From an archaeon (GTDB lineage Archaea > Thermoproteota > Nitrososphaeria > Nitrososphaerales > Gagatemarchaeaceae), in contig JAJYWC010000003.1 of assembly GCA_021791695.1 (NCBI GenBank), positions 1-64,000 of the forward strand: DNA of 64,000 nt, read 5' to 3'. The notes beneath the pieces were generated by a model, which made no database searches, was not told where the DNA came from, and saw nothing but the letters and a program-made list of their open reading frames with translations. Positions within the stretch are counted from its first letter, which is position 1. Every line of letters begins with the position of its first letter. This document shows positions 1-64,000 of the stretch, piece after piece. The translations under genes were made by a program, and so were the position numbers.

Positions 1-3000
1 GATTCGACGAGCCTGCCCCTGAAAATCTTGGTTCCCCCTGTCTCTTCCTTCCATCTGTTCTCCTCCTGAGGCGTCAGGAATCCTGGATAATCGCGCCCAC
101 GTTCCCCGAGGATGGCAAAAAGCCGGTCCCCGTCTGTTGGGTTGCCGTCAAAGTACCTCTGCATCGCTAGTTCGAAGGTCAGGGTCAAGTCGAACCTGCT
201 CCCAGCAATAGCCTCGTAGTCGGCTAGTGCTTTCCTCCGAGCCGAAAGGTCCCTCGGCGAGAGAGCTTTGATGAGTTTGACATGTTCTCTGATAAGCCAG
301 AGATTACCCTTGTCGATGGCCAGACCCTTCTCCACCAAGTCCAGTGCTCCACCAGGTGAACCGCGGCTCATCTCAAGCATTGCCATGAAGGCATAGCCGT
401 TCCCTCGTCCCACGGTGTTAGTGATTTGTTCTACTTTCTGAGTACTGAGGTTCTCCGTCTTGAGCAGACCGAGGACCCTTTCTTTGAATTGCGAGATTTC
501 TCTGTTGGACCACTCTCCCAGAGCGTTCTCTGCATACACGAGCCAATACATCGCCGCGAGAAGAAGCTGCCACCTTTCGCTGCTGTTGGGCGCTATCTCT
601 GCCATCTTCTCGTACGTCTCGCCAAGCCCTTGGTAGGAGTGGGGAGCTACGCTCGGCCCCCCACTGAGCTGAACGGCGTCAACGAAGTGACCTTCAGCGG
701 CGGTGAGGAACTCGCGGGCACCCAGTACGTCATCGTGCTCTAAGCGTTCTTCAGCCTTTCTGAGCTCGAGTCGTCCCTCGGCATCGAATACGTGATAGTC
801 CGGCTCATGAAAGCCCCTAATGTTCGCAGTCTTTGCTCTATTTAGCGAAAGCCGGGAGTCGTCAAACAATTTCGCCTCCCTTTGGGCTATAGCGAGGTGG
901 ATGTAGAGCGGCCTTGACTGGACTCTCTTGACAGCAAGGTCGAGTAATTCGACACGTTGTGTCTCCTTCAGGCCTTCGGAGGCTTGCATGAACCTCCATC
1001 GTACTGTTAGGAAGGCGTGCATGAGGTCTACTTCTTCAAGTGTGTCGGATTGCACGTTCTCGATAATGCTCTTGAGGACTGCGTACCTTTCGGCCGGTGT
1101 CTTGAACGCCATCTCAGAGACGATTTCAGCCTGAATCCTATTCGCTACGCCAAGTGTATTCTGACCCTCTCTGAATGAGACCACCCCACCCAAGCTCCTG
1201 CTCATCTCGGCGTGCAGGATATCTCTGGCAACACCCGCACTCCTCGTAGTTAGGGACGTCCAAGGCCTAAGAGTGAAGGACTGGATGAACGACACATAGG
1301 CGTATACTTTCTGAGCGTTCTGGTCGAGGGAAGAGAACTCCTTCGCGACAGCCTTGGCAAGAGGGATATCAAGCCCCTTGACAGAGGTGTAGAGGAGTGC
1401 GAAGAAAGAGGAGTTGATTTCCTTGTCTCGGAGATTCTTATGCCAGAGCTCCTTCTTCTCGAGTGAACCGAGTCTCGCGAAGTGTCTCCCAAAGCTCTCC
1501 CATTCCATCTCTCCAACCGAGTCGTCAAGCTCGAAGACCACATCCACGGGCGATGACCTCAGTGCATCAAAAGGCGCGTCGGTCTTCCTTGCCACTACGA
1601 GGATGTCAACGGGCTTCGCTATCCCGCGGAGACGGTTCTTGAGGGCGATTAGAGCGTCCAAGTGAACAATTCCGTCATCTGCGACGAGGAGGAACCGTGG
1701 GCTTTTGACAGCCTGCGGCCCAGCCCTCGACGCGGCCTCGGAGGCGTACTTCGCCCACACCTCGTCCAGCAATCCCTCCAATGCCGGGAAATCCAAGACG
1801 AGCGCTCCTGGCTCAATAAAGACCACCGGGTTCCCCGAGTGGTACCAATCGTATGCTAACCTACGCATTGCCACGGTCTTGCCGGATGCCGCAGCTCCAA
1901 CGAGTACTGCCACAATGTTGTCCGAGGAGTTCGTGTTGCCAAGCCGGCCCATCATGTCCGAGAGAGAGACAGGTAGCTGCTGGGCTCTCTTAGCCATCCA
2001 GATTGCTTTGGTCTTCCTCGGATAGTCCCACCTCATTGCATAGGGATAGAACGAAGTCTCGGCCCCGAGAACGAACGCCGTTTGGCTAAGGCCTGATTTT
2101 GGCTGCGCGAGCATGGCGTCTTCCAGAACAGAGTACCGATTGGCTATGTTAGAAAGAGTCGCACGGTCCACCTCCACTGGCACCCTCTTGATTGTGAGTT
2201 TCGGCGCTGCCGGCGCCCCGCTGTCAGGCCTAGGACCGACTGACTGATTCGCCGCAGCGAGAAAGGCCGCCAGGTCGCCTTGAACCCACTCGATACCCAA
2301 TGAATGCATCGCCCTGAGCATCTCTTCGCGGGGCTTTGTCGGCGTGACGGCGAATCCCTTCCATGTGAACTCCCTAAGCACGAGTCGCATCTCCTGGAGT
2401 AACTGAATCACAAGCCCATCCTCGAACGAGTACCCGAGGTAGACCATGTGACCGGAAAGGGCAAGCTCCCTAAAGACCTCGAAGAATCTTCGCCTCCTTT
2501 CGGCTCCAAGGCTCATGTCCGAGGTAGCTAGTACCATCCAGCCGCCGGTGGGGAAGTTGTGTTTCGAGCTCCCCATTAGTTGCAGGCAATATAGCAGGTC
2601 CTCCCTTGAAATGGAAATTTTGGGTTCGGATTCAGGGTCAGAGACGGGTATGATTGTTCTACTGCCATCTATGGTCACTCCAACGGAGTCCGGCAGAGCA
2701 TCGTAGTTCGTTGTCATGGTCGCCCGCCAAGGCAGCGAGAACAGGTACCTTTGTTCATCTCCAGCAGAGACGGCCGCAAGACGCTCCTGGACCCAATCCT
2801 CAACCTCCCGACGGTTCGCGTTGTCGAGTCCTATTACGTTGCCCATGTAATCCATTAGGCGCTCGGTTCCCTTCTCCCCGAATCTCGCCTTTGCTTGCAT
2901 TAGGAGCTCCCCGCCACTCGGGCCCCCGCACCCCATTGCAACTCCTGCACCGAAAAAGAGCGTTGCGCGCTTCTCCATTATCTTGGCAACGACGTCGGCA

Positions 3001-3032
3001 AGACTCGTCCCGTCCCGAGTTGTGGTCGACAT
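1..3032 (-). CDS. SIR2-STAND NTPase, Avs5-like antiphage candidate (C-terminus outside window)
   Basis: A frame starting at ATG 3032 stays open to base 1, giving about 1010 residues and no stop. Residues 24-39 form a SIR2-like nucleotide-binding loop (LFFGAGVAMG then P38), followed by TTNYD at 107-111 and LGYSFED at 199-205, as in SIR2_2-type NADases. A P-loop follows at 379-386 (GAAASGKT) with Walker B LLVADD ending near 453, which fits a STAND NTPase. The rest, about 600-1010, is helical and TPR-like, the usual sensor region. In known SIR2-STAND proteins, target recognition triggers NAD+ depletion and abortive infection. One oddity is that the usual catalytic His of the HG motif is Met153 here, with His158 nearby. 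A TATA-like element lies near 3070. The domain calls are from motif reading and the defence role is inferred. Confidence 0.8.
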   Translation of the reverse strand, partial: MSTTTRDGTSLADVVAKIMEKRATLFFGAGVAMGCGGPSGGELLMQAKARFGEKGTERLMDYMGNVIGLDNANRREVEDWVQERLAAVSAGDEQRYLFSLPWRATMTTNYDALPDSVGVTIDGSRTIIPVSDPESEPKISISREDLLYCLQLMGSSKHNFPTGGWMVLATSDMSLGAERRRRFFEVFRELALSGHMVYLGYSFEDGLVIQLLQEMRLVLREFTWKGFAVTPTKPREEMLRAMHSLGIEWVQGDLAAFLAAANQSVGPRPDSGAPAAPKLTIKRVPVEVDRATLSNIANRYSVLEDAMLAQPKSGLSQTAFVLGAETSFYPYAMRWDYPRKTKAIWMAKRAQQLPVSLSDMMGRLGNTNSSDNIVAVLVGAAASGKTVAMRRLAYDWYHSGNPVVFIEPGALVLDFPALEGLLDEVWAKYASEAASRAGPQAVKSPRFLLVADDGIVHLDALIALKNRLRGIAKPVDILVVARKTDAPFDALRSSPVDVVFELDDSVGEMEWESFGRHFARLGSLEKKELWHKNLRDKEINSSFFALLYTSVKGLDIPLAKAVAKEFSSLDQNAQKVYAYVSFIQSFTLRPWTSLTTRSAGVARDILHAEMSRSLGGVVSFREGQNTLGVANRIQAEIVSEMAFKTPAERYAVLKSIIENVQSDTLEEVDLMHAFLTVRWRFMQASEGLKETQRVELLDLAVKRVQSRPLYIHLAIAQREAKLFDDSRLSLNRAKTANIRGFHEPDYHVFDAEGRLELRKAEERLEHDDVLGAREFLTAAEGHFVDAVQLSGGPSVAPHSYQGLGETYEKMAEIAPNSSERWQLLLAAMYWLVYAENALGEWSNREISQFKERVLGLLKTENLSTQKVEQITNTVGRGNGYAFMAMLEMSRGSPGGALDLVEKGLAIDKGNLWLIREHVKLIKALSPRDLSARRKALADYEAIAGSRFDLTLTFELAMQRYFDGNPTDGDRLFAILGERGRDYPGFLTPQEENRWKEETGGTKIFRGRLVE

Positions 3033-3105
3033 GAAGCTGCCCCAACAATTCGGGGGATTGGACTGATAAACACTCTGAATACATGGTTCGAGATAGACAG
3101 CCCAG

Positions 3106-3294
3106 CTAAAGCTCAGTTACGATGACTCGTTTGCGGGGCAGGTCGATGGTCACCTCAACAGCCTGTCCAGGCTTGAAGGGGAACTGCGAGTCTTTGGCGA
3201 CCTCCGTGGGCACGTAGATGAAGAACTTGTCGTACTTCTTGCTTCCAGTCCTAGTGGGCCGGTTGACGAATCGCCCTGACCCTTTGTTGGCCAA
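3106..3294 (-). CDS. AbrB/SpoVT-like small protein
   Basis: Sixty-two residues from a TTG start at 3294. The start was chosen because a TATA-like TTATAA lies about 20 bases upstream and the protein-like segment begins here; the longer frame upstream is unconvincing. The sequence (FFIYVPTEVAKD, then FKPGQAVEVTID and KRVIVTEL) looks like the swapped-hairpin beta pattern of AbrB-type proteins. It lies 73 bases upstream of the SIR2-STAND gene on the same strand, so it may be co-transcribed and may regulate it. The family call is tentative. Confidence 0.55.
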   Translation of the reverse strand: MANKGSGRFVNRPTRTGSKKYDKFFIYVPTEVAKDSQFPFKPGQAVEVTIDLPRKRVIVTEL

Positions 3295-3346
3295 ATTTGG
3301 TGACACAGGCTTATAATCCCGAGTTTCTGCATTTCCGAGCACCAAA

Positions 3347-3823
3347 GTGGTGCCACAAAACTTAGGCAACGCCAGAGCAGGTATAGGCGCGGGCGTAGCT
3401 GTCCTACTTATCATCGTCATAGCTGCAGTAATCGCGTTCTTGGCAATCTCCTCTGGAGTCGGTGGCTTCGGTGAAGGAACGCAGACAACCACGACAACCT
3501 ACAGCACTGACGGCGCTCCATTGGCTCAGGTCACGGCCTCTCTGGTTATCAACTCCGATGGGACTACAATCCTCACCGGCAGCGTCAAGAACATCGACAC
3601 CCAAAGCTTCGGAGCTGCCGGACTGATGTTCGACGGCCTAGACACAGGCTCATTCTCTCTGACATAGCCTCAGCTTGTGCAGGTGGGCCAGTCGGCCAGC
3701 TGGAGCTACACGTGGAGCTATGGCGGGTTAGAAAGCGGGCATGGATACCCTCTCGAGATTGCTCTCTATATCCCGCAGACGGGCAGTTACCAAGACATCA
3801 CCCTTACAGTCGACGCCACCTGA
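3347..3823 (+). pseudogene. Archaeal pilin-like secreted protein with in-frame TAG
   Basis: From GTG 3347 the frame encodes a short basic N-terminus, a long hydrophobic helix (AVLLIIVIAAVIAFLA) and a Thr-rich stalk, as in archaeal type IV pilin-like proteins. The frame meets TAG at 3665-3667. The same frame then continues for 51 more codons of extracellular-type sequence to TGA at 3821-3823. The full product would be about 158 residues. This looks like one gene interrupted by a nonsense codon. Readthrough with pyrrolysine is possible in principle, but no pyl genes are in the window. It overlaps the 5' flank of the AbrB-like gene on the other strand. Confidence 0.6.
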
Positions 3824-3840
3824 TTGTCTTTGTCTTATCC

Positions 3841-4014
3841 TCAAATGATTTCCTCCCCAGTTAGCACGGCGGGATTGACCAGTGCCTCCCTCTCCTCCAG
3901 CTTCTTGTAGAACATGTGGATGGGTGTCTCGACCTTCGAGAGGTCGAACGCTCCGTGAGGCCTAACCTCGTTATACCCCGACAGTCGGCGGGTTTCATTC
4001 AGGAAATTTTGAGC
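3841..4014 (-). pseudogene. Transposase 3'-terminal remnant (DDE/rve type)
   Basis: Fifty-seven codons ending at TGA 3841-3843 read FLNETRRLSGYNEVRPHGAF followed by a segment rich in charged residues. The YNxxRPHGA block is the typical C-terminal end of rve-fold transposases of the IS3/IS481 kind. The frame is blocked by TAG just upstream of 4014, so the catalytic core is missing. It overlaps the end of the wHTH gene in another frame. It is an old insertion scar inside the island. Confidence 0.65.
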
Positions 4015-4738
4015 TACCGGTCAGCCTTTCGGCTGCATATTCCAGACGCTCTTTCTCTTGCTGTCGAATGTTGAGTATCAAAGCCAACTGTTCCTCGGCA
4101 CGTGTCCGCTCTGTCTTCGAATACGTCATGTCGGACATCTTTTTCGCCAGTCTCTTTGCCCGAGCTTTAGCTTCATCGTCCAAATTTTCAAGCCTGCGGT
4201 CTAGTTGGTCCCATGTTTCCGCGACGAACTGGGGAAGCAGAGATACCAATGCCCTAGGAGGCCACTTCCGAAGGGCAGAATCAAAGTCATTGACCCTAGT
4301 TTCGACTTCCGTGGTCCGAATCCCCTTCTCCTTCAGCTTCTTCCGGTACCGCCCAACCAATCGCTTTTGGAATTCTCTAAGAGCCCGCTCGACTCTGAAT
4401 GCAAGCCAGTCGAACTCCGAGGCGTCGATGTCTCCCGGCAAGTCCGCCTCTTTCAGGAATCCCTTTGGGAAGGTAAAAACTCCCGTCGAATGTCGTTTCT
4501 CCAATTTCATCATCTGCGACCTTCTCTGAGCCTCGGCCGTATAGAAGGTCTCTACGACTGACCCTCGCTCTAGGAGTGCCCATCTCCCGTTTGTCTTTCT
4601 GGCTCGCAGACTATTCAACGCTCTAGCGACTTGAGAGCTCTCCAATCCAGTTCCCTTCTTGATTTGGCCGAACCTACTCGGCCCATTGTTGCGCAAGTAT
4701 GACTCTACGCCATCTGCGTGAGTAGAATAGCGTGCCAA
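3995..4738 (-). CDS. wHTH DNA-binding protein with long coiled coil
   Basis: 247 residues. Residues 1-60 (pattern GPSRFGQIKKGTGL then SSQVARALNSLRARK) fit a winged helix. Residues from about 90 on are strongly charged and helical, with heptad-like runs at 120-170 and 180-240. I recognise no family for the C-terminal part. The gene is divergent from the operon at 4795-7676. A tandem repeat of GGTAACGCT between the two starts suggests it controls that operon and itself. The 3' end overlaps the transposase remnant, so the C-terminal residues may have been changed by that insertion. Confidence 0.6.
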   Translation of the reverse strand: MARYSTHADGVESYLRNNGPSRFGQIKKGTGLESSQVARALNSLRARKTNGRWALLERGSVVETFYTAEAQRRSQMMKLEKRHSTGVFTFPKGFLKEADLPGDIDASEFDWLAFRVERALREFQKRLVGRYRKKLKEKGIRTTEVETRVNDFDSALRKWPPRALVSLLPQFVAETWDQLDRRLENLDDEAKARAKRLAKKMSDMTYSKTERTRAEEQLALILNIRQQEKERLEYAAERLTGSSKFPE

Positions 4739-4740
4739 GT

Positions 4741-4770
4741 GGTAACGCTTGGTAACGCTGCTATAATTAA
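4741..4770 (+). promoter_or_regulatory. Direct-repeat operator plus TATA box of the integrase/methyltransferase operon
   Basis: GGTAACGCT occurs twice in tandem (4741-4749 and 4751-4759) and is followed at once by CTATAATTAA (4761-4770). The TATA-like element sits about 29 bases before the ATG at 4795, the normal archaeal spacing for a leaderless message. The repeats lie between divergent genes next to a wHTH gene, so they are a likely operator; that link is inferred. Confidence 0.55.
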
Positions 4771-4794
4771 GAGTATTATTCTAATGAAGAAGAA

Positions 4795-4941
4795 ATGCAA
4801 ATCAGAGGGGTCGTCAGAACTGAACTCACGTGCGACCGGTGCAAGTATAGTTGGTCGCCCAGGCTCATGCGCCCCAAAGTGTGTCCGAGGTGCAAGAACT
4901 TCCTCGACTGGCCCGACACCAAGGAGGATGCGACTGGTTGA
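4795..4941 (+). CDS. Small zinc-ribbon protein
   Basis: Forty-eight residues from ATG 4795. Two knuckles are visible: CDRC at residues 13-16 and CPRC at 31-34, with the pattern CxxCxYxWxPR...PKxCPRCK between and around them. This is a familiar layout of tiny archaeal zinc ribbons that bind nucleic acid or protein. It is the first gene of the operon that continues with the DUF1016-like gene (20 bases later), the methyltransferase and the integrase. Confidence 0.7.
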   Translation: MQIRGVVRTELTCDRCKYSWSPRLMRPKVCPRCKNFLDWPDTKEDATG

Positions 4942-4961
4942 ATCTGCAAGCGCCGCGAGCT

Positions 4962-5408
4962 ATGGTTGCAAGCCAAGACGAGGTCGGGGCTATTGCCGCC
5001 GAAATCAGACAACTCGTGGGAGGGATTGTCTACCACGGATGGGAACAGCTACGCAGGAAGCACGCGATAGGAGTACGTGTAAGGCAGGCGAAGAGCGCTC
5101 TCAAGCATGGGTCGAAGACAGTATTCCTTGAGAAGCTGGCTTCCCAAGCTAGTTGTAGCACTTCATTCCTGCACAGCTGTGAGCAGTTCGCGGACCTGTA
5201 CCCGACGTGGGATGAAGCCATCGGGGCTATTTCTCCAATGTTTGTAAATTCCGAGCCAAATTGGGACTGGATAGTTTCGAACCTACTAACTAAGAGGAGA
5301 GGGCAACCTCTCAGGTCTCACGAGTGCTTCAGATGTCGTGAAGCCTCGGCAGATGCTGAGAGGCTACCGTGCTGCAAGAGGTGCTACTTGGAGCTTGTCG
5401 GGGGTTAG
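4962..5408 (+). CDS. DUF1016-N-like protein with C-terminal zinc finger
   Basis: About 148 residues from ATG 4962; an upstream in-frame extension is less protein-like and would overlap the zinc-ribbon gene. Residues 8-90 carry the alternation seen in the N-terminal domain of DUF1016/YhcG proteins: an AAEIRQLV helix, an IGVRVRQAK segment, and a block ending CEQFADLYPTWDEAI. No PD-(D/E)XK nuclease domain follows. The C-terminus instead holds CFRC and CCKRC, a likely zinc finger. The 3' end overlaps the methyltransferase start by 14 bases, which suggests translational coupling. Function is unknown. Confidence 0.55.
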   Translation: MVASQDEVGAIAAEIRQLVGGIVYHGWEQLRRKHAIGVRVRQAKSALKHGSKTVFLEKLASQASCSTSFLHSCEQFADLYPTWDEAIGAISPMFVNSEPNWDWIVSNLLTKRRGQPLRSHECFRCREASADAERLPCCKRCYLELVGG

Positions 5409-6351
5409 CTTCTTCGATGTCTTCTCGGGCATCGGAGGATTCAGACTTGGACTCGAGAGACTTGGATGGCGATGTTACGGCCACTGCGAAATTGACGGTG
5501 CGCGTAGGGAAGTCTACAGAAGGAATTTTCAGACTGCAGTACAGGAAGACAACTATGATATTGCGGAGTTAGACTATCTTGAGGGAGCGGACGTGCTCGT
5601 CGGCGGATTCCCATGCCAGAGCTTCTCGATGGCAGGCAAGAGAAGGGGATTTTCTGACGCGAGGGGACAGTTGTTTCTGCACCTACCGAGACTGTTATCC
5701 CTCTGCAGGCCGAAGGCGTTTCTCTTCGAGAATGTGAAGGGGCTCCGAATGACTCCGTCAGCGATGGTCGAGGTCGTCTCCTCGCTGAAACGCACGGGGT
5801 ATGCCTTCGACTGGGCTGTCCTTGACTCGAGCATGTTCGGGCCTCCTCAGAAGAGAGAGCGGTTGTATTTCGTAGGTTTCAGGGACGGCATTCCGAAAGG
5901 TTTTGTGTTCCCCAAGGGCGAGCGAAATGGCTCAGCGGTCATTGATGTCATGGAGGCTCAAGTCGAGGCACGCTACTATGCCCCTGCGGTGATTGTAAGG
6001 TCTACCGAGTTTCTTCTCCCTCCTTTCTGGCGTCAGCGAGCCCGAGCCATAGTCAGCATAGGCCGCCATTCCCCGAAGGAATACGGCGGATGGGGGTTAG
6101 TCCTCTCCCCGTTCGGCTTGTCGCCTACCCTGGTTCCCGGTCTCGACCAGAGGGGCCAGCCGCTGTATTTGATAGAGGATGGGACCACTCTCCGCAGGCT
6201 TACGCCGAGAGAGTGGGCACGGCTGCAGGCATTCCCAGATTCGTTCAGGCTACCCGAGGACGACGCGCGGGCCTATCGCTACCTTGGGGACTCGGTAACG
6301 ACAACGGTCATCGAGGCAATCGGCGTGGAGATGGAGAAATGGCTCGCTTGA
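5395..6351 (+). CDS. DNA (cytosine-5) methyltransferase
   Basis: The SAM-dependent C5 methyltransferase motifs occur in canonical order: motif I FDVFSGIGGF, motif IV with catalytic Cys in GGFPCQSFS, motif VI FENVKG, motif VIII PQKRERLYFVGF, motif IX RLTPREWARLQAF, and motif X YLGDSVT near the end. The target-recognition region lies between VIII and IX. The TTG at 5395 puts motif I six residues from the N-terminus, as usual in the family; an ATG at 5338 in the same frame would add 19 odd residues. No cognate restriction enzyme is recognisable, so it may be an orphan that protects or marks the element. The 3' end overlaps the integrase gene by 13 bases. Confidence 0.9.
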   Translation: MSGVSFFDVFSGIGGFRLGLERLGWRCYGHCEIDGARREVYRRNFQTAVQEDNYDIAELDYLEGADVLVGGFPCQSFSMAGKRRGFSDARGQLFLHLPRLLSLCRPKAFLFENVKGLRMTPSAMVEVVSSLKRTGYAFDWAVLDSSMFGPPQKRERLYFVGFRDGIPKGFVFPKGERNGSAVIDVMEAQVEARYYAPAVIVRSTEFLLPPFWRQRARAIVSIGRHSPKEYGGWGLVLSPFGLSPTLVPGLDQRGQPLYLIEDGTTLRRLTPREWARLQAFPDSFRLPEDDARAYRYLGDSVTTTVIEAIGVEMEKWLA

Positions 6352-7676
6352 GCAGCCTGCCGACGCCGCCCACCAAGACTGAGACATACCGCGGTAATCT
6401 CGAGAAAACTGCGGAGAACTCAACATTCGCGATGACGGGAATAAGTAGCCTACCCACGCACTATCTTTCTACGGAACATGCGGCCCGGATTGCAAAGTTC
6501 GGGCTAAGGTGGGAACAAACGAAGCCAACCACGGAACAGACAACCAAGACCATCATCAACAGCAAGTACGCCGTCCTACTGGACAACGAGCAGGTGCGCC
6601 GCTGGTACAGCGGACTGAACAGGATGAGCGCGCACACAGCGAAGACTCGGCTGCGTCGCCTCGGACTCTTCTGCGCTCAACTACAAACGACGCCTACGGA
6701 GTTCGCATCGAGGAACCCCTCGACCGTCACAGACATCTTGGACGACTACGTGGGGAGAATGGACGAGCATGGGTATGCCCCCAGCTACGTACATACGTCC
6801 CTCGTCGCCCTCAAGTCCTGGCTCACACACTGCGGCGTGACGACCACGAGAAGAATCAGGGTGAGAGACTCGGACATTGCCACGACCTTGGCCAACGAGA
6901 AGGTCCCTGAGAGGGAGGAGCTGACCGAGCTGATGCTCCTCGGCTCGCTGAAGGCGCGTGTAATCAAGCAGCTCATGGCGAAGAGCGGGATAAGGCCCGG
7001 GGTAGTCGGCAACCACGACGGGAGCGACGGAATCCGGCTTGGCGACCTGCCAGACGTCGCGCTGTCAGCAACCGGGGGGACCATCCTCAAGAAGCCGGCC
7101 AGGCTCGTCGTGAGGCCTTCGCTCAGCAAGACGAGGAAGCAGTACGTGACCTTCCTTACAGCGGCCGCGGCGGACACAATCATCGCCTACCTCGAGAAGA
7201 GGGCGCTCAGCGGAGAGACGCTTGGTCCGGAGAGCTCGCTGGTTCTCCCGATAAGGTCGTCCTCTGCGAAGCAGTTCCTCACGAGCGCCGCCGTGAGTAA
7301 GCAGGTCAGGGACTCCATACGCCCCAAGTTCAAGCTGAGGCCATATGCCCTTAGAGCGTACTTCGACACGCAACTCCTCCAGGCGGAGGCGAGAGGCCTC
7401 GTCCCTGAGTCATTCAGAGTCTTCTGGATGGGCCACACCGGCTCGATTGACGCCGTCTACACGACGAACAAGAGGCGACTACCCGAGACGATGCTCCAGG
7501 AGATGAGGGACGCGTTCTTGAGGGCGGAGCAGTTCGTAGACCTAGACCTCCGCAGGGAGGACGAGCAGGAGAAGGCGAGGCGACAGGTTCAGGCCAAGGT
7601 CGAGCAGCTCGGTCCCGAGACGCTCGGCAGGGTCCTAAAGCTGATTGAGGAAATCGGCGGGAACACCCATGCCTGA
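6339..7676 (+). CDS. Tyrosine recombinase / integrase (C-terminal tail possibly frameshifted off)
   Basis: 445 residues from ATG 6339, chosen because it overlaps the methyltransferase stop and the region upstream is methyltransferase in another frame. An N-terminal SAM-like core-binding domain (about 70-190) precedes the catalytic domain. Candidate active-site residues are Arg219 (SGIRPG), Lys264 or Lys267 (SKTRKQ), Tyr336 and Arg339 in place of the usual HxxR (PYALRAY), His366 (WMGHTG) and Tyr374 (DAVYTTN). The gene points at tRNA-Arg and is the likely enzyme that inserted the island there. The frame ends at TGA 7674, but the next frame continues with a plausible integrase tail. Confidence 0.85.
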   Translation: MARLSSLPTPPTKTETYRGNLEKTAENSTFAMTGISSLPTHYLSTEHAARIAKFGLRWEQTKPTTEQTTKTIINSKYAVLLDNEQVRRWYSGLNRMSAHTAKTRLRRLGLFCAQLQTTPTEFASRNPSTVTDILDDYVGRMDEHGYAPSYVHTSLVALKSWLTHCGVTTTRRIRVRDSDIATTLANEKVPEREELTELMLLGSLKARVIKQLMAKSGIRPGVVGNHDGSDGIRLGDLPDVALSATGGTILKKPARLVVRPSLSKTRKQYVTFLTAAAADTIIAYLEKRALSGETLGPESSLVLPIRSSSAKQFLTSAAVSKQVRDSIRPKFKLRPYALRAYFDTQLLQAEARGLVPESFRVFWMGHTGSIDAVYTTNKRRLPETMLQEMRDAFLRAEQFVDLDLRREDEQEKARRQVQAKVEQLGPETLGRVLKLIEEIGGNTHA

Positions 7677-7796
7677 AGCAGAGGGTGGCCACGTCGGAGG
7701 AGGCAGAGGCCTTGATACCGGAAGGGTGGCGCTACGTCGGCGCGCTGCCAAACGGAAAGGTGGTCTTGGAAAAAGAGGGTGCCCGAGACGAAAGAG
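7677..7796 (+). other. Detached integrase C-terminal segment running into the tRNA
   Basis: In the frame offset from the integrase, this segment reads EAEALIPEGWRYVGALPNGK then VVLEKE, a beta-type tail that resembles the C-terminal ends I associate with some archaeal integrases. Adding one G to the GGG run near 7658 would join it to the integrase. The frame then runs through the antisense of the tRNA (AGPAGFEPTTSG). It may be the true tail, encoded across the attachment site, or a decayed end. It is not listed as an independent gene. Confidence 0.4.
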
Positions 7797-7874
7797 TGGC
7801 GGGCCCGGCAGGATTTGAACCCACGACATCCGGCTCCGAAGGCCGGCAGTCTATCCATACTAACTTACGGGCCC
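7797..7874 (-). tRNA. tRNA-Arg (anticodon TCG), CCA encoded
   Basis: A full cloverleaf folds on the minus strand. The acceptor stem is GGGCCCG/CGGGCCC, the D stem AGTT/GACT with GG in its loop, the anticodon stem CCGGC/GCCGG with loop CTTCGGA (anticodon TCG at 7839-7837), and the T arm GTGGG-TTCAAAT-CCTGC. The discriminator G at 7800 is followed by CCA at 7799-7797. The body is 75 bases with no intron. The 3' end faces the integrase, the usual attachment side for tRNA-targeting elements. Confidence 0.93.
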
Positions 7875-7895
7875 GGCGTCACGCCCGTGCTTCCC

Positions 7896-7905
7896 GCTTA
7901 AAATT
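7896..7905 (-). promoter_or_regulatory. TATA box of tRNA-Arg
   Basis: AATTTTAAGC on the minus strand is centred about 26 bases upstream of the tRNA 5' end at 7874, the standard archaeal TATA position. Confidence 0.6.
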
Positions 7906-7913
7906 GCTCTGAA

Positions 7914-8966
7914 CTACGGCGTGCCGATCACGGCCGCGACGTTCTCGCCGATAGGCCTGCCGATGAGCCCCCTGTCTGAGACTATCGCTGTGACCAGCTC
8001 CGGAGGCGTCTCGTCGAACGCTGGGTTGGCGACCGGGATCCCCTTCGGAGCGACACGCTTCCCCCTGACCTGAAAGACCTCCTCCGCCGCACGCTCCTCT
8101 ATCACGACCCTGTCGTGGGTCCTCTCCAAGTCGAAAGTGGAGTGCGGAGCCGCCGGATAGAAGGGTATCCCGTGTCTGTTCGCCAGGACGGCGACCTGGT
8201 ACGTCCCGATCTTGTTGAAGACGTAGCCGTCCTTGGTGATCCTATCCGCTCCCACGATGACCTTGTCCACGCGCCCTTTCGACATCATGTGGCCCACGGC
8301 CGTGTCCGAGATGAGCGTGCAGTGGAACCCGTCCCGTACTAGTTCGAACGCGGTCAGCCGCGCGCCCTGCAGCGCCGGCCTCGTCTCGTTGACGATGACC
8401 TTGACGCACTTCCCGGCATCCCTCGCCGCTCTGACGACGCCGAGTGCTGTCCCGTATCCCACCGTCGCCAGGGCCCCGGCGTTGCACTGGGTCATCACCA
8501 CGTCTCCGTCATCTATTAGGGGCTCGCCGACCTTGCCGAGGCGTCTGTTCGTCTCGACGTCCTCCTCCGCCATCTCCACGGCGGTGCTCACGGTGGCACG
8601 TACCAGCCTGTCGGTGCCTCCTCGGGCAGTCCGGGCTGCAGCCATGACCCGGTCTATGCCCCAGAACAGGTTGACCGCGGTCGGACGCGTGGACCGCAGC
8701 CCTGACGCCGCCCGTTCCATGTCTTTCAGGAGGCCATCTCTGGTGGACTCCCTAGAGCCCTGGGCGGCCAGGGCCACGCCCATCGCGGCAGCCACCCCGA
8801 TTGCGGGGGCGCCACGCACGACCATCCTCCTGATGGCATCGGCGACTTCCTCCCATCTCCCGAACTCCCTGTAGACAAGGCGCTGAGGGAGCAGGGTCTG
8901 GTCGATCATGCGGACCTTCCCCTCGTCCCAGAGCACCGTCCGGAGCGTGAAGAAATCCTCTCGCAA
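7914..8966 (-). CDS. mtnA: S-methyl-5-thioribose-1-phosphate isomerase (aIF2B-like family)
   Basis: 350 residues. The family signatures RGAPAIG (51-57), TQCNAGALAT with catalytic Cys162, NETRP (194-198) and GADRI with catalytic Asp242 all fit MtnA, which converts methylthioribose 1-phosphate to methylthioribulose 1-phosphate in methionine salvage. Archaeal members of this superfamily also include ribose-1,5-bisphosphate isomerase and aIF2B proteins. The RGAPAIG and Cys/Asp pair favour MtnA or a close sugar-phosphate isomerase. The start is a TTG about 30 bases after a TCTTTTAGA element. It is divergent from the endA homologue. Confidence 0.85.
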   Translation of the reverse strand: MREDFFTLRTVLWDEGKVRMIDQTLLPQRLVYREFGRWEEVADAIRRMVVRGAPAIGVAAAMGVALAAQGSRESTRDGLLKDMERAASGLRSTRPTAVNLFWGIDRVMAAARTARGGTDRLVRATVSTAVEMAEEDVETNRRLGKVGEPLIDDGDVVMTQCNAGALATVGYGTALGVVRAARDAGKCVKVIVNETRPALQGARLTAFELVRDGFHCTLISDTAVGHMMSKGRVDKVIVGADRITKDGYVFNKIGTYQVAVLANRHGIPFYPAAPHSTFDLERTHDRVVIEERAAEEVFQVRGKRVAPKGIPVANPAFDETPPELVTAIVSDRGLIGRPIGENVAAVIGTP

Positions 8967-9051
8967 ACTGGCGAGAACGCACCGGGCTGCATCTAAAAGA
9001 CTTGCGCGTCCTTGAAACCCTTAATATCGGTCTGGAGGTCGCGCGGTTCGA

Positions 9052-9597
9052 TTGGAGAGCCAGGAGAAGGTCGAGGAGGCCGTCGATGCTCTGCTGAAAG
9101 GGGACAGGGTGTACCTCGAGCGGAGCGGGGACTATGGCGGGCTCGAGCAGGGAGGATACGGCGAGAGGGACGGGAAGAAGATGTCCCTCAGGGACTACGA
9201 GGCACTCTACCTCATCCACACGAAGAAGCTCAGGCTCAGGGACGAGAAGGGCAGGGAGGTCGGGTTCGAGAGCTTCGCCGAGTCAATCCAGGGGCGGTCG
9301 AAGGACGCGTGGACCAAGTTCATCATCTACAGGGACCTCAGGACGCGGGGCTACGTGGTCAAGGAGGGGTTCGGCTTTGGGACGGACCTGAGGGTCTATG
9401 AAAGGGGAGATTTTCCGGATAAGGCGGCCAAGTTCGTGGTCTTCGCCCTCGACGAAGGGACGGAACGAAAGGTCGAGGAGCTCGACGAGTCGGTCCGACA
9501 GATTATCAAGATGGGGAAGGAAGCGATAGTCGCGGTCATCGAGAGAAGGGGCGAGGTCATCTACTACAGGGTCGGCAGAGCGAACTTCCGCAAGTAG
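9052..9597 (+). CDS. endA: tRNA-splicing endonuclease EndA homologue
   Basis: 181 residues from TTG 9052, about 28 bases after the TATA-like TTAATATC. The C-terminal domain carries the EndA pattern YRDLRTRGYVVKEG, FGTDLRVYERG and VIYYRV. Tyr116 and Lys156 match two of the three catalytic positions. The position normally held by the catalytic His appears to be Ala125 (AAKFVV where HSKYLV is usual). It may be a structural subunit that pairs with a second paralogue elsewhere, as in heterotetrameric crenarchaeal enzymes, or a variant active site. The UbiA gene starts 9 bases downstream. Confidence 0.8.
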   Translation: MESQEKVEEAVDALLKGDRVYLERSGDYGGLEQGGYGERDGKKMSLRDYEALYLIHTKKLRLRDEKGREVGFESFAESIQGRSKDAWTKFIIYRDLRTRGYVVKEGFGFGTDLRVYERGDFPDKAAKFVVFALDEGTERKVEELDESVRQIIKMGKEAIVAVIERRGEVIYYRVGRANFRK

Positions 9598-9606
9598 CGT
9601 GAACCC

Positions 9607-10452
9607 TTGGACCCGAAGGCGCTGCTGTCCATTCTCAGGCCGATTAACTGCGCCATGATAGGCTTCGCCGTGATCGTAGGAGTGTTCGTCTCGAAGCCGC
9701 CGGTGCTCGGCGCGGAGGGCATCGTACTTGGCTTCGTCACCGGCTTCGCCATATGTGGTTACTCGATGGTGATCAACGACTACTACGACATAGAGGTCGA
9801 CCGGGTCAACCAGCCGGACAGGCCGCTCCCCAGCGGCGCCGTCTCGGGCTCCGCCGCGCTGGCCCTGGCTGTCGCGATGCTCCTCGTGGGCGTGGTCGCG
9901 TCGCTCATCCTGCTGAACCTCACGGCGGTCGGGATAGTCCTGCTCTACGCGCTCCTGTCGTGGCTGTACAACTTCAGGGCGAAGAAGTACGGGCTATCGG
10001 GGAACGTTATCGTGGCGTCGTCACTCGCGATACCTTTCATCTACGGTGGAGTCGTCTCAGGAGGTGACGTGGCGAGCTCGCTGCTCCTCTTCATGGCCGG
10101 GACTGCGTTCCTCTCCGGCGTGGGCAGGGAGGTCGTGAAGGCGATGGCGGACGTCGCTGGTGACGAGAAGAGGGGCATAAGGTCCTTCGCGAGGACGCAT
10201 GGGACGAAGGCCGCAGCCGTCGTCGGAGCGGGCTTCTTCCTGGCATCGGTGGTCTCCAGTCTGCTCCCGTTGGTGCTGATATCGGTCAGCCTCTTCTACA
10301 GGATAGGCGTGGTCGTCCCGGACGTGGTCTTCATCTATCTGGCGTACGCCATCCTGAGCAGGCCGACGGGCGAGGGCGCCCTCAAGGTGAAGACGAGGGC
10401 GCTCTTCGGGATGCTGATCGGGCTCATCGTGTTCATCGGCGGGGCGTTCTAG
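9607..10452 (+). CDS. UbiA prenyltransferase, digeranylgeranylglyceryl phosphate synthase type
   Basis: 281 residues, mostly membrane helices. The first Asp-rich motif is NDYYDIEVDRVNQPDRPLPS (57-76), and a second, DVAGDEKRG, lies at 182-190. The first motif matches the archaeal enzyme that adds the second geranylgeranyl chain to geranylgeranylglyceryl phosphate in ether-lipid synthesis. It starts at TTG and ends immediately before the rfcL ATG, with no gap, so the two are probably co-transcribed. Confidence 0.85.
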   Translation: MDPKALLSILRPINCAMIGFAVIVGVFVSKPPVLGAEGIVLGFVTGFAICGYSMVINDYYDIEVDRVNQPDRPLPSGAVSGSAALALAVAMLLVGVVASLILLNLTAVGIVLLYALLSWLYNFRAKKYGLSGNVIVASSLAIPFIYGGVVSGGDVASSLLLFMAGTAFLSGVGREVVKAMADVAGDEKRGIRSFARTHGTKAAAVVGAGFFLASVVSSLLPLVLISVSLFYRIGVVVPDVVFIYLAYAILSRPTGEGALKVKTRALFGMLIGLIVFIGGAF

Positions 10453-11628
10453 ATGTGGGTCGAGAAGTACAGGCCGAAGAAGATCGAGGAGATGATAGGG
10501 AACGAGGACTCCAGGACGGCCGCCTGCGTCTGGCTCAAGAAGTGGAAGCCGGGGAGCAAGGCGCTGCTGATGGTCGGCCCGCCTGGGACGGGAAAGACCA
10601 CGCTGGCGACGCTGCTGGCGAAGCACTTCGGGTTGAACCTGGTCGAGCTCAACGCCAGCGATACGCGCACGAAGGACATGTTGGACAGGAGGATCGGCGA
10701 GGCGATACACACGGTGAGCCTGTTCGGCGAGAGGTCGCTCATCTTCCTGGACGAGGTGGACGGGCTCCTCGGCAGGTCGGACTACGGCGGGGTGGAGTTC
10801 ATCAAGGAAGCCGTGAAGGCCAGTCAGAACCCCATAATCATGGCCGCGAACGACCCTGACGCGGACGAGATCAAGAAGCTCTCCTCCGTCTGCTTGCTGC
10901 TCGCGTTCAAGCCTCCTCCTCCCAGACAGGTCGAGCTCTACCTCAGGAGGATAGCGGCGAAGGAGGAGCGCGACGTCTCCGAGGAGGACATAGTCGCGGT
11001 AGTGAGCTCGGCCGGCGGCGACCTGAGGCACGCCATCAACTCGATGCAGAGCGGCAGCGTCACGGCGTCCGGTGGATTCAAGGACAGGTCCTCCAGCGTC
11101 GCCCAGGGCTTTGAGGCCTTCCTCGGGAGCGCCGACACAGCATCGGCCATGGCCGCCCTTCGCAGCATCTCGATGTCGCCCGTCGAGAAGGTGAGGGAGC
11201 TGACCCGATGTGTCTTACGCTCGAACCTGCCCCCCGGAACTCTCTCGGCCGCACTCGAGGTGCTCTCCCGGGCCGACATCCTCATGGGCAAGATAATGAG
11301 GAACCAGGAGTGGAGGCTGCTTCGCTATCTCGACGGTATGCTCGCGACCGAGCTCGCGCCGCTTGTCCGCGGCCGGGGCGTCGGGTACGCCACCGACGAC
11401 CTGCCGTTCTCGACGATGTTGAGGATATGGAACGATTCCAAGAAGGTCAGGGAGCTCTCTCTGAAGTACGCGGGCAGGACGCACACCAGCGGCTTCAGCG
11501 CCCGCTCGCAGGACATGCCCTTCGTCTTCTCCCTCTGCAAGACCGCGAGCTTCAGGGAGGAGCTCGAGAGGAGCCTAGACCTGGATGAGACCTTCGACAG
11601 GTTCCTGCAGAAGGAGGCGTCTCGTTGA
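10453..11628 (+). CDS. rfcL: Replication factor C large subunit (clamp loader)
   Basis: 391 residues. It opens with WVEKYRPKKIEEMIGN, the RFC signature. Walker A GPPGTGKTT is at 42-50 and Walker B DEVD at 100-103. The later pattern GGDLRHAIN is the sensor 2 region, and the C-terminal 150 residues form the collar domain. RfcL works with RfcS to load PCNA. It is somewhat shorter than many euryarchaeal RfcL proteins because it lacks the long Lys-rich tail. The stop overlaps the TTG start of the next gene by 4 bases. Confidence 0.93.
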   Translation: MWVEKYRPKKIEEMIGNEDSRTAACVWLKKWKPGSKALLMVGPPGTGKTTLATLLAKHFGLNLVELNASDTRTKDMLDRRIGEAIHTVSLFGERSLIFLDEVDGLLGRSDYGGVEFIKEAVKASQNPIIMAANDPDADEIKKLSSVCLLLAFKPPPPRQVELYLRRIAAKEERDVSEEDIVAVVSSAGGDLRHAINSMQSGSVTASGGFKDRSSSVAQGFEAFLGSADTASAMAALRSISMSPVEKVRELTRCVLRSNLPPGTLSAALEVLSRADILMGKIMRNQEWRLLRYLDGMLATELAPLVRGRGVGYATDDLPFSTMLRIWNDSKKVRELSLKYAGRTHTSGFSARSQDMPFVFSLCKTASFREELERSLDLDETFDRFLQKEASR

Positions 11629-11972
11629 GGGTCATGCTCGGGGCGTGGTTCTCGCTCCCCCGCCTCGGGACGGCAGCGTTCTCTGCGCTGATGAAGCAGG
11701 GAGTGGTCTACGACAGAACCCTTGGTTTCAAGCTGGACTCGGGGACGGACATCGGCGGAGCCCTCAGGGCGCTGAGCTCTGCGCTCGGCGAGGAGGTCGA
11801 GCTGAACCTCAGGTGTATCGTGTGCGGCAAGGAGGCGTGTCCCGGATGCCTGTACTCCTCGTTCTGCGACCGGAGCAAAGTCTCCTCGGTCTGCCTCTGC
11901 GCCGAGCACTCTGCGGGGGCGGGGGCCTTCGAACTGTACCAGAAGACCTTCGCTGAGAACCTGGTCAGTTGA
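11625..11972 (+). CDS. Cys-rich conserved protein, probable zinc binding
   Basis: 115 residues, translationally coupled to rfcL (TTG overlaps the rfcL TGA; an ATG three codons on is an alternative). Residues 63-93 hold CIVCGKEACPGC, then C and CLC, a compact Cys cluster that could bind one or two metal ions. The N-terminal 60 residues show no known fold signature. Position behind rfcL hints at DNA metabolism, but I do not recognise the family. Confidence 0.6.
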   Translation: MRVMLGAWFSLPRLGTAAFSALMKQGVVYDRTLGFKLDSGTDIGGALRALSSALGEEVELNLRCIVCGKEACPGCLYSSFCDRSKVSSVCLCAEHSAGAGAFELYQKTFAENLVS

Positions 11973-12261
11973 ACGCAATCTCGCCGGCGCCAGGGTCGAG
12001 GGACCGCCAGTCGGCGAGGAACCGCTCCAGTGCCTCCGCGTAGGGGTTGGAGTGGTTCACCCTGAATATCCGTATCCTGTTGAACCTCTTCTCCGTGAGA
12101 AGGCCCGCCCTGACCAGAAAGTCCAGGTGCAGCGCGACCGAGGAGTGCGATATCCCGGCCCTCCGCGTTATCTCGGAGATGTTGAGCTCCTCGCTCTTCA
12201 TGATCACGCTCATCACCTTCACCCTCCCGTAAGAGGAGAAGACCTGCTCAACCTCTAACAT
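11965..12261 (-). CDS. ArsR-type wHTH transcriptional regulator
   Basis: 98 residues. The segment NISEITRRAGISHSSVALHL followed by DFLVRAGLL is a classic helix-turn-helix with recognition helix, then a wing (KRFNRIRIFRVN). There are no metal-binding Cys motifs. Its start overlaps the end of the orc1/cdc6 gene by 14 bases on the same strand, so the two are likely one transcript. Confidence 0.75.
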   Translation of the reverse strand: MLEVEQVFSSYGRVKVMSVIMKSEELNISEITRRAGISHSSVALHLDFLVRAGLLTEKRFNRIRIFRVNHSNPYAEALERFLADWRSLDPGAGEIAFN

Positions 12262-13420
12262 CGGCGACCATCCCCTTCAGTTCGTCGACGAGCTGCTCCG
12301 CCGAGACCAGCGAGAGGCCTATCATAGTTGTCCTCCCGCGCACGCCCTTGCCGGAAATCTGCGTCTCGATTATCCCCTTCCGTGACAGCTCATTGACGTC
12401 GTTCCACAGCTGGGTGTGGTGGTTCGCTGTGAGGCCTATGTCCTCGCAGAGCGCGTCGTAGCTCTTCTCCACCTCCCCGATGGTGACGTAAGCGGATTCG
12501 CTCTTCTTGAGCAGGTTGGATATCGCCATGAGTATCAGCCGCTGGTGCCTGCCGAGGTAGGTGAGTTCCTCCTTCTTGAACTGCGGAGGGAGGGAGGCCT
12601 TGGCGCGCCTGACGTGTTCGGGCATCACGCGCTGGGAGTCAGCGATGTCGGCGACCTTACCCGCCCTGTAGATGAGGTCGAGCGCGTATCGCGCATCGCC
12701 GTAGATGCTCGCTATCTCGGCCGCCAGATGGAGCGAGTCGTCCTCGATGCTGCCGTCGTTGAACGCCTCCTGAGCGCGCGATTCGAGGATGTCATAGAGC
12801 TGGTCGTCAGAGTAGGGGACGAGAGATATTTCGTTCCGCTGGAGCGAGCTCAGGGTACTGAGGTCGACTAGCTTCAGGTAGTCCAGCGTCTTCGATATCA
12901 GCAGTGACGAGAAGACCTGAGCCTCGCGCGAGACCTCCCTGAGCCTGGTTATGGTGTACAGCGACGACGGGTCGGCGGTCACCAGAGAGTCGACCTCGTC
13001 GAAGGCGACCACCAGGTGTATCTTGTCGGCGGCGAGGGCATCCAAGAAAGACTGGAGGAGCTCCTCGAACCCGAACCCTCGGGACGGGTAGTCGTGCCCC
13101 AGGAACCGCAGCCCCTTTGTGAGGACGGCCTGCAGCGAGCGGTCGATCCGGCAGTTGACGTGGAAGAACTTGACGCGGTTGCCGTAGAGCATCGCCTTCT
13201 TCTCGAGCACCACGCCGAGCTTCTTGGCTAGCATCGTCTTCCCGGAGCCGACGGCACCCCAGAGCAAGACGTTCTGACTCATGCGGTCGGAGTATTCCAC
13301 GACGCCCTGAAAATATGCCTCGAGGGTCCTGACCTGCTCCGCCCTGTGAGGCGTTGACGAGGGGACGTATTCCGGGACGAGCATACTTTCGTTCCTGAAG
13401 ACGGAGTGTCGCAGGCTCAT
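12248..13420 (-). CDS. cdc6: Orc1/Cdc6 replication initiator
   Basis: 390 residues from ATG 13420 (the longer frame upstream is not protein-like and would cross the promoter). Walker A WGAVGSGKT is at 54-62, Walker B FDEVD at 140-144, then sensor regions and a C-terminal winged helix (about 290-390). It binds origins and helps load MCM. A TATA-like TTTATATA lies about 30 bases upstream of the ATG, inside an inverted repeat. No ORB-type repeats were recognised next to the gene. Confidence 0.9.
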   Translation of the reverse strand: MSLRHSVFRNESMLVPEYVPSSTPHRAEQVRTLEAYFQGVVEYSDRMSQNVLLWGAVGSGKTMLAKKLGVVLEKKAMLYGNRVKFFHVNCRIDRSLQAVLTKGLRFLGHDYPSRGFGFEELLQSFLDALAADKIHLVVAFDEVDSLVTADPSSLYTITRLREVSREAQVFSSLLISKTLDYLKLVDLSTLSSLQRNEISLVPYSDDQLYDILESRAQEAFNDGSIEDDSLHLAAEIASIYGDARYALDLIYRAGKVADIADSQRVMPEHVRRAKASLPPQFKKEELTYLGRHQRLILMAISNLLKKSESAYVTIGEVEKSYDALCEDIGLTANHHTQLWNDVNELSRKGIIETQISGKGVRGRTTMIGLSLVSAEQLVDELKGMVADVRG

Positions 13421-13435
13421 CCCAAGTCGGGAATT

Positions 13436-13480
13436 TTCTCCGATTTCTGTATATAAACAGTGGTCGCCCCGTTCGGAGAA
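13436..13480. promoter_or_regulatory. Inverted repeat around the cdc6 promoter
   Basis: TTCTCCGA (13436-13443) and TCGGAGAA (13473-13480) are perfect 8-base inverted arms flanking the TATA-like TATATAAAC at 13450-13458. This is a plausible operator, for example for self-control by Cdc6 or by the downstream ArsR-type protein. Confidence 0.4.
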
Positions 13481-13558
13481 GCCGTCCGGGAGGGTAGATT
13501 GAAAGTACTCGGACTCTCCCTTCCATACAATATAAGGGCGGAGGCATGACGGCCTGAC

Positions 13559-14587
13559 ATGAAGGCAGTCCGCTTCCACCAGTACGGAGGCACGGAGGTG
13601 CTGAAGTACGAAGACGCTCCGGACCCTGTGCGAGGGCACGACCAGGTCCTCGTGAGGGTGAAGGCGTGCGCACTCAACAGGCTCGACATCTGGGGACGCA
13701 TCGGACCGCCCAGGACAAAGGTCAGCCTGCCTCACATATCCGGCTCCGACATATCCGGCGTCGTCGAGGAGGCGCCGCAGGGAGAGGTCGAGCTGCAAAA
13801 AGGGGCGGAGGTCATCGTGAACCCCGGGATCGGGTGCGGGCGGTGCGACAAGTGCCTCACCGGGAAGGACAACCAGTGCAGGTACTACGGGATCATAGGC
13901 AGCGAGACAGACGGAGGGTACGCGGAGCTGGTCGCTGTCCCGAGAAGGAACGTACTGCCGAAACCGGAGAGGATGGACTTCACGCAGGCGGCGTCGGTTC
14001 CGCTAGTCTTCCTGACGGCGTACCACATGCTTGTCACCAAGGCGGGGGTCACCGGGGGGGACACGGTCCTGGTGCTCGGAGCGGGGTCAGGTGTGGGCGT
14101 CGCTGCGATCCAGGTCGCCAAGGCCAATGGCGCCAACGTCGTAGCGACCGCGAACAGCGACTCCAAACTCAAGAAGGCGGTGGAGCTCGGAGCTGACTAC
14201 GTGGTCAACCGGACGACGCAGGACGTCGTCCAGGAGGTCAAAAAGTATACCGAGGGAAGAGGGGCGGACATCGTCGTGGAGCATGTGGGGGGCGCTACGT
14301 GGGGGGGCAGCATCAGGTCGGTCGCCAAGGGCGGGAGGGTGGTGACGTGCGGGGCCACCACAGGGTACGAAGCCGTGACTGACCTGCGCTACATCTACAG
14401 CAAGGAGATAACAGTCTACGGGAGCTACATGGGTAGTGCTGGGGAGCTCTTCCGCGTGCTGGAGCTGTTCAAGCAGAGGAGGCTGAGGCCCGTCGTCGAC
14501 AGGGAGTATCCCCTGGCCGCGGCGGCCGACGCCCAGACCAGGATGGAGAAGGACGAGCACTTCGGCAAGCTCGTCCTGAGACCGTGA
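13559..14587 (+). CDS. Zinc-containing MDR alcohol dehydrogenase / quinone oxidoreductase family
   Basis: 342 residues. An N-terminal GroES-like domain is followed by a Rossmann domain (VLGAGSGVGVAAIQ). A four-Cys structural zinc lobe is present: CGRCDKC and a later C in NQCRYYG. The catalytic zinc ligands of classical ADHs are replaced: the CALNRLDIW segment is of the quinone-reductase type. NAD(P)H-dependent oxidation or reduction is likely; the substrate is unknown. A TATA-like ACAATATAAG lies about 26 bases before the start. Confidence 0.8.
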   Translation: MKAVRFHQYGGTEVLKYEDAPDPVRGHDQVLVRVKACALNRLDIWGRIGPPRTKVSLPHISGSDISGVVEEAPQGEVELQKGAEVIVNPGIGCGRCDKCLTGKDNQCRYYGIIGSETDGGYAELVAVPRRNVLPKPERMDFTQAASVPLVFLTAYHMLVTKAGVTGGDTVLVLGAGSGVGVAAIQVAKANGANVVATANSDSKLKKAVELGADYVVNRTTQDVVQEVKKYTEGRGADIVVEHVGGATWGGSIRSVAKGGRVVTCGATTGYEAVTDLRYIYSKEITVYGSYMGSAGELFRVLELFKQRRLRPVVDREYPLAAAADAQTRMEKDEHFGKLVLRP

Positions 14588-14593
14588 AGGAGA

Positions 14594-15154
14594 CTACAGT
14601 ATCTTCAGCTTGACGCTCGGGGTCCTGCCGGACGCGCTCCCCTTCTCGAGGTAGCTCCTACGACCCCAGCTCACCTCGACGGTCCCCAGCAGCTTGACCT
14701 CGCCTCTTCCGAGAGATGACGCGGGGATCTCAAAGGTTTTCTCGACGTCCAGGTACTTCGACTTGGCGTCCTCGACATCGGTCGGGATTATCGGCGCGCT
14801 CCCGTCCTCGTGGACTATCGCGGTCCATATCCTGTAGGGAAGGTCCGGGTCCCTACTCCAGTAGAACTTCGCCCTTCTGACCTCCTTCCCGGTGCTGGCC
14901 AGTTCCTTCCCGAGCCCTCCTCCCCTCCGGATGCCGGACTTCATCACCAGGCGGGCGAGCTTGTCGTTGTCTTCCCAGGCGACGGTCCAGACGTCCGGGA
15001 TGAACGACTCCCTGAGTCCCCCGACGAGGCGGAATCCCAGGTGCACCCTCACCATCTCATCCAGCCCGTACTCCCTGCCCTCCGGTATCAGCTTCAGGTC
15101 CGTGAGAGACGTCGACGCCCACGAGTACTCGTGGCGCCGGTTCATGAGGGACAT
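14594..15154 (-). CDS. Conserved hypothetical protein
   Basis: About 186 residues. The ATG at 15154 is preferred over the one at 15172 because the TATA-like GATTTATAAC (15181-15190) is centred about 31 bases upstream of it. The protein is mixed alpha/beta, soluble, and ends in a beta-rich stretch (TVEVSWGRRSYLEKG). No family is recognised. It is convergent with the MDR gene. Confidence 0.5.
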   Translation of the reverse strand: MSLMNRRHEYSWASTSLTDLKLIPEGREYGLDEMVRVHLGFRLVGGLRESFIPDVWTVAWEDNDKLARLVMKSGIRRGGGLGKELASTGKEVRRAKFYWSRDPDLPYRIWTAIVHEDGSAPIIPTDVEDAKSKYLDVEKTFEIPASSLGRGEVKLLGTVEVSWGRRSYLEKGSASGRTPSVKLKIL

Positions 15155-15180
15155 TAGCTGAGACGCAGGCAACTTTGGTG

Positions 15181-15238
15181 GTTATAAATCTGAGCGGCGG
15201 GTTTGCCGACCATGGCCCGCCGAGAACGCCTATAAATG
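15181..15238. promoter_or_regulatory. Divergent TATA boxes
   Basis: GATTTATAAC on the minus strand (15181-15190) serves the hypothetical gene at 14594-15154. TATAAATG on the plus strand (15231-15238) sits about 30 bases before the ATG at 15264. Both spacings fit leaderless transcripts. Confidence 0.55.
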
Positions 15239-15263
15239 CTCGGAGAGCCGGACGCGGAACCAC

Positions 15264-16016
15264 ATGACTTCCCAGCCCCCGGACGCCAAGGGGGCAAAGG
15301 TGAGCCCCGGTCCCGGGAGGCCCAGGTATCAGGAGAAGCACGAGCACATCAGAGGCAGGGGGCTGATCTCCTCGTCCGCGCTCGGCCTCGCGGACGGGCT
15401 CATCACGAACATCGCGTTCCTGACGGGATTCGCCGAAGTGGCGGACATCGGGCTTGTGAGGCTGGCCGGCCTCGCCGCGGTTCTAGCCGGGACGGTCTCG
15501 ATGTTCTTCGGCGGTGTGCTGGCCGCCCGCTCAGAGTTCGACCTGTTCAGGGCGGATTCTAGGAGGGAGGCCTACGAGATCGAGAACGAGCGAGAGGAGG
15601 AACTTATGGAACTGAAGGAGCTCTACATGGCCAAGGGGCTGACCGAACAGGAGGCTGACGTCGTCGTCTCGAGGGTCTCGGCGCACAAGGACCGATTCCT
15701 CGAGGACATGCTCGTGAACGAGCTGCACATACACGACTCCAACCTCCAGAGCCCGTTCAGACTGGGTGCGGTCGTGGGTATTTCCTTTCTCGTGGGCGCC
15801 GCTGTGCCCCTTATCCCATACTACTTCTTCGTCTCGAAGGAGGATGCGACCGTCGTCTCCATCGTCGTCTCGCTCATCTTCCTGTTCAGCGCAGGTGCAT
15901 GGAAGGGCGCGGTTGTGCGCAGCGGTCCCCTGAAGAGCGGGACCGAGACCCTGGTGATAGGCGCAGTGGCAGCCGCGGTCCTGTTCATCATCGGGAGGTT
16001 CGTCGGCTTTCTCTGA
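15264..16016 (+). CDS. VIT1/CCC1 family transporter
   Basis: 250 residues. A soluble N-terminal part is followed by a first membrane pair (GLADGLITNIAFLTGFAE onward). A long charged helical region (REAYEIENEREEELMELKEL, to about residue 150) comes next, then three C-terminal membrane segments. The ADG motif in helix 1, the cytoplasmic Glu-rich helices and the five-segment layout are those of VIT/CCC1 iron or manganese transporters. The metal is not determined by the sequence. Confidence 0.8.
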   Translation: MTSQPPDAKGAKVSPGPGRPRYQEKHEHIRGRGLISSSALGLADGLITNIAFLTGFAEVADIGLVRLAGLAAVLAGTVSMFFGGVLAARSEFDLFRADSRREAYEIENEREEELMELKELYMAKGLTEQEADVVVSRVSAHKDRFLEDMLVNELHIHDSNLQSPFRLGAVVGISFLVGAAVPLIPYYFFVSKEDATVVSIVVSLIFLFSAGAWKGAVVRSGPLKSGTETLVIGAVAAAVLFIIGRFVGFL

Positions 16017-16028
16017 CGAAGCCGTGAC

Positions 16029-17156
16029 CTAGCCGCAGACGGTAGAGATGAACCTGCCGTAGGCGGAGACGGCAGCCTTCAGTTGCGATACCGCGACGAA
16101 CTCGTCGTAGATGTGGGCCTGCTTTATGCTCCCTGGCCCGAGCACGATACTCGGGATGCCGAGCTTCGTATAGTCCGCCGCCTCGGTGGCATAGGCCGCG
16201 ATGGTCGACGGAGAACCCGTTATCGCTTCCGCGAGCTTGACCACCTCGTCTTTCGCGCCGATGGACAAAGGAGCGGTTTCGTAGAGCACCTCGATGTCTG
16301 CGGTGAAGGACCTGTCCTTCCTGCGGATCGACTCCATGACTGCGGTCAGGCCGTCGAGGATGGTCCTGCTCTCGATTCCGGGGACGGTCCTGCCGTCCAT
16401 CGTCAGCACGCACGAGGCGGGAATCACGTTGCTCTTGGTGCCCCCCTGTATGATAGTCGGAGTCAGGATGGCGTGGCCAAGGTCGGGGTCCTCTGCCTTG
16501 GCGAGCTCCTTCCTCAGGGCCTGGAGCGCTTCCACGAACATGACGGCCTTCTCAATCGAGTTGACGCCCAGCGACGGGTCGCTCGAGTGCGCAGGCTTGC
16601 CGTGGAACTCCACCTTGGTGACCAGGCTTCCCCTGTGCCCCCGCACAGGGCTCATCTCGGTCGGCTCTCCGACGACGCCGCACCGCGCCTTGAGGCCCTC
16701 CAGCTTCCCAGCCCCTATCATTACCCTGAGCCCATCGTAGCCTATCTCCTCTCCCCCCGTGCCCACGAAGGAGAGCGACCGCTTCAGCTTCTTGCGCCTG
16801 GCCGACGCGATGGCCACGAGCATGGCTGCCACCCCTCCCTTCATATCCGCCGCGCCACGGCCGTACACCTTGCCGTCTCTCACCCTACCCTCGAAGGGAG
16901 GAGAGGACCAGGCGGAGGCATCACCGGGGGGCACGACGTCTATGTGCCCCGCGAGCATCAGGCCCGGTGAGTCCCCGGGGAAGGTCGCGACGACGTTGGC
17001 CCGGCCGGACGCAAACCTGTAGACCTCTACGGACGAGCCCTCGACGTGAAGGTCCTTCAGGAAGTCTCTGATGTATCGGGCGCATTTTTCCTCGTTGCCC
17101 GGAGGGGAGACAGTGTCGAAACCTATCAGCGACTGGGTGAGCTGCGTCTCGTCCAT
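16029..17156 (-). CDS. M20 family metallohydrolase (ArgE/DapE type)
   Basis: 375 residues. Metal-site motifs are GHIDVVPPGD (first His/Asp), YGRGAADMKGG and TGGEEIGYDG (Glu pair). The dimerisation domain holds HRGSLVTKVEFHGKPAHSS. The family removes acyl groups from acetylornithine, succinyl-diaminopimelate or related lysine and arginine intermediates, or acts as a carboxypeptidase. No biosynthetic neighbours narrow the substrate. Confidence 0.82.
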   Translation of the reverse strand: MDETQLTQSLIGFDTVSPPGNEEKCARYIRDFLKDLHVEGSSVEVYRFASGRANVVATFPGDSPGLMLAGHIDVVPPGDASAWSSPPFEGRVRDGKVYGRGAADMKGGVAAMLVAIASARRKKLKRSLSFVGTGGEEIGYDGLRVMIGAGKLEGLKARCGVVGEPTEMSPVRGHRGSLVTKVEFHGKPAHSSDPSLGVNSIEKAVMFVEALQALRKELAKAEDPDLGHAILTPTIIQGGTKSNVIPASCVLTMDGRTVPGIESRTILDGLTAVMESIRRKDRSFTADIEVLYETAPLSIGAKDEVVKLAEAITGSPSTIAAYATEAADYTKLGIPSIVLGPGSIKQAHIYDEFVAVSQLKAAVSAYGRFISTVCG

Positions 17157-17234
17157 GCTTGGAAGGACTAGAGAGTAGCTAAATGAAGCTCGCGGATGCT
17201 AAGTTAAAGCACCTGTCCGGAGGTATTCGGCGGG

Positions 17235-18014
17235 ATGAGCCGGGCCATAAGCGTCAGACGTGTGACCATAGAGTATGACGGCAAGAGGGCCCTGCAGGGT
17301 CTCGACTGGAGCGTGCGGTCCGGCGAGAGCTGGGCGGTCGTGGGACCGAACGGCGCCGGAAAGACCACCCTCATGAGCCTCCTGAACGGATACAGGTGGC
17401 CCACGCAGGGCACGGTGGAAGTGCTGGGGATGAGGTTCGGCGAGTGCGACCTCAGGGAGCTGAGGACCAGGATCGGGATGGTGAGCTCGTTCCTCGAGTC
17501 TTGGGTGCGAGGGGACGAACGTGTCATAGAGTTGGTGGTGAGCGGCAAGTATGGCTCGACGAGGCTGTGGACGAGGGTCACCGCCGCCGAAAGGCGAAGG
17601 GCGATGTCTCTCCTGAGGGTGCTGGGTTGCGAGGACCTGGCGGGGAAGAAGTCCAGGGAGCTCTCCCAGGGGGAGCGGCAGAGGGTCATGATTGCGAGGA
17701 CTCTCATGGCTGACGCCGAGCTGCTCATCCTCGATGAGCCGTGCGAGGGGCTAGACCTGGGGGCGCGCGAGAAGTTCCTGGGTGGCCTGTCGAGGCTGGC
17801 CAAGGCGAAGCTGACGACCATGGTCTACGTCACGCACCGGACCGACGAGATCCCGGAGGGCTTCAACCACGCGATGATCCTCAAGGAGGGGAAGGCGCTC
17901 GCGGCGGGCAGGATCGAGAAGACCCTCACCTCCGAGAACCTGAGCGAATGCTATAACCTGCCCGTCCGTCTCGAAAGACTCGGCGGCAGGTACTACACTC
18001 TGATCGACGCGTGA
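17235..18014 (+). CDS. ABC transporter-type ATPase
   Basis: 259 residues with Walker A GPNGAGKTT, signature LSQGERQR, Walker B LLILDEP and the switch His in YVTHRTDEI. No permease or binding protein lies nearby, so it resembles stand-alone cytoplasmic ABC ATPases of the ModF-like kind. A GGAGGT lies about 10 bases before the ATG, one of the few clear ribosome-binding sites here. It is followed after about 50 bases by the PAC2 gene. Confidence 0.8.
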   Translation: MSRAISVRRVTIEYDGKRALQGLDWSVRSGESWAVVGPNGAGKTTLMSLLNGYRWPTQGTVEVLGMRFGECDLRELRTRIGMVSSFLESWVRGDERVIELVVSGKYGSTRLWTRVTAAERRRAMSLLRVLGCEDLAGKKSRELSQGERQRVMIARTLMADAELLILDEPCEGLDLGAREKFLGGLSRLAKAKLTTMVYVTHRTDEIPEGFNHAMILKEGKALAAGRIEKTLTSENLSECYNLPVRLERLGGRYYTLIDA

Positions 18015-18066
18015 CTTCCGACCAATGCCCTTTTATCTTCAGCGGGGCTGGTCGAGCCGAACCGTG

Positions 18067-18816
18067 ATGTGGGAGATGATCGAGGAGGACGCAAGGCCGG
18101 AGCTGAAGGACCCGGTCCTGCTCGTTTCTCTGTCGACGAGCATCCAGCAGTACAAGGCGCTCTACTCGCAGGCCAGGGAGCTCGGCAAGTTCATGCTGAA
18201 GAGCATGAAGTTCGAGAAGTTCGCGACGCTCTACTCCTCGGCCATGCCGCCTCTCGTAATGGTATCGGACGACGGGATAATCCGTCTCTCTTCAACGAGC
18301 TTCTACAGGTTCAGGGCGGACAGGGACGTGGTACTCCTGGCTGGTGACGCCTCTCCCGTTGAGCACCAGTACGAGTACTGCGAGTCTGTCCTGGGTTACG
18401 CAGAGAAGCTCGGCGTCCGCAGGGTGGTCTCGGTCGGGACCAGATGGACGGAGGAGGCCGGGTCCCCGGTCGCCTCGCCCGCGGTGAAGGGTTTCGCGAC
18501 CGACGGGAATGGCGTCGAGGAGCTGGAGAAACTCGGGGTGGAGATAATCAGGGACGAGCCGGCACCATACTTCGCGTCACTGGTCGTGGCGCTGGCGCAG
18601 AAACACGGGATGAGAGGGTACAAGCTCTCCGTGGACCACGGGGAACCCACGCCTCACCCGCTGTCGGTAATGCAGCTGCTTTCGGTGCTCCAGAAGATGC
18701 TGGGCTTCGAGGTGGAGACCACCCATCTGGGCGAGGTGGCCAACAAGATAGCGGCGAACCTGGAGGGCGGCAACGGCACCGGCTCGCCTCCGAGAAGACC
18801 CGACATATACGGATAG
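18067..18816 (+). CDS. PAC2 family protein (proteasome assembly chaperone-like)
   Basis: About 249 residues from ATG 18067, placed 30-odd bases after the TATA-like TTTTATCTT; the frame also has an ATG at 18025 that lies before this promoter. Central segments (VVLLAGDASPVEHQYEYCES, then GVRRVVSVGTRW) and the Pro-His-Pro region near the end match the PAC2 fold. Archaeal relatives (PbaA type) bind HbYX-like tails and may act with the proteasome. Confidence 0.75.
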   Translation: MWEMIEEDARPELKDPVLLVSLSTSIQQYKALYSQARELGKFMLKSMKFEKFATLYSSAMPPLVMVSDDGIIRLSSTSFYRFRADRDVVLLAGDASPVEHQYEYCESVLGYAEKLGVRRVVSVGTRWTEEAGSPVASPAVKGFATDGNGVEELEKLGVEIIRDEPAPYFASLVVALAQKHGMRGYKLSVDHGEPTPHPLSVMQLLSVLQKMLGFEVETTHLGEVANKIAANLEGGNGTGSPPRRPDIYG

Positions 18817-18847
18817 TCATAAATAGACGGCGGCGGTCGCGATTTTC

Positions 18848-19183
18848 ATGTCCACAGAAGAGGTCGACCTGAAGGAGGTCCAGAAACAGCTCTCCAAGGT
18901 CATCGACCCCGAGATAGGAGTGCCTATCGTCGAGATGAACCTCATCGAGAAGCTCGACATACAGGGAGGGAACGTCGATATCCTGTATCACGCCACGACT
19001 CCATACTGCCCACCGATATTCGCCCTGAAGATTTCGCAGGACATGAAGAGCAGCGTCGAGCAGGTCAAGGGAGTGAAGAGCGTCAAGGTCACCGTGAGCG
19101 GTCACTATCTGGCGGACGCGGTCAACAGGCAGGTCAACAAGCCGGCGGCCTCGCCGCCCGCGGCGCCTTCGGCACCTCAGTAG
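18848..19183 (+). CDS. DUF59/MIP18 family protein (Fe-S assembly type)
   Basis: 111 residues. VIDPEIGVPIVEMNLIEKL at 17-35 is the hallmark of DUF59 (SufT/PaaD/MIP18) proteins, which help mature Fe-S proteins. The YHATTPYCPP segment holds the conserved Cys. The C-terminus ends in an Ala/Pro-rich tail. A TCATAAATAG element lies about 27 bases upstream. Confidence 0.8.
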   Translation: MSTEEVDLKEVQKQLSKVIDPEIGVPIVEMNLIEKLDIQGGNVDILYHATTPYCPPIFALKISQDMKSSVEQVKGVKSVKVTVSGHYLADAVNRQVNKPAASPPAAPSAPQ

Positions 19184-19199
19184 ACGGCAAACGACCCTC

Positions 19200-19493
19200 T
19201 TGTCACCGGACCCCCGACTACTGGATCTAGAGCGGGCGTTCGGCGAGCTGAAGGAGGCGGTCGTGGGTCCCGTCCAGCGCCAGGTCGTGCTGAGGGCGAT
19301 GTTTAGAGTGAACGACGAGCTGGGCCGGCTCGCTAGGGGCGAGGGCCAGCTGCGCGGCCGGCTTACAGGCATCCAGGCGCTCCTCAACGCGGTCACCATC
19401 GAAGTGAAGAGAGGCGACGCGGCGAAAGCGAGGGATGCGTTCGCGAGGGCGGAAGAGGCGCTCCGGGACCTCAGGGACGACCTGAGCCGTTGA
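19200..19493 (+). CDS. Small helical protein, unknown
   Basis: 97 residues from TTG 19200, 16 bases after the DUF59 stop, so probably in the same transcript. The sequence is almost wholly helical and highly charged, with an Arg/Ala-rich C-terminus (FARAEEALRDLRDDLSR). There are no Cys or His clusters and no known motif. Confidence 0.5.
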   Translation: MSPDPRLLDLERAFGELKEAVVGPVQRQVVLRAMFRVNDELGRLARGEGQLRGRLTGIQALLNAVTIEVKRGDAAKARDAFARAEEALRDLRDDLSR

Positions 19494-19537
19494 CCGCCAA
19501 GAAAGAATTTTATATTAACCGAAGGTCTGAAGATCGA

Positions 19538-19972
19538 TTGAAAGGAAGCCCCTACAGCGATTACGTGGTCGTCAAGGTGGGGGAGGTAGGGTTCGCCGAC
19601 ACCAACGGGGTCGAGGGGGTGGTCTCCCTGAAGGCCGGCGACCAGAGGAGCTTCGTGATGCGCGCCTTCTCCGGGGAGACCGCGATGCACATGCAGCGGT
19701 TCGTCCGCGGGGACAGGTCGTCTGTCCCCTCGCTCTTCAACATGCTCGAAGAGTTCGCCGAGAAAGAGGGACTTCATCTGGCCGGGGTTGAGGTCTATCC
19801 TTCGGGGCAGGTCCTCCGTGCGGACCTACAGTTCATCGGCAGGGGGAAGGAGGTCCTCATGCGAGGATATCGTGCCTCGGACTCGATAGCGCTCGCGCTC
19901 TTCTACGACGCTCCGATAATGCTCCACAGGTCGCTGCTCGAGTCGGAGAAGCAGGAAGGGCCAGAGGTCTAG
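19538..19972 (+). CDS. DUF151 / bifunctional nuclease-domain protein
   Basis: 144 residues from TTG 19538. This start was chosen because TTTATATTAA at 19508-19517 is a good TATA box centred about 25 bases upstream; the longer frame begins before it. The segments VEVYPSGQVLRADLQF and RGYRASDSIALAL with a terminal YDAPI are the DUF151 signatures. Plant and bacterial members are reported to cut DNA or RNA; the role of archaeal ones is unknown. Confidence 0.75.
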   Translation: MKGSPYSDYVVVKVGEVGFADTNGVEGVVSLKAGDQRSFVMRAFSGETAMHMQRFVRGDRSSVPSLFNMLEEFAEKEGLHLAGVEVYPSGQVLRADLQFIGRGKEVLMRGYRASDSIALALFYDAPIMLHRSLLESEKQEGPEV

Positions 19973-20020
19973 CACCTCTCGAAAGTTATAAATCTCCTAG
20001 CAGCCCGATACGGTACAGTC

Positions 20021-20378
20021 TTGGTGAAGGTATCGTTCAAGCCTTACGATGAGTTGGTCATACACGAGTATCAGAAGTTCAACCTCGACGACATGGTAAG
20101 GCTCCGGTGCACGGGGATGCAGGTGGGGAGCATCGCACCGAACTTCCAGCGGGCCGACGGCCTCGTGCTCTGGAGAGAACCCTTCCCTCAGGAACGAAGA
20201 GATGACCAGGGAGAACCTCGACGGCCGCGTGCACTGGCTGTGGGTGTCGTACAGCGAGATGCCGGAGTTCCGGCCGAGCATGACCTTCAAGGAGACGAGC
20301 GTGACCATCCCGATAATCAACGTGAGCGACAATCCGGTCTTCAGCAGCGCGGCGAAGTGGCTGAAGGAAAGGGGATGA
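20021..20378 (+). pseudogene. Conserved hypothetical protein, frameshifted
   Basis: The start at TTG 20021 follows GTTATAAATC by about 30 bases. Codons to about 20175 read convincingly (PYDELVIHEYQKFN). The frame then turns into low-quality sequence, while the +1 frame continues with NEEMTRENLDGRVHWLWVSY and ends KWLKERG at TGA 20376. Removing one C from the CCC at about 20180 joins them into a protein of about 118 residues. It is either a real frameshift or a base-calling error. Function is unknown. Confidence 0.6.
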
Positions 20379-20430
20379 ACCGGTCGGACCGCTCCTTCCG
20401 GCGACACGACGACGCGACCGGGAGAAGCAC

Positions 20431-21432
20431 TTGGAACTGAGATTGGGGAAGCTTCCCCCCGAGATCCTGGAGAGGTACCTGCTGGGCATGACGGGAGCCC
20501 CCTCGAAGGACCTCGCGGTTGCACCCTCGCTCGGAGTGGACTTCGGTGTGGTCAAGCACGGGGACACGAGGTTGATCGTCTCCTCGGACCCCGTCACAGG
20601 GGTGAAGGAGAGGGTCGGATGGTACGCGGTCAACGTGAGCGCTAACGACGTAGCGACCAGCGGGAACAGGCCTCAGTTCCTCCAATCGATAATTCTGCTG
20701 CCGGAGCACTCATCGGTGGAGGACGTGGCAGCCATGTCCTCCGAGATGCACAAGACCGCCTCCGACCTCGGGATAACCATCGTCGGCGGGCACACCGAAC
20801 TCACGCCGGGCCTGAGGAGGCCCATAGTCATCACGACTGCGTTCGCGTTCGCCTCAGCCTACGTGACCGCAGCGGGCGCCAGGGACGGTGACTCGGTGAT
20901 GGTCACGAAGACGGCCGGGGTCGAGGGGACGGCCATCTGTGCGTCCGAGTCCAGGCTCGTCGCGAGGAAGATGGGGCCGAAGGCCGTCGCTGCCGCCCGC
21001 GGGTACATCGACAGGATGAGCGTCGTGGACGAGGCGGTCTCGGCCTACGGTACGGGCGCAGTCCACGCCATGCACGACTGCACGGAAGGCGGCGTCCTCG
21101 GTGCCGTCTACGAGATGTCGCGTGCAGCGGGACTCGGCTTCGAGCTGCGAGAGGGCGACGTGCCGGTCGGGAAGGAGACTGAGGCAGTCTGCTCCCTGCT
21201 GAAGCTCGACCCTCTCCGGCTCATCAGCTCCGGGACGCTGCTGATATCGGTGGAGCGCGGCAGGGAGCGCGAAGTGGCAGATGCCGTCCGGGAAGCCGGT
21301 TCGAAGGCCACGGTGGTGGGCACGTTCCGGAAGGGGGGCAGGCTCCTCGTCAGAAGAGGAGGCAGCGTCGAGAAGGTGACGGACGCGCCGACAGACGAGC
21401 TCTGGAAGCTCATCGGGAACAGGGGAATCTGA
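20431..21432 (+). CDS. AIR synthase-related / HypE-like protein
   Basis: 333 residues. The pattern VNVSANDVATSGNRPQF, GGHTELTP and DCTEGGVLGAVYEM is that of the PurM/HypE/ThiL ATP-binding superfamily, closest in layout to HypE-like proteins. The C-terminus lacks the Cys tail that HypE uses for cyanyl transfer, and no hydrogenase genes are nearby, so a hydrogenase role is doubtful. The start is a TTG. Confidence 0.7.
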   Translation: MELRLGKLPPEILERYLLGMTGAPSKDLAVAPSLGVDFGVVKHGDTRLIVSSDPVTGVKERVGWYAVNVSANDVATSGNRPQFLQSIILLPEHSSVEDVAAMSSEMHKTASDLGITIVGGHTELTPGLRRPIVITTAFAFASAYVTAAGARDGDSVMVTKTAGVEGTAICASESRLVARKMGPKAVAAARGYIDRMSVVDEAVSAYGTGAVHAMHDCTEGGVLGAVYEMSRAAGLGFELREGDVPVGKETEAVCSLLKLDPLRLISSGTLLISVERGREREVADAVREAGSKATVVGTFRKGGRLLVRRGGSVEKVTDAPTDELWKLIGNRGI

Positions 21433-21440
21433 ATGAGGTC

Positions 21441-21659
21441 TCAGCCGCGGGCCCTCAGGTAGAGCGTGAGGCCGACGAGCGCGACCATCGCGACGACCAT
21501 CAGCAGGAGGGTAAGCGACCTGAAGTTCCGCATGCGCCTCTGTGCTTTCTCGTCCATCTCCTCGTGCTCGGTGGAGCAGTAGTTCTTGCTGGGGGAGATC
21601 GAGACGCCGCAGACCGGACAGTGCTTGTGGTTCGGCACGACCCCGCTGGGCTTTGACAA
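21441..21659 (-). CDS. DUF2116-like zinc ribbon with one membrane helix
   Basis: 72 residues: CPVCGVSISPSKNYCSTEHE is a treble-clef type zinc site near the N-terminus, and residues 50-68 are a membrane helix (LLLMVVAMVALVGLTLYL). This layout is common in small archaeal tail-anchored proteins of unknown role. Confidence 0.7.
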   Translation of the reverse strand: MSKPSGVVPNHKHCPVCGVSISPSKNYCSTEHEEMDEKAQRRMRNFRSLTLLLMVVAMVALVGLTLYLRARG

Positions 21660-21696
21660 CGAGACAGAACCCGGGAGGTCTCGGTTTATAGTTTTC

Positions 21697-22125
21697 TCAG
21701 GGGGGCGGCGCCTGGAGTCGAGCGATCGTGGTGGAGACCTTGTCGATGTACTCTTCGAGCCGCGCTAGGATCGTCCTCGAGGTTATCACCCCGACGACCT
21801 TGCCCTGCTGCACGACGAGCACCCGCCTGACGCCCTTCTCCGTCATTATCCTGGCCACGCCCTCGATGCCCTCGTTGGCGGAGACCGAGATCGGCCCTCC
21901 GCTCATGATTTCCCGGAGCACGACCTTCGATGTCTCTTTGCCCTCTGCGACCACCTTGGAGAGATAATCCCACTCAGTCACGATCCCCTCCGGCTTGCCC
22001 TCCGTCACGACCACGACGTACCCCTGCCGCTTGTCCCTCATCAGACGTGCCGCCTCGAGCGCGTTGGTGTCTGGCGGAAGGCACAGGAAGGTCGGTTCGA
22101 CGACGTCCTTTGCGTAGAGGACCAT
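21697..22125 (-). CDS. CBS-domain pair protein
   Basis: 142 residues with two CBS motifs (about 8-65 and 75-135), recognisable from KRQGYVVVVTEGKPEGIVTE and KGVRRVLVVQQGKVVGVITS. CBS pairs bind adenosine nucleotides and regulate partners. The ATG at 22125 overlaps the MFS stop (TGATG), so it is coupled to that transporter and may sense energy state for it. The longer frame upstream is inside the MFS gene and is not real. Confidence 0.85.
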   Translation of the reverse strand: MVLYAKDVVEPTFLCLPPDTNALEAARLMRDKRQGYVVVVTEGKPEGIVTEWDYLSKVVAEGKETSKVVLREIMSGGPISVSANEGIEGVARIMTEKGVRRVLVVQQGKVVGVITSRTILARLEEYIDKVSTTIARLQAPPP

Positions 22126-23576
22126 CAGCCCGAAAAGGACTCGTTGCGATAGATAACGGTTTCTTTGGGTCGCGAGCCGGTCTGGGACGCCGGGATGGCG
22201 GCCAGGAGGCTGAGGACGGCCATGACGATGAAGGCGAGATGCATGGCATCCACGAACAGCCCTATGCTCAGGGAACCCGACGGTGGAGCGACGCCGGCGA
22301 ATATGTCCTGAAGGGCGCTCAGGGGGACGCTCTCCCCGAATATCGCGAAGAGCACCCCGAGGCTCAGGAGCGACCCAACGCTGAACAGGGTCGAGGAGAC
22401 TCCCGAGGCGACACCCCTCTGTGCGGGAGGGACGGAGTTCATGATCGCGGCGACGTTGGGCGCGAAGAACATCCCCCCGCCCACGCCCGTAAGTATCATG
22501 GGGAGGACGAGCGTCGTGTATGGGACCCCGGAGGGCAGGGTCGAGAAGAAGAGGAACGAGACGGCCGAGAGGACCATCCCGAACGTCGTCAGGCGGCGCG
22601 GTCCGATGCGGTCCGAGAGATAGCCACTCAGCGGACCGATTATCACGAAGGCTATCGCAAATGGGAGGAGAAGTATCCCGGACTCGAGAGCGCTGTAGAG
22701 CAGCACGCCCTGGAAGTAGAACACGAGTATCAGCGAGAAGGAACTGCGGGAGATCGAGGTTAGCAGGTTCGCGAGCGCGCCAGCGGCGAAGGCGCGTATC
22801 CGGAACAGTCTCACGTCTATCATCGGGCTCTTCACCCTTGCCTCCACGAAAGCGAAGAGCCCCAGGGTGACCAGCCCACCGACCATGAGCAGGTCCTTGT
22901 CGTAGGACCACCCAGTTATCGCCGAGAGCGTAAGCCCGAGGAGGAAGACCAGCAGACCTCCCCCGAAGAGGACGTTCCCGAGCGGGTCGAGCCTCTCACC
23001 CACAGGTCTCGGGCCCAGGTCCTTCAGCTTCATGTACGCCCAGACCGTCGCGAAAATCCCGGGTGCCAGGTTGATCCAGAATATCGACCTCCATCCAAGC
23101 AGCGTGGTCAGGAAGCCCCCGCCCACAAGGCCTAGTATAGACCCTGCCACCCCGGCGATCTGGTTTATGCCGAGGGCCTTCCCTCTCTCGGTGACCGGGA
23201 ACGCGTCGGTCAGGATCGCTGCGTTGTTGGAGAGTATCAGGGCGGCGCCGACGCCCTGCACGAGCCTCATGAACACCAGGAACGTCCCATCGGGGGCGAC
23301 GCTGCAGAGGCCCGAGCCCACCGTGAACACCGCAAAGCCGAAGTTGTAGAGTCGCACCCTCCCGAAGATGTCTCCGAGCCTGCCGATCGTTAGCAGGGTC
23401 GTTGCGGTGACGAGAGTATATCCCATTATTATCCAGATCCCGTCGAAGACCGTTGTCCCTGGCAGCTGAGATGGCTTGAGCATCGTCGGGAGTGATATCA
23501 GCACGATGTTCGCGTCGAGCTGCGACATGAACGCGCCGATGGTGGTGTTAGTGAGGACCACGTACTTGTACTGCAA
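22125..23576 (-). CDS. MFS drug:H+ antiporter, DHA2 (EmrB/QacA) type
   Basis: 483 residues, about 14 membrane segments. The N-terminal FMSQLDANIVLISLPTM is the D1-type motif of the 14-helix family, GRLGDIFGRVRLYN is motif A, and RLVQGVGAALI is motif B. It probably exports toxic compounds. It is coupled to the downstream CBS protein. Confidence 0.85.
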   Translation of the reverse strand: MQYKYVVLTNTTIGAFMSQLDANIVLISLPTMLKPSQLPGTTVFDGIWIIMGYTLVTATTLLTIGRLGDIFGRVRLYNFGFAVFTVGSGLCSVAPDGTFLVFMRLVQGVGAALILSNNAAILTDAFPVTERGKALGINQIAGVAGSILGLVGGGFLTTLLGWRSIFWINLAPGIFATVWAYMKLKDLGPRPVGERLDPLGNVLFGGGLLVFLLGLTLSAITGWSYDKDLLMVGGLVTLGLFAFVEARVKSPMIDVRLFRIRAFAAGALANLLTSISRSSFSLILVFYFQGVLLYSALESGILLLPFAIAFVIIGPLSGYLSDRIGPRRLTTFGMVLSAVSFLFFSTLPSGVPYTTLVLPMILTGVGGGMFFAPNVAAIMNSVPPAQRGVASGVSSTLFSVGSLLSLGVLFAIFGESVPLSALQDIFAGVAPPSGSLSIGLFVDAMHLAFIVMAVLSLLAAIPASQTGSRPKETVIYRNESFSG

Positions 23577-23641
23577 CCACTCGCCTTCTTTCCCGCTCTC
23601 CTCAGACGAAATTCAGCCTGTATTTACCGATTTGATGGGAA

Positions 23642-24991
23642 TCAACGAACGACGGAGGACAAAGACTCGCCCACCGAGAGCACCCGCTCGTCCTCTCCTA
23701 CGTTCCCCACGACCTGGAGTCCGGTGGGAAGAGAGTCTCCGCGGGGTCGGGCCGGGACGCTCAGGGCCGGCAGGCCCGTAAGGTTGAACAGCTCGGTGTT
23801 CTTGAGCATGAGATACCTGAGGTATCCGGTCTCCTTCCCCACAACGTCGTCGATCCTGGGTGCCACGACCAGGCACGTAGGCATGAGCAGCGCATCCAGA
23901 CCCCTGAGCAGGCGCGCCATCGCCTGCCCGCACCTGACGCGCAGGTTGGTCGCATGTATGTATCGCAGCATCCCCATCTTCAGCCCGTTGTCCATCAGCG
24001 CCACGACGTCCTTGTGGAGCAGTTTGCGTGCTTCCGAGCGGAGAATCTTTTCGTAGAACCACGAAGCCTCCTTTAGGGTCAGGACGGCGCGCGCACGCGC
24101 GTAACTACCCATGCTCTCTTCCACGGGAACGTCCCTGACGTCGAAGTCACCGCTCCCCTTCAGGGCGTCGATAGCGTGCCAAAAGTCCTTCGAGACCTGC
24201 TTGTCCATCTCGTCCACGAAGTAGGTCGTGGGTATCCCGACCCTATGCTTCCGTCCCGGCAGAGGTCGCGAGCCCGTGATGGCCCTGAAACCGAGGGAGA
24301 GGTCTGCCATCGAGCGCGCGAACAGGCCGAGATGGTCGAGAGACCCGCTCAGCGGGAAGACGCCGTCCGTGCTCAGCAGCTCGAAGGAAGGCTTGAAGCC
24401 GCAGACGCCGTTGAGGGCCGCGGGGACCCGGACGGAGCCCCCCGTGTCGCTCCCTGTGCTGATGATCGCGCCCTTCGAGAGCCTGACCGAGACCGCTGAC
24501 CCGCCGCTGGAGCCTCCGGAGATGCGCGTCGGGTCGACCGCGTTGTGGATAGGTCCGTTCAATCCGCTGGTACCCATGACTCCGAGCGCGAGCTCGTGAA
24601 GGTTCGTCTTTCCGAGCGGTACCGACCCCGCCTCCAGCAGCTGGTCGACGACATCCGAGTTCGTCTGAGGTATGAAGTCGGAGAAGGCTTCTGAGCCGTT
24701 CGTCGTCGGGAACCCTCCGAGGAAGGTGTTGTCCTTGATCGTGAGCGGGACGCCGAAAAGCGGCGGAAGCTTGTGCCTGCTGCCAACCAACCGCTCGTCG
24801 AGGACCCTCGCTCTCGAGAGAGCGAGGCCATCGTCTCCGTCGAAGACGGTGATGAAGGCGTTGTGTCTCCCGCGATACTTGGAGATGTTCGCGAGCTCCT
24901 CTGAGACCCGCTCCTCGCAGGTCGTTCTGCCCTCCAGCAGGTCTTCGTGGAACGCGGCGATGCTCTTGCGGTCCTCCTCTTTCTTCATCAT
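23642..24991 (-). CDS. Amidase signature family hydrolase
   Basis: 449 residues from ATG 24991, which overlaps the TGA of the upstream surface-protein gene. The Ser-cisSer-Lys triad is visible: Lys86 (LTIKDN), cis-Ser at about 162 (SGGSSGGSA) and nucleophile Ser186 (SDTGGSVRVP). GatA-like enzymes share the fold, but no gatB or gatC is nearby, so a general amidase is more likely. Confidence 0.82.
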   Translation of the reverse strand: MMKKEEDRKSIAAFHEDLLEGRTTCEERVSEELANISKYRGRHNAFITVFDGDDGLALSRARVLDERLVGSRHKLPPLFGVPLTIKDNTFLGGFPTTNGSEAFSDFIPQTNSDVVDQLLEAGSVPLGKTNLHELALGVMGTSGLNGPIHNAVDPTRISGGSSGGSAVSVRLSKGAIISTGSDTGGSVRVPAALNGVCGFKPSFELLSTDGVFPLSGSLDHLGLFARSMADLSLGFRAITGSRPLPGRKHRVGIPTTYFVDEMDKQVSKDFWHAIDALKGSGDFDVRDVPVEESMGSYARARAVLTLKEASWFYEKILRSEARKLLHKDVVALMDNGLKMGMLRYIHATNLRVRCGQAMARLLRGLDALLMPTCLVVAPRIDDVVGKETGYLRYLMLKNTELFNLTGLPALSVPARPRGDSLPTGLQVVGNVGEDERVLSVGESLSSVVR

Positions 24992-25629
24992 TCCATCCCT
25001 CCCTGCCTCGGTGTGACCGCCGGGGTTATGGTAAAAGGTATCTGGTTCTGCGGCTGGGAGGGAATGGTCACGCCGATGAACATGGCGTAACTGGTGGGCA
25101 GATGGAAGACAGAGGGGCTGAACTCGCCTATCGTGACGTTTGAGGCGGCGCCCGGGCCGGAGGCCGCAGCGTAGGAAGAGTTCAGGTCGTTCCAGATGGC
25201 GCTCCTGTCTACCCCCGATGCGGCGGAGTAAGAAGCGTTTAGCGCGGTCCAGATGGTGCTGGTCGTTATCCAACCAAGAGAGACGTTGGACCCGGAGACT
25301 TTCATCGTGATGTTGTACGGAGAGACAAGGACGTCGGTAACCGGATACGTGTCGTTGGGAAGCAGGCCAGTCGCCCCCCTGATCTGTGTGAGCGTCATCA
25401 TACCCGACCCGTCCCTTGCGCTGACGGACACGTTGTAGCTGGCGGAGGTCGCGCTCTGACCGGGAGCGTATATCACCAGGACGCCTGTCAGCGAGGCCGT
25501 CTTCGTCGAGGATGCGTTGAGATAGACCGAGGCGACGGTGAGTGCTCCGGCAGCGACCGTCGCAACCAACAGGATGAGGACGAGTGTCATACCCTTCATG
25601 CGACGCGCTTTCTTTTCCATCTTCGCCAA
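24988..25629 (-). CDS. Pilin-like or anchored surface protein
   Basis: 213 residues. A basic N-terminus (MEKKARRMKG) precedes one hydrophobic helix (MTLVLILLVATVAAGAL), then an exposed domain with many Asn-X-Ser/Thr glycosylation sites. Two near-repeats occur: TALNASYSAASG and DLNSSYAAASG, 23 residues apart. It is translationally coupled to the amidase gene. Class III signal cleavage is possible but not certain. Confidence 0.6.
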   Translation of the reverse strand: MAKMEKKARRMKGMTLVLILLVATVAAGALTVASVYLNASSTKTASLTGVLVIYAPGQSATSASYNVSVSARDGSGMMTLTQIRGATGLLPNDTYPVTDVLVSPYNITMKVSGSNVSLGWITTSTIWTALNASYSAASGVDRSAIWNDLNSSYAAASGPGAASNVTIGEFSPSVFHLPTSYAMFIGVTIPSQPQNQIPFTITPAVTPRQGGME

Positions 25630-25756
25630 GTCTACTTCGTCAGGCGACCGCCGGAGGTGTATTTCAGGGATTCCCCGGGTGTGCCGGACGTTTGCGATTT
25701 TGTTTAGGATTCATGACAAGGGGCCTTTTGCCCGCGTTGCTCGCCTGAGCGTGCAG

Positions 25757-26056
25757 ATGTCAGCCACGAAGGCAGCGAACGCTCCGAACAAGTCACAGTC
25801 TCCCAGCGAGATGACGAAGCTCAAGAAGGTCGAATGGTACGCCGGACAGCTCATCAACGACGCAGTCACCAAGGAGAAGGCGGGGAGCTTCGAGGAGGCC
25901 ATCGTGGCCTACCTGAACGCCGCCGACATCCTGCTCCTCCTCGCCAAGGGCCAGGACAACTACACCGTATGGAAATCCTACTCAGACAGGGCCATCCAGT
26001 GCCAGCAGCGTTCGAGGGTACTGATGGCCAAGCGCAGCCTCGCTAGTCAGAAGTAG
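25757..26056 (+). CDS. Stand-alone MIT-domain protein
   Basis: 99 residues from ATG 25757. The three-helix pattern INDAVTKEKAGSFEEAIVAY, AADILLLLAKG and YSDRAIQCQQRSRVL fits the MIT fold that binds ESCRT-III tails. In Cdv-type archaea the MIT domain is normally attached to the ATPase CdvC; here nothing follows it. It may act as an adaptor for ESCRT-III-like CdvB proteins. It is convergent with, and overlaps by 14 bases, a small membrane protein gene. Confidence 0.65.
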   Translation: MSATKAANAPNKSQSPSEMTKLKKVEWYAGQLINDAVTKEKAGSFEEAIVAYLNAADILLLLAKGQDNYTVWKSYSDRAIQCQQRSRVLMAKRSLASQK

Positions 26057-26255
26057 ACGACGCCGCCCGCGCTCTCCGGACCAGCCACCATTCGAACAGG
26101 TACATCGCCACGCCCAGGGCTATTATGACGACCGCTATCACCGCGTCCACGAGCAGCGTGAAGACGCCGAGAGCGATCATCAGCGCAATTGCGACCTTCG
26201 TCAGCCTGCTGCTCCGGACACGGGGAGTGCTCATGTCTAGGCGTCGAAGCGGCAT
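26043..26255 (-). CDS. Small two-helix membrane protein
   Basis: 70 residues. After a basic start (RRLDMSTPRVRSSRLTK), residues 21-56 are hydrophobic and fit two membrane helices. A basic linker and a Ser/Ala-rich tail follow. No family is known to me. It is convergent with the MIT gene. Confidence 0.5.
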   Translation of the reverse strand: MPLRRLDMSTPRVRSSRLTKVAIALMIALGVFTLLVDAVIAVVIIALGVAMYLFEWWLVRRARAASSTSD

Positions 26256-26273
26256 ATCCGTCGGGAGCGTACG

Positions 26274-26741
26274 TCAGCGCTGATAGAGCCCTACCGTCCG
26301 AGCCTGCTCTAGTATGTGCGGCGCGATGGCCTCGAGGAGCTGGTCCATGTTCAACCCGGGCTTCAGATTCAGCGTGGCGTCGAGCGCGTACACCCAGAAG
26401 TAGTAGTGATGGATTCCGTGACCATTCGGCGGATAGGGGCCCATGTATCCCGCCTTGCCCGTGCCGTTCACACCACCGGTGTGAGCGCCTGGAGCTTGGC
26501 CCTCTGACAGTTTCGTAGTGCTCGACGGTATGCCATAGAGTACCCAGTGCACGAAGCCCTTCGGCAGCGGAGCGTCGGGGTCGAAGCACAGGATGGCATA
26601 CTGCTTCGTTCCGCTCGGCGCGCCGGACCACTCCAAGGCAGGCGAGAGGTTGTCGCCGTCCCCGGCGTTGCGCTTGGGGATGTGTCCCTCGGCCGCGAAG
26701 GCCGCACTGGAGATCTTCAGGTTCCCTAGTTTCAACGACAT
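26274..26741 (-). CDS. PEBP / YbhB family protein
   Basis: 155 residues. LSPALEWSGAPSGTKQYAIL, FDPDAP, FVHWVLYGIP and YMGPYPPNGHGIHHYYF are the phosphatidylethanolamine-binding protein signatures in order, including the anion-binding pocket residues. Archaeal and bacterial members are cytosolic and of unclear ligand. Confidence 0.88.
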   Translation of the reverse strand: MSLKLGNLKISSAAFAAEGHIPKRNAGDGDNLSPALEWSGAPSGTKQYAILCFDPDAPLPKGFVHWVLYGIPSSTTKLSEGQAPGAHTGGVNGTGKAGYMGPYPPNGHGIHHYYFWVYALDATLNLKPGLNMDQLLEAIAPHILEQARTVGLYQR

Positions 26742-26774
26742 GATGTCTCGAGGCAGATGCCATCGGGTCCGTAA

Positions 26775-27446
26775 TTAAGGTTGAAGGGCGTCCGCCGCGT
26801 GGCTCCGCCGGCTTACTGCTGCGGGTGGCTGAGAACGGGTCAGCTGGACGAACCCGATGAAGGAAGCAGCTATGGTGAGCCCGCTGAGTGCGAACCATGC
26901 GTCGACCAGCAGCGGGTCGACGGATATGGACGCGAGTTCGAAGGCCACGACCAGCCCCAAGATGCCGAATATCACGGCGAAGACCGCTCCCGCCCGCGAA
27001 GGTTTCCATGTGTAAAACCCGGCTGCAATCCCCAGGCTGCCGAAGACGAGCATCACCACACCGATGCTGAGGATCGTGCTGCTGGCGTAGTGCTGTATCG
27101 AGCCCAGGAAGCCCAGGTCAGGGTTGAGGAGCGAGGAGAAGAGGCTGTTTCCGCCAGTGTCTCCACTCACGATCGCGGCGAAGAGGACCGTGAAGCTCAA
27201 CAGCGCGGCCGTACCTCCGAGAAGGTAAGCGAAGACCGACCCCAGCATCACGCCCAAGCCGCGCTTCGGCCCGGCCTGTGTCCCACCGCTCGTGACGACC
27301 ACTCTTTTGGAGGCGAAGACCTTGTCAGCGTCCTCCTTGCAGTAGAGCTTCCCACCCAGCCTCACGGCACAGACCCGGCAGACGCCTCGGCCGCAGGATG
27401 AACAGACACCCACCGCGTCTACATTCTGGTGGACGTAGCACTTCAA
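26775..27446 (-). CDS. Membrane protein with N-terminal B-box-like zinc finger
   Basis: 223 residues. The first 40 residues hold C3, H6, CSSCGRGVCRVC and YCKED, a B-box-like double zinc site. The remainder contains four to five membrane segments (about 70-90, 120-145, 147-175, 185-205). This layout of a cytoplasmic zinc finger plus a small membrane domain is frequent in archaea and of unknown role. Confidence 0.65.
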   Translation of the reverse strand: MKCYVHQNVDAVGVCSSCGRGVCRVCAVRLGGKLYCKEDADKVFASKRVVVTSGGTQAGPKRGLGVMLGSVFAYLLGGTAALLSFTVLFAAIVSGDTGGNSLFSSLLNPDLGFLGSIQHYASSTILSIGVVMLVFGSLGIAAGFYTWKPSRAGAVFAVIFGILGLVVAFELASISVDPLLVDAWFALSGLTIAASFIGFVQLTRSQPPAAVSRRSHAADALQP

Positions 27447-27492
27447 GGGGGTGCCGGTCGTTTCCAGGTTTGCCTAAAAAGCGTTTGTAAGC

Positions 27493-28122
27493 TCAGAACT
27501 GGGCGTCGGACCGGTCCCGCGCCCGGGGGCCGAGTATGGGACCGATTGGGGGCGGCGAGTCAGGGAGGGCGTCCTCACCCTTCTCGATGCGCCTGTACCT
27601 CCTGAGGACCCTGAGGTTCCTTCCCACCAGGAGACCGAGACCGAATATGAGCAGCAGGTCCGTGGCTATCGTTGCATAGAGCGCGGTCGAGGTGAGGACC
27701 AAGCTGGGGCTGACCGAGAGGAGGTTCGGTCCGAAGACCGCCAGGTCGATCGAGAGGCGCGCTATGAGGCCGACAAAATAGACCAAGTAAAGGATCACGC
27801 CGCCCCTGAAATAGACGTCCCCGTCGCCCCCCTTCCAGAAGGATATCCTCCGGTCCGCGTATCTGTAAGACCAGAACCCCGCCGCGGCGAGGAGGGCAGC
27901 ATACGGCGCTGCGAAGAGCAGCGGTACTCCCTCGAAGAAGGAGAGTATCGAGAAGGTGGAGCCGAAGGCGATGTAGAATAGGGCGTAGCCTACCGTGCGA
28001 GCCGCGCTGAACCTGACACCTCTGTAGCTCCTGTAGACGCGTCGAAGGCTGAGAAGGACGAGGAGCACTAGGAAGATGACGACTGTCTCTCCCGAGCTGG
28101 GAGGCGGCGAGCCCGAAGACAT
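27493..28122 (-). CDS. Multi-pass membrane protein, unknown
   Basis: 209 residues with about five hydrophobic segments: 13-25, 43-62, 66-85, 105-125 and 143-167. The N-terminus is Ser/Pro-rich and the C-terminus basic then Pro-rich. The arrangement resembles CcdC/DUF1453-like proteins, but I see no diagnostic motif. Confidence 0.5.
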   Translation of the reverse strand: MSSGSPPPSSGETVVIFLVLLVLLSLRRVYRSYRGVRFSAARTVGYALFYIAFGSTFSILSFFEGVPLLFAAPYAALLAAAGFWSYRYADRRISFWKGGDGDVYFRGGVILYLVYFVGLIARLSIDLAVFGPNLLSVSPSLVLTSTALYATIATDLLLIFGLGLLVGRNLRVLRRYRRIEKGEDALPDSPPPIGPILGPRARDRSDAQF

Positions 28123-28246
28123 TGGCTGTAGGCAGACCGAAGCGACTCTCTTTATTCTTTGTGAACACTTGACTGGGTCGCTCCCTCGAAAAGAGGGTCC
28201 GATAACGATTAATATCGCGAGAGCGGCGAACCCTTGAGTCTCAGAG

Positions 28247-28621
28247 ATGGAACCCTACGCTACACCCTCTCTCTGGCATGACAAGGCGGAAGCATGGCAC
28301 GAGATAATGCCCGGAGTGCTCAGGCGCATCGCCACGCACGCGTCGACGGGGATGATGGTCTACTACAAAATATCGCCGGGCACAGTCTTCGCCTGGCACA
28401 ATCATCCCCACTCCCAGTTCGGGGTCTTCCTGCAGGGGACGGGTGTCTTCAAGGTGGGAGACTCGGAATGGCGTGTCAAGGAGGGGGACGGATACTTCAT
28501 CCCTCCGGGAGTGTCCCACGAGCTGAGGGTGGACGGGGACAAGACCTTCGTCTGCGTCGATTTCTTCACACCCGAACGCGACGATTACGTGCCCGAGGCG
28601 GTCGAGCCCGACGGTCACTGA
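28247..28621 (+). CDS. Single-domain cupin
   Basis: 124 residues. Cupin motif 1 appears as AWHNHPHSQFGVFLQGTG (metal-binding His and Gln/Glu positions) and motif 2 as GYFIPPGVSHELRV. Such proteins act as small dioxygenases, isomerases or sensors; the ligand is unknown. A GATTAATATCG element lies about 35 bases upstream. Confidence 0.8.
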   Translation: MEPYATPSLWHDKAEAWHEIMPGVLRRIATHASTGMMVYYKISPGTVFAWHNHPHSQFGVFLQGTGVFKVGDSEWRVKEGDGYFIPPGVSHELRVDGDKTFVCVDFFTPERDDYVPEAVEPDGH

Positions 28622-28665
28622 GCGCGCGGCTACTGGATATTAACGGCTGGCACGCCCCGCGGGGT

Positions 28666-29208
28666 ATGGTCGTAAAATCGAGCAACGGGATGGTCCGATT
28701 CTTCGAGAGGGCCGGACGCCTGAAGTTGGAGCCTAGGCGCGGCTGGGTCCTGAAACTGGGGATGAAGGACCCTGAGTCTGTTGCCGACCATTCCTACAGG
28801 GTCGCTCTGCTGGCCATGGTGTACGCGGACCTCCGCGGGCTCGACGCCGCGAAGGTCGTGAAGATGGCGCTGCTGCACGACCTCCCAGAGGCGCTCGTCG
28901 GCGACAGCGTCCCCGGAGAGCGGACCAGGACCGAGAAGAGGAGGGGCGAGGAAGCAGCGATGAGGCGCATGCTCAAAGACCTGCCGAAGGATATATCGAG
29001 AAGATACTCGTCCATCTGGGAGGAGTACGAGGAAGGCGTCTCCGAGGAGGCGAGGCTGGTGAAGCACGTCGACAAGCTCGAGCTCGCACTCCAGGCGCGC
29101 GAGTACAGAATGGCCGACCGAGGGAACGACGTGTCCGATTTCTTCGCCTCCGCGAGAAAGGGGCTGGACGACGCAGACATCCTCCGGATGGTAGAAGGGC
29201 TCGCCTAG
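28666..29208 (+). CDS. HD-domain hydrolase (YfbR/HDDC2-like nucleotidase)
   Basis: 180 residues from ATG 28666, about 26 bases after GATATTAAC. HD motifs: His in ADHSYRVALLA, HD in ALLHDLPEALVGD, and Asp in KHVDKLELAL. These match 5'-deoxynucleotidases of the YfbR/HDDC2 type. The longer frame upstream belongs to the cupin region and is a shadow. Confidence 0.82.
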   Translation: MVVKSSNGMVRFFERAGRLKLEPRRGWVLKLGMKDPESVADHSYRVALLAMVYADLRGLDAAKVVKMALLHDLPEALVGDSVPGERTRTEKRRGEEAAMRRMLKDLPKDISRRYSSIWEEYEEGVSEEARLVKHVDKLELALQAREYRMADRGNDVSDFFASARKGLDDADILRMVEGLA

Positions 29209-29278
29209 CTCGGACGTCGAGCCGGTTCCAGGGCGCACCCAAGCGCTTTTAAGAGGCCCAGCATCCGAATGCGCCGAC

Positions 29279-30295
29279 TTGCAAATCAGGCAGTTGGAGC
29301 GGGTCGGCATCGGCGTCTTCCCGACCCCGTTCGAACCGATGCCGAGGCTGCAGACAGAGCTGGGAGGACCGAAGCTGTTTGTTAAGCGGGACGACATGAC
29401 GGGGGTCGCGCTGGGCGGCAACAAGGTGCGACAGCTGGACTACATCCTAGTCGAGGCGAGGAAGAAGCGGGCCGACTACGTGATAACCACCTGCGGCGTC
29501 CAGTCCAACTGGTCGCGGCAGACCGTGGCGCTTGCGACCAAGATGGGTATGAAGGCCATGCTCGTGCTGCGAACGGCGCAGTTCAAGAGCAAACCGAGCG
29601 TCTACGACGGGAACATACTTCTCGACCATATCATGGGCGCGAAGGTCCGGGTAATCAAAATGCGGATAAACGAGGACCCTACGCCTATCCTCGAGGAGGA
29701 AGCCGACAAGCTGCGCAGGAAGGGGCACAGACCCCTAGTACTCGGTCCTGCGGCTTCGGTGTCGCCTATGGCGACCGCGGCCTACGCCTACGGTTTCATC
29801 GAGATGGCGGGGCAGGCGAAGGCCATGGGTGTCACGCTGGACGCAGTCTTCGTCGCTGCTGGTGCTGGGCCCACACAGGCCGGTCTCATCCTGGGCGCGA
29901 AGGTCCTGGGCATGAAGACGCGGATATTCGGCATCAACGTTGGGGCGTATTCGGCGGAGAGGCTGAACGAGGTGATACTGCGCTCGTCGGAAGGCGCAGC
30001 GAAGATGCTAGGGACGGACGCCAGAGTGAAGAAGAGCGACATCATAGTCAACGGCGACTACGCCGGAGAGGACTATGGAATCACGACTGAGGAGTCGAAC
30101 GAGGCATTGAGGCTGGTCGCGCGGACCGAGGCGCTCATCATAGACCCCGTCTACACGTCCAAGACGATGGCGGGGATGATAGGGATGATAAGGAAGGGAG
30201 AATTCAGGAACGACCAGAACGTCTGCTTCCTGCACACAGGAGGGGTGCCTGCCCTGTTCGCTTACAAGGACCAGTTCCAGCCCAAGAGAGGCTGA
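29279..30295 (+). CDS. D-cysteine desulfhydrase / ACC deaminase family PLP enzyme
   Basis: 338 residues from TTG 29279. The PLP lysine is Lys49 in LGGNKVRQLDY, followed by CGVQSNWSRQTVALA, the substrate-carboxylate loop. GAGPTQAGL binds the phosphate. The family turns D-cysteine into pyruvate, ammonia and sulfide, or deaminates ACC; sequence alone does not decide. CTTTTAAGAGG lies about 30 bases upstream. Confidence 0.82.
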   Translation: MQIRQLERVGIGVFPTPFEPMPRLQTELGGPKLFVKRDDMTGVALGGNKVRQLDYILVEARKKRADYVITTCGVQSNWSRQTVALATKMGMKAMLVLRTAQFKSKPSVYDGNILLDHIMGAKVRVIKMRINEDPTPILEEEADKLRRKGHRPLVLGPAASVSPMATAAYAYGFIEMAGQAKAMGVTLDAVFVAAGAGPTQAGLILGAKVLGMKTRIFGINVGAYSAERLNEVILRSSEGAAKMLGTDARVKKSDIIVNGDYAGEDYGITTEESNEALRLVARTEALIIDPVYTSKTMAGMIGMIRKGEFRNDQNVCFLHTGGVPALFAYKDQFQPKRG

Positions 30296-30300
30296 CACCT

Positions 30301-30576
30301 TCAGCTCTTTCGGATCTTGCTGTCGAACGCCTTCTTCCAGGGTTTGGCGAGCATTATCCGGTTCCGCCGACCGTCGACCTCCACGAGGACTCCCATCTTC
30401 AACAGCCTGTCGGCGGTGGTCTTCTCCATCGGCGTAAGCGAGTCGTAGTCCGCCGACGAGTCGAAGACGAGGAGGTAGCTGATGAACTGCATGTCCTGGG
30501 CCAGCTCGTCCTCCGGACTCATCAACTGGAAACGCTCCCTCGCTATCGCCCACTCCGGAATCGTACTCTTCTTCAA
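30301..30576 (-). CDS. Small conserved protein, unknown
   Basis: 91 residues, charged and helical (TPMEKTTADRLLKMGVLVEV then a short beta hairpin VDGRRNRIML), which could be a winged-helix-like fold. It lies 28 bases upstream of the SDR gene on the same strand, so the two may be co-expressed. No family recognised. Confidence 0.5.
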   Translation of the reverse strand: MKKSTIPEWAIARERFQLMSPEDELAQDMQFISYLLVFDSSADYDSLTPMEKTTADRLLKMGVLVEVDGRRNRIMLAKPWKKAFDSKIRKS

Positions 30577-30603
30577 CTTCTCACCCTCGTCGCGGCGCCT
30601 GTC

Positions 30604-31371
30604 TCAGGGCCACCCGGCGAGCATCCCTCCGTCGACAGCGATGGCCGCGCCCGTGATGAACGAAGAATCATCGGAAGCAAGGAAGAGAGCGACCCGGGCC
30701 ACCTCCTCAGGGGTGCCGACCCTACCTAGGGCGTGCTTGCGGATCAGGTCCGCCTCGGCCTCCTCCGGGTTCGGGGCCTTGTCGAGTATGTCCCGGAGCA
30801 TGGGCGTCTCGATCGCTCCCGGGCAGATGCAGTTTACGCGGACCCCATCCTTGGCAAAGTCCATGGCCGTCGCTCTGGTGAGCATGAGGACACCGCCCTT
30901 CGAAGTGTCGTAGGCAGCCTCATCCTTCATCGCCATCAACGAGTTGATCGAACCAGTGTTAACAATCGCTCCTCCCCCTTGCTTCAGCATGTGGGGAAGC
31001 ACGTATCTGGTGCAAAGGAACGCTCCGTTGACGTTCGTATCGATGACCGCGCGCCACTCCTCTTCCGACGTAGTCAGGACGTTCCCCACTGGTGAGAGTG
31101 CGGCGTTGTTGAACAGGATGTCGACCCGGCCGTAGAGCGAGACGGTCCTTTCAACGAGCCTCTTCACGTCCTCGCTCTTGGAAACGTCCGTCTTCACAAA
31201 GACCGCCTCCCCGCTTACACGCTTGATCTGTTGGACGACCTCCTCACCCTTCGAGGCGTCGCGGGCTGCCACCACGACCTTCGCGCCCTCCCTGGCGAAG
31301 AGAAGAGAGGTGGCTCGTCCTATGCCGGAGTTTCCTCCCGTGACTATCGCGACCTTCCCCTGGAGTTTCAT
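30604..31371 (-). CDS. Short-chain dehydrogenase/reductase
   Basis: 255 residues from ATG 31371. TGGNSGIGR (cofactor), NNAALS, Ser of TGSINS and YDTSKG (catalytic Tyr and Lys) are all present, and the C-terminus ends in the usual GGM tail. It is a classical SDR of the FabG-like kind. The AAR after the glycine-rich loop suggests NADP(H), but weakly. Substrate unknown. Confidence 0.88.
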   Translation of the reverse strand: MKLQGKVAIVTGGNSGIGRATSLLFAREGAKVVVAARDASKGEEVVQQIKRVSGEAVFVKTDVSKSEDVKRLVERTVSLYGRVDILFNNAALSPVGNVLTTSEEEWRAVIDTNVNGAFLCTRYVLPHMLKQGGGAIVNTGSINSLMAMKDEAAYDTSKGGVLMLTRATAMDFAKDGVRVNCICPGAIETPMLRDILDKAPNPEEAEADLIRKHALGRVGTPEEVARVALFLASDDSSFITGAAIAVDGGMLAGWP

Positions 31372-31417
31372 GAACCCTGCTCCGCTGGCCGGACTAAAGA
31401 AGCCTTTGGGCGAGGGG

Positions 31418-31891
31418 TTAGGGGACTGTGCGCCAGGCTCTGATGGCCTCATACCAGAAGATCGCAGATGCCACCCCGAGGAGGGCGGCGAACCAGCCCA
31501 CGATGGGTTCGGAAGCGTAGGACTCAACGGTGACGAGGCCGAGATACGCCGTGAAGACAGTGAAGAGCATTCCGTAGAAGACGAAACGAGGTACGAGGAT
31601 CTTGCCCAGCCTCGTGAAGTCCTTGAGCACATCGACCTTGACCTCGCCCACAACGCGGTACTCGCCGCCCTCCTCCCTCAGGAGGCCCATCTCGGACAGC
31701 TTGTTGATGTGATACTGCGCGAGCGAAGCGTTGGAGAGGCCGAGCGAGCGCTGCACCTCCCTAACTCCCACGCTTCCCTGCTTCAGAGCGTACAGATAGA
31801 CCCGGAGCGTGTTTCCGCGCAGTTCGCCGCCTGGCTTCTGATTCTCCACCGGCTCTCGAGCTAATCCAACGTACCCCCTGTTCTTGTTCAA
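31418..31891 (-). CDS. wHTH regulator with C-terminal membrane helices
   Basis: 157 residues from TTG 31891, about 24 bases after CTCTTTTATCG. Residues 27-75 are a winged helix (SVGVREVQRSLGLSNASLAQ is the helix-turn-helix). Two membrane helices follow at 103-125 and 130-148. It is a membrane-tethered DNA-binding protein, a common archaeal layout, likely sensing envelope state. Its target is unknown. Confidence 0.65.
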   Translation of the reverse strand: MNKNRGYVGLAREPVENQKPGGELRGNTLRVYLYALKQGSVGVREVQRSLGLSNASLAQYHINKLSEMGLLREEGGEYRVVGEVKVDVLKDFTRLGKILVPRFVFYGMLFTVFTAYLGLVTVESYASEPIVGWFAALLGVASAIFWYEAIRAWRTVP

Positions 31892-31932
31892 GCTTAGACC
31901 AGACTCCGACGATAAAAGAGTTGGGTGGGGGC

Positions 31933-33144
31933 CTAGCTGGCCACCACTACGTAGCTGGCCAATGCCTGCGTTCCTAGCACGGTAATGAGATACTGCTGAT
32001 GCGGCATGATTATGGCCTGGTCAACCTCCGGGCCCAGGAACCCGAGCCGAATCGGCCCGTTGTACGACAGACTGACCGAGGCACCAGCCGACAGGTTCAG
32101 CCCCAGGGGCGTGAAGACGCTGGCCGAGACCGAGCTCTGCTCGCCCACTGCCATGGGCATCGCGAACGTCAACGGCACGAGGGTACCGTTCGGAAGGATG
32201 CTGAAGACCGCCGACCCGACGAACGTCTCGGGCAGATAGCCTCTTGTGATAGGGGGTAGGGCGCTCGCCAGGGGCGACACCACGACCAGGGTGAGCCTCG
32301 TGGAGTTGCTACCCGTGTTGGTGACGTCTATCTTCAGGCTGGTCGCGTTAAGGCTGGCGCCGCCGATGACGAGGTTGGCCGTGTCATTCTGCAGGGTGGC
32401 ACGCCACCAGCCTAAGCCAACCAGGCTCGTCTTCCCGCCCTGTTGCTGCATGCTGGCGGTCACGCTGCCGGGCGGTACCGGATAGGCCGAGGCCACGGAC
32501 CTGATGATGAACTCGGGCGTGGAAGGACTGCCTATGTTTATCACCGTGGGAGAGATATCGATTATGGTCGCGCTGGCGACGCTAGCGTCGACCGTGATGC
32601 CGTTGTGGATCGGGACCACGAGCTCGGCGGACTGCACAAAGGCGGTGTAGTTCTGCCCCTGGAACGTTACCTGGGCGGAACTGATGTTGAACCGGAGCTG
32701 GTTGTAGTCGCCGGTCGCGACCTTGACCGAGGAGATCGTCTGGCTGACGTTGACAGTCCCGAGCAGCTCTATCTCTCCGGCTGTCTGCAACGTGGTCCAC
32801 CCGCTCTGGTTTCCGGCACCCGAGATGTGGACCTGCAGGTCCCTGTAGCTGACGTAGACCCTGGTAACCCCCTGCGGCACGCTGGGTGGGTCGGTGAGCA
32901 GGACCGAGAGCGTCCCCTCTCCAGGTGATGAAGCCGACTTGGCCGTAGGTGAGGCCTGGGATGTAGTCACTTGGGCTTGGCTTTGCGAGGTCGAACTCGT
33001 CGTACCACTACTCCCAGCCTGGAGCAAAGTCGACGTATTCGTCTGGTTTATCGGGATTCCCGCGTACATCCCGAAGGCTATTACGGCGACCGCCAATGCT
33101 ATCGCCAGGACTGCTGGAACGACCGTACTTCTCTTTCCGTTCAT
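31933..33144 (-). CDS. DUF4382-containing surface protein
   Basis: 403 residues from ATG 33144 (the frame extends to 33201, but a TATA-like CATATCGAC lies about 30 bases before 33144). One N-terminal membrane helix, a Ser/Thr/Gln-rich stalk (about 35-75), then a DUF4382 domain starting GTLSVLLTDPP and RVYVSYRDLQVHIS. A second beta domain follows with many Asn-X-Ser/Thr sites. It is cell-surface and probably N-glycosylated. Confidence 0.7.
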   Translation of the reverse strand: MNGKRSTVVPAVLAIALAVAVIAFGMYAGIPINQTNTSTLLQAGSSGTTSSTSQSQAQVTTSQASPTAKSASSPGEGTLSVLLTDPPSVPQGVTRVYVSYRDLQVHISGAGNQSGWTTLQTAGEIELLGTVNVSQTISSVKVATGDYNQLRFNISSAQVTFQGQNYTAFVQSAELVVPIHNGITVDASVASATIIDISPTVINIGSPSTPEFIIRSVASAYPVPPGSVTASMQQQGGKTSLVGLGWWRATLQNDTANLVIGGASLNATSLKIDVTNTGSNSTRLTLVVVSPLASALPPITRGYLPETFVGSAVFSILPNGTLVPLTFAMPMAVGEQSSVSASVFTPLGLNLSAGASVSLSYNGPIRLGFLGPEVDQAIIMPHQQYLITVLGTQALASYVVVAS

Positions 33145-33267
33145 GGCACCTCTGATGGCGCGCAGTCGATATGAACCAGCATTCTTGAACGGGTGCTCCA
33201 CCCGCCCGTCAAGGGAGCTGAGGGTCCGTTCAGCAGTCTTGAACAGGGCGCTGCGCTAAGCTTCGGG

Positions 33268-33492
33268 TCAGAACAGCGCGACCGTGACGCACCTTGCCTT
33301 CTCTGAGCGACGCTGGAGCCAGTTCAGCCTTCGCGACACCGACTTCGCGAGCCTGAACATCCCGTAGATCTCGAGTATCGAGGCGAAGTAGAGCAGGGTG
33401 AGCAAGTAGAACGGGACGTGGATGAATGGGAAGGCTGACACATCGAATACGTAGACGGCCGACATCAGGGCCTCGAGAACCAGCAGCTTCAT
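33268..33492 (-). CDS. Small membrane protein, unknown
   Basis: 74 residues with two hydrophobic stretches (about 5-20 and 25-47) and a basic C-terminus (KSVSRRLNWLQRRSEKAR). An ATATTGGAGC element lies about 25 bases before the ATG. No family recognised. Confidence 0.45.
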   Translation of the reverse strand: MKLLVLEALMSAVYVFDVSAFPFIHVPFYLLTLLYFASILEIYGMFRLAKSVSRRLNWLQRRSEKARCVTVALF

Positions 33493-33572
33493 TCTCTCGC
33501 TTGAGGCTCGAGCTCCAATATACGCGTTCTTCCAAATTCTACGGCTCGGGGTGGGTCAGCATCCACAATCGG

Positions 33573-33719
33573 TCAGTCTTCTTCATCATCCTCTTCTTCT
33601 CGCTCATGAATGCGCTTGACCGCGCCAGGAGTCTGAACGTCGGGCATGGCGTCGTTTATGCTGTCCCGTCTCGTTCTCTTGGTGGTCTTCTTCTTCGAGG
33701 TAGCGGGCTCTTGGTTCAT
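33573..33719 (-). CDS. 48-residue charge-split mini-protein in the ParA gene group
   Basis: ATG 33719 to TGA 33573. The N-terminal half is basic (SKKKTTKRTRRDS) and the C-terminal end is almost purely acidic (EREEEDDEED). No known family. It is the last gene on the strand that carries the ParA gene and its partner, 116 bases behind the partner. The extreme charge split suggests a bridging, chaperone-like or nucleic-acid-linked role; that is inference. Confidence 0.45.
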   Translation of the reverse strand: MNQEPATSKKKTTKRTRRDSINDAMPDVQTPGAVKRIHEREEEDDEED

Positions 33720-33798
33720 GTGCTAGGGACAGGCCGGGGAGTTGATAGGGCTAACCCAACATCCGTACGAATGTGGAGATGCCGCCCTCCGCATGGAG

Positions 33799-33816
33799 GA
33801 ATCCGCAGTCGGATTC
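33799..33816. repeat. Hairpin after the ParA-partner gene
   Basis: GAATCCG-CAGT-CGGATTC is a perfect 7-base stem with a 4-base loop, 20 bases past the stop codon of the gene ending at 33836. It may be a 3'-end structure or an operator for the mini-protein gene. It has no T-run. Confidence 0.4.
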
Positions 33817-33835
33817 TGCGGTATTTCGCGTGGAG

Positions 33836-34363
33836 CTAGGTCTTCCGGAACTTGCCAAATATGCGCCCAAGGAGACCGGACTTTTCCTTCTGTGGCGCGA
33901 CCTCGGCGGAAGGAGCTTGCTCAGCGACATGGACTGGTTCCTGGACGGCCACCGGCTCCGGACCGAGTGCCTCGATGGGCAAGATAGGCTCGGGTGCCGC
34001 GAGATGAATTTCGGGCTGCGGTTCGGGCGTTGAAGGTGCGATCGCTTCTGGGATGGCTGGAGCCGCCAGGGCCGCTTCCGCCGCTGCTATCGGCGCCGTA
34101 GCCGGAGCTGGATCGGATTCCTCAACCGCGATCAGTTCGGGAGCGCTGTTCGCTGCAGGAGAACCCTCGAACCTTCGATGGAAGAAAACGTCGTTATAAG
34201 ACCTCGAATTGGACGACATGCCGGCTGTACCATCCGGGACGGGCGCCGTCGATGCGACCGAGACGCTTCCGGGGACGTCGGCCGCCGAGGCAAGCTGCTG
34301 CGATGCCGTCCGGCGGGTCTTTTTTTCCCGCTTGAGCGGGTTGTCACCTAGTCCTCTCGGCAA
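33836..34363 (-). CDS. Ala/Pro-rich disordered protein, candidate ParA partner
   Basis: 175 residues from TTG 34363, overlapping the ParA stop by 16 bases, so translation is coupled. The N-terminus is strongly basic (NPLKREKKTRR at 8-18), the middle is a long Ala/Pro/Glu-rich disordered region (about 70-155) and the last 14 residues (SGLLGRIFGKFRKT) form a basic amphipathic helix. A short motif, SYNDVFFHRRFEG, sits at about 54-66. ParA-type ATPases are stimulated by basic N-terminal peptides of partners such as ParB and McdB, so this is a good partner candidate. No sequence family is known to me. Confidence 0.55.
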   Translation of the reverse strand: MPRGLGDNPLKREKKTRRTASQQLASAADVPGSVSVASTAPVPDGTAGMSSNSRSYNDVFFHRRFEGSPAANSAPELIAVEESDPAPATAPIAAAEAALAAPAIPEAIAPSTPEPQPEIHLAAPEPILPIEALGPEPVAVQEPVHVAEQAPSAEVAPQKEKSGLLGRIFGKFRKT

Positions 34364-35184
34364 GAGAGTATCTCCTGTGCTAGGGCGTCATACGCCTTGG
34401 CCCCGTTGCACCCCGAGTCATACTCGAAGATTGACTTGTGATAGCTCGGAGCCTCGGCCAGTCTCACGTTTACCGGGATGACGGTCGTGTACACCCTGCC
34501 TTCGTTGAACTCGTGCCTCACGCGGGAGGCGACCTCTCTCGAGAGAATCGTCCTGCGGTCGTACATGGTGAGCACCGCACCCATCACGGAGAGCTCGGGA
34601 TTGATGTCTTCCCTGACCTTCCTCACTGTTTCCAGGAGCTGGACGACGCCGTCCATCGCAAAGTACTGTGTCTGGACGGGAATGAGGACCTCTGTGGCGG
34701 CCGTAAGGGTGTTGACCGTGAGAATTCCAAGGGACGGAGGGGTGTCTATCAGGACGTAGTCGTAGTCTCCCTCTTCCTTCATCTCCTTCAGCTTCTTCTT
34801 GAGCTTGAACTGCATGTTGATGTCGTTCGCCAACCGGATCTGGCAGGCGCTGAGGTCCCCATCGGCGGGGGCGACGTCAAGATTCTCTCTGCACTCTTTG
34901 ATCAGAATGTCCTGCAGAGATACGGAATCATCTATCAACAGGTCGGCCGTCGACCTCTCGATAGGTGTCTCGGGTGAGACGAGATAGTCAGTGGCGTTTG
35001 CCTGCGGGTCCATGTCGATGAGAAGCACCTTCTTCCCGGCCGCCGCGAACTGGCAGGAAAGGTTCACCGTGAGGTCAGTCTTTCCGACGCCTCCCTTCTG
35101 ATTCGCTACCGCGATCACTCGCGTCTGCGCGGTCGAGTACTTTGCGGTCGACCGATGCGCCCTCTCAAGTGCGGTCATCGTCAT
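34348..35184 (-). CDS. ParA/Soj-type ATPase
   Basis: 278 residues from ATG 35184, about 30 bases after CTAATATCG. The deviant Walker A is NQKGGVGKTD (29-37), with Asp37 where most ParA proteins have Thr. Walker A' is LLIDMDPQANAT and Walker B VLIDTPPS. ParA ATPases position DNA or large complexes on the nucleoid. There is no recognisable parB or parS; the overlapping downstream gene fills the partner place. Confidence 0.88.
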   Translation of the reverse strand: MTMTALERAHRSTAKYSTAQTRVIAVANQKGGVGKTDLTVNLSCQFAAAGKKVLLIDMDPQANATDYLVSPETPIERSTADLLIDDSVSLQDILIKECRENLDVAPADGDLSACQIRLANDINMQFKLKKKLKEMKEEGDYDYVLIDTPPSLGILTVNTLTAATEVLIPVQTQYFAMDGVVQLLETVRKVREDINPELSVMGAVLTMYDRRTILSREVASRVRHEFNEGRVYTTVIPVNVRLAEAPSYHKSIFEYDSGCNGAKAYDALAQEILSCRED

Positions 35185-35395
35185 GGCTATCTGCGCGAGA
35201 GAGGATTTCCAGGCGATATTAGACGGAGGGTGATTTTCGGTTGAGCTTCGAGACAATTCCTCTGCACACGATATCCGGTTCGGAGTATCGTGGGCACCGA
35301 AGGCTCGTTGCCCTCGTAGGTCTCCATTGCCCTGTACTTGGCTTTAGCCGAGGAGACCTTCTTCTGAGACCCGTGACCTGAAATCCACCTCTGTT

Positions 35396-36346
35396 CTATG
35401 CGGCCTTTTCGTAATGGGCGACGAGGTGCCTGCCCTGGGAGTAGCTGTCGAGGTACTCGAAGCGATAGCCGTTCTCGAGAAGGATGTTGAACAGGGCGGC
35501 CTCGGCCTCCGCGCCAATCCAGTGATGCATCTCGACCATTATGTCCGGATGGCACCTGGCAAGGGTCTTGCGTGCCCCCTTGAAGACCTCTAGTTCGTGG
35601 CCTTCGACATCGACCTTGAGGAGGTCAGCCTGCTGTAGGTCGAGGCTGTCGAGCGTGCGCAATGGGACCGTCACCCCCTTCAAGTCAGATATCCTGGAGG
35701 TCGCGCCATTCTGGGACAGGTTCGCCGTGCCCTCAGACGAACTCAGAGCGCACTCCTGGACATCTATGGTAAGATGGTTGATCTCGGCGTTGCGTTTCAA
35801 TAGCTTCACGTTCTCCGGGTTCGGCTCGAACGGATAGACCTTGGTCCCTCTGGAGAGAGCCCTCAACGAATACGCGCCGACGTTGGCGCCTACGTCCACG
35901 AATACCTTCCCGGGCCCGAAGCGCGAACCGAGAAACTCCTTCACCTTTGGCTCGTGCTCGAGCAGCACCGTCCAGGCACCGGGGTATCCCACGGGTAACT
36001 CCCACCAGAGACCGTCGCGGTTCTGAACGTCAACCCGTCCTGTAGCCTTCCTCTGCGTCTGGGTGACGGTGAGCCTGCTGTCCACCTTGTTCGAGTACTC
36101 GTTTCTGCCGTCGCGCCGGAGGAACTTGACCGGCGAACCGATGACCACCTTCGTCTCGGCGACCGAACCGTCCGCGAGAGGGACGTTGACTAGGAGGTCG
36201 ATGTGGTCGGGGGCGCCTTCCTGGTGGACGAGCGTGTTCACATATTCAAAGTCAACCTTCTCCACGCCAAGGAAGGAGGTTGGCATCGTGTTTGGATTGG
36301 GCCGGGGCTCGTCCCTGTCCTTCGGTGGGTCCTCTTCTTCGGCCAT
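35396..36346 (-). CDS. FkbM family methyltransferase
   Basis: 316 residues. An unusual N-terminal 120 residues of unknown fold is followed by the SAM domain: VFVDVGANVGAYS (motif I), YPFEPNPEN (acidic loop), and VDVEGHELEVFKGA, the FkbM signature. FkbM enzymes O-methylate sugars or natural products. Between it and the ParA promoter (35185-35395) a frame reads KVSSAKAKYRAMETYEGNEP on the minus strand but has no clear start, so it is not called. Confidence 0.78.
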   Translation of the reverse strand: MAEEEDPPKDRDEPRPNPNTMPTSFLGVEKVDFEYVNTLVHQEGAPDHIDLLVNVPLADGSVAETKVVIGSPVKFLRRDGRNEYSNKVDSRLTVTQTQRKATGRVDVQNRDGLWWELPVGYPGAWTVLLEHEPKVKEFLGSRFGPGKVFVDVGANVGAYSLRALSRGTKVYPFEPNPENVKLLKRNAEINHLTIDVQECALSSSEGTANLSQNGATSRISDLKGVTVPLRTLDSLDLQQADLLKVDVEGHELEVFKGARKTLARCHPDIMVEMHHWIGAEAEAALFNILLENGYRFEYLDSYSQGRHLVAHYEKAA

Positions 36347-36412
36347 TATCCTTCGTCAGGCTCGCCGGGGTATTTAGTGTTAGGAAGTCGGACCTGGAAC
36401 GGTAGGCTCCGT

Positions 36413-37468
36413 TCACAGGAGCGACTGTAACTTGGCGTAGTACGTGGCTCCGGATATCGTCGAGCTGTCCTGATAGCCGCCCGAGCAGTACAAGTTCCCT
36501 GAGCTGGCCACGCAGGCGGTCTCTATTCCTACGGGATAGTTGCCGGCTTTGTGCCACTGACCCACTCCATCCGAAGATACTGGCGCCGAGTAGACCCCGT
36601 TGGAAGAGGAGCTCGTCCCGTTGGGCACTCCGCCCACGCATACCAAGCTCCCGGCGTCGATGACGCAGGTCTGCCCGTAGGCATCGAAGGGATAGGACGT
36701 GCTAGCCGACCACTGCCCAATCCCGGAAGACGAAATAGGCGCATAGTACACGCTCGCGACGCCGTTGTTGCTGGCATCGACGCCTCCGACACAGTATATG
36801 TCGGACTTGGAAGCGGCGCAGGCTTCGAACGACACCGTGCTTGGGTACGCCGTCGTGTGCTTCCAGACCCCTATCCCACCCGATGATATCGATGCGAACC
36901 AAGCGGAGTTTGTCGGGATGACGGTGGAGTTGGTGCCACTGGTCTCGTTCTCGCCTCCGAGGCAGTAGATGTACCCGGAGGAGGCGACACACGCCTGGCT
37001 GTCTATCGCCACCGGATAGGATGTGGTCGAGTTCCAGGAGCCGATTCCCGAGCTCGTAAGCGGCGCGTAGTACGAGGATGCAAGGTCATCTCCCACGTCG
37101 TCGTACGAGCCGCCGATGCAGTACGCGAAACCGCCTGACGAGACGCACGACTGGAGCCCGACCGTCTGCGGATAGTTTCCGTCTGTCGTCCACCCACTCA
37201 TGCCTGCCGCTGACACGGCGGCCGAGTAGACGTTGTTCCTCGAGTTCCCGTTGTAGTCGATTCCTCCTACGCAGTATATCGTCGCCGTGCCGTTGAAGCA
37301 AGACTGACCGACTACGCCGGGAGTCCCGCTCACCTGGAGCGGATAGCCGGGGCCGCTCGTCCACGTACCGGGGGGACCGGAGGTGCTCAACGACGAGTAG
37401 ACGAACAGCGCTATGACTCCGATTACCACGACGACGATGATGACGACCAGGACCCGTGAAATCCTCAT
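36413..37468 (-). CDS. Secreted cysteine-rich six-repeat protein (kelch-like propeller)
   Basis: 351 residues. One N-terminal membrane helix (VLVVIIVVVVIGVIALFVY) anchors a domain of six repeats of about 50 residues. Each has a pair of Cys about 10-11 apart ending in C-x-GG (IYCVGG, AYCIGG, IYCLGG, IYCVGG, LVCVGG, LYCSGG), and each of the first five closes with a G-x-W strand. The pattern fits a six-bladed kelch-like propeller with one disulfide per blade, on the cell surface. Function is unknown. Confidence 0.65.
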   Translation of the reverse strand: MRISRVLVVIIVVVVIGVIALFVYSSLSTSGPPGTWTSGPGYPLQVSGTPGVVGQSCFNGTATIYCVGGIDYNGNSRNNVYSAAVSAAGMSGWTTDGNYPQTVGLQSCVSSGGFAYCIGGSYDDVGDDLASSYYAPLTSSGIGSWNSTTSYPVAIDSQACVASSGYIYCLGGENETSGTNSTVIPTNSAWFASISSGGIGVWKHTTAYPSTVSFEACAASKSDIYCVGGVDASNNGVASVYYAPISSSGIGQWSASTSYPFDAYGQTCVIDAGSLVCVGGVPNGTSSSSNGVYSAPVSSDGVGQWHKAGNYPVGIETACVASSGNLYCSGGYQDSSTISGATYYAKLQSLL

Positions 37469-37568
37469 AGAGAGCCCTGGCCGCGGCCGGTATCGTCATC
37501 TTAAGCCTTGTGAAGGCAGGGGGCCTCTCGGGCAAGACCTAAGCGATGGCCTTGAGGACGCCACCGAG

Positions 37569-37802
37569 ATGGGGCCGATGAGACGTCCAGCCTTTGCGGT
37601 GCCACCCAGAGTCGCACTACCCATACTGCTCGTGATAGTTGGCACGATGTTCCTCCTATTCGTCTCCCTCGACAGCAACGGCGTTTCCCTCGCGAAGATA
37701 GCCGCTACCGTGGTCGTCACGGCCGCGATTCTGGTGGTCTTCGCCGTCCTCGCCCTCGTCTCGAGGGCCTCGAGGGGTGGGAGACGGGACGGCGCTGACT
37801 AG
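37569..37802 (+). CDS. Small two-helix membrane protein
   Basis: 77 residues from ATG 37569 (another ATG three codons on). Two membrane helices lie at about 14-30 and 40-62, with a basic tail (SRASRGGRRDGAD). Its stop overlaps the stop of the next, convergent gene. Unknown family. Confidence 0.45.
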   Translation: MGPMRRPAFAVPPRVALPILLVIVGTMFLLFVSLDSNGVSLAKIAATVVVTAAILVVFAVLALVSRASRGGRRDGAD

Positions 37803-38083
37803 GACTCCAGCTTGACCCGGGCCTTGAACTTGAACTCGTGAGCGGTGGGCGGACGGTGCTCGCCAGCGGCGGCCTTCTTCTTCCCTTCGCCCGGCTTCAG
37901 GTAAGCCCACTCAGGGTCTGTTATCTGGAAGTTCTCCACCACCTTCTTTGTCTTCGTTTCGACCACCTCGACCGGAGTGATGGCGTGGTACCCCTTGCCC
38001 TCGAGGGGCAGCATCCTCTCCCACATGTCCTGCACGGCCTCCATCACGGAGTTGCCTCGTCCGTCGATGTCTATTATCACCAC
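37799..38083 (-). CDS. Small conserved protein, unknown
   Basis: 94 residues from GTG 38083. It starts with a beta strand (VVIIDIDGRG) and a helix, then a beta-rich middle (YHAITPVEVVETKTKKV), a Lys/Ala linker and a basic C-terminus. No motif known to me. Confidence 0.45.
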   Translation of the reverse strand: MVIIDIDGRGNSVMEAVQDMWERMLPLEGKGYHAITPVEVVETKTKKVVENFQITDPEWAYLKPGEGKKKAAAGEHRPPTAHEFKFKARVKLES

Positions 38084-38174
38084 GAGGGACCGTACGGACC
38101 CCTCGTAGAAATGCTTGGCGCTGGCGGCCCAAGCTCAACATTGATAACCCCGGCCCGAGTCGAGCGGCACGGCA

Positions 38175-38825
38175 TTGGTGACGAAAGACGAGGTACTTCG
38201 CCGCATCCACCAAGCTGGAGTCATCGCGATATTTCGCGTCGACGCCCCCGACAGGTGCATTCCAGCGATGGAGGCCCTGGCAAGGGGAGGACTGAATGTC
38301 TTCGAGGTTACGATGACCACGCCGGACGCGGTGCGCGTGGTATCTAAGGCAACCAAGAAGTTTGGGGACAGCGCGCTCGTCGGCGCGGGAACGGTCATCC
38401 GCGCGAACGAGGCCGAGAAGGCCATATCCTCCGGAGCCCAGTTCATCGTGAGCCCCTCACTAAGCAGGGAGGTCATCGAAGTGTGTGGGAAGCGCGGCGT
38501 CGTATCCTGTCCGGGGGCTTTCACAGCGACAGAGATAGTCCAGGCGCGCGAGTGGGGCGCTGACCTGGTCAAGGTTTTTCCGGCATCGCAGGTCGGCCCG
38601 GACTACATCAGAGCGATACGGGGGCCGCTGCCAGACGTGCCTCTCGTCCCCACCGGAGGGATCGACGCTTCCAACCTGAAAGAATACTTGCATGCAGGTG
38701 CCTTTGCCGTGGGAATAGGCGGAGGGCTCATCCCGGCAATGTCCCTCGCTAAGGAAAGGTATGACAAAATCACGGCGGGCGCGGCCGCGGTGGTGGGAGC
38801 CATCAGGGAGGCGAGGGCGGTATGA
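38175..38825 (+). CDS. eda: KDPG/KHG aldolase, bacterial Eda type
   Basis: 216 residues from TTG 38175. The Schiff-base Lys133 lies in GADLVKVFPAS, Glu44 in NVFEVTMTTP, and Thr/Pro in SCPGAFTATE, all standard for class I Eda. It splits 2-keto-3-deoxy-6-phosphogluconate into pyruvate and glyceraldehyde 3-phosphate. Many archaea use the unrelated KdgA instead. It overlaps the KDG kinase gene by 4 bases, so the pair gives KDG to KDPG to C3 products. Confidence 0.9.
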   Translation: MVTKDEVLRRIHQAGVIAIFRVDAPDRCIPAMEALARGGLNVFEVTMTTPDAVRVVSKATKKFGDSALVGAGTVIRANEAEKAISSGAQFIVSPSLSREVIEVCGKRGVVSCPGAFTATEIVQAREWGADLVKVFPASQVGPDYIRAIRGPLPDVPLVPTGGIDASNLKEYLHAGAFAVGIGGGLIPAMSLAKERYDKITAGAAAVVGAIREARAV

Positions 38826-39805
38826 GCGGTGGGCCGGATGTCGTGACTCTCGGCGAGGCGATGCTCCGTCTCTCTCCCCCGGACCACCAAAGGCTGGAGC
38901 AATCGACGAGCCTTGATGTAAACGTGGGCGGGGCTGAGCTCAGCGTCGCGATAGGCGTGGCGAGGCTCGGGCTCAGGTCGGCCTGGGTGACGAAGCTCCC
39001 GAAGACCCCGCTCGGAAGGATAATCGCCAACCACGCTCGTGCGATGGAGGTAGACGTCTCCAAGATAGTCTGGACCGACGAGAGGAGGGTGGGGCTGTAC
39101 TTCCTCGAGTTCGGTGCCGCCCCAAGGCCCTCGTCGGTGATCTACGACCGGAAGGACTCGGCAGCTAGCAATCTCAAGCCGGGGGACGTCGACTGGAAGT
39201 TCCTCAAAGGGGTGAAGCTCTTCCATATCAGCGGTATCACGCCGGCACTCAGCGAGACGAACAGGGAGACGACGCTCCACGCCCTGAAGCAGGCGAAGAG
39301 GTGGGGTTGCAGGGTCTCGTTCGATGTGAACTACAGGTCCAAACTCTGGAGCCCGAGCGAGGCTGAGCTCGCCTGCACCCCTATTGCGAAGATGGCGGAC
39401 ATACTCATCGCGTCGGACGCGTCGTCAATCTGGAACGTCGACAAGGAGCCCGAGAGGATGGTGAAGGCTCTGAAGAAGAAGCTCGGAGTCCCTCTCGTTG
39501 TCACGACCAAGCGTGCCGACGACGGGACATTCAGGAGCAGGATCAGCAGCATTGCGGTCTCGGACAAGAGATACGAGAGCAGCAGACCATATGACGTCGA
39601 GGTCGTCGACAGGCTCGGCACGGGCGACAGCTTCGCCGCCGGGTTCATCTACGGCTACCTGACCGGAGGTGTTCAGAGGGGACTGGACTACGGCGACGCG
39701 ATGGCTGCCTTCAAGGTCTCGACGCCCGGTGACTCCAACTACGCAACGAAGGACGAGATCGACAGACTGCTCGCATCGGGTCCCAACCTCAGGATCCAGA
39801 GGTAG
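38822..39805 (+). CDS. kdgK: 2-keto-3-deoxygluconate kinase (PfkB family)
   Basis: 327 residues. N-terminal GEAMLRLSPP and GGAELSVAIGVARLG are PfkB sugar-site motifs; the C-terminal DRLGTGDSFAAGF holds the catalytic Asp and anion hole. Overlap with eda makes KDG the most likely substrate. Operon with eda and probably the SDR 57 bases downstream. Confidence 0.85.
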   Translation: MSGGPDVVTLGEAMLRLSPPDHQRLEQSTSLDVNVGGAELSVAIGVARLGLRSAWVTKLPKTPLGRIIANHARAMEVDVSKIVWTDERRVGLYFLEFGAAPRPSSVIYDRKDSAASNLKPGDVDWKFLKGVKLFHISGITPALSETNRETTLHALKQAKRWGCRVSFDVNYRSKLWSPSEAELACTPIAKMADILIASDASSIWNVDKEPERMVKALKKKLGVPLVVTTKRADDGTFRSRISSIAVSDKRYESSRPYDVEVVDRLGTGDSFAAGFIYGYLTGGVQRGLDYGDAMAAFKVSTPGDSNYATKDEIDRLLASGPNLRIQR

Positions 39806-39862
39806 CGGACGTCCGTACCTTCCCCGGGAACGCTTAACTCGGCTCGAACCGGGAAGGCCTCC

Positions 39863-40639
39863 ATGAAGCTCGAGGGCAAGGCCGCCATAGTGACCGGCGC
39901 GTCGCGCGGCATCGGGAGAGCCGTCGCAAGGACGCTCGCCCGTGAAGGCGCCCGCACGATGGTCAACTACGTTCAGGGCGGCCAGGACGCGGAGAGGGTC
40001 GTCGGGGAGATCGAGAAGGATGGAGGGCGGGCGCTCTCGTTCAAGGCGGACGTGTCGTCGAGAAAGGAGGCAACGGCGCTCGTGGAGAGAACCGTGGCCG
40101 AGTTTGGGACGGTCGACATTCTCGTCAACAACGCAGGCGTACTCCTCGGAGGCGGAGTCCTCGATACGACCGAGGCTGACTGGGACAGGTGCCTTGCGGT
40201 TAACCTCAAGGGACCCTACAACACCATGCAGGCTGCCGCGAAGGTGATGGTGAAGCAGAGGTCCGGCAAGATCATAAACGTCTCCTCGATATCGGGTCTC
40301 CTCGGCGCTCCCGAGGGCGAGCTCGCATACAGCGCGAGCAAGGCGGGCCTTAACGCGATGACCGCCGTGGCCGCGCTCGACCTGGGCGCCTATGGCATAA
40401 ACGTCAACTGCGTCGCGCCGGGATGGACGGTCACAGAGATGGTGGTGCGACGGGCGGGGGGCAGGGAGGCCTTCGAGAAGCTGACCGCGACCAAGGCAAG
40501 GCAGGCGATAATGGGGAGGGTCGGGGACCCACAGGACATCGCCAACGCGGTCCTCTTCCTCGCCTCGCAGGACTCGAGCTTCATAACGGGTCAGGTCATA
40601 GTGGTGGACGGCGGACGCAAGGATTTCCTTCACATGTAG
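39863..40639 (+). CDS. Short-chain dehydrogenase in the KDG cassette
   Basis: 258 residues: TGASRGIGR, NNAGVLLGGG, SSISG and YSASKAG (catalytic Tyr, Lys). Position behind eda and kdgK suggests a role in uronate or deoxy-sugar breakdown, for example a KduD-like step that makes KDG, but FabG-like activity is not excluded. Confidence 0.85.
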   Translation: MKLEGKAAIVTGASRGIGRAVARTLAREGARTMVNYVQGGQDAERVVGEIEKDGGRALSFKADVSSRKEATALVERTVAEFGTVDILVNNAGVLLGGGVLDTTEADWDRCLAVNLKGPYNTMQAAAKVMVKQRSGKIINVSSISGLLGAPEGELAYSASKAGLNAMTAVAALDLGAYGINVNCVAPGWTVTEMVVRRAGGREAFEKLTATKARQAIMGRVGDPQDIANAVLFLASQDSSFITGQVIVVDGGRKDFLHM

Positions 40640-40649
40640 CAGGGCGCCC

Positions 40650-41480
40650 CTAGGCGAGCCTCATCTGTTGGGCCGAAGGTGGGTTGTCGATAAGGTGCGA
40701 CATCATCTTCTGCTTCTCAACCTGCTGAGGTGTAGCCCTTCCCAGCTCCTTCAGGAGCTTAAGCGCGTTCTCGGGGGCGTTGCCGCGGAAGTGGTTGTTG
40801 AAGTACGCGTAGGAGTGGGCCGTCGCCGCCGCCACCTCCTTTATCCTGGATACCCACAGCTGTATCTCCTTGTCTGAATAGCGGTAGTTGTACCAGGGTG
40901 CGGCACCGCGTCCGTGGAACCGGACGAAGGCGAAATCGGCGGTCACGACGGTGTCCGGAGGGAGGAGGGGCTCGTCCACGACCGTGTTCGCTATATTGCA
41001 CTTCTTCAGGAGGTCCCAGGTCTCCGGTCTCAGCCACGACTCGTTCCTGAACTCGATGGCGAATTTCACGTCGGTCGGGAGGATCTCGAAGAAGCGTATC
41101 AGCCTGACCAGGCCCGTCTCGTATGCGAAGCTGGGCGGGAGTTGTATTAGCAGCGGGCCCAGCTTCCTCGCGTCCATCAGGGGTTTCATGTCGTGAAGGA
41201 ACCTGTAGACGTCCCTGTCCACACCCTTCTCCACGTCGAGCTTCTTGTCGTGCGTTATCAGCTTCGGGAGTTTGGCGGTGAAGACGAAGTTATCAGGAGT
41301 GGTTCTTGCGCAGCCCTGTATCATGGCCCTCTTCGGGTAGGCGTAGAAGGTCGAGTCTATCTCGACCGTGTCGAAATAGCGGGAGTAGTACGACAGCTTG
41401 TTCTTCTCCCCCTTTGGGTAGAATACCGTCTCCCATTCCTTGTAGGACCAGCCGGATGTCCCGACGCGCAGCTCGCCCAA
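40650..41480 (-). CDS. DUF72 family protein (YecE-like)
   Basis: 276 residues from TTG 41480, about 25 bases after CTTATATCGG. RVGTSGWSYKEW at the start, FDTVEIDSTFYAYP, FAIEFRNESWL and FVRFHGR are the DUF72 signatures of a TIM-barrel-like fold. The biochemical role is unknown. Confidence 0.85.
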   Translation of the reverse strand: MGELRVGTSGWSYKEWETVFYPKGEKNKLSYYSRYFDTVEIDSTFYAYPKRAMIQGCARTTPDNFVFTAKLPKLITHDKKLDVEKGVDRDVYRFLHDMKPLMDARKLGPLLIQLPPSFAYETGLVRLIRFFEILPTDVKFAIEFRNESWLRPETWDLLKKCNIANTVVDEPLLPPDTVVTADFAFVRFHGRGAAPWYNYRYSDKEIQLWVSRIKEVAAATAHSYAYFNNHFRGNAPENALKLLKELGRATPQQVEKQKMMSHLIDNPPSAQQMRLA

Positions 41481-41565
41481 TCTGGGACCCTCGGGGTTTC
41501 GGCCGATATAAGATGCATCTGTGGCAAGGGCCGGCCGTGGTCAGGGTTACCCTTCCAATCTCCGG

Positions 41566-42141
41566 TCAGGACTTCTTGGCTTCGGTCCCAGGCGCCGGTG
41601 CGAACCTCGAGACACCGGTCAATCCTGACAGCGCCATCTCCGCTCCCGCGAAGATCAGGACCACGGCGAGGACGGTCGCCAGGGTCAGGAGCGTGAGGTC
41701 GGGCAGGGCGAGGACGGCCACCGAGAGTACCACGGCGAGCAGACCCACCCCGAGCACGGACATCCTGTGCCAGTCAGCGGTCGCCCTGTGCAGGTAGCCG
41801 TGAAGCATCCTGTTCAGTCCATAAACGAGAAGGCCGAACGAGACGATCACGACGAGTCCTGCCGCCCCGAGGCTGGGGTACGCGACCGCCAGTATGGCGA
41901 GCACGAGGCAGATGAGCCCTGTGACCAGTCCCAGAGACTTCAGGCTCGCCGGAAGACGCCTGAGGCCGAAGATCGAGACGATCCTGAACGACGCGAAGAG
42001 CAGACCCAGCGCCAGCAGGACGACGAGGGTGGCAATCCCGAGGCTCGGGAACGCGAGGACGAGCAGCCCGAGTATCATGGCACCCAGGCCAAACGCCACT
42101 TCGAGACCCCGGAACCAATTGGGATGTCTGGAAGAGTCCAA
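41566..42141 (-). CDS. DUF308/HdeD-like membrane protein
   Basis: 191 residues from TTG 42141, about 36 bases after CTTAAATAG. Six hydrophobic segments occur in three pairs with recurring F/YPSLG motifs (AFPSLGIAT, AYPSLGAAG, ALPDLTLLT), the internal repeat seen in HdeD/DUF308 proteins. In enterobacteria HdeD is linked to acid stress; here the role is unknown. Confidence 0.7.
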   Translation of the reverse strand: MDSSRHPNWFRGLEVAFGLGAMILGLLVLAFPSLGIATLVVLLALGLLFASFRIVSIFGLRRLPASLKSLGLVTGLICLVLAILAVAYPSLGAAGLVVIVSFGLLVYGLNRMLHGYLHRATADWHRMSVLGVGLLAVVLSVAVLALPDLTLLTLATVLAVVLIFAGAEMALSGLTGVSRFAPAPGTEAKKS

Positions 42142-42263
42142 GAAGAATCTGGTCCACGTCCGTCCAGCTGCTCTATTTAAGCAGGGAAGCAGGAGACGAC
42201 GCTCTCCGCCGGTCACGCGACGCTTGCTCACCCTTATTAGCGAGAGGAACCGTCCATAACAAC

Positions 42264-42662
42264 ATGTCAGCGAAGGACAGCCCGAGTCAGCTCCATAAGA
42301 GACTGGTCATGGGTCTTATCGATTACATGAATAAGAACGACTGGCAGGTCGTGCACGCTGCAGGCGTCAGCGGATACCTGGAGCCCTTCGCCATCGGCGG
42401 CTACACGCCGGACGTTATCGCAAAGAGGTCCGACGGACTGATAGCTGTGGGGGAGGCGGAGACGTGCGAACGGCTGGGCGAGGAGAAGACGCTAAGGCAA
42501 TTCTCAGCATTCTCAGACCTTTCGACGACCCAGGGCAAACTCGGGGTGCCTTTCTTCGTCGTCGTCCCCGAATCGTGCATCGACAAGCTCGACGAGATAC
42601 TGAATTCCAAGTACGCTTCCAAGATGGACAGGATAATGCGCGTCAAGATGGCCGGCGTCTGA
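42264..42662 (+). CDS. PD-(D/E)xK-like small protein
   Basis: 132 residues. The order GGYTPDVIAKR, then LIAVGEAET, then a helix and the strand VPFFVVVPES resembles the core of a restriction-endonuclease fold with D...ExE in place of D...ExK. No partner gene is adjacent. It could be a nuclease-fold protein without the usual Lys; function unknown. Confidence 0.45.
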   Translation: MSAKDSPSQLHKRLVMGLIDYMNKNDWQVVHAAGVSGYLEPFAIGGYTPDVIAKRSDGLIAVGEAETCERLGEEKTLRQFSAFSDLSTTQGKLGVPFFVVVPESCIDKLDEILNSKYASKMDRIMRVKMAGV

Positions 42663-42689
42663 CGCGGGTCAAGCGTGCGAGGGCCGGAC

Positions 42690-43109
42690 CTACGGAGCTG
42701 GCGTGAGTATGACCACGGGGATTTCGCGCTTCGTCTTTTTAGCGTATTCATCGTAGGCGGAGTACACGGCCGTCAGCCGCGGCCAGAGGCGGCTCCTCTC
42801 TTCGGGCGAAGCCACTCTGCCGCTGACCTTCCTCTTCTCCTTCCCGATCGTGACGACCGCCTCCGGACGGTGCATCAGGTTCACGAACCACTGAGGGTTC
42901 TTAGGGGCGCCGCCCGCCGACGCGACTGTCACGAGGTCCTCGCCGTCCGTGACATAGAGCACCGGGTTCGTCCTCTCCTTCCCACTCTTCGACCCGATGG
43001 TGGTGAGCAGCATGATTGGCGCCTTCTGCATATGGTTAGCGACGCGTCCGCCCGATGCGCGATACAGCAACATGACCATCCCGTTCATCAGCTGGACCGC
43101 CTTGACCAT
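42690..43109 (-). CDS. Ddn-like F420H2-dependent reductase family protein
   Basis: 139 residues. LLTTIGSKSGKERTNPVLYV, DLVTVASAGGAPKNPQWFVN and the closing VVILTP match the deazaflavin-dependent nitroreductase (Ddn) family, which uses coenzyme F420. Members reduce quinones or other small molecules. Confidence 0.85.
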   Translation of the reverse strand: MVKAVQLMNGMVMLLYRASGGRVANHMQKAPIMLLTTIGSKSGKERTNPVLYVTDGEDLVTVASAGGAPKNPQWFVNLMHRPEAVVTIGKEKRKVSGRVASPEERSRLWPRLTAVYSAYDEYAKKTKREIPVVILTPAP

Positions 43110-43207
43110 CTCGAACCTTCAGGGAGCCGACCAGGCAGGGATAAGATTGTGCCGGTCGGGTCGAACAACCCGTATCGTCTGAATGATTTATTAGTGGATT
43201 CAGGGCG

Positions 43208-44521
43208 ATGACCTCGTTGCCTCGAGGCAAGGTCTCATCCAACAGGGAGGCGGTTTCGAAGGTCAGGGAGCTCACGAAGGCGCAGCACAAGTGGCGCACG
43301 GAGTGCCTGCCGCTGATGTGTTCCGAGAACGCAATGAGCCCTACGGCCAGAGAGCTCCTCGCATCTGATTTTCAGGGGAGGTACGTGAACTCCCACGGAG
43401 AGTTCTATTTCACCGGAGGTCAGTACATCGAAGCCGTCGACAAGGTCGCAGAGGACCTGGCGAAGCAACTGTTCGATGCAGAATACGTCGAGCTGCACTC
43501 CCCCTCGGCGGCTATGGCCTGCCGTATCCCCATACTGGCACTGCTCAGGAGGAACGACCTTGTCCTCAGTCTTGTCCCGAAGGACGGCGGATTCCCCACG
43601 ATACAGCACATGCGGTGGTTGCACCGGCTGGTCCCGCTCAGGGTTGGCGCCCTCCCATACCTGCCGGAGGACGTGAACATCGATGCTGACGCAGCCGTCA
43701 AGCAGGTGAGAAAAGAGAAGCCGAGGGTGGTGGTGCTCGGCGCCACGTTCTTCCTGTTCCCGCATCCTGTCTCCGAGATCGCCGATGCCGCGCACGAAGT
43801 GGGTGCCACCGTCATCTATGATGCGGCGCAGGTCTTCGGTCTGGTCGCGGGCAGGCAGTTCCAGAGACCCTTTAAAGAGGGGGCGGACATCATCACGGGG
43901 AGCACCCACAAGACGCTGCCGGGTCCCATGGGAGGCATCATCCTGATGAGGAAGGACGGAGAGCTCGCGCGAGAGATAACGGCAATACAGCACGGGGCGA
44001 CCGGGATGGGCCATCCGAACCTGCGGCCCGTCCAGGCGGCGCTCTTCGCGGAGATGCTAGAGTTCGGGCAGGACTATGCGAAGCAGGTCATAAAGAACTC
44101 GCAGGCGCTCGCCCAGTCGCTCTCCGACAGAGGCTTCAGGGTCGTAGGCGAGAAGCACGGGTTCACAAAGTCACACATGCTGGTCATCGACGTCTCCAAG
44201 CTCGGCGGGTCGTACGCCGCTGCGAAGGTCCTTGAGAAGGCCAACATCACTGGCACGCCATCGGGGATACCCGGAAAGGACAAGGTCCTCTACGGCGGCA
44301 AGATCTCGGGAATCAGGTTCGGTCCCGAGGAGTCCGTCAGGCTGGGGATGGGCGAGTCGGAGATGGACGAGGCCGCCGAGTTCGTCGCTAGGGCGCTGGT
44401 CAAGAAGGAAGACCCGAAAAGGGTGGCGAAGGACATTGCAGAGTTCAGGCGGGAATACCAGACGATGCACTTCTCGTTCGACGACGGGGCGCCCGCCTAC
44501 GCATATGCCTCGGTACGCTAA
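43208..44521 (+). CDS. Serine hydroxymethyltransferase-like PLP enzyme
   Basis: 437 residues from ATG 43208, about 25 bases after GATTTATTAG. SENAMSP replaces the usual SENxxS, and the PLP lysine is Lys235 in GSTHKTLPGPMGG. The PLP-contact Asp205 is in YDAAQVFGL, where SHMT usually has D-x-A-H: His is Gln208 here. Overall length and order fit SHMT, but the substitutions suggest a different amino-acid substrate. It neighbours two amino-acid-type permeases. Confidence 0.7.
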   Translation: MTSLPRGKVSSNREAVSKVRELTKAQHKWRTECLPLMCSENAMSPTARELLASDFQGRYVNSHGEFYFTGGQYIEAVDKVAEDLAKQLFDAEYVELHSPSAAMACRIPILALLRRNDLVLSLVPKDGGFPTIQHMRWLHRLVPLRVGALPYLPEDVNIDADAAVKQVRKEKPRVVVLGATFFLFPHPVSEIADAAHEVGATVIYDAAQVFGLVAGRQFQRPFKEGADIITGSTHKTLPGPMGGIILMRKDGELAREITAIQHGATGMGHPNLRPVQAALFAEMLEFGQDYAKQVIKNSQALAQSLSDRGFRVVGEKHGFTKSHMLVIDVSKLGGSYAAAKVLEKANITGTPSGIPGKDKVLYGGKISGIRFGPEESVRLGMGESEMDEAAEFVARALVKKEDPKRVAKDIAEFRREYQTMHFSFDDGAPAYAYASVR

Positions 44522-44564
44522 GGCCCGGCAGGGCAGGGCTTCGATTGCTTGCTCCAGCGTAGGT

Positions 44565-46145
44565 CTATTCTGGCGGGATTTCGGAGTAGACCAGCTTTAG
44601 GTCGAAGCCCTTCGACTTCTGGTAGAAGTAGTTGACAGAATATACAGCGAGTCCGGATACGAAAATTACCCCCAACAGTAAATCAGCCTGAGGTGTCGAC
44701 GGACCTATCGACGGGGTCGTGACAGAGAAGTAGAAGTTTATCGCCATCAATATCATCGATATGAAGCCCACTAGGGAAACCAGCGGGATGGACCAGCGAC
44801 TTCCTGGCAGCGAGGCAGCGATATCCTTCTTCTTGTAAGGAAGAACGACGGCCGAAAGACTTGCAAGGAACCAAACCACACTCCAGATTGCGACACTGTT
44901 CAGAAAGAGACCTATGAAGGACGTGTATGTAGCTATGCCGAGGAAGACGATGGCGAGAAGGAAATTCAGAACCGTTGCGTTGATGGGATTGCGAACCCGT
45001 TCGCTGACCTTCGAGAAGGTCGTGGGGAAGGCGCGGTCGAATGAGAACGCGAATATATATCTCGTTGCGACGAGAAGGAACGCAGCCAGATTCCAGAAGA
45101 AGGTGAGGACCCATCCAAGCTGGACCACTGTGAGGACGAAGATGTTGTGATTGATCATTGAGATGAAAAGGGGCATCCAAGGTGGTGCCACGAGGGGCCA
45201 CTTCGAACCAAGAGCTAGAGAAGCCTGGATGAAGGGGTAGCCGACAAGATTGAGACTCAATACGGTCCCTATCACGTTGACGACCCAGGCGAAGATCAAA
45301 GAACCAACTATAGCGAGCACCATACTACGTCTAACGTTCTTCACCTCGCCCGCAGCCGCTGCGGAGTAGTTCTGGCCGTTGAACAGCAAGACCGCGAGAG
45401 GGGTACTTAGGAGTGTAATTCCAGTAGCTATCGGGACATACTTGAACCCGTTCGCCGCTGCCTCGCTGATGACACCATTGTAGCTGAGACTGGTTCCCGC
45501 GAACCCGTTCACTGCATTCACAAAGTCCGCATGGGAGGCACTCGCGAGTACGAAAAACGAGGCGAACGTCCCGGCCATTATGAGAATAAAAAGGGCCGCC
45601 ATCACGCGCGTGAAAATCTTCGGCCGGAGCATCGTGATTAGAAACGAGACCGCTATTAGGAACAGACCGAGAGCGAATATGTCTGACGTACTACCGACGA
45701 TCGTCGATGAGAGATTGATCAGTGACATATTGTTGAGCCCGTAGCCGAACGCCGCGAGAGTGTCGGGCACTATCACCGAGCCGAATACCACTCCCTCTGT
45801 CCCGAATATCGCTATGATCGCAACCCAGAATCCCCATCCCGACATGAATCCTACGATGGGGTTCACGAGCCGTGTTATCCAGACGTAGTCTCCGCCCGAG
45901 CGCGGCATTCCCGTCGCCATCAGAACGTAGACAATGGCGAGCGGCAGGGTGAACAAAAGTCCCAAGTGCTCAGAAGTAACGATGTCGGCCCCTGGGTCAG
46001 CGCTCGCAACGAAAGCAATCTGGGAGGAGTACGACCACACACTAGGAAGTACTACGGCGGAGCTGATGAGAAAGGCGTCAAACCAAGAGAAATCACGGAC
46101 AAGACCAGTTGCCTCCCTCGCGAATATCTTTGGCGAATGCGCCAA
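44565..46145 (-). CDS. APC family amino acid permease
   Basis: 526 residues from TTG 46145, about 36 bases after GTTTATTATTGG (the frame extends upstream into the promoter). About 12 membrane helices; the N-terminus FAREATGLVRDFSWFDAF and LLFTLPLAIVYVLMATGMPR with a later SGGDYVW fit the APC superfamily. It shares the start block and the last residues (EIPPE) with the permease at 47459, so they are paralogues. Confidence 0.8.
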   Translation of the reverse strand: MAHSPKIFAREATGLVRDFSWFDAFLISSAVVLPSVWSYSSQIAFVASADPGADIVTSEHLGLLFTLPLAIVYVLMATGMPRSGGDYVWITRLVNPIVGFMSGWGFWVAIIAIFGTEGVVFGSVIVPDTLAAFGYGLNNMSLINLSSTIVGSTSDIFALGLFLIAVSFLITMLRPKIFTRVMAALFILIMAGTFASFFVLASASHADFVNAVNGFAGTSLSYNGVISEAAANGFKYVPIATGITLLSTPLAVLLFNGQNYSAAAAGEVKNVRRSMVLAIVGSLIFAWVVNVIGTVLSLNLVGYPFIQASLALGSKWPLVAPPWMPLFISMINHNIFVLTVVQLGWVLTFFWNLAAFLLVATRYIFAFSFDRAFPTTFSKVSERVRNPINATVLNFLLAIVFLGIATYTSFIGLFLNSVAIWSVVWFLASLSAVVLPYKKKDIAASLPGSRWSIPLVSLVGFISMILMAINFYFSVTTPSIGPSTPQADLLLGVIFVSGLAVYSVNYFYQKSKGFDLKLVYSEIPPE

Positions 46146-46234
46146 ATGACGATGCTCGCGGTAAGTGGGATCATGCCAATAATAAACGTTCTTGGGCGTC
46201 GTTCCATCGAGGGACAATAGACGACGAGGCAATC

Positions 46235-47265
46235 TCAGGGGACCATGAGGACTTTGACAGCCTCTTTGGCGAGTACCAACTGGAATGCAAGTTCAATCTG
46301 TTCCAGCGGAAGCTTGTTCGAGACTATCCTGTCGGCATGCACTTTTCCAGACGAAATCAAATCGATCGCCCTTTCGTAGGTGAGCCACGTGTAGTCGAAG
46401 CTCCCCGTGACCCTGAGGGATTTTCCGACTATGAGCGAGGAACTGATGGTGGAGGACTCCAGAGTCGCGCCGACGAGGCATACTTGACCATCCTTCCGGC
46501 ACAATTTCAGCGACTGCTCGAGCGCGGTGGGGTTTCCGCTAGCCTCCAGGACTGCATCAGCCCCGAGATTACCGGTAATCCCGTAGACCTTCTCCACTGA
46601 ATCCTCTTCATCAACATTGATGACATAATCAGCACCATCTCTCTCGCAAGGTCGAGTCTCTTTTTGTGACGGCCAGCTGTCACTACCGTTCCGTAGCCGA
46701 GCGACCGGGCGACTGCTGTGGCAAGTAGTCCTATCGGGCCCGCCCCAAGTATCACTATGGTATCCCTGATTCCCAAATCGAACCTTTCGAACGGGTGTAA
46801 TGCCGCCGAAAGAGGTTCGACCAACGAGCCTTGTTCGTACGTCATCGAATCGGGCAACAAGTGTAGGTCATATGCCGGGACTGCCACGTATTCGGCATAA
46901 GCACCATCACGGTCCACGCCTATCTCTCTGATCGAAGTGCAGAAGACTCGTTGCCCGGTTTTGCAGAAGTAACAATGTCCGCAGGTTACCGTGATCTCCG
47001 CGCATACTCTGTCGCCTATCTTGAAGTCATGGACGTTGTCTCCCATCGATTCTATCGATCCTGAGAACTCGTGACCCGGAATGAATGGGATCGGAAGCTT
47101 TGGAAGGTTACCGATGTCGTGTCCCCTGTAAATGTGGATGTCGCTACCGCAGATGCCGACTGACCTAACCCGAAGCACGACCTCATCAGCCGACCTACGA
47201 GGAGGGTCGAGACCCTCCTTGAATTCAATTCCGGGCCCGGGCTTTGTCTTCACACCCGCTTTCAA
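46235..47265 (-). pseudogene. Zinc-dependent MDR dehydrogenase (sorbitol/threonine DH type), frameshifted
   Basis: From 47265 the frame encodes the GroES-like domain with catalytic-zinc Cys in VGICGSDIH, GHEFSG, a structural zinc lobe CGHCYFCKTGQRVFC, and QGSLVEPLSAALH. A Rossmann motif (VILGAGPIGLLA) follows. At about 46635 the frame breaks. The alternative frame carries GADYVINVDEEDSVEKV and the rest of the protein to 46235. One extra G in ATGG(T) would restore a normal protein of about 343 residues. It is either inactive or a base-calling error. Confidence 0.75.
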
Positions 47266-47458
47266 TGAAACTCGAGTGGAAGCCGTAGCTGGTTTTTCTT
47301 AAGAGTTTCAACCAGTCGGCCTTGGCGAAGAGCATCCATCTTCACTGCAAATCGCACTCAGGGCGGGGGACAGTTTATCGCATAGTTCTTTACTAAAGCA
47401 TATATATCATTCATGTTCCTCAAGAACATTAGAACTCGCGAACGCGAGGAAACGCGAA

Positions 47459-49051
47459 ATGGCACAGAAGACCTTCCTGAGGGAGGCCACCGGCCTCGTT
47501 CGTGACTTCGGCACGATTGACGCCCTTCTCTTCGCAATCGGCGCAATAATCGGTCCGTTCTGGGTCGTAGGCTTCAGCTCGGAGTGGTATCTTTTCCCGG
47601 GTGTAAACATCCCGGCGTCTCTCATCATAGTCTCGTTCCTTGGTCTGGCGAATGGAGTCTACTACATATTGATCACCTCCGTGATTCCGAGAAGCGCGGG
47701 CGGCAGCTATGGCGCGCTCAGCAGAGCAGTCCATCCTCTGCTCGGCATGGTGATGAGCCTCATATTCTCAGCCGGTCTTCTGCTGAACATCGGCTTCATC
47801 GCCGACATCACCTTCTCGGTAGGAATCGCGTCGCCGCTCACCTCCTATGCTACGGTCACCGGCAACACTGGCCTCGCCTCCCTGGCGACGACCCTAGCCA
47901 CACCTACAGTCGTTTTCGGTATAGGGACTGTCTTCATAGTACTGATTGCGCTCATAGCGGCGGCCGGCACCAGAGCGATAATCCTCGCCAACAAGATCGC
48001 GTTCGTAGTTGGGACGGCCGGCATCCTGGCTCTGATTGGGATACTGGTGACGACGACGACCGCTCACTTTCAGACAGTCGTGAACGGGTTCGCGGGTTCG
48101 AATGTCTATCAGAATATCACCAGTACCGCTCCCGCGGTTGGGATGAAGATTCCTTCGAGCTGGGTGGAACCAACGATCCTCTCGCTGCCAGTCTCGTTCT
48201 TCATCATCCTCGGCTACGCGTTCAACACTTACTACGCTGGTGAGATCAGGAGGGTCACCAGGAGTATGACCATCGCCGTAGTGGGCGCCATCATCTTCGC
48301 CGGTGGCTTCTTCTCGCTGCTGGCGTGGTTGATGGAGTACAGCTTCGGCAGCAACTTCATCGTGGCAGCGAACTACCTGTTCAACGAGGCCCCGTCGAAA
48401 TACCCGTTGAGCATAGCCCCTTATGTAAATTCCCTCGCGGCGCTGGTCGACAGCAACCCGCTGGTCAACATACTGATCATGGCTAACTTCGTGGCATGGG
48501 GCTACTTCCTGATAATCAACTTCATCTTCATCCCATCGCGCAACTTCCTAGCCTATTCGATGGACGGGGTCTTCCCAGCGAGGCTCGGGGCGGTGAGTGA
48601 CCGCTACCACAGTCCGGTAGTCTCGATAGCCGTCTGCTCGCTGATAGGAATCGGCGCACTGGCATTTCTCGTCTATCTGCCGACTGTGGGCGGCGCCGTC
48701 AACGTGACATACCTCATAATCGGCGGTACGGCACTGGACGGGCTGGCCGGTGTCGCGCTGGTCCTGAGGAAGAAGAGGACTTTCGAAGAGGCTCCGCCAA
48801 TCGCTAAGAAGAAGGTGGCCGGCATCCCTGTCATAGCGATTCTGGGCGCGTACAGCGTGGTCTTCATCCTGTCCCTGATTGCGCTCGCTCTCTTCAACCC
48901 AGTCATAATCGGTCCGCTCGGACTGGTCACCGATGTGACCACCATGCTTGCCATCCTGGTAGCCGTCGTGAGCTACTTCGGGATGAAACAATACAACAAG
49001 CGCAGAGGCATCGACGTCAATCTGGCCTTCAAAGAGATACCTCCGGAGTAA
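47459..49051 (+). CDS. APC family amino acid permease, paralogue
   Basis: 530 residues, about 12 membrane helices. FLREATGLVRDFGTIDALLF at the start and FKEIPPE at the end match the permease at 44565-46145. PRSAGGSYGALSR is the helix 2 loop typical of APC transporters. A strong TATA-like CATATATATC lies about 55 bases upstream, so this message may have a leader. Confidence 0.82.
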   Translation: MAQKTFLREATGLVRDFGTIDALLFAIGAIIGPFWVVGFSSEWYLFPGVNIPASLIIVSFLGLANGVYYILITSVIPRSAGGSYGALSRAVHPLLGMVMSLIFSAGLLLNIGFIADITFSVGIASPLTSYATVTGNTGLASLATTLATPTVVFGIGTVFIVLIALIAAAGTRAIILANKIAFVVGTAGILALIGILVTTTTAHFQTVVNGFAGSNVYQNITSTAPAVGMKIPSSWVEPTILSLPVSFFIILGYAFNTYYAGEIRRVTRSMTIAVVGAIIFAGGFFSLLAWLMEYSFGSNFIVAANYLFNEAPSKYPLSIAPYVNSLAALVDSNPLVNILIMANFVAWGYFLIINFIFIPSRNFLAYSMDGVFPARLGAVSDRYHSPVVSIAVCSLIGIGALAFLVYLPTVGGAVNVTYLIIGGTALDGLAGVALVLRKKRTFEEAPPIAKKKVAGIPVIAILGAYSVVFILSLIALALFNPVIIGPLGLVTDVTTMLAILVAVVSYFGMKQYNKRRGIDVNLAFKEIPPE

Positions 49052-49104
49052 TCCGGGGGCTCTGCAATATTTAACTAGCAAACTACCAACCATCCTACTG
49101 GAAA

Positions 49105-49878
49105 TTGAGGAAGGTCCATGTACTGCCTGTGGGGCACGAAATGGGTGACAAGGGCGGCATCACCCTTCTGAAAGACATCGGCAAGACAATCGAGATTCCT
49201 TACCATAGCTATCTTATCGAAGACCCTGAAGCGAACATCCTTGTCGATACCAGTTCCTCCGTCAGATGGAAGGAACTCCATCCGGTGGCCTTGTCCAAGT
49301 TCTGGCCGGTCCACATGAAGGTCAGCGAGCGTCCGAACAGGGTGCTGGAGCGCATCGGTTTCTCCCCCGACGACATCGATTACGTGGTCAACACGCACCT
49401 GCACTATGACCACTGTGGAAATAACGCGTTATTCCCGAAGGCGACGTTCTTGGTCCAAGAGGACGAGCTGTTGCATGCGAGCTCTCCGAGCTGGTGGGAG
49501 GCGTTCCCATACGTGAAAAAAGTGTTCGATGTCGCAGGACTCAAGTACAAGTCGCTGAAGGGCGATTTTCAGGTCGTGCCGGGAGTAACTGCGATTCAGA
49601 CACCAGGGCACACAGAGGGGCACCAGTCTGTGGTGGTCGAACTCGAGAGAAGCGGCGTTGTAGTCCTTGCGGGAGATGCAATATACGTAAGGGAGAACCT
49701 TGAGGACCCCATCCTCCCCGGGCTGTACGTTGATGCCCGTATGTACGCTGAATCCATGCAGAGAATCAAGGACATCGTCAAGAAACGGAACGGTACGTTG
49801 CTACTCTCTCATTCGCGCGAATATCTTTCTCCGAAGGGCTGGAAGAAGCTTCGGCCAGGCGTCTCCACCTTCGACTGA
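49105..49878 (+). CDS. Metallo-beta-lactamase-fold hydrolase (lactonase-like)
   Basis: 257 residues from TTG 49105. The metal motif is NTHLHYDHCGNN, with further ligands in PGHTEGHQ and LAGDAIY and a late SH (LLLSHSREY). The layout is that of the AHL-lactonase branch of the fold. The context of permeases and dehydrogenases suggests a catabolic lactone or ester rather than quorum quenching. Confidence 0.82.
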   Translation: MRKVHVLPVGHEMGDKGGITLLKDIGKTIEIPYHSYLIEDPEANILVDTSSSVRWKELHPVALSKFWPVHMKVSERPNRVLERIGFSPDDIDYVVNTHLHYDHCGNNALFPKATFLVQEDELLHASSPSWWEAFPYVKKVFDVAGLKYKSLKGDFQVVPGVTAIQTPGHTEGHQSVVVELERSGVVVLAGDAIYVRENLEDPILPGLYVDARMYAESMQRIKDIVKKRNGTLLLSHSREYLSPKGWKKLRPGVSTFD

Positions 49879-49901
49879 TTACGGGACCATCTCCTTTCTG
49901 G

Positions 49902-50447
49902 CTATTCCTGAAAGCCCGTATAGCCTGAAAAGAGTGAGAACACCCCATCGTCGACATTCATAATCAAGCCGTTTGCATAATCCGATTCTGCAGAAGCTAA
50001 GAAGAGGGTTGCGTTAGCTTGCTCGTCGGGAGAGGACGGCCTACCGAGCGGGATCCGCTTCGCCCGCATGTCTAGGTATGCCTTCTTGTAATTGTCGCTG
50101 ACGAGCGTGGTGAGCGTGGTTCGCGGACACAGACAGTTCACGTTTACGCCATGTCTTCCAAAATCGATAGCGAGAGTTCTTGTTATCCCAACGACTCCTT
50201 GCTTGGGCGCAACGTAGCCTATCGAGCTGGGGATTCCGACGGTCCCCGCCATGGAGTGCGACGATATTCGACTTCCCCCAGCGGCCATGAACCCCGCTGG
50301 GCTGCTAAAGCCCCTGAGATGATGGCTGCCGGTCAACTGCTTATCTGAATCTGCACATTTTGCCTTGAATGACTCGAGCATCCGCATGGTGTCCTCGTAG
50401 CCGTTACCGGGAGGGAAGTGCAACTTTGAACGAACGTTGCGACTCAT
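49902..50447 (-). pseudogene. Truncated short-chain dehydrogenase
   Basis: The C-terminal half of an SDR is clear: Tyr/Lys in GYVAPKQGVVG, GVNVNCLCP, and the end SDYANGLIMNVDDG. The N-terminal cofactor loop (TGxxxGIG) and NNAG motif are missing; the first 70 residues of the frame are not SDR-like. It looks like a decayed copy of the SDR type at 30604 or 39863. Confidence 0.6.
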
Positions 50448-50520
50448 TTTGAAATTTGCCGTGTCTCAGGGCTTCTCGGCTCGGATTGTCGGTTGTTCTC
50501 TGCGGTTGAGGTAACCGAGC

Positions 50521-51678
50521 TCAGCTTTCCACCTTGCACATCACGTACTCACCGAAGCCTACGATGACCCGGACGTAGCCTTCGAGAGACCTGTCGACCA
50601 GGGCGTCGCCGGTGTCGACAAGAAGAGGTCTCCCGTTCAGCGATGCGAGCTTCTCCTTGCTCGCGACGACGATTATGTTGTCCTTACCGACCCTACCGAC
50701 TATCTTCCCGCTCAGCTGCTGGTTGCCCCTCCCGAAGATGTATCCCTGCCCTCCGATCGGCGTGACGATTATCTTCGCTGGCTTGTCGCGCCCCATCAGG
50801 AGGCCCAGCTGCTTCTCGTTGACGTCTCTCGCTACGACCCTACCGCCGACCACCACGTCGACACCAAGAAGCGTCTTCTCCAGGTGGAGCTGAGCGAGGA
50901 TGTCTCTGGTGGTCGTTCCGGGACCGAATATGTAAAGGCAGGCCTTGTCCATGGTACGGAAGAGCTCGGTCGCGATCCCCTGGACCACCTGTTTCTCCGT
51001 GCGCGTCCCGCCCGACTTGGCGCTCTGCAGGTGCTGGCTTTCGCGAGGGACACGCAAGTAGCCGTAGAGGCGCGCGTTCAGGAAGCCCTTCCTGAACGAA
51101 ACCTCATCGATGTCCATGACCTCGCCCTCGGTGGTGTCGCCCGCCGGACTCCGCAGGAACCTCATGGTGACATCTCCGGCGACTCTCGGGGTGATGGCAA
51201 AAACCGCCGAGTGCATCTTGACTCCGGCGGGCACACCAAGAACCGTGACGTCCCGCCCCACCACCCTGTAGATGTCGCGCGCAGTCCCATCTCCGCCGGC
51301 GAAGAGGAGGAGGTCCACCCCGAGCTTCACCATCTCTTTCGCCGCTCTCTCGGTGTCCGCCGAGCTGGTCTGTCCGGGTCTTATCGTGCCGATGACCTTG
51401 GGCAGAAATCCGGCGTCCCTTAGGATGTCTTCGCCCATCTCTCCAGGGAAAGAGATGACGTCGATCTCGTCCTTCATCGGGGCGAGCACCCTGAGCGCTT
51501 CGAAGGCCCTGCGGGGAGACTCCGGCTCGGCGCCAAGTCTGAGCGCCTCTCTCGTGACTTCAGCGCCGTCGGTGCCCTTGAGTCCGACGCGGCCTCCCAT
51601 ACCAGCTACTGGGTTCACGAGGACGCCGAGCTTCCTCCTCGCGGGCTCACCAGTGCTGCGCTTTCTCTGCGAGGACAA
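50521..51678 (-). CDS. AcoX-like ATP-NAD kinase family protein
   Basis: 385 residues. The NAD-kinase core GGDGTARDIY is in LLFAGGDGTA, preceded by LVNPVAGMGGRVGLKGTDG, the AcoX-type N-terminus, and followed by GVPAGVKMHSAVFA. AcoX proteins are NAD-kinase homologues of uncertain substrate. It follows gcvPB after 9 bases and is probably in its operon. Confidence 0.78.
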   Translation of the reverse strand: MSSQRKRSTGEPARRKLGVLVNPVAGMGGRVGLKGTDGAEVTREALRLGAEPESPRRAFEALRVLAPMKDEIDVISFPGEMGEDILRDAGFLPKVIGTIRPGQTSSADTERAAKEMVKLGVDLLLFAGGDGTARDIYRVVGRDVTVLGVPAGVKMHSAVFAITPRVAGDVTMRFLRSPAGDTTEGEVMDIDEVSFRKGFLNARLYGYLRVPRESQHLQSAKSGGTRTEKQVVQGIATELFRTMDKACLYIFGPGTTTRDILAQLHLEKTLLGVDVVVGGRVVARDVNEKQLGLLMGRDKPAKIIVTPIGGQGYIFGRGNQQLSGKIVGRVGKDNIIVVASKEKLASLNGRPLLVDTGDALVDRSLEGYVRVIVGFGEYVMCKVES

Positions 51679-51687
51679 GCACTCCGA

Positions 51688-53292
51688 CTAGGAATGAACC
51701 CGCTTGCTCTGGAGCTTTGAAGACGACTTCTTGTCCAGCCCCTTCTTCAAGTACTGCCTCCAGGTGACTGCGATCCTCTCCGGCTCGTTTATGCTCGGAT
51801 TGGGGACTCTGTGGACGACCTGGTTGTAAGGCGAGTTCTTCACGAACTCGGGGTTCTCGTACGCTTCCTTCGATATCTGACGCAGGACCGCGACGTACTC
51901 GTCGATGTCGTCCTTGGAGTAGGACTCGCACGGCTCCAGGGTGAAGGGTTCCGGGAGCACCCAGGGATGGTGGCTGGTCCAATAGTGCTGGAGGCCGAAG
52001 TCGGCCATCCTGCGCATGACGTCCTCCGTGCCCACGCCCGTGTCCTTCTTCAGCTGCTCCCAGGTGTACCTGACCTGCTCGAGACGCCTCTTACCGGGCG
52101 CGTAGTGGATGGTAACGCCGGGTACCTCGCTCAGCAGCTTCATCATGTAGTTGTTGTTGAGGACGGAACAGACGGCGGTCTCGTGCAGCCCCTCTGCTCC
52201 GTGCTGCATGATCCACGAGTAGGATTTCACGAGGCTCTGCGTGTTGCCCATGAAGGACCTCACCTTGCCGATGCTGTCCTTGGTGCCGTAGTCGTAGTAG
52301 TAGCCCTTCTTCTTGTCGTACTTGACCTGAGGAACGGGAAGGTACTTGGCGAGGTATCCGGCGCATCCGAGGGCACCGACCGCCCCGCCCATACTCCCGT
52401 GCGGAACGGAGAAGGTCTTGTGGAGATTGAAGTGGCAGAGGTCGAACCCCGCGTCCCTGGCCCTCGTTATCCCGAGCATCCCGTTCGCGTTGGCCTGGTC
52501 GTAGTAGCAGAGGGCCCCGACGTCGTGCGCAGCCTTGACGAACTCGTCGATTCGCGGGTTGTAGATGCCGGTGTCCTCCGGGTTCGTGATGAAGATTGCC
52601 GCTGTGCGTTTGGAGAGCGCCGCCTTGAACGCATCGATGTCGGCGTAGCCGTCCTTGTCGGGCATGATGGTGATGACGTTGAAGCCCGCTGTTGAAGGAC
52701 CTGCGGCATCGCAGGGATGGGAGAACATTGTCGTGATGGTCTCGGTCCGTTCGAGGTCCTTGCGGGAGGCGTGGTACGCCCTGACTATCGATGAGGCCGT
52801 GTAGGCCGCCTGCGCGCCTCCTGCGGGCTGGAACGAGAACCTGTCCATGCCCGATATCTCCTTGAGGAACTTTTCGAGGCTGTAGATTATCTCCAGGAGG
52901 CCCTGGACGGTCTCGGCTGGCTGCAGAGGGTGTATCTCGCGGATTCCCGGGTGCCTTCCCGCCATGTGTTCCTGGACCTTTGGGCTGTATTTCATGGTGC
53001 AGGTCCCCTGGCTGATGTCTATAGTGACGTCCGTGCCCATCGTCTCCTGGGAGAGATGCATGAAGTGGCGCAGGACGCGCATCTGGTTGACCTCGGGGAG
53101 CTTCGGTGCACTCTTCCTGCGGAGCCCGTTCGGGATGCTCGACGCGGCGTTGCCGACCGCCTTCCTTACCTTCGGGTCAGCCTCGTTGACCAGAATCCCC
53201 CTCTCTCCGGGCACGCTCATTTCGAAGATAATCTGCTCGTCCCATCTCGCCTCATGGAACTTCCTCAGCAGTGTATCTGGGTCTCGGGGCAT
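51688..53292 (-). CDS. gcvPB: Glycine decarboxylase P-protein subunit 2
   Basis: 534 residues from ATG 53292, two bases after the gcvPA stop. The PLP lysine is Lys292 in FNLHKTFSVPHG, with HPCDAAGPSTAGF and YYDQANANGMLG upstream. GcvPA/GcvPB together decarboxylate glycine and pass the aminomethyl group to H-protein. No gcvT, gcvH or lpd is in the window, so those must lie elsewhere. Confidence 0.9.
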   Translation of the reverse strand: MPRDPDTLLRKFHEARWDEQIIFEMSVPGERGILVNEADPKVRKAVGNAASSIPNGLRRKSAPKLPEVNQMRVLRHFMHLSQETMGTDVTIDISQGTCTMKYSPKVQEHMAGRHPGIREIHPLQPAETVQGLLEIIYSLEKFLKEISGMDRFSFQPAGGAQAAYTASSIVRAYHASRKDLERTETITTMFSHPCDAAGPSTAGFNVITIMPDKDGYADIDAFKAALSKRTAAIFITNPEDTGIYNPRIDEFVKAAHDVGALCYYDQANANGMLGITRARDAGFDLCHFNLHKTFSVPHGSMGGAVGALGCAGYLAKYLPVPQVKYDKKKGYYYDYGTKDSIGKVRSFMGNTQSLVKSYSWIMQHGAEGLHETAVCSVLNNNYMMKLLSEVPGVTIHYAPGKRRLEQVRYTWEQLKKDTGVGTEDVMRRMADFGLQHYWTSHHPWVLPEPFTLEPCESYSKDDIDEYVAVLRQISKEAYENPEFVKNSPYNQVVHRVPNPSINEPERIAVTWRQYLKKGLDKKSSSKLQSKRVHS

Positions 53293-53294
53293 CT

Positions 53295-54689
53295 CTAGGC
53301 AACCTCCTTGATCGCCTGGACCAAGCGATGGATGTCCTCGGCCGTCCGGACCTCTGTGACGCAGTAGAGGCTGCTCTGTCCGAGCTCGGGCAGCTCCTTC
53401 GATAGGTCCTTCCCGCCTATGATGCCCCTTGCGAGAAGGGCCCTGTTGACCTTCTCGACCGTCTTCGCCCTGGTCGCGTCGAAGTTCACGACGAATTCCT
53501 TGAAGAAGGGTGTCCTCGGGAACTGGAGCTTCACGCCCCTTATCCCCGCCATCTGCTTCGCTGCATACTGCGACATCTGCATGATCGTCTTGCCCGTCTC
53601 CTCCATCCCCTTGGGGCCCATCAGCGAAAGATAGACCGCCGCAGTTATCGCCCATATCCCGGTGCTGGTCCCGGTGAACTCCTTGCCCTTCTCGCGGGAG
53701 CCGTAGGACGTCCTGTCGAACAGGACTTCGCCGAAGCCGTACTCCCCAGGGGTTGTCGTGTTCGTGATACCGAACATCAGGTCCTTGAACTCGCTGATGT
53801 AGGTCATGTCGTCGTGGGTGGCGATGAAGCCCCCCTGGCCGCCTCCGGCCACGACTGGTATTCCCAGCGGATGGAAGTCTCCGCAAGCGATGGTCGCGCC
53901 GTACTGCGACGGTGGCGCCATTACCCCGAGCGAGATCGGGTCTGTATAGACGATGAACTCCGCCCTGCGTTCCCTGGTTATCTTGCCTATCTCCTCCGCC
54001 TGCGTCTCCAGGACACCAAGGTAGGAGGGGTTCTCGATCAGAACGGCCGCGGTCCTGGAGGAGACCTTCGACCTCAGGTCGGTGAGGTCGGTCAGCCCGG
54101 TCGTTCCGTCGAAGCCGACCTCCCTGATTGAGATGTCTGGCTTCAGGTAGTTCCTGAGAACCAGCTTGACCTCCGGGTTGAGCTGCTTCTGGACTACGAC
54201 CTCCTTCCTTCCCGTGATGCGCGACGCCATCCGGATCGATGTGGCGGCGGCCTGGGCTCCGTCATAGAGCGGGCAGCTCAGCACGTCCATGTCGAGCAGC
54301 TCGCCCATCAGGCTGCAGTACTCGAAGAGCGCCTGCCACTTGCCATGGTCGGCGTAGGGCTCTCCCACGTACGCTGTCAGGAATTCGCCGCGGCCGTTTA
54401 TCTCGTCGCAGACCGCCGGAATGAAGTGCTCGGCGCAGCCGGCACCGAGGAAGCTCAGGTACTGCTTGATGTTCTTGTTCTTGTCGAGTAGACCTCCGAC
54501 GTGGCGCTTCAGCTCGTACTCGCTCAGGATCGGCGGGGGGAGTCTCAGCTTCCTCTTGAAACGCAACCTGTCCGGTATCTCGACATAGAGGTCCATGACA
54601 CCCTTTGCCCCGACCTCCTCGAGCATCTGCGCCTTCACTTCGGGTACGGAATTTGGTATGTACGGGAAGATCGTCCTTTCCTTGGCCAT
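53295..54689 (-). CDS. gcvPA: Glycine decarboxylase P-protein subunit 1
   Basis: 464 residues from ATG 54689. Family features include FPYIPNSVPEVKAQML, SFLGAGCAEHFIPAV, TAYxGEPYADHGKWQALFEY-like order, LYDGAQAAATSIRMA and GGGQGGFIATHDD. First gene of the gcvPA-gcvPB-acoX group. The frame upstream of 54689 is not protein-like. Confidence 0.9.
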   Translation of the reverse strand: MAKERTIFPYIPNSVPEVKAQMLEEVGAKGVMDLYVEIPDRLRFKRKLRLPPPILSEYELKRHVGGLLDKNKNIKQYLSFLGAGCAEHFIPAVCDEINGRGEFLTAYVGEPYADHGKWQALFEYCSLMGELLDMDVLSCPLYDGAQAAATSIRMASRITGRKEVVVQKQLNPEVKLVLRNYLKPDISIREVGFDGTTGLTDLTDLRSKVSSRTAAVLIENPSYLGVLETQAEEIGKITRERRAEFIVYTDPISLGVMAPPSQYGATIACGDFHPLGIPVVAGGGQGGFIATHDDMTYISEFKDLMFGITNTTTPGEYGFGEVLFDRTSYGSREKGKEFTGTSTGIWAITAAVYLSLMGPKGMEETGKTIMQMSQYAAKQMAGIRGVKLQFPRTPFFKEFVVNFDATRAKTVEKVNRALLARGIIGGKDLSKELPELGQSSLYCVTEVRTAEDIHRLVQAIKEVA

Positions 54690-54791
54690 ACCGTCGGATG
54701 CCGTTTCCACGTCACATAAACCCTTGCGAAAGCGGTCGGGCCACCTGGTCCGAAGCAAGACTTAAGATGAGAGGCGTGCCTTTGCGTTCCG

Positions 54792-55928
54792 GTGCCCCGA
54801 CAGGTTAGAGCGGCCGTGATGACAGCGCCGAGGAAGATGGAAGTAAGGAAGTTCGAGTATCCCCAGGTCGGTAAGGATGACCTAGTCGTCAAGATAGACA
54901 TGTGCGGCGTGTGCGGCACGGACCAGCACTACTGGCTCGGGGAGCTGGACGCCAACTATCCGATCATAGCAGGGCACGAGTCCATCGGTACGGTCGACAG
55001 GGTCGGAGCAAACGCTGCGGTGGACCTGGGGGTTCAGGGAGAGGTCCTCTCTGAAGGTGACAGGGTCACGTGGTCGAACAGCATCCCCTGCGGCAAGTGC
55101 TACGGCTGCAGATGGCTCGCGTGGCCCAAGAGCAGCTACTGCACGAGCGCCGAGACATATGGGAACGACAGCTGTGAGGACCCGAAGCTCAGACCGTGGC
55201 TTACAGGTGGCTATGCCGAGTACATGGTGATGAAGCCGCGGACCTGGGTCTACAAGGTACCCGATGAGCTTCCCACCGATGTGGCGGTGCTCATGGACAC
55301 ACTCGTATCGATAAGAGGAGTGGAGACGAGCATGTCGGTCGTCCCGGCGATGCGCGAGGGCTTCGCACAGTTCGACATGGTCGTCATCCAGGGGGCTGGC
55401 CCGGTTGGAGTGATGGCTGCGTTCAAGGCAAAGGCGATGGGTGCGGGCAAGGTGATAATGATAGGAGGGCCGAAGGAGCGGCTGAAGGTCGCCAGGAGGT
55501 TCGGTGTGGACCAAACCATCGACATCGAGGAGGTGAAGAATGCTGCCGACAGGTTAGAGGTGGTCCGGAGCGCGACGGCGAAGATAGGTGCTGATATGGT
55601 CGTGGAGTGCACCGGATTCCCCGCTGCGGTCCCCGAGGGAATCGACATGCTTAGGATTGGAGGGACGTACGTGCTGATTGGCTGCTGGGCGAACCGGGGG
55701 CCCGTAGGGATAGACCCCTCGAAGATCGTCACCAGGGAGCTGCACCTAGTGGGACAGAGGTACGCGAGCCCTCAGCAGCACGCCCGCGACCTGAAGTTCC
55801 TCGTGAAGTACTCGAAGGATTACCCGTTCGCGAGTCTCGTCACCCACAGGTTCTCCCTGGACGAAGTTGGAGATGCACTTCAGATGCAGGGGAAGTTCGG
55901 TGGGATGAAGCTCGCGGTGGTCCCTTAG
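54792..55928 (+). CDS. Zinc-dependent MDR alcohol dehydrogenase
   Basis: 378 residues from GTG 54792. Catalytic zinc ligands are Cys in CGVCGTDQHYW and His/Glu in GHESIG; a structural-zinc Cys cluster is CGKCYGC. The Rossmann loop is QGAGPVGVMA. It is longer than usual because of a loop at about 115-140. A role in sugar or alcohol oxidation is likely; substrate unknown. Confidence 0.82.
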   Translation: MPRQVRAAVMTAPRKMEVRKFEYPQVGKDDLVVKIDMCGVCGTDQHYWLGELDANYPIIAGHESIGTVDRVGANAAVDLGVQGEVLSEGDRVTWSNSIPCGKCYGCRWLAWPKSSYCTSAETYGNDSCEDPKLRPWLTGGYAEYMVMKPRTWVYKVPDELPTDVAVLMDTLVSIRGVETSMSVVPAMREGFAQFDMVVIQGAGPVGVMAAFKAKAMGAGKVIMIGGPKERLKVARRFGVDQTIDIEEVKNAADRLEVVRSATAKIGADMVVECTGFPAAVPEGIDMLRIGGTYVLIGCWANRGPVGIDPSKIVTRELHLVGQRYASPQQHARDLKFLVKYSKDYPFASLVTHRFSLDEVGDALQMQGKFGGMKLAVVP

Positions 55929-56026
55929 ACGCTGGGTCGGGACGACCCTGTCGCATGGGAGAGCTGCCGAAAAGGTCAGGAGCGAACGTTGAGGCCGGAA
56001 GACCAGCGTAGAAGATAAGCGGGTCC

Positions 56027-57181
56027 TCAGACCGAACGAAGAACCCTCTTCATGCCGCCCAGAAAGGTTTCAATGTCGCCCTCGTCGTTGTAGAAGTAGG
56101 GGGAGACGCGGATTCCCGAAGACCCGTGGTAGGACCGGGGAGTGACCAGGATTCCGGTCTTCCTCAGCCTCGATCCCATCTCTTCTCCGCTGACCTTCTT
56201 CGACCGCGCGAAGACTATCCCAGAGGCGTGTTTGGCGTCGGCCGGGGTGAGGACCTCCAGCCCGAGCTTCATCAGGCCCTCGTTAATCGCCCGCGAGAGC
56301 TTCAGGGTTCGCTCGGTCACCCGCTTCCTTCCGAAGCGCGATATCGCCGCCAGAGACCTGGTGAGCGTGAAGGTGCTGATGTAGTCGGGGTTGCCCGGTT
56401 CGAACTTCCTCGCGGTCGATGCCACCTCCAGATTCTCAGCGCTCAGGCTCTGAGTGCCTCCCGCGGTGTGCCATCCGAGCTGGGGTGGGTCGAAGCGGTC
56501 CATCAGCCGCGAGGCGCAGAAGAATTCGGACGAACCGTGGGTGGACAACAGCCACTTGTAGTTGCTCGTGGCGAGGAAGTCGAGCTTCCATCCAGCGGCG
56601 TCGATGTCGATGTATCCGGTACCGTGGGTGCTGTCGACCATGCAGAGGGCGCCCTTCTCGTGTGCAATCTTCGTGATCTCCTCGACCTCCGCCCGGAGCC
56701 CGTTCACCCATGAAACGAGGCTGACGACGACGAGCCGCGTCTTGTCGTCTATCACCTTCTCGTAGTCGGCTGCCGTGATGAGTCCCTCCCTGTTCTTCAC
56801 CCACCTCGTCTGCACTCCTTTCTTTCCGAGGGCGATCATGGGAAAGGTCCCGCTCGGGAAGCCCAGGTCGTCGACGACCATGTTATCTCCCCGCTTCGGC
56901 CCAACCATCGACGTGACCACGTTGAGCGAGGTGGAAGCGTTGGGCTGGAAGGAGACCTCTTCTGCCTTGGCGCTTATCCATCCTGCGAAGACCTTTCGCG
57001 CCTCCTCCACGACCTCGGCAAACTCATCGAAAAGGTCGGGGTACGGGACGGCCTTCAGATGGTCGCGGTACAACTCGCAGGTCGCTTCTATTGCCGACCT
57101 AGGAACCAGGCCCATACCGGCCGTCGTGAGGTAGCAGAACTTCTCGGTCAGCGGAAACTCATCGGGAATCGAAAGAGCCAT
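56027..57181 (-). CDS. Class V aminotransferase-fold enzyme (cysteine desulfurase / SufS-like family)
   Basis: 384 residues from ATG 57181, about 28 bases after CTTAATAATACG. The PLP lysine is Lys209 in TSNYKWLLS and the pyridine-N contact Asp183 is in MVDSTHGTG. Neither an Fe-S scaffold gene nor an obvious active-site Cys loop is present, so it may be a lyase such as isopenicillin-epimerase-like or selenocysteine-lyase-like rather than a desulfurase. Confidence 0.78.
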   Translation of the reverse strand: MALSIPDEFPLTEKFCYLTTAGMGLVPRSAIEATCELYRDHLKAVPYPDLFDEFAEVVEEARKVFAGWISAKAEEVSFQPNASTSLNVVTSMVGPKRGDNMVVDDLGFPSGTFPMIALGKKGVQTRWVKNREGLITAADYEKVIDDKTRLVVVSLVSWVNGLRAEVEEITKIAHEKGALCMVDSTHGTGYIDIDAAGWKLDFLATSNYKWLLSTHGSSEFFCASRLMDRFDPPQLGWHTAGGTQSLSAENLEVASTARKFEPGNPDYISTFTLTRSLAAISRFGRKRVTERTLKLSRAINEGLMKLGLEVLTPADAKHASGIVFARSKKVSGEEMGSRLRKTGILVTPRSYHGSSGIRVSPYFYNDEGDIETFLGGMKRVLRSV

Positions 57182-57569
57182 GAGAGATTGCTTCGCCTCC
57201 GACCCGTATTATTAAGCTGGGCGCCCGCTTCCGCGGTCTCGTCTACAGCGCGTCGAGAAACATCACGGCGCCCAGCAGGACCGCAGCGTCGGCGAGGCCC
57301 TACGCCAGCCAGCGCCAGCGTCTCGACCCAGAGAAGGACGCGCTCGGGGGCGTACGTCATGTCCCGATTGGGACTCTATCTGTGCAGTCGCAGACGTGAC
57401 GTAGAGGGTCTGCGCGGCGTGCCTGTGCGAGGTCCCACACCTCTTCAGTGCCTCTCATAGAGGCTCTCGCTGATGAGCTTGCGGCACTTGGGACAGACGG
57501 GCACGAGCCCATGGAGACGGACGATGCCTGTACTGCTTATCCTCGGTCAGGTCGCACGGACAGACCCGG
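57182..57569 (-). pseudogene. Stretch with decayed gene fragments
   Basis: No intact gene fills these 388 bases. On the minus strand one frame near 57510-57430 reads VPVCPKCRKLISESLYERH and stops, a zinc-ribbon end. A second piece from 57360 reads YAPERVLLWVETLALAGV and, after removing one G from the GGG at about 57298, continues LADAAVLLGAVMFLDAL to a stop at 57243, a membrane-helix end. These look like remains of one or two small genes. The promoter of the class V enzyme occupies 57206-57216. Confidence 0.35.
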
Positions 57570-58322
57570 CTACGTCCCGCTGTGGGATATGATGACGCAC
57601 GCCGGAGTAGTGCACGAGGGGACCGCCGGGACGGTCGCGTTCACCAGCGCTAGGCTGCCCGTGCCCACTATCTCGGATGGAATGGCGAACTCCGCCGACT
57701 GCATCACTCCGTCGTACCCCCACGTCGTCAGAGCGGATTGATTCAGCAGGTCGGGCTGCGCACCCACGGCCAGGGCCGGATATGCCCCGAAGTAGAACGG
57801 GGGGAGGATCGCGTAGTACCCGGTAGAGCCGGCCGCCGCGGCCACGGCGTACCGGTAGATGATGAATCCCCTGCCGGAGGAGAGGACTGACGGGTCCGTA
57901 AAGACCACCTGCCCGCTCACCTTCCCCGAGGGGACACTGAGCGCCTCCGGGAAGTCTGAAGTGGTCACATTCTGAATCGGGCCTTTGTGGCCGACGGTCT
58001 CGCTCCCGAGGAGATACAGTATGTCCACGGTCGTGGTGGTCCCTGGTTTCATGACCATGACGGGCACGATGAACTGAGAGACGTTGGACGAGGAGACCGA
58101 AAGCTGGACGTTCTGAAGACAGAGCCCGGATGTCGAGGGGCCCAGGGCGCGGGAGAGCGCCTTGTCGCAGACCCGGTCGGGAGCAGGAAACGAATCCGTG
58201 CTGCCAATCAGATACGAACCACCAGCGAAAGCCGCCACGATGACCACTACCAGGACGGCGAAGACCACGGTAGGACTGGAGAAAGCCCGCTTGCGGGTCG
58301 GGTCGTTGAAAGGACGGCTCAT
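57570..58322 (-). CDS. Anchored extracellular protein, unknown
   Basis: 250 residues from ATG 58322; the frame opens at 58373, but GATTTAAAAG at 58362-58371 is the likely TATA box. A basic start (DPTRKRAFSS) precedes one membrane helix (VVFAVLVVVIVAAFAGGSYL), then an exterior domain rich in Ser/Thr/Val with three Cys. No family recognised. Confidence 0.55.
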   Translation of the reverse strand: MSRPFNDPTRKRAFSSPTVVFAVLVVVIVAAFAGGSYLIGSTDSFPAPDRVCDKALSRALGPSTSGLCLQNVQLSVSSSNVSQFIVPVMVMKPGTTTTVDILYLLGSETVGHKGPIQNVTTSDFPEALSVPSGKVSGQVVFTDPSVLSSGRGFIIYRYAVAAAAGSTGYYAILPPFYFGAYPALAVGAQPDLLNQSALTTWGYDGVMQSAEFAIPSEIVGTGSLALVNATVPAVPSCTTPACVIISHSGT

Positions 58323-58390
58323 GCTCAAGAAGCGTCCCGATTCATATGATAGCTCCGCTTCTTTTAAATCCATGTGCGGGGCGAGGCGGA

Positions 58391-59965
58391 ATGAAAAAAA
58401 TGCAAGATTCTTCCAGCGTGCCTCCCGTAGACCGTAGCCTGCTGGACGACTTCGACCGCATGGTCTGGAAGAACGTCCCCCACGAGGAAGGGGGCAGGGT
58501 CGTGAGTCCCAGCCCCCTGGTCGACCTGACCCAGACGCTGAGGGAGGCGGCCGAGGAGGAGTACGGTCTAGACCTGCGGGGCACCGACCTGGCCGTCTTC
58601 GGGAAGTTCGAGAGCGAGCTGCCCGGGGGGTCCGTGAAGACGAGACCGGCGGTCGGGATAATCAGGGACGCCATATCCTCGGGGAAGCTCAGGAGAGGGC
58701 AGACGGTCTTCGAGGCCACCTCCGGTAACTTTGGAATCGCGCTGGGACAGCTCACGAAGCTAGGGCTCAGGGTCGTGGCCCTCGTCTCGAGGAAGCTGCA
58801 GGAAGGTGTCCTCGACGAACTCGAGCGGAGCGGGGTCAGGGCGGTCAACCTCGACGTCGACATCTGTCCGGCTCCCGGGATCCAGATGGACCCGAACCTG
58901 CTGCTCGCGAAGATAGTGGCCGGAAGCGTGCGCGAGAGGCTGCAGGAGATCGGGCTGGATTCGGGACCGTTCGATGCAGCCAGGCCGAAGGTCGAGGAGC
59001 TGCTGGGCAGGCAGGACGTCATCAACCTGGCGAAGGTGCTGGCCGAGACTTACGGAGGATTCTGCCCGGCGCAGTATGAGAACGAGCTCAACCCGAGGGT
59101 GCACGAGACCGTGACCGGCCCAGAGATCGCCCAGCAGCTGAAGGAGGCAGGCCTGTCGATGGGAGACTTCAATGTCGTCTGCGCTTTCGGCACCGGGGGG
59201 ACCTCGGCCGGTCTGAGCAGGTTCATGCAGAGCACATACGGCAAGAAGCTCGTTCACGTTGTCTTTCCGCAGGAGGGCCAGGATGTGGCCGGAATCAGGG
59301 CTAGGAGCAGAGCCGACGGTCTGACGTTCTACCAGCCCGAGCTGTACGCGGGTCAGCACGACGTAGACTTCGAGCAGGCCAGGAAGCTCCTGGCGAACCT
59401 GGCGGGCAGGAGGAACCTTGACCTGGGAGAGAGCAGCGGGCTCGCGCTCTACGCCGTGATCCAGATGGTGAACTACGGCGTCCAAGGGAGGTTCGTGGTT
59501 ATACTCGCTGACGGAATCGAGAAGTACAGGCGGATGCTCAGGCAGGCTGAGAAGGACGAGACGGAGGGGAAGCTCGAGGTCACCCTCCAGCAGGCCAGGC
59601 AGTACCTGGACAAGTACGCGGCTGTCGTCTGGACCCACCCTGGATACGCGCCGAACGACGAGGGAGTCAGGCTCCTCACCGCGTCTCTGAGCAACGGGAG
59701 CGAGACGCGACCTCTGGAGGTAATGCCGGCGATGGACATCGCGCGTGCCGTGGCGACGCGTCAGCTCTCCCCGAAGCTCATTCAGGCGGTCGACAAGAGA
59801 CCCAAGAGCGTCCTGCTCGTCTGCATGTCGGGTAACACGTCCCTCAGGATGGCGCAGCTCCTCGCTGAGAAGGGGATCAAGAGCCAGAGCCTCGTCGATG
59901 GGATCACCAACCTTGCGCGCGAGAACGGCAAGCCGTTGGCGGCGCTGATAAGGCCGGCATCGTAG
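58391..59965 (+). CDS. PLP-dependent synthase fused to a rhodanese-like domain
   Basis: 524 residues from ATG 58391. Residues 30-440 are a fold-type II PLP enzyme of the cysteine synthase kind: Lys83 in LPGGSVKTRP, EATSGNFGIALG for the substrate, GTGGTSAGL for the phosphate. Residues 440-524 resemble a rhodanese, with a candidate active Cys478 in LLVCMSGNTS and a downstream LVDGITNL. The fusion suggests handling of sulfur or persulfide, for example cysteine or thiocarboxylate-linked synthesis; that is inferred. Confidence 0.72.
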   Translation: MKKMQDSSSVPPVDRSLLDDFDRMVWKNVPHEEGGRVVSPSPLVDLTQTLREAAEEEYGLDLRGTDLAVFGKFESELPGGSVKTRPAVGIIRDAISSGKLRRGQTVFEATSGNFGIALGQLTKLGLRVVALVSRKLQEGVLDELERSGVRAVNLDVDICPAPGIQMDPNLLLAKIVAGSVRERLQEIGLDSGPFDAARPKVEELLGRQDVINLAKVLAETYGGFCPAQYENELNPRVHETVTGPEIAQQLKEAGLSMGDFNVVCAFGTGGTSAGLSRFMQSTYGKKLVHVVFPQEGQDVAGIRARSRADGLTFYQPELYAGQHDVDFEQARKLLANLAGRRNLDLGESSGLALYAVIQMVNYGVQGRFVVILADGIEKYRRMLRQAEKDETEGKLEVTLQQARQYLDKYAAVVWTHPGYAPNDEGVRLLTASLSNGSETRPLEVMPAMDIARAVATRQLSPKLIQAVDKRPKSVLLVCMSGNTSLRMAQLLAEKGIKSQSLVDGITNLARENGKPLAALIRPAS

Positions 59966-60259
59966 TCATCACCGCTCTTCAGCTCGCACTCGGAGAGACC
60001 CTCGTCCGAGGTGACGTCGCGTCACCGACCTCGTCTCAGTAAGGTCGTGAGACTTTTTCTTGGCAGCGGAAACGCTGGCGGACCGGGACGGCCTATGGCG
60101 CCGTGGAAGGACTAGTACGGCTCCCGGCTGCGCGCAGCCGAACCCTGAAAACAACCCTCTCAGGCGAGGACTGCGCCTGGCGCAGGTAGCCCACTAGAGT
60201 CCGGTTGGACTCCGGATCGGTGGACTGCCGTGGAGAAAGGCATGCCGCACAGAACGGCT
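59966..60259. ncRNA. Hairpin-rich non-coding stretch, candidate structured RNA
   Basis: No convincing frame exists here. The plus strand folds into a chain of helices: a long hairpin at 60006-60033, CAGCG-GAAA-CGCTG (60064-60077), ACGGC/GCCGT (60088-60104) and CGGCTG-CGCG-CAGCCG (60125-60140). These are followed by CCTGA/TCAGG (60144-60164), CTGCGC/GCGCAG (60171-60185) and an outer stem 60185-60194 with 60220-60229 enclosing GAGTCC-GGTT-GGACTC. A GNRA loop favours the plus strand. ACAGAA near 60249 recalls RNase P conserved region V, but the matching 5' region was not found. Confidence 0.35.
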
Positions 60260-60715
60260 CTATCGCAGCTTCACGACGGCTTTCTCGGCGCCGCCTGTCG
60301 AGAGTCGCCATCCGACGGCCGCATAGAGAGTCTTGCAGAGGACGCTCATCGTTTCAGCGATGCGAGGGTCAACGTATGACACGCGCGTCTCCACCCTTAT
60401 GGTGCGGTTGGATGTCTTGATCACAGCGTATCCCCCAGAGAATAAGCCCGGATTCTTGAAGAGCACCTGACCGACAGAGCCGATGCTGACCTCGAAGTCC
60501 TTCGTCGCGAGCAACCCGTTGGCGAAGATACGGGCGGCCCGTACGGTTGATTCTGCCGCACCCGACGCGACGTAGGCCTCAAAGCTCTCCATCGAATCGG
60601 GTTTCTTCGAGCCCATGATGCGGTGGCGGGTGACGACCACGCCGTAGCCTGAGTCGTCTCCGCGGCGGAGACCGTCAGAGCAGACCACTCCGAGAATTGG
60701 TTCGTCCGCAGGCAA
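60260..60715 (-). CDS. Conserved archaeal hypothetical protein
   Basis: 151 residues from TTG 60715; the longer frame upstream is not protein-like and a CTTAAGAAAG element lies about 45 bases before this start. ILGVVCSDGLRRGDDSGYGV and VTRHRIMGSKKPD at the start are a pattern I associate with small archaeal proteins of unknown role. The rest is alpha/beta (LLATKDFEVSIGSVGQVLF, TIRVETRVSYVDPRI). Confidence 0.6.
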   Translation of the reverse strand: MPADEPILGVVCSDGLRRGDDSGYGVVVTRHRIMGSKKPDSMESFEAYVASGAAESTVRAARIFANGLLATKDFEVSIGSVGQVLFKNPGLFSGGYAVIKTSNRTIRVETRVSYVDPRIAETMSVLCKTLYAAVGWRLSTGGAEKAVVKLR

Positions 60716-60836
60716 CCGTGAAGAAGCTTCCAAGCGGCGTGACCGCGGGCTGGACTTTCTTAAGCAAATCGGCCGCCGCTCAGGGCCCGTTCGGGACGTG
60801 CGATTTCTTTTATCCCCGGGAGAAGGGGCACGGCCG

Positions 60837-61487
60837 ATGCTCGTAGACCTGACGCAGCTGGTCCACAAGGAAATGACGGTCTGGACGAACTATCCAAAGC
60901 CTGAGATGACGGTCATGAAGACCTATGAGAAGGACGGGTGCTACAGCGACAAGATCTGCGTCGCGATACACGTCGGGACGCACGTCGATGTGCCCATCCA
61001 CTTCATCGAGGGGACGGCATCGGTGGAAGAGATACCCGTCGGCACGTTCTTCGGCGACGCACTCGTGTTGGACGTGCCAGTGTCGAGTCCCGACCATAAG
61101 CTGAACATGGAGCAGTTCTCGGCGGCCATCAAGAGATTCGGGTCACCCTCCGTCAAGGGCACCACGCTGCTGTTCGCGACCGGCTGGGACAGGCACTTGG
61201 GGAACGAAGAGGTGTACCTCAGGTCGTGTCCCGGATTCTCGAAGGAGCTTGCTGACCATCTTGTGTCGCTGGACATAAAGGCGGTGGGACTGGACACGCC
61301 CAGCCTCGACTACTACAAGAGCCCCGACTACGTGGGTCACAAGACCCTGCTCGGCGCGGGGCTTGTCGGGTACGAGAACCTCCAGGGGATATCGAAGCTC
61401 GCCGGGAAGAAGATAAGGTTCTACGGACTGCCTCTCAAGCTCAAGGGCGCGTCGGGTTCCCCCGTCCGGGCCATAGCCGAACTCTGA
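60837..61487 (+). CDS. Cyclase-family metal-dependent hydrolase (kynurenine formamidase-like)
   Basis: 216 residues from ATG 60837, about 28 bases after TTCTTTTATCC. The metal site is HVGTHVDVPIHF, the cyclase-family hallmark, and GLDTPSLDYY follows near the end. Members open amide or lactam bonds, including N-formylkynurenine and isatin. No tryptophan-degradation genes are nearby, so the substrate is open. Confidence 0.82.
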   Translation: MLVDLTQLVHKEMTVWTNYPKPEMTVMKTYEKDGCYSDKICVAIHVGTHVDVPIHFIEGTASVEEIPVGTFFGDALVLDVPVSSPDHKLNMEQFSAAIKRFGSPSVKGTTLLFATGWDRHLGNEEVYLRSCPGFSKELADHLVSLDIKAVGLDTPSLDYYKSPDYVGHKTLLGAGLVGYENLQGISKLAGKKIRFYGLPLKLKGASGSPVRAIAEL

Positions 61488-61530
61488 GCTTAGGCGGCAT
61501 CCATCGGCATCTGAGGGCCTGGCGTCTTCC

Positions 61531-63720
61531 TTACTCCTTGTCGATGAACTCCGCAGGCGTGGGCGGCTCCGGCGAGAGGCCCTTCCTCTTCCTCACGTCC
61601 GTGACTATCGGCAACAGCATGTTCGTCGGGACCGACTGCCATGTCTTGAAGCTCGTGTTCCATGTCGCCTTGCCCGCGGTCGCACCCCTCATGACCTGTG
61701 AGAGGTCGAACGTCTCCGAGGCCGGTATCTCTCCCTGGATGATGGTAACCACTTCCCTCTGCTCCACGTTGATGAGCTTGCCCCGCTTGGCGCTGATCAC
61801 TCCCGTAATCGCGCCGATGAGCTCTGCGGGACCCTTGACCTCTATCGCAAGTATCGGCTCCAGCAGTGTGGGGTTCGCCATCATCATCGCCCCAAGAACG
61901 GCCCTCCTCGTCGCCGGCATCAGCTGCGCATAGGTCCTGTGGGCCGGGTCCTCGTGCGGCACGTAGTGGGTTAGGGTGACCTTGACTCCCCTGCATATCT
62001 CGTACGCGAGGGGCCCGTTCTGCATTACATCCTCCCAGCCGGCGCGAATAGAGTCCATCGACTCCTGCAGGTACTGGACGCCCTTGGTCTCCTCTGTGAG
62101 CATGTTGCCCTTCGGGTCGATGCTCACGACGCTCTTGGCCTCGTCCGAGGACCAGCCGTTGTCCCTGAGGGTCTTCTGGATGCCCTTCTTGTCGGTCATC
62201 TCGTTGAGTGTCCCGTTCCTGATGAGCTCGATGATGTGCGGGTCGAGAGGCTCGACCTTGATGAATATCTTGTTGTGCCTGTTCGGGGAGCGCGACATTA
62301 TGGGGCCCGCCGGCGCTCTCACCGCCTCCCTGTAGTTGATGATGGGCGGCGAGGTGATTATCTCGAGCCCCTGCTGCTGGAGCATTGTCGTCGCTATCTC
62401 GAGGTGGAGCACCCCCATGCCTGCCATGAGTGTCTCTCCCGACTCCTGGTTGATGGTGATGACGAGGTTCGGGTCCTCGATGTTCAGCCTGCGCATCGCC
62501 TCGACCAGCTTGGGGAGGTCCCTGGGGTGCTTCGCCTCGACGGCCGTCGTCACCACAGGTTCCGATACGTAGTGGATAGACTCAAACGGGACGACATCTT
62601 TCACGGTGGATATCGTCTCGCCCGACCTGATGTCCAGCCCGAGGATGGCCGGGATGTTGCCTGCCGGGAGCGAGTCGACTATCTCCCTCTGGAAGCCCAT
62701 GAATATCTGGACCGACTGTATCTTCCCCTCTTTCTTCGAGTTCAGCAGGTAGACCTGGTCTCCGTTGCTTATCGTTCCCGAGAAGAGCCTGCCAGTGCCC
62801 ACGAGCCCCGCTGCCGGGTCGACGACGACGTTGGTGACCATCATGACCATCGGGCCGTTCTCATCGCACTTCAGGAGCGACTGCCCTATCGGGCTGTTGA
62901 GGTCTCCCTGCCAGATCTTAGGGATACGGTACTTCTGCGCCACGTCCGGGGGCGGGTGGTGCCTTACCACCATGCCCAGTAGGGCGTCGTGGAGAGGGAG
63001 CTTCTTGCCGAGCTCCTGAGGGCCGATGGTGGTGTAGGCCTCAATGATGTCCTTGAACGACATGCCCGCCTGCTTGGCGATGACCGAGTTGAAGCCCCAT
63101 TTGTCCTTGGATGAGCCGAACGCGACCTGCCCGTTGGCGACCGCGACCTGCCACGCCTTCTTGTACTCCGGCTCGGCGTACGTCTCGACGAGGCGGTTGA
63201 AGTCCTTCACGATGTTAAAGAGCCACTCCTGCATCTTTTCGGGCGATAATCGGAGTTCCTTGATTAAACGGTCGATTTTATTGATGTAGAGGACAGGGCG
63301 AACCCGTTCCTCAAGCGCTTGTCGGAGAACAGTCTCGGTTTGGGTCATTATTCCCTCAACGGAATCCACAACGACGATGGCTCCGTCAACGGCCCTTAAA
63401 CTTCGAGTTACTTTACCAGTAAAGTCAATGTGGCCCGGCGTATCGATTAGATTGATTACATACGGCTTATTATCCAATTCGTAGTATAAAGTGACGTTTG
63501 CTGCCTTAATCGTCATCTGTCTCTGCTGTTCCAGCTCCATATAGTCCAAAGCGAGCGCCTGCCCTGCAACAGAGGGTGAAAGCATGCCCGTCGCTGCCAA
63601 AAGAGAGTCCGAAGTGGTGGTCTTTCCATGGTCCACGTGCGCTATGATACCTAGGTTACGAATCTGGTCCCGATTATGGACGATTTTGAGAGCTTCCGTC
63701 GTTGTCTTGAACTTCGGCAT
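61531..63720 (-). CDS. fusA: Archaeal elongation factor 2
   Basis: 729 residues. G1 is AHVDHGKTT (27-35), G3 DTPGH, G4 NKID. The C-terminal HEDPAHRTYAQ region holds the likely diphthamide His594. It drives ribosome translocation. Codons from the ATG to about 63240 use many A/T-ending triplets (AAT, GAT, TTA, ACT), while those below 63235 end almost always in G or C. The change is sharp and lies inside the gene, with no break in the protein. Confidence 0.96.
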   Translation of the reverse strand: MPKFKTTTEALKIVHNRDQIRNLGIIAHVDHGKTTTSDSLLAATGMLSPSVAGQALALDYMELEQQRQMTIKAANVTLYYELDNKPYVINLIDTPGHIDFTGKVTRSLRAVDGAIVVVDSVEGIMTQTETVLRQALEERVRPVLYINKIDRLIKELRLSPEKMQEWLFNIVKDFNRLVETYAEPEYKKAWQVAVANGQVAFGSSKDKWGFNSVIAKQAGMSFKDIIEAYTTIGPQELGKKLPLHDALLGMVVRHHPPPDVAQKYRIPKIWQGDLNSPIGQSLLKCDENGPMVMMVTNVVVDPAAGLVGTGRLFSGTISNGDQVYLLNSKKEGKIQSVQIFMGFQREIVDSLPAGNIPAILGLDIRSGETISTVKDVVPFESIHYVSEPVVTTAVEAKHPRDLPKLVEAMRRLNIEDPNLVITINQESGETLMAGMGVLHLEIATTMLQQQGLEIITSPPIINYREAVRAPAGPIMSRSPNRHNKIFIKVEPLDPHIIELIRNGTLNEMTDKKGIQKTLRDNGWSSDEAKSVVSIDPKGNMLTEETKGVQYLQESMDSIRAGWEDVMQNGPLAYEICRGVKVTLTHYVPHEDPAHRTYAQLMPATRRAVLGAMMMANPTLLEPILAIEVKGPAELIGAITGVISAKRGKLINVEQREVVTIIQGEIPASETFDLSQVMRGATAGKATWNTSFKTWQSVPTNMLLPIVTDVRKRKGLSPEPPTPAEFIDKE

Positions 63721-63759
63721 AACTTATGACCGCTTTCGAGCCCCTTCCAAGGCGTGATG

Positions 63760-63767
63760 GTTATAAC
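63760..63767. promoter_or_regulatory. Palindromic TATA box shared by divergent genes
   Basis: GTTATAAC reads the same on both strands. It is centred about 25 bases before the ATG at 63789 (leaderless spacing) and about 43 bases before the fusA ATG at 63720, giving a leader of about 18 bases there. Confidence 0.5.
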
Positions 63768-63788
63768 GTTTTACAGACTCGGGGAGCT

Positions 63789-64000
63789 ATGTCTGCGGAG
63801 ACTTTGTCCCCTCGAGTGGCTGGGCCACCCGGCGGTCAACAGTCCCTCCGTGAGAGGGCTGACTCCGAGCTTGAGAAGAATGTCCCTCTCTTCTCTTCCA
63901 GGCAACTCCCGGGCCTCTGCGCGAAGCACCTGATCAACAGCCCCGCCAAGCCATCCTCCAAGTGGACCCTAGGCAACCAGCTCCTCATGCTCCTTGCCGG
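63789..64000 (+). CDS. Partial gene, possibly ArdC-like N-terminus
   Basis: Seventy residues are visible from ATG 63789 before the window ends, with no stop. A charged start is followed by LFSSRQLPGLCAKHLINS and SSKWTLGNQLLMLLA. The W-x-x-x-N-Q-x-L-M pattern recalls the N-terminal ssDNA-binding domain of ArdC-like antirestriction proteins, but the length seen is too short to be sure. Confidence 0.45.
   Translation, partial: MSAETLSPRVAGPPGGQQSLRERADSELEKNVPLFSSRQLPGLCAKHLINSPAKPSSKWTLGNQLLMLLA

Follow-up and report, generated by a model that had tools for sequence, protein, structure and literature searches.

The window analysed here comprises the first 64,000 nucleotides of contig JAJYWC010000003.1 from an archaeon of the Gagatemarchaeaceae, whose 1.8-Mb draft genome (GCA_021791695.1) is spread over 77 contigs and is 72% complete. 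Its left end is occupied by a minus-strand reading frame that starts with the ATG at base 3032 and continues for 1010 codons to base 3, with no stop codon on the way, as an earlier sequence-only reading had claimed. Leftward extension of the frame is impossible because base 1 of the window is also base 1 of the contig. The open frame cannot be due to chance since its product aligns from end to end with relatives of 1052 and 1057 amino acids at 35–40% identity. Judged against the relatives, some 45–50 C-terminal residues are absent from the window copy. A search of the same genome for this missing end with a family profile returned the present locus as its sole match, the others being weak P-loop matches. 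Directly upstream of the gene (3106–3667), two short ORFs on opposite strands overlap each other, and one of them has a membrane-anchor-like start. Neither has a convincing family match among the domain models searched, and the true start of the one on the minus strand (3106–3492) is uncertain.

The gene sits on the left side of an island reaching up to a tRNA-Arg(TCG) gene (7797–7874, minus strand; identified with ARAGORN), which we take as integration target and right edge. The island also encodes a C5-cytosine DNA methyltransferase (5338–6351, plus strand; Pfam DNA_methylase, E = 2e-65) and, downstream of it, a tyrosine recombinase/integrase (6090–7676, plus strand; start uncertain). The match of the latter to the NCBIfam model XerA_Arch (E = 1e-4) is far below the cut-off of the model, and its ORF abuts the 3′ end of the tRNA gene. 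The GC content is 0.53–0.56 over bases 1–6000 and ~0.62 in most of the remaining window. Five congener stretches carry the adjacent eIF2B-like gene and four of them also match the tRNA, but none of the five, when read at this locus, has the SIR2-STAND, methyltransferase or integrase genes. An integrase at the 3′ end of a tRNA gene and absence from congeners are two of the features expected of an archaeal integrative element, a duplicated attachment site being the third, and the island location proposed from the letters alone is borne out. No second attachment site was found in the assembly, as would be the case if it lies past the end of the contig. A candidate partner site at C20:27520 was rejected, being the 3′ end of an apparent intron-containing tRNA among core genes. 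One congener has at the same locus a tRNA-Arg(TCG) gene with a predicted 17-nt intron (L079, 2741–2835) that the window copy lacks. A second low-GC stretch is found at 44001–50000 (0.54–0.56 against ~0.62) and is possibly another insertion.

Domain organization of the protein and its relatives

The combination of a SIR2 domain, a P-loop STAND NTPase and a long helical region had been proposed for the product from the letters alone. Domain searches match both SIR2 and STAND (that neither would be matched had been named as an outcome fatal to the proposal) and the helical array is present in the AlphaFold2 model. All domain coordinates below refer to the minus strand. The SIR2 domain spans residues 10–262 (2247–3005) and carries the motifs GAGV (residues 28–31), TTNYD (107–111) and GYSFxD (200–205). 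The single sequence is recognized by the PADLOC ThsA model (E = 9e-9, residues 11–231) and by Pfam SIR2_2 (E = 4e-5), while profile comparison matches ThsA (E = 6e-22) and DSR2 (E = 5e-15). The STAND NTPase covers residues 341–535 (1428–2012) and matches Pfam nSTAND_NTPase7 (E = 8e-10; 38.7 bits against a cut-off of 27, residues 365–531) and nSTAND_NTPase5 (E = 1e-7). Its Walker A sequence GAAASGKT (residues 379–386; 1875–1898) and the acidic DD pair of Walker B (residues 452–453; 1674–1679) were located by alignment, in which GxxxSGKT and DD are retained in the window protein and in its closest relatives. This NTPase is flanked by SIR2 on one side and by TPR-like repeats on the other, the arrangement expected of a STAND protein. 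The TPR-like helical array, the presumed sensor, extends over residues 691–985 (78–962) and is defined by AlphaFold2 helices with pLDDT mostly between 75 and 95. The single sequence has a weak match to TPR_14 (E = 0.04) and family profiles match TPR proteins. In the model of the whole window protein (pLDDT 68) the regions of SIR2 and of the P-loop consist of alternating strands and helices, and the long helical array follows them. The last codons (3–77) encode a linker leading toward a presumed C-terminal cold-shock/OB domain beyond the contig end, as judged from the alignment with two archaeal relatives and from the tests on relatives described below.

Close relatives of the window protein were not found with the single sequence in viral contigs, plasmids, phages or genome contigs. 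Whole-genome searches identified full-length relatives in two Bathyarchaeia genomes, one of 1057 amino acids with 40% identity (locus L004) and one of 1052 amino acids with 35% identity (L005, from Candidatus Bathyarchaeota FK_Sedi_B_Bin.165). This Bathyarchaeota genome and the window host share a phylum but differ in class. Profile searches added L011, from the class of L004 and L005, and L008, from the Bacteroidetes. A second SIR2-STAND gene in the genome of L004 (L006, G427:C13, 1–2223, minus strand) has an NG motif in its SIR2 domain and runs off its locus.

A short segment rich in beta strands closes every full-length member of the family. Over the whole domain the profile of this segment matches the cold-shock proteins CspE (E = 2e-10) and UNR (E = 8e-11) in the PDB, and Pfam CSD recognizes six of 13 members singly, with a best E-value of 5e-11. 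The archaeal C-termini were tested separately because they are degenerate, the one of L004 being unrecognized by Pfam. An HMM built from bacterial sequences only finds them in L011 (E = 2e-4), L005 (E = 2e-4) and L004 (E = 0.01), the best of 1000 shuffled proteins used as control having an E-value of 0.29, and hhalign gives a probability of 97%. The window protein ends just short of this domain, which is presumably missing from it only owing to the contig end. Complete members measure 1034–1106 amino acids and have the common layout SIR2-STAND-TPR-CSD.

State of the SIR2 active site

SIR2_2 domains are assumed to work via NAD+ hydrolysis. In an alignment of 21 sequences the position of the catalytic His is taken by Met153 (codon at 2574–2576) in the window protein and by Met in L008 and L011, while L004 and L005 have Leu. 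ThsA, DSR2 and the family members from proteobacteria have the HG dipeptide at this position, and NG is found in PaAvs5, Hymenobacter, L028 and L006. Across the family the other motifs (GAG, TTN-D and the GYSF-D loop) show little change, and GAG, TTN-D and G-D are kept in the proteins with Met or Leu. The GAGV and TTNYD sequences of the window protein are those expected of a SIR2_2 NADase, with the Ser of GAGxS represented by Ala, Cys or Ser in the close group, and the catalytic His or Asn expected of an active enzyme is absent. A nearby His or Tyr was rejected as a substitute for the catalytic residue, since it is missing from L008 and L011.

The window protein, L004, L005, L008 and L011 form one clade, with a support of 94 in the SIR2+NTPase tree, of 100/100 with the full-length alignment and of 100 with the SIR2 columns left out. 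The replacement of His is thus most simply explained by a single change that both archaea and Bacteroidetes then retained. Conservation among the three closest proteins is highest in SIR2 (47% against 29–38% elsewhere), which argues against decay.

Canonical NADase activity of the window protein is doubtful because of Met153 and of the Met or Leu found at the same position in the four nearest relatives; from these residues, the SIR2 domain of the clade is probably unable to hydrolyse NAD+ in the canonical way. Of the proposed SIR2-type NADase, the SIR2 domain stands and the NADase is in doubt. The protein could be an active abortive-infection NADase like Avs5, ThsA or DSR2, in which Asn109 and Asp111 suffice and Met or Leu is tolerated as Asn is in the NG-type Avs5. 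Neither the catalytic Asn nor the NAD motifs vary, the conservation of SIR2 in the close group points the same way, and His is dispensable in the NG-type Avs5 (PMC12931631). The invariant TTN-D would also fit retained catalysis. However, Met and Leu cannot take the base role or the hydrogen bonding of His or Asn, and PaAvs5 needs one of these two residues: both N153A and N153Q abolish its protection (PMC12931631). We regard an active NADase as rather unlikely.

Distribution and genomic surroundings of the family

Starting from L008, homologues were reached on plasmids of Hymenobacter, Klebsiella, Vibrio, Psychrobacter, Acinetobacter and Methylobacterium, one of them adjoining a type I restriction system, and profile searches found further ones on several viral contigs. 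They are annotated merely as “SIR2 family protein”. The same four-part layout is common among these bacterial proteins, so that the C-terminal region is not specific to archaea. Matches at L012 and L013 were spurious. On several Klebsiella plasmids and one Acinetobacter baumannii plasmid the homologue lies in pieces (for example L018, 4914–7934; plasmid CP101888.1, 267210–270276), and is therefore often inactivated.

The family is rare in archaea: it was found in one of 400 genomes of the window's class and in three of 398 in a sample of the phylum, and the class of the Bathyarchaeia relatives has three clear full-length copies in 257 genomes. Among the archaeal copies an obvious island surrounds only the one in the window, and the three from Bathyarchaeia are solitary among housekeeping genes and outside defence islands. 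The neighbours of L025, L007 and L026 are partly translation-related (ThrRS-like, ABCE1/RLI, eIF2alpha and an apparent aminoacyl-tRNA synthetase), a situation that may reflect either coincidence or an integration preference. The neighbour genes differ from locus to locus, which makes a single-gene system likely and a dedicated partner unlikely. Another locus (L027, G103:C149, 4774–5541, minus strand) carries a C-terminal fragment 56% identical to residues 796–955 of the window protein, which continues in the same frame into a truncated piece resembling RNase HII and lies next to a tRNA-Ala gene; it is apparently a decayed and recombined copy at another tRNA.

The housekeeping and translation-gene surroundings of archaeal copies, together with the cold-shock/OB domain and the altered SIR2, would suit a function outside defence, such as a NAD-responsive STAND regulator or an RNA-binding stress protein. 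The patchy distribution, the probable integrative element and the relatives on plasmids and viral contigs argue for defence instead, and we consider a non-defence role unlikely.

Proposed working and comparison with known systems

The reading that we favour, with a probability of roughly 0.5 for the explanation as a whole, is that the window ORF encodes a single-gene STAND-type sensor up to ~95% of its length, with the layout SIR2*-STAND NTPase-TPR-cold-shock/OB (the asterisk denotes the missing His), which would act as an Avs-like, ATP-switched defence protein whose SIR2 is a pseudoenzyme or a strongly altered enzyme rather than a canonical NADase. By analogy with STAND proteins, the TPR array and the C-terminal OB domain would detect a viral protein or nucleic acid. 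Binding and hydrolysis of ATP at the intact Walker A/B site may then convert an autoinhibited monomer into an oligomer or filament, and the N-terminal SIR2 modules gathered by this oligomerization would deliver the output. In the Met/Leu clade SIR2 may bind NAD(H) or ADP-ribose and serve to drive assembly or regulation; the corresponding region of SAMD9 appears to act in this way. The mobile contexts, namely the island in the window and the plasmids and viral contigs of relatives, support this defence reading.

The description “Avs5-like” given to the protein at first sight is not supported in that form. The protein and Avs5 both have an N-terminal SIR2, a central STAND NTPase and C-terminal helical repeats, and the AlphaFold2 model of the window protein has EfAvs5 (9jap) as its best match among solved structures in Foldseek (E = 1.4e-17). 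The full-length protein of L007 (pLDDT 72, pTM 0.47) also has EfAvs5 first (E = 1.7e-20), with the AVAST5 filament 9nc9 (E = 1e-13) and DSR2 among its further matches. With pLDDT values of 72 and 68 the quality of the two models is middling, and Avs5 is matched at a low global TM-score (0.2). Against this, the NCBIfam Avs5 model NF041814 does not match the window protein and gives its relatives at most 27 bits for a cut-off of 1000. The relatives bear an extra C-terminal CSD/OB domain, as found in the SAMD9 core, and at ~1050 amino acids they are longer than the solved EfAvs5 sequence (869) and the Avs5 model (763). The NTPase of the window protein matches nSTAND7/nSTAND5, while nSTAND3 (PF20720), reported for PaAvs5, is absent from its matches and below cut-off in relatives. 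The HG or NG of Avs5 is replaced by MG in the window protein and by LG, LG, MG and MG in the four nearest relatives. A simply divergent archaeal Avs5, in spite of its first rank in Foldseek for both models and the shared SIR2, STAND and helical repeats, is thus very improbable. Nothing useful was found in the literature on the nSTAND5 family, and the curated PADLOC and NCBIfam models cover the family only in SIR2 or other parts.

ThsA, DSR1 and DSR2 share a homologous SIR2_2 domain, in which all three retain the His. ThsA differs by the lack of STAND and TPR, and the Dsr1 and Dsr2 models match only the SIR2 part of the family. The bacterial proteins of plasmids and viral contigs have the four-part layout and the length of 1034–1106 amino acids, but their catalytic position holds His (the proteobacterial clade) or Asn (Hymenobacter and L028).

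The core of SAMD9/SAMD9L, known from animals and some bacteria, has in order a variant Sir2, a STAND-like P-loop domain, TPR and an OB fold closest to cold-shock proteins (Mekhedov et al., PMC5445408), the same order as in the full-length relatives described here. A structural likeness between Avs5 and SAMD9 was remarked by the PaAvs5 authors (PMC12931631), and human SAMD9 is matched by the L007 model in Foldseek (E = 2e-17) with TM-scores of 0.32–0.36 against ~0.2 for Avs5. SAMD9 was not among the top 50 Foldseek matches of the truncated window protein, nor, at the sequence level, among the best 60 matches of the NTPase profile. The family differs from SAMD9 by the absence of the SAM and AlbA_2/tRNase domains, for the latter of which the window protein has no room because its SIR2 starts at about residue 10, and by its Walker A with the canonical lysine, which ends in GKT in the window protein and GKT or GKS in relatives as compared to GGT/S, with Gly for the lysine, in SAMD9. 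Some SAMD9 family members have themselves lost the AlbA_2/tRNase domain. In rabbit SAMD9 the SIR2 region is needed although the enzyme is a tRNase (PMC12331169). A further reading, which we hold to be a long shot, is that in the SIR2 with Met or Leu in place of His, Asn109 and Asp111 cleave off nicotinamide while the hydrophobic residue excludes water, so that the acceptor of ADP-ribose would be a protein, or else RNA/DNA bound to the C-terminal OB domain. If true, this would be a new NAD+-using effector chemistry, and the family would be a living intermediate between the NADase Avs proteins and SAMD9, whose SIR2 lost NADase activity.

The window protein belongs to a little-described SIR2-STAND-TPR-CSD family and, within it, to a His-less clade of archaea and Bacteroidetes in which the NAD-binding motifs are kept and the catalytic His is swapped for Met or Leu. 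With its position on a probable integrative element, the range of SIR2-STAND immune-type proteins now includes mobile elements of archaea. Through the complete SIR2-STAND-TPR-OB layout, one prokaryotic family connects the Avs-type proteins of bacteria with the core of SAMD9, and the role of SIR2 in SAMD9-like proteins becomes testable in a simple single-gene system.
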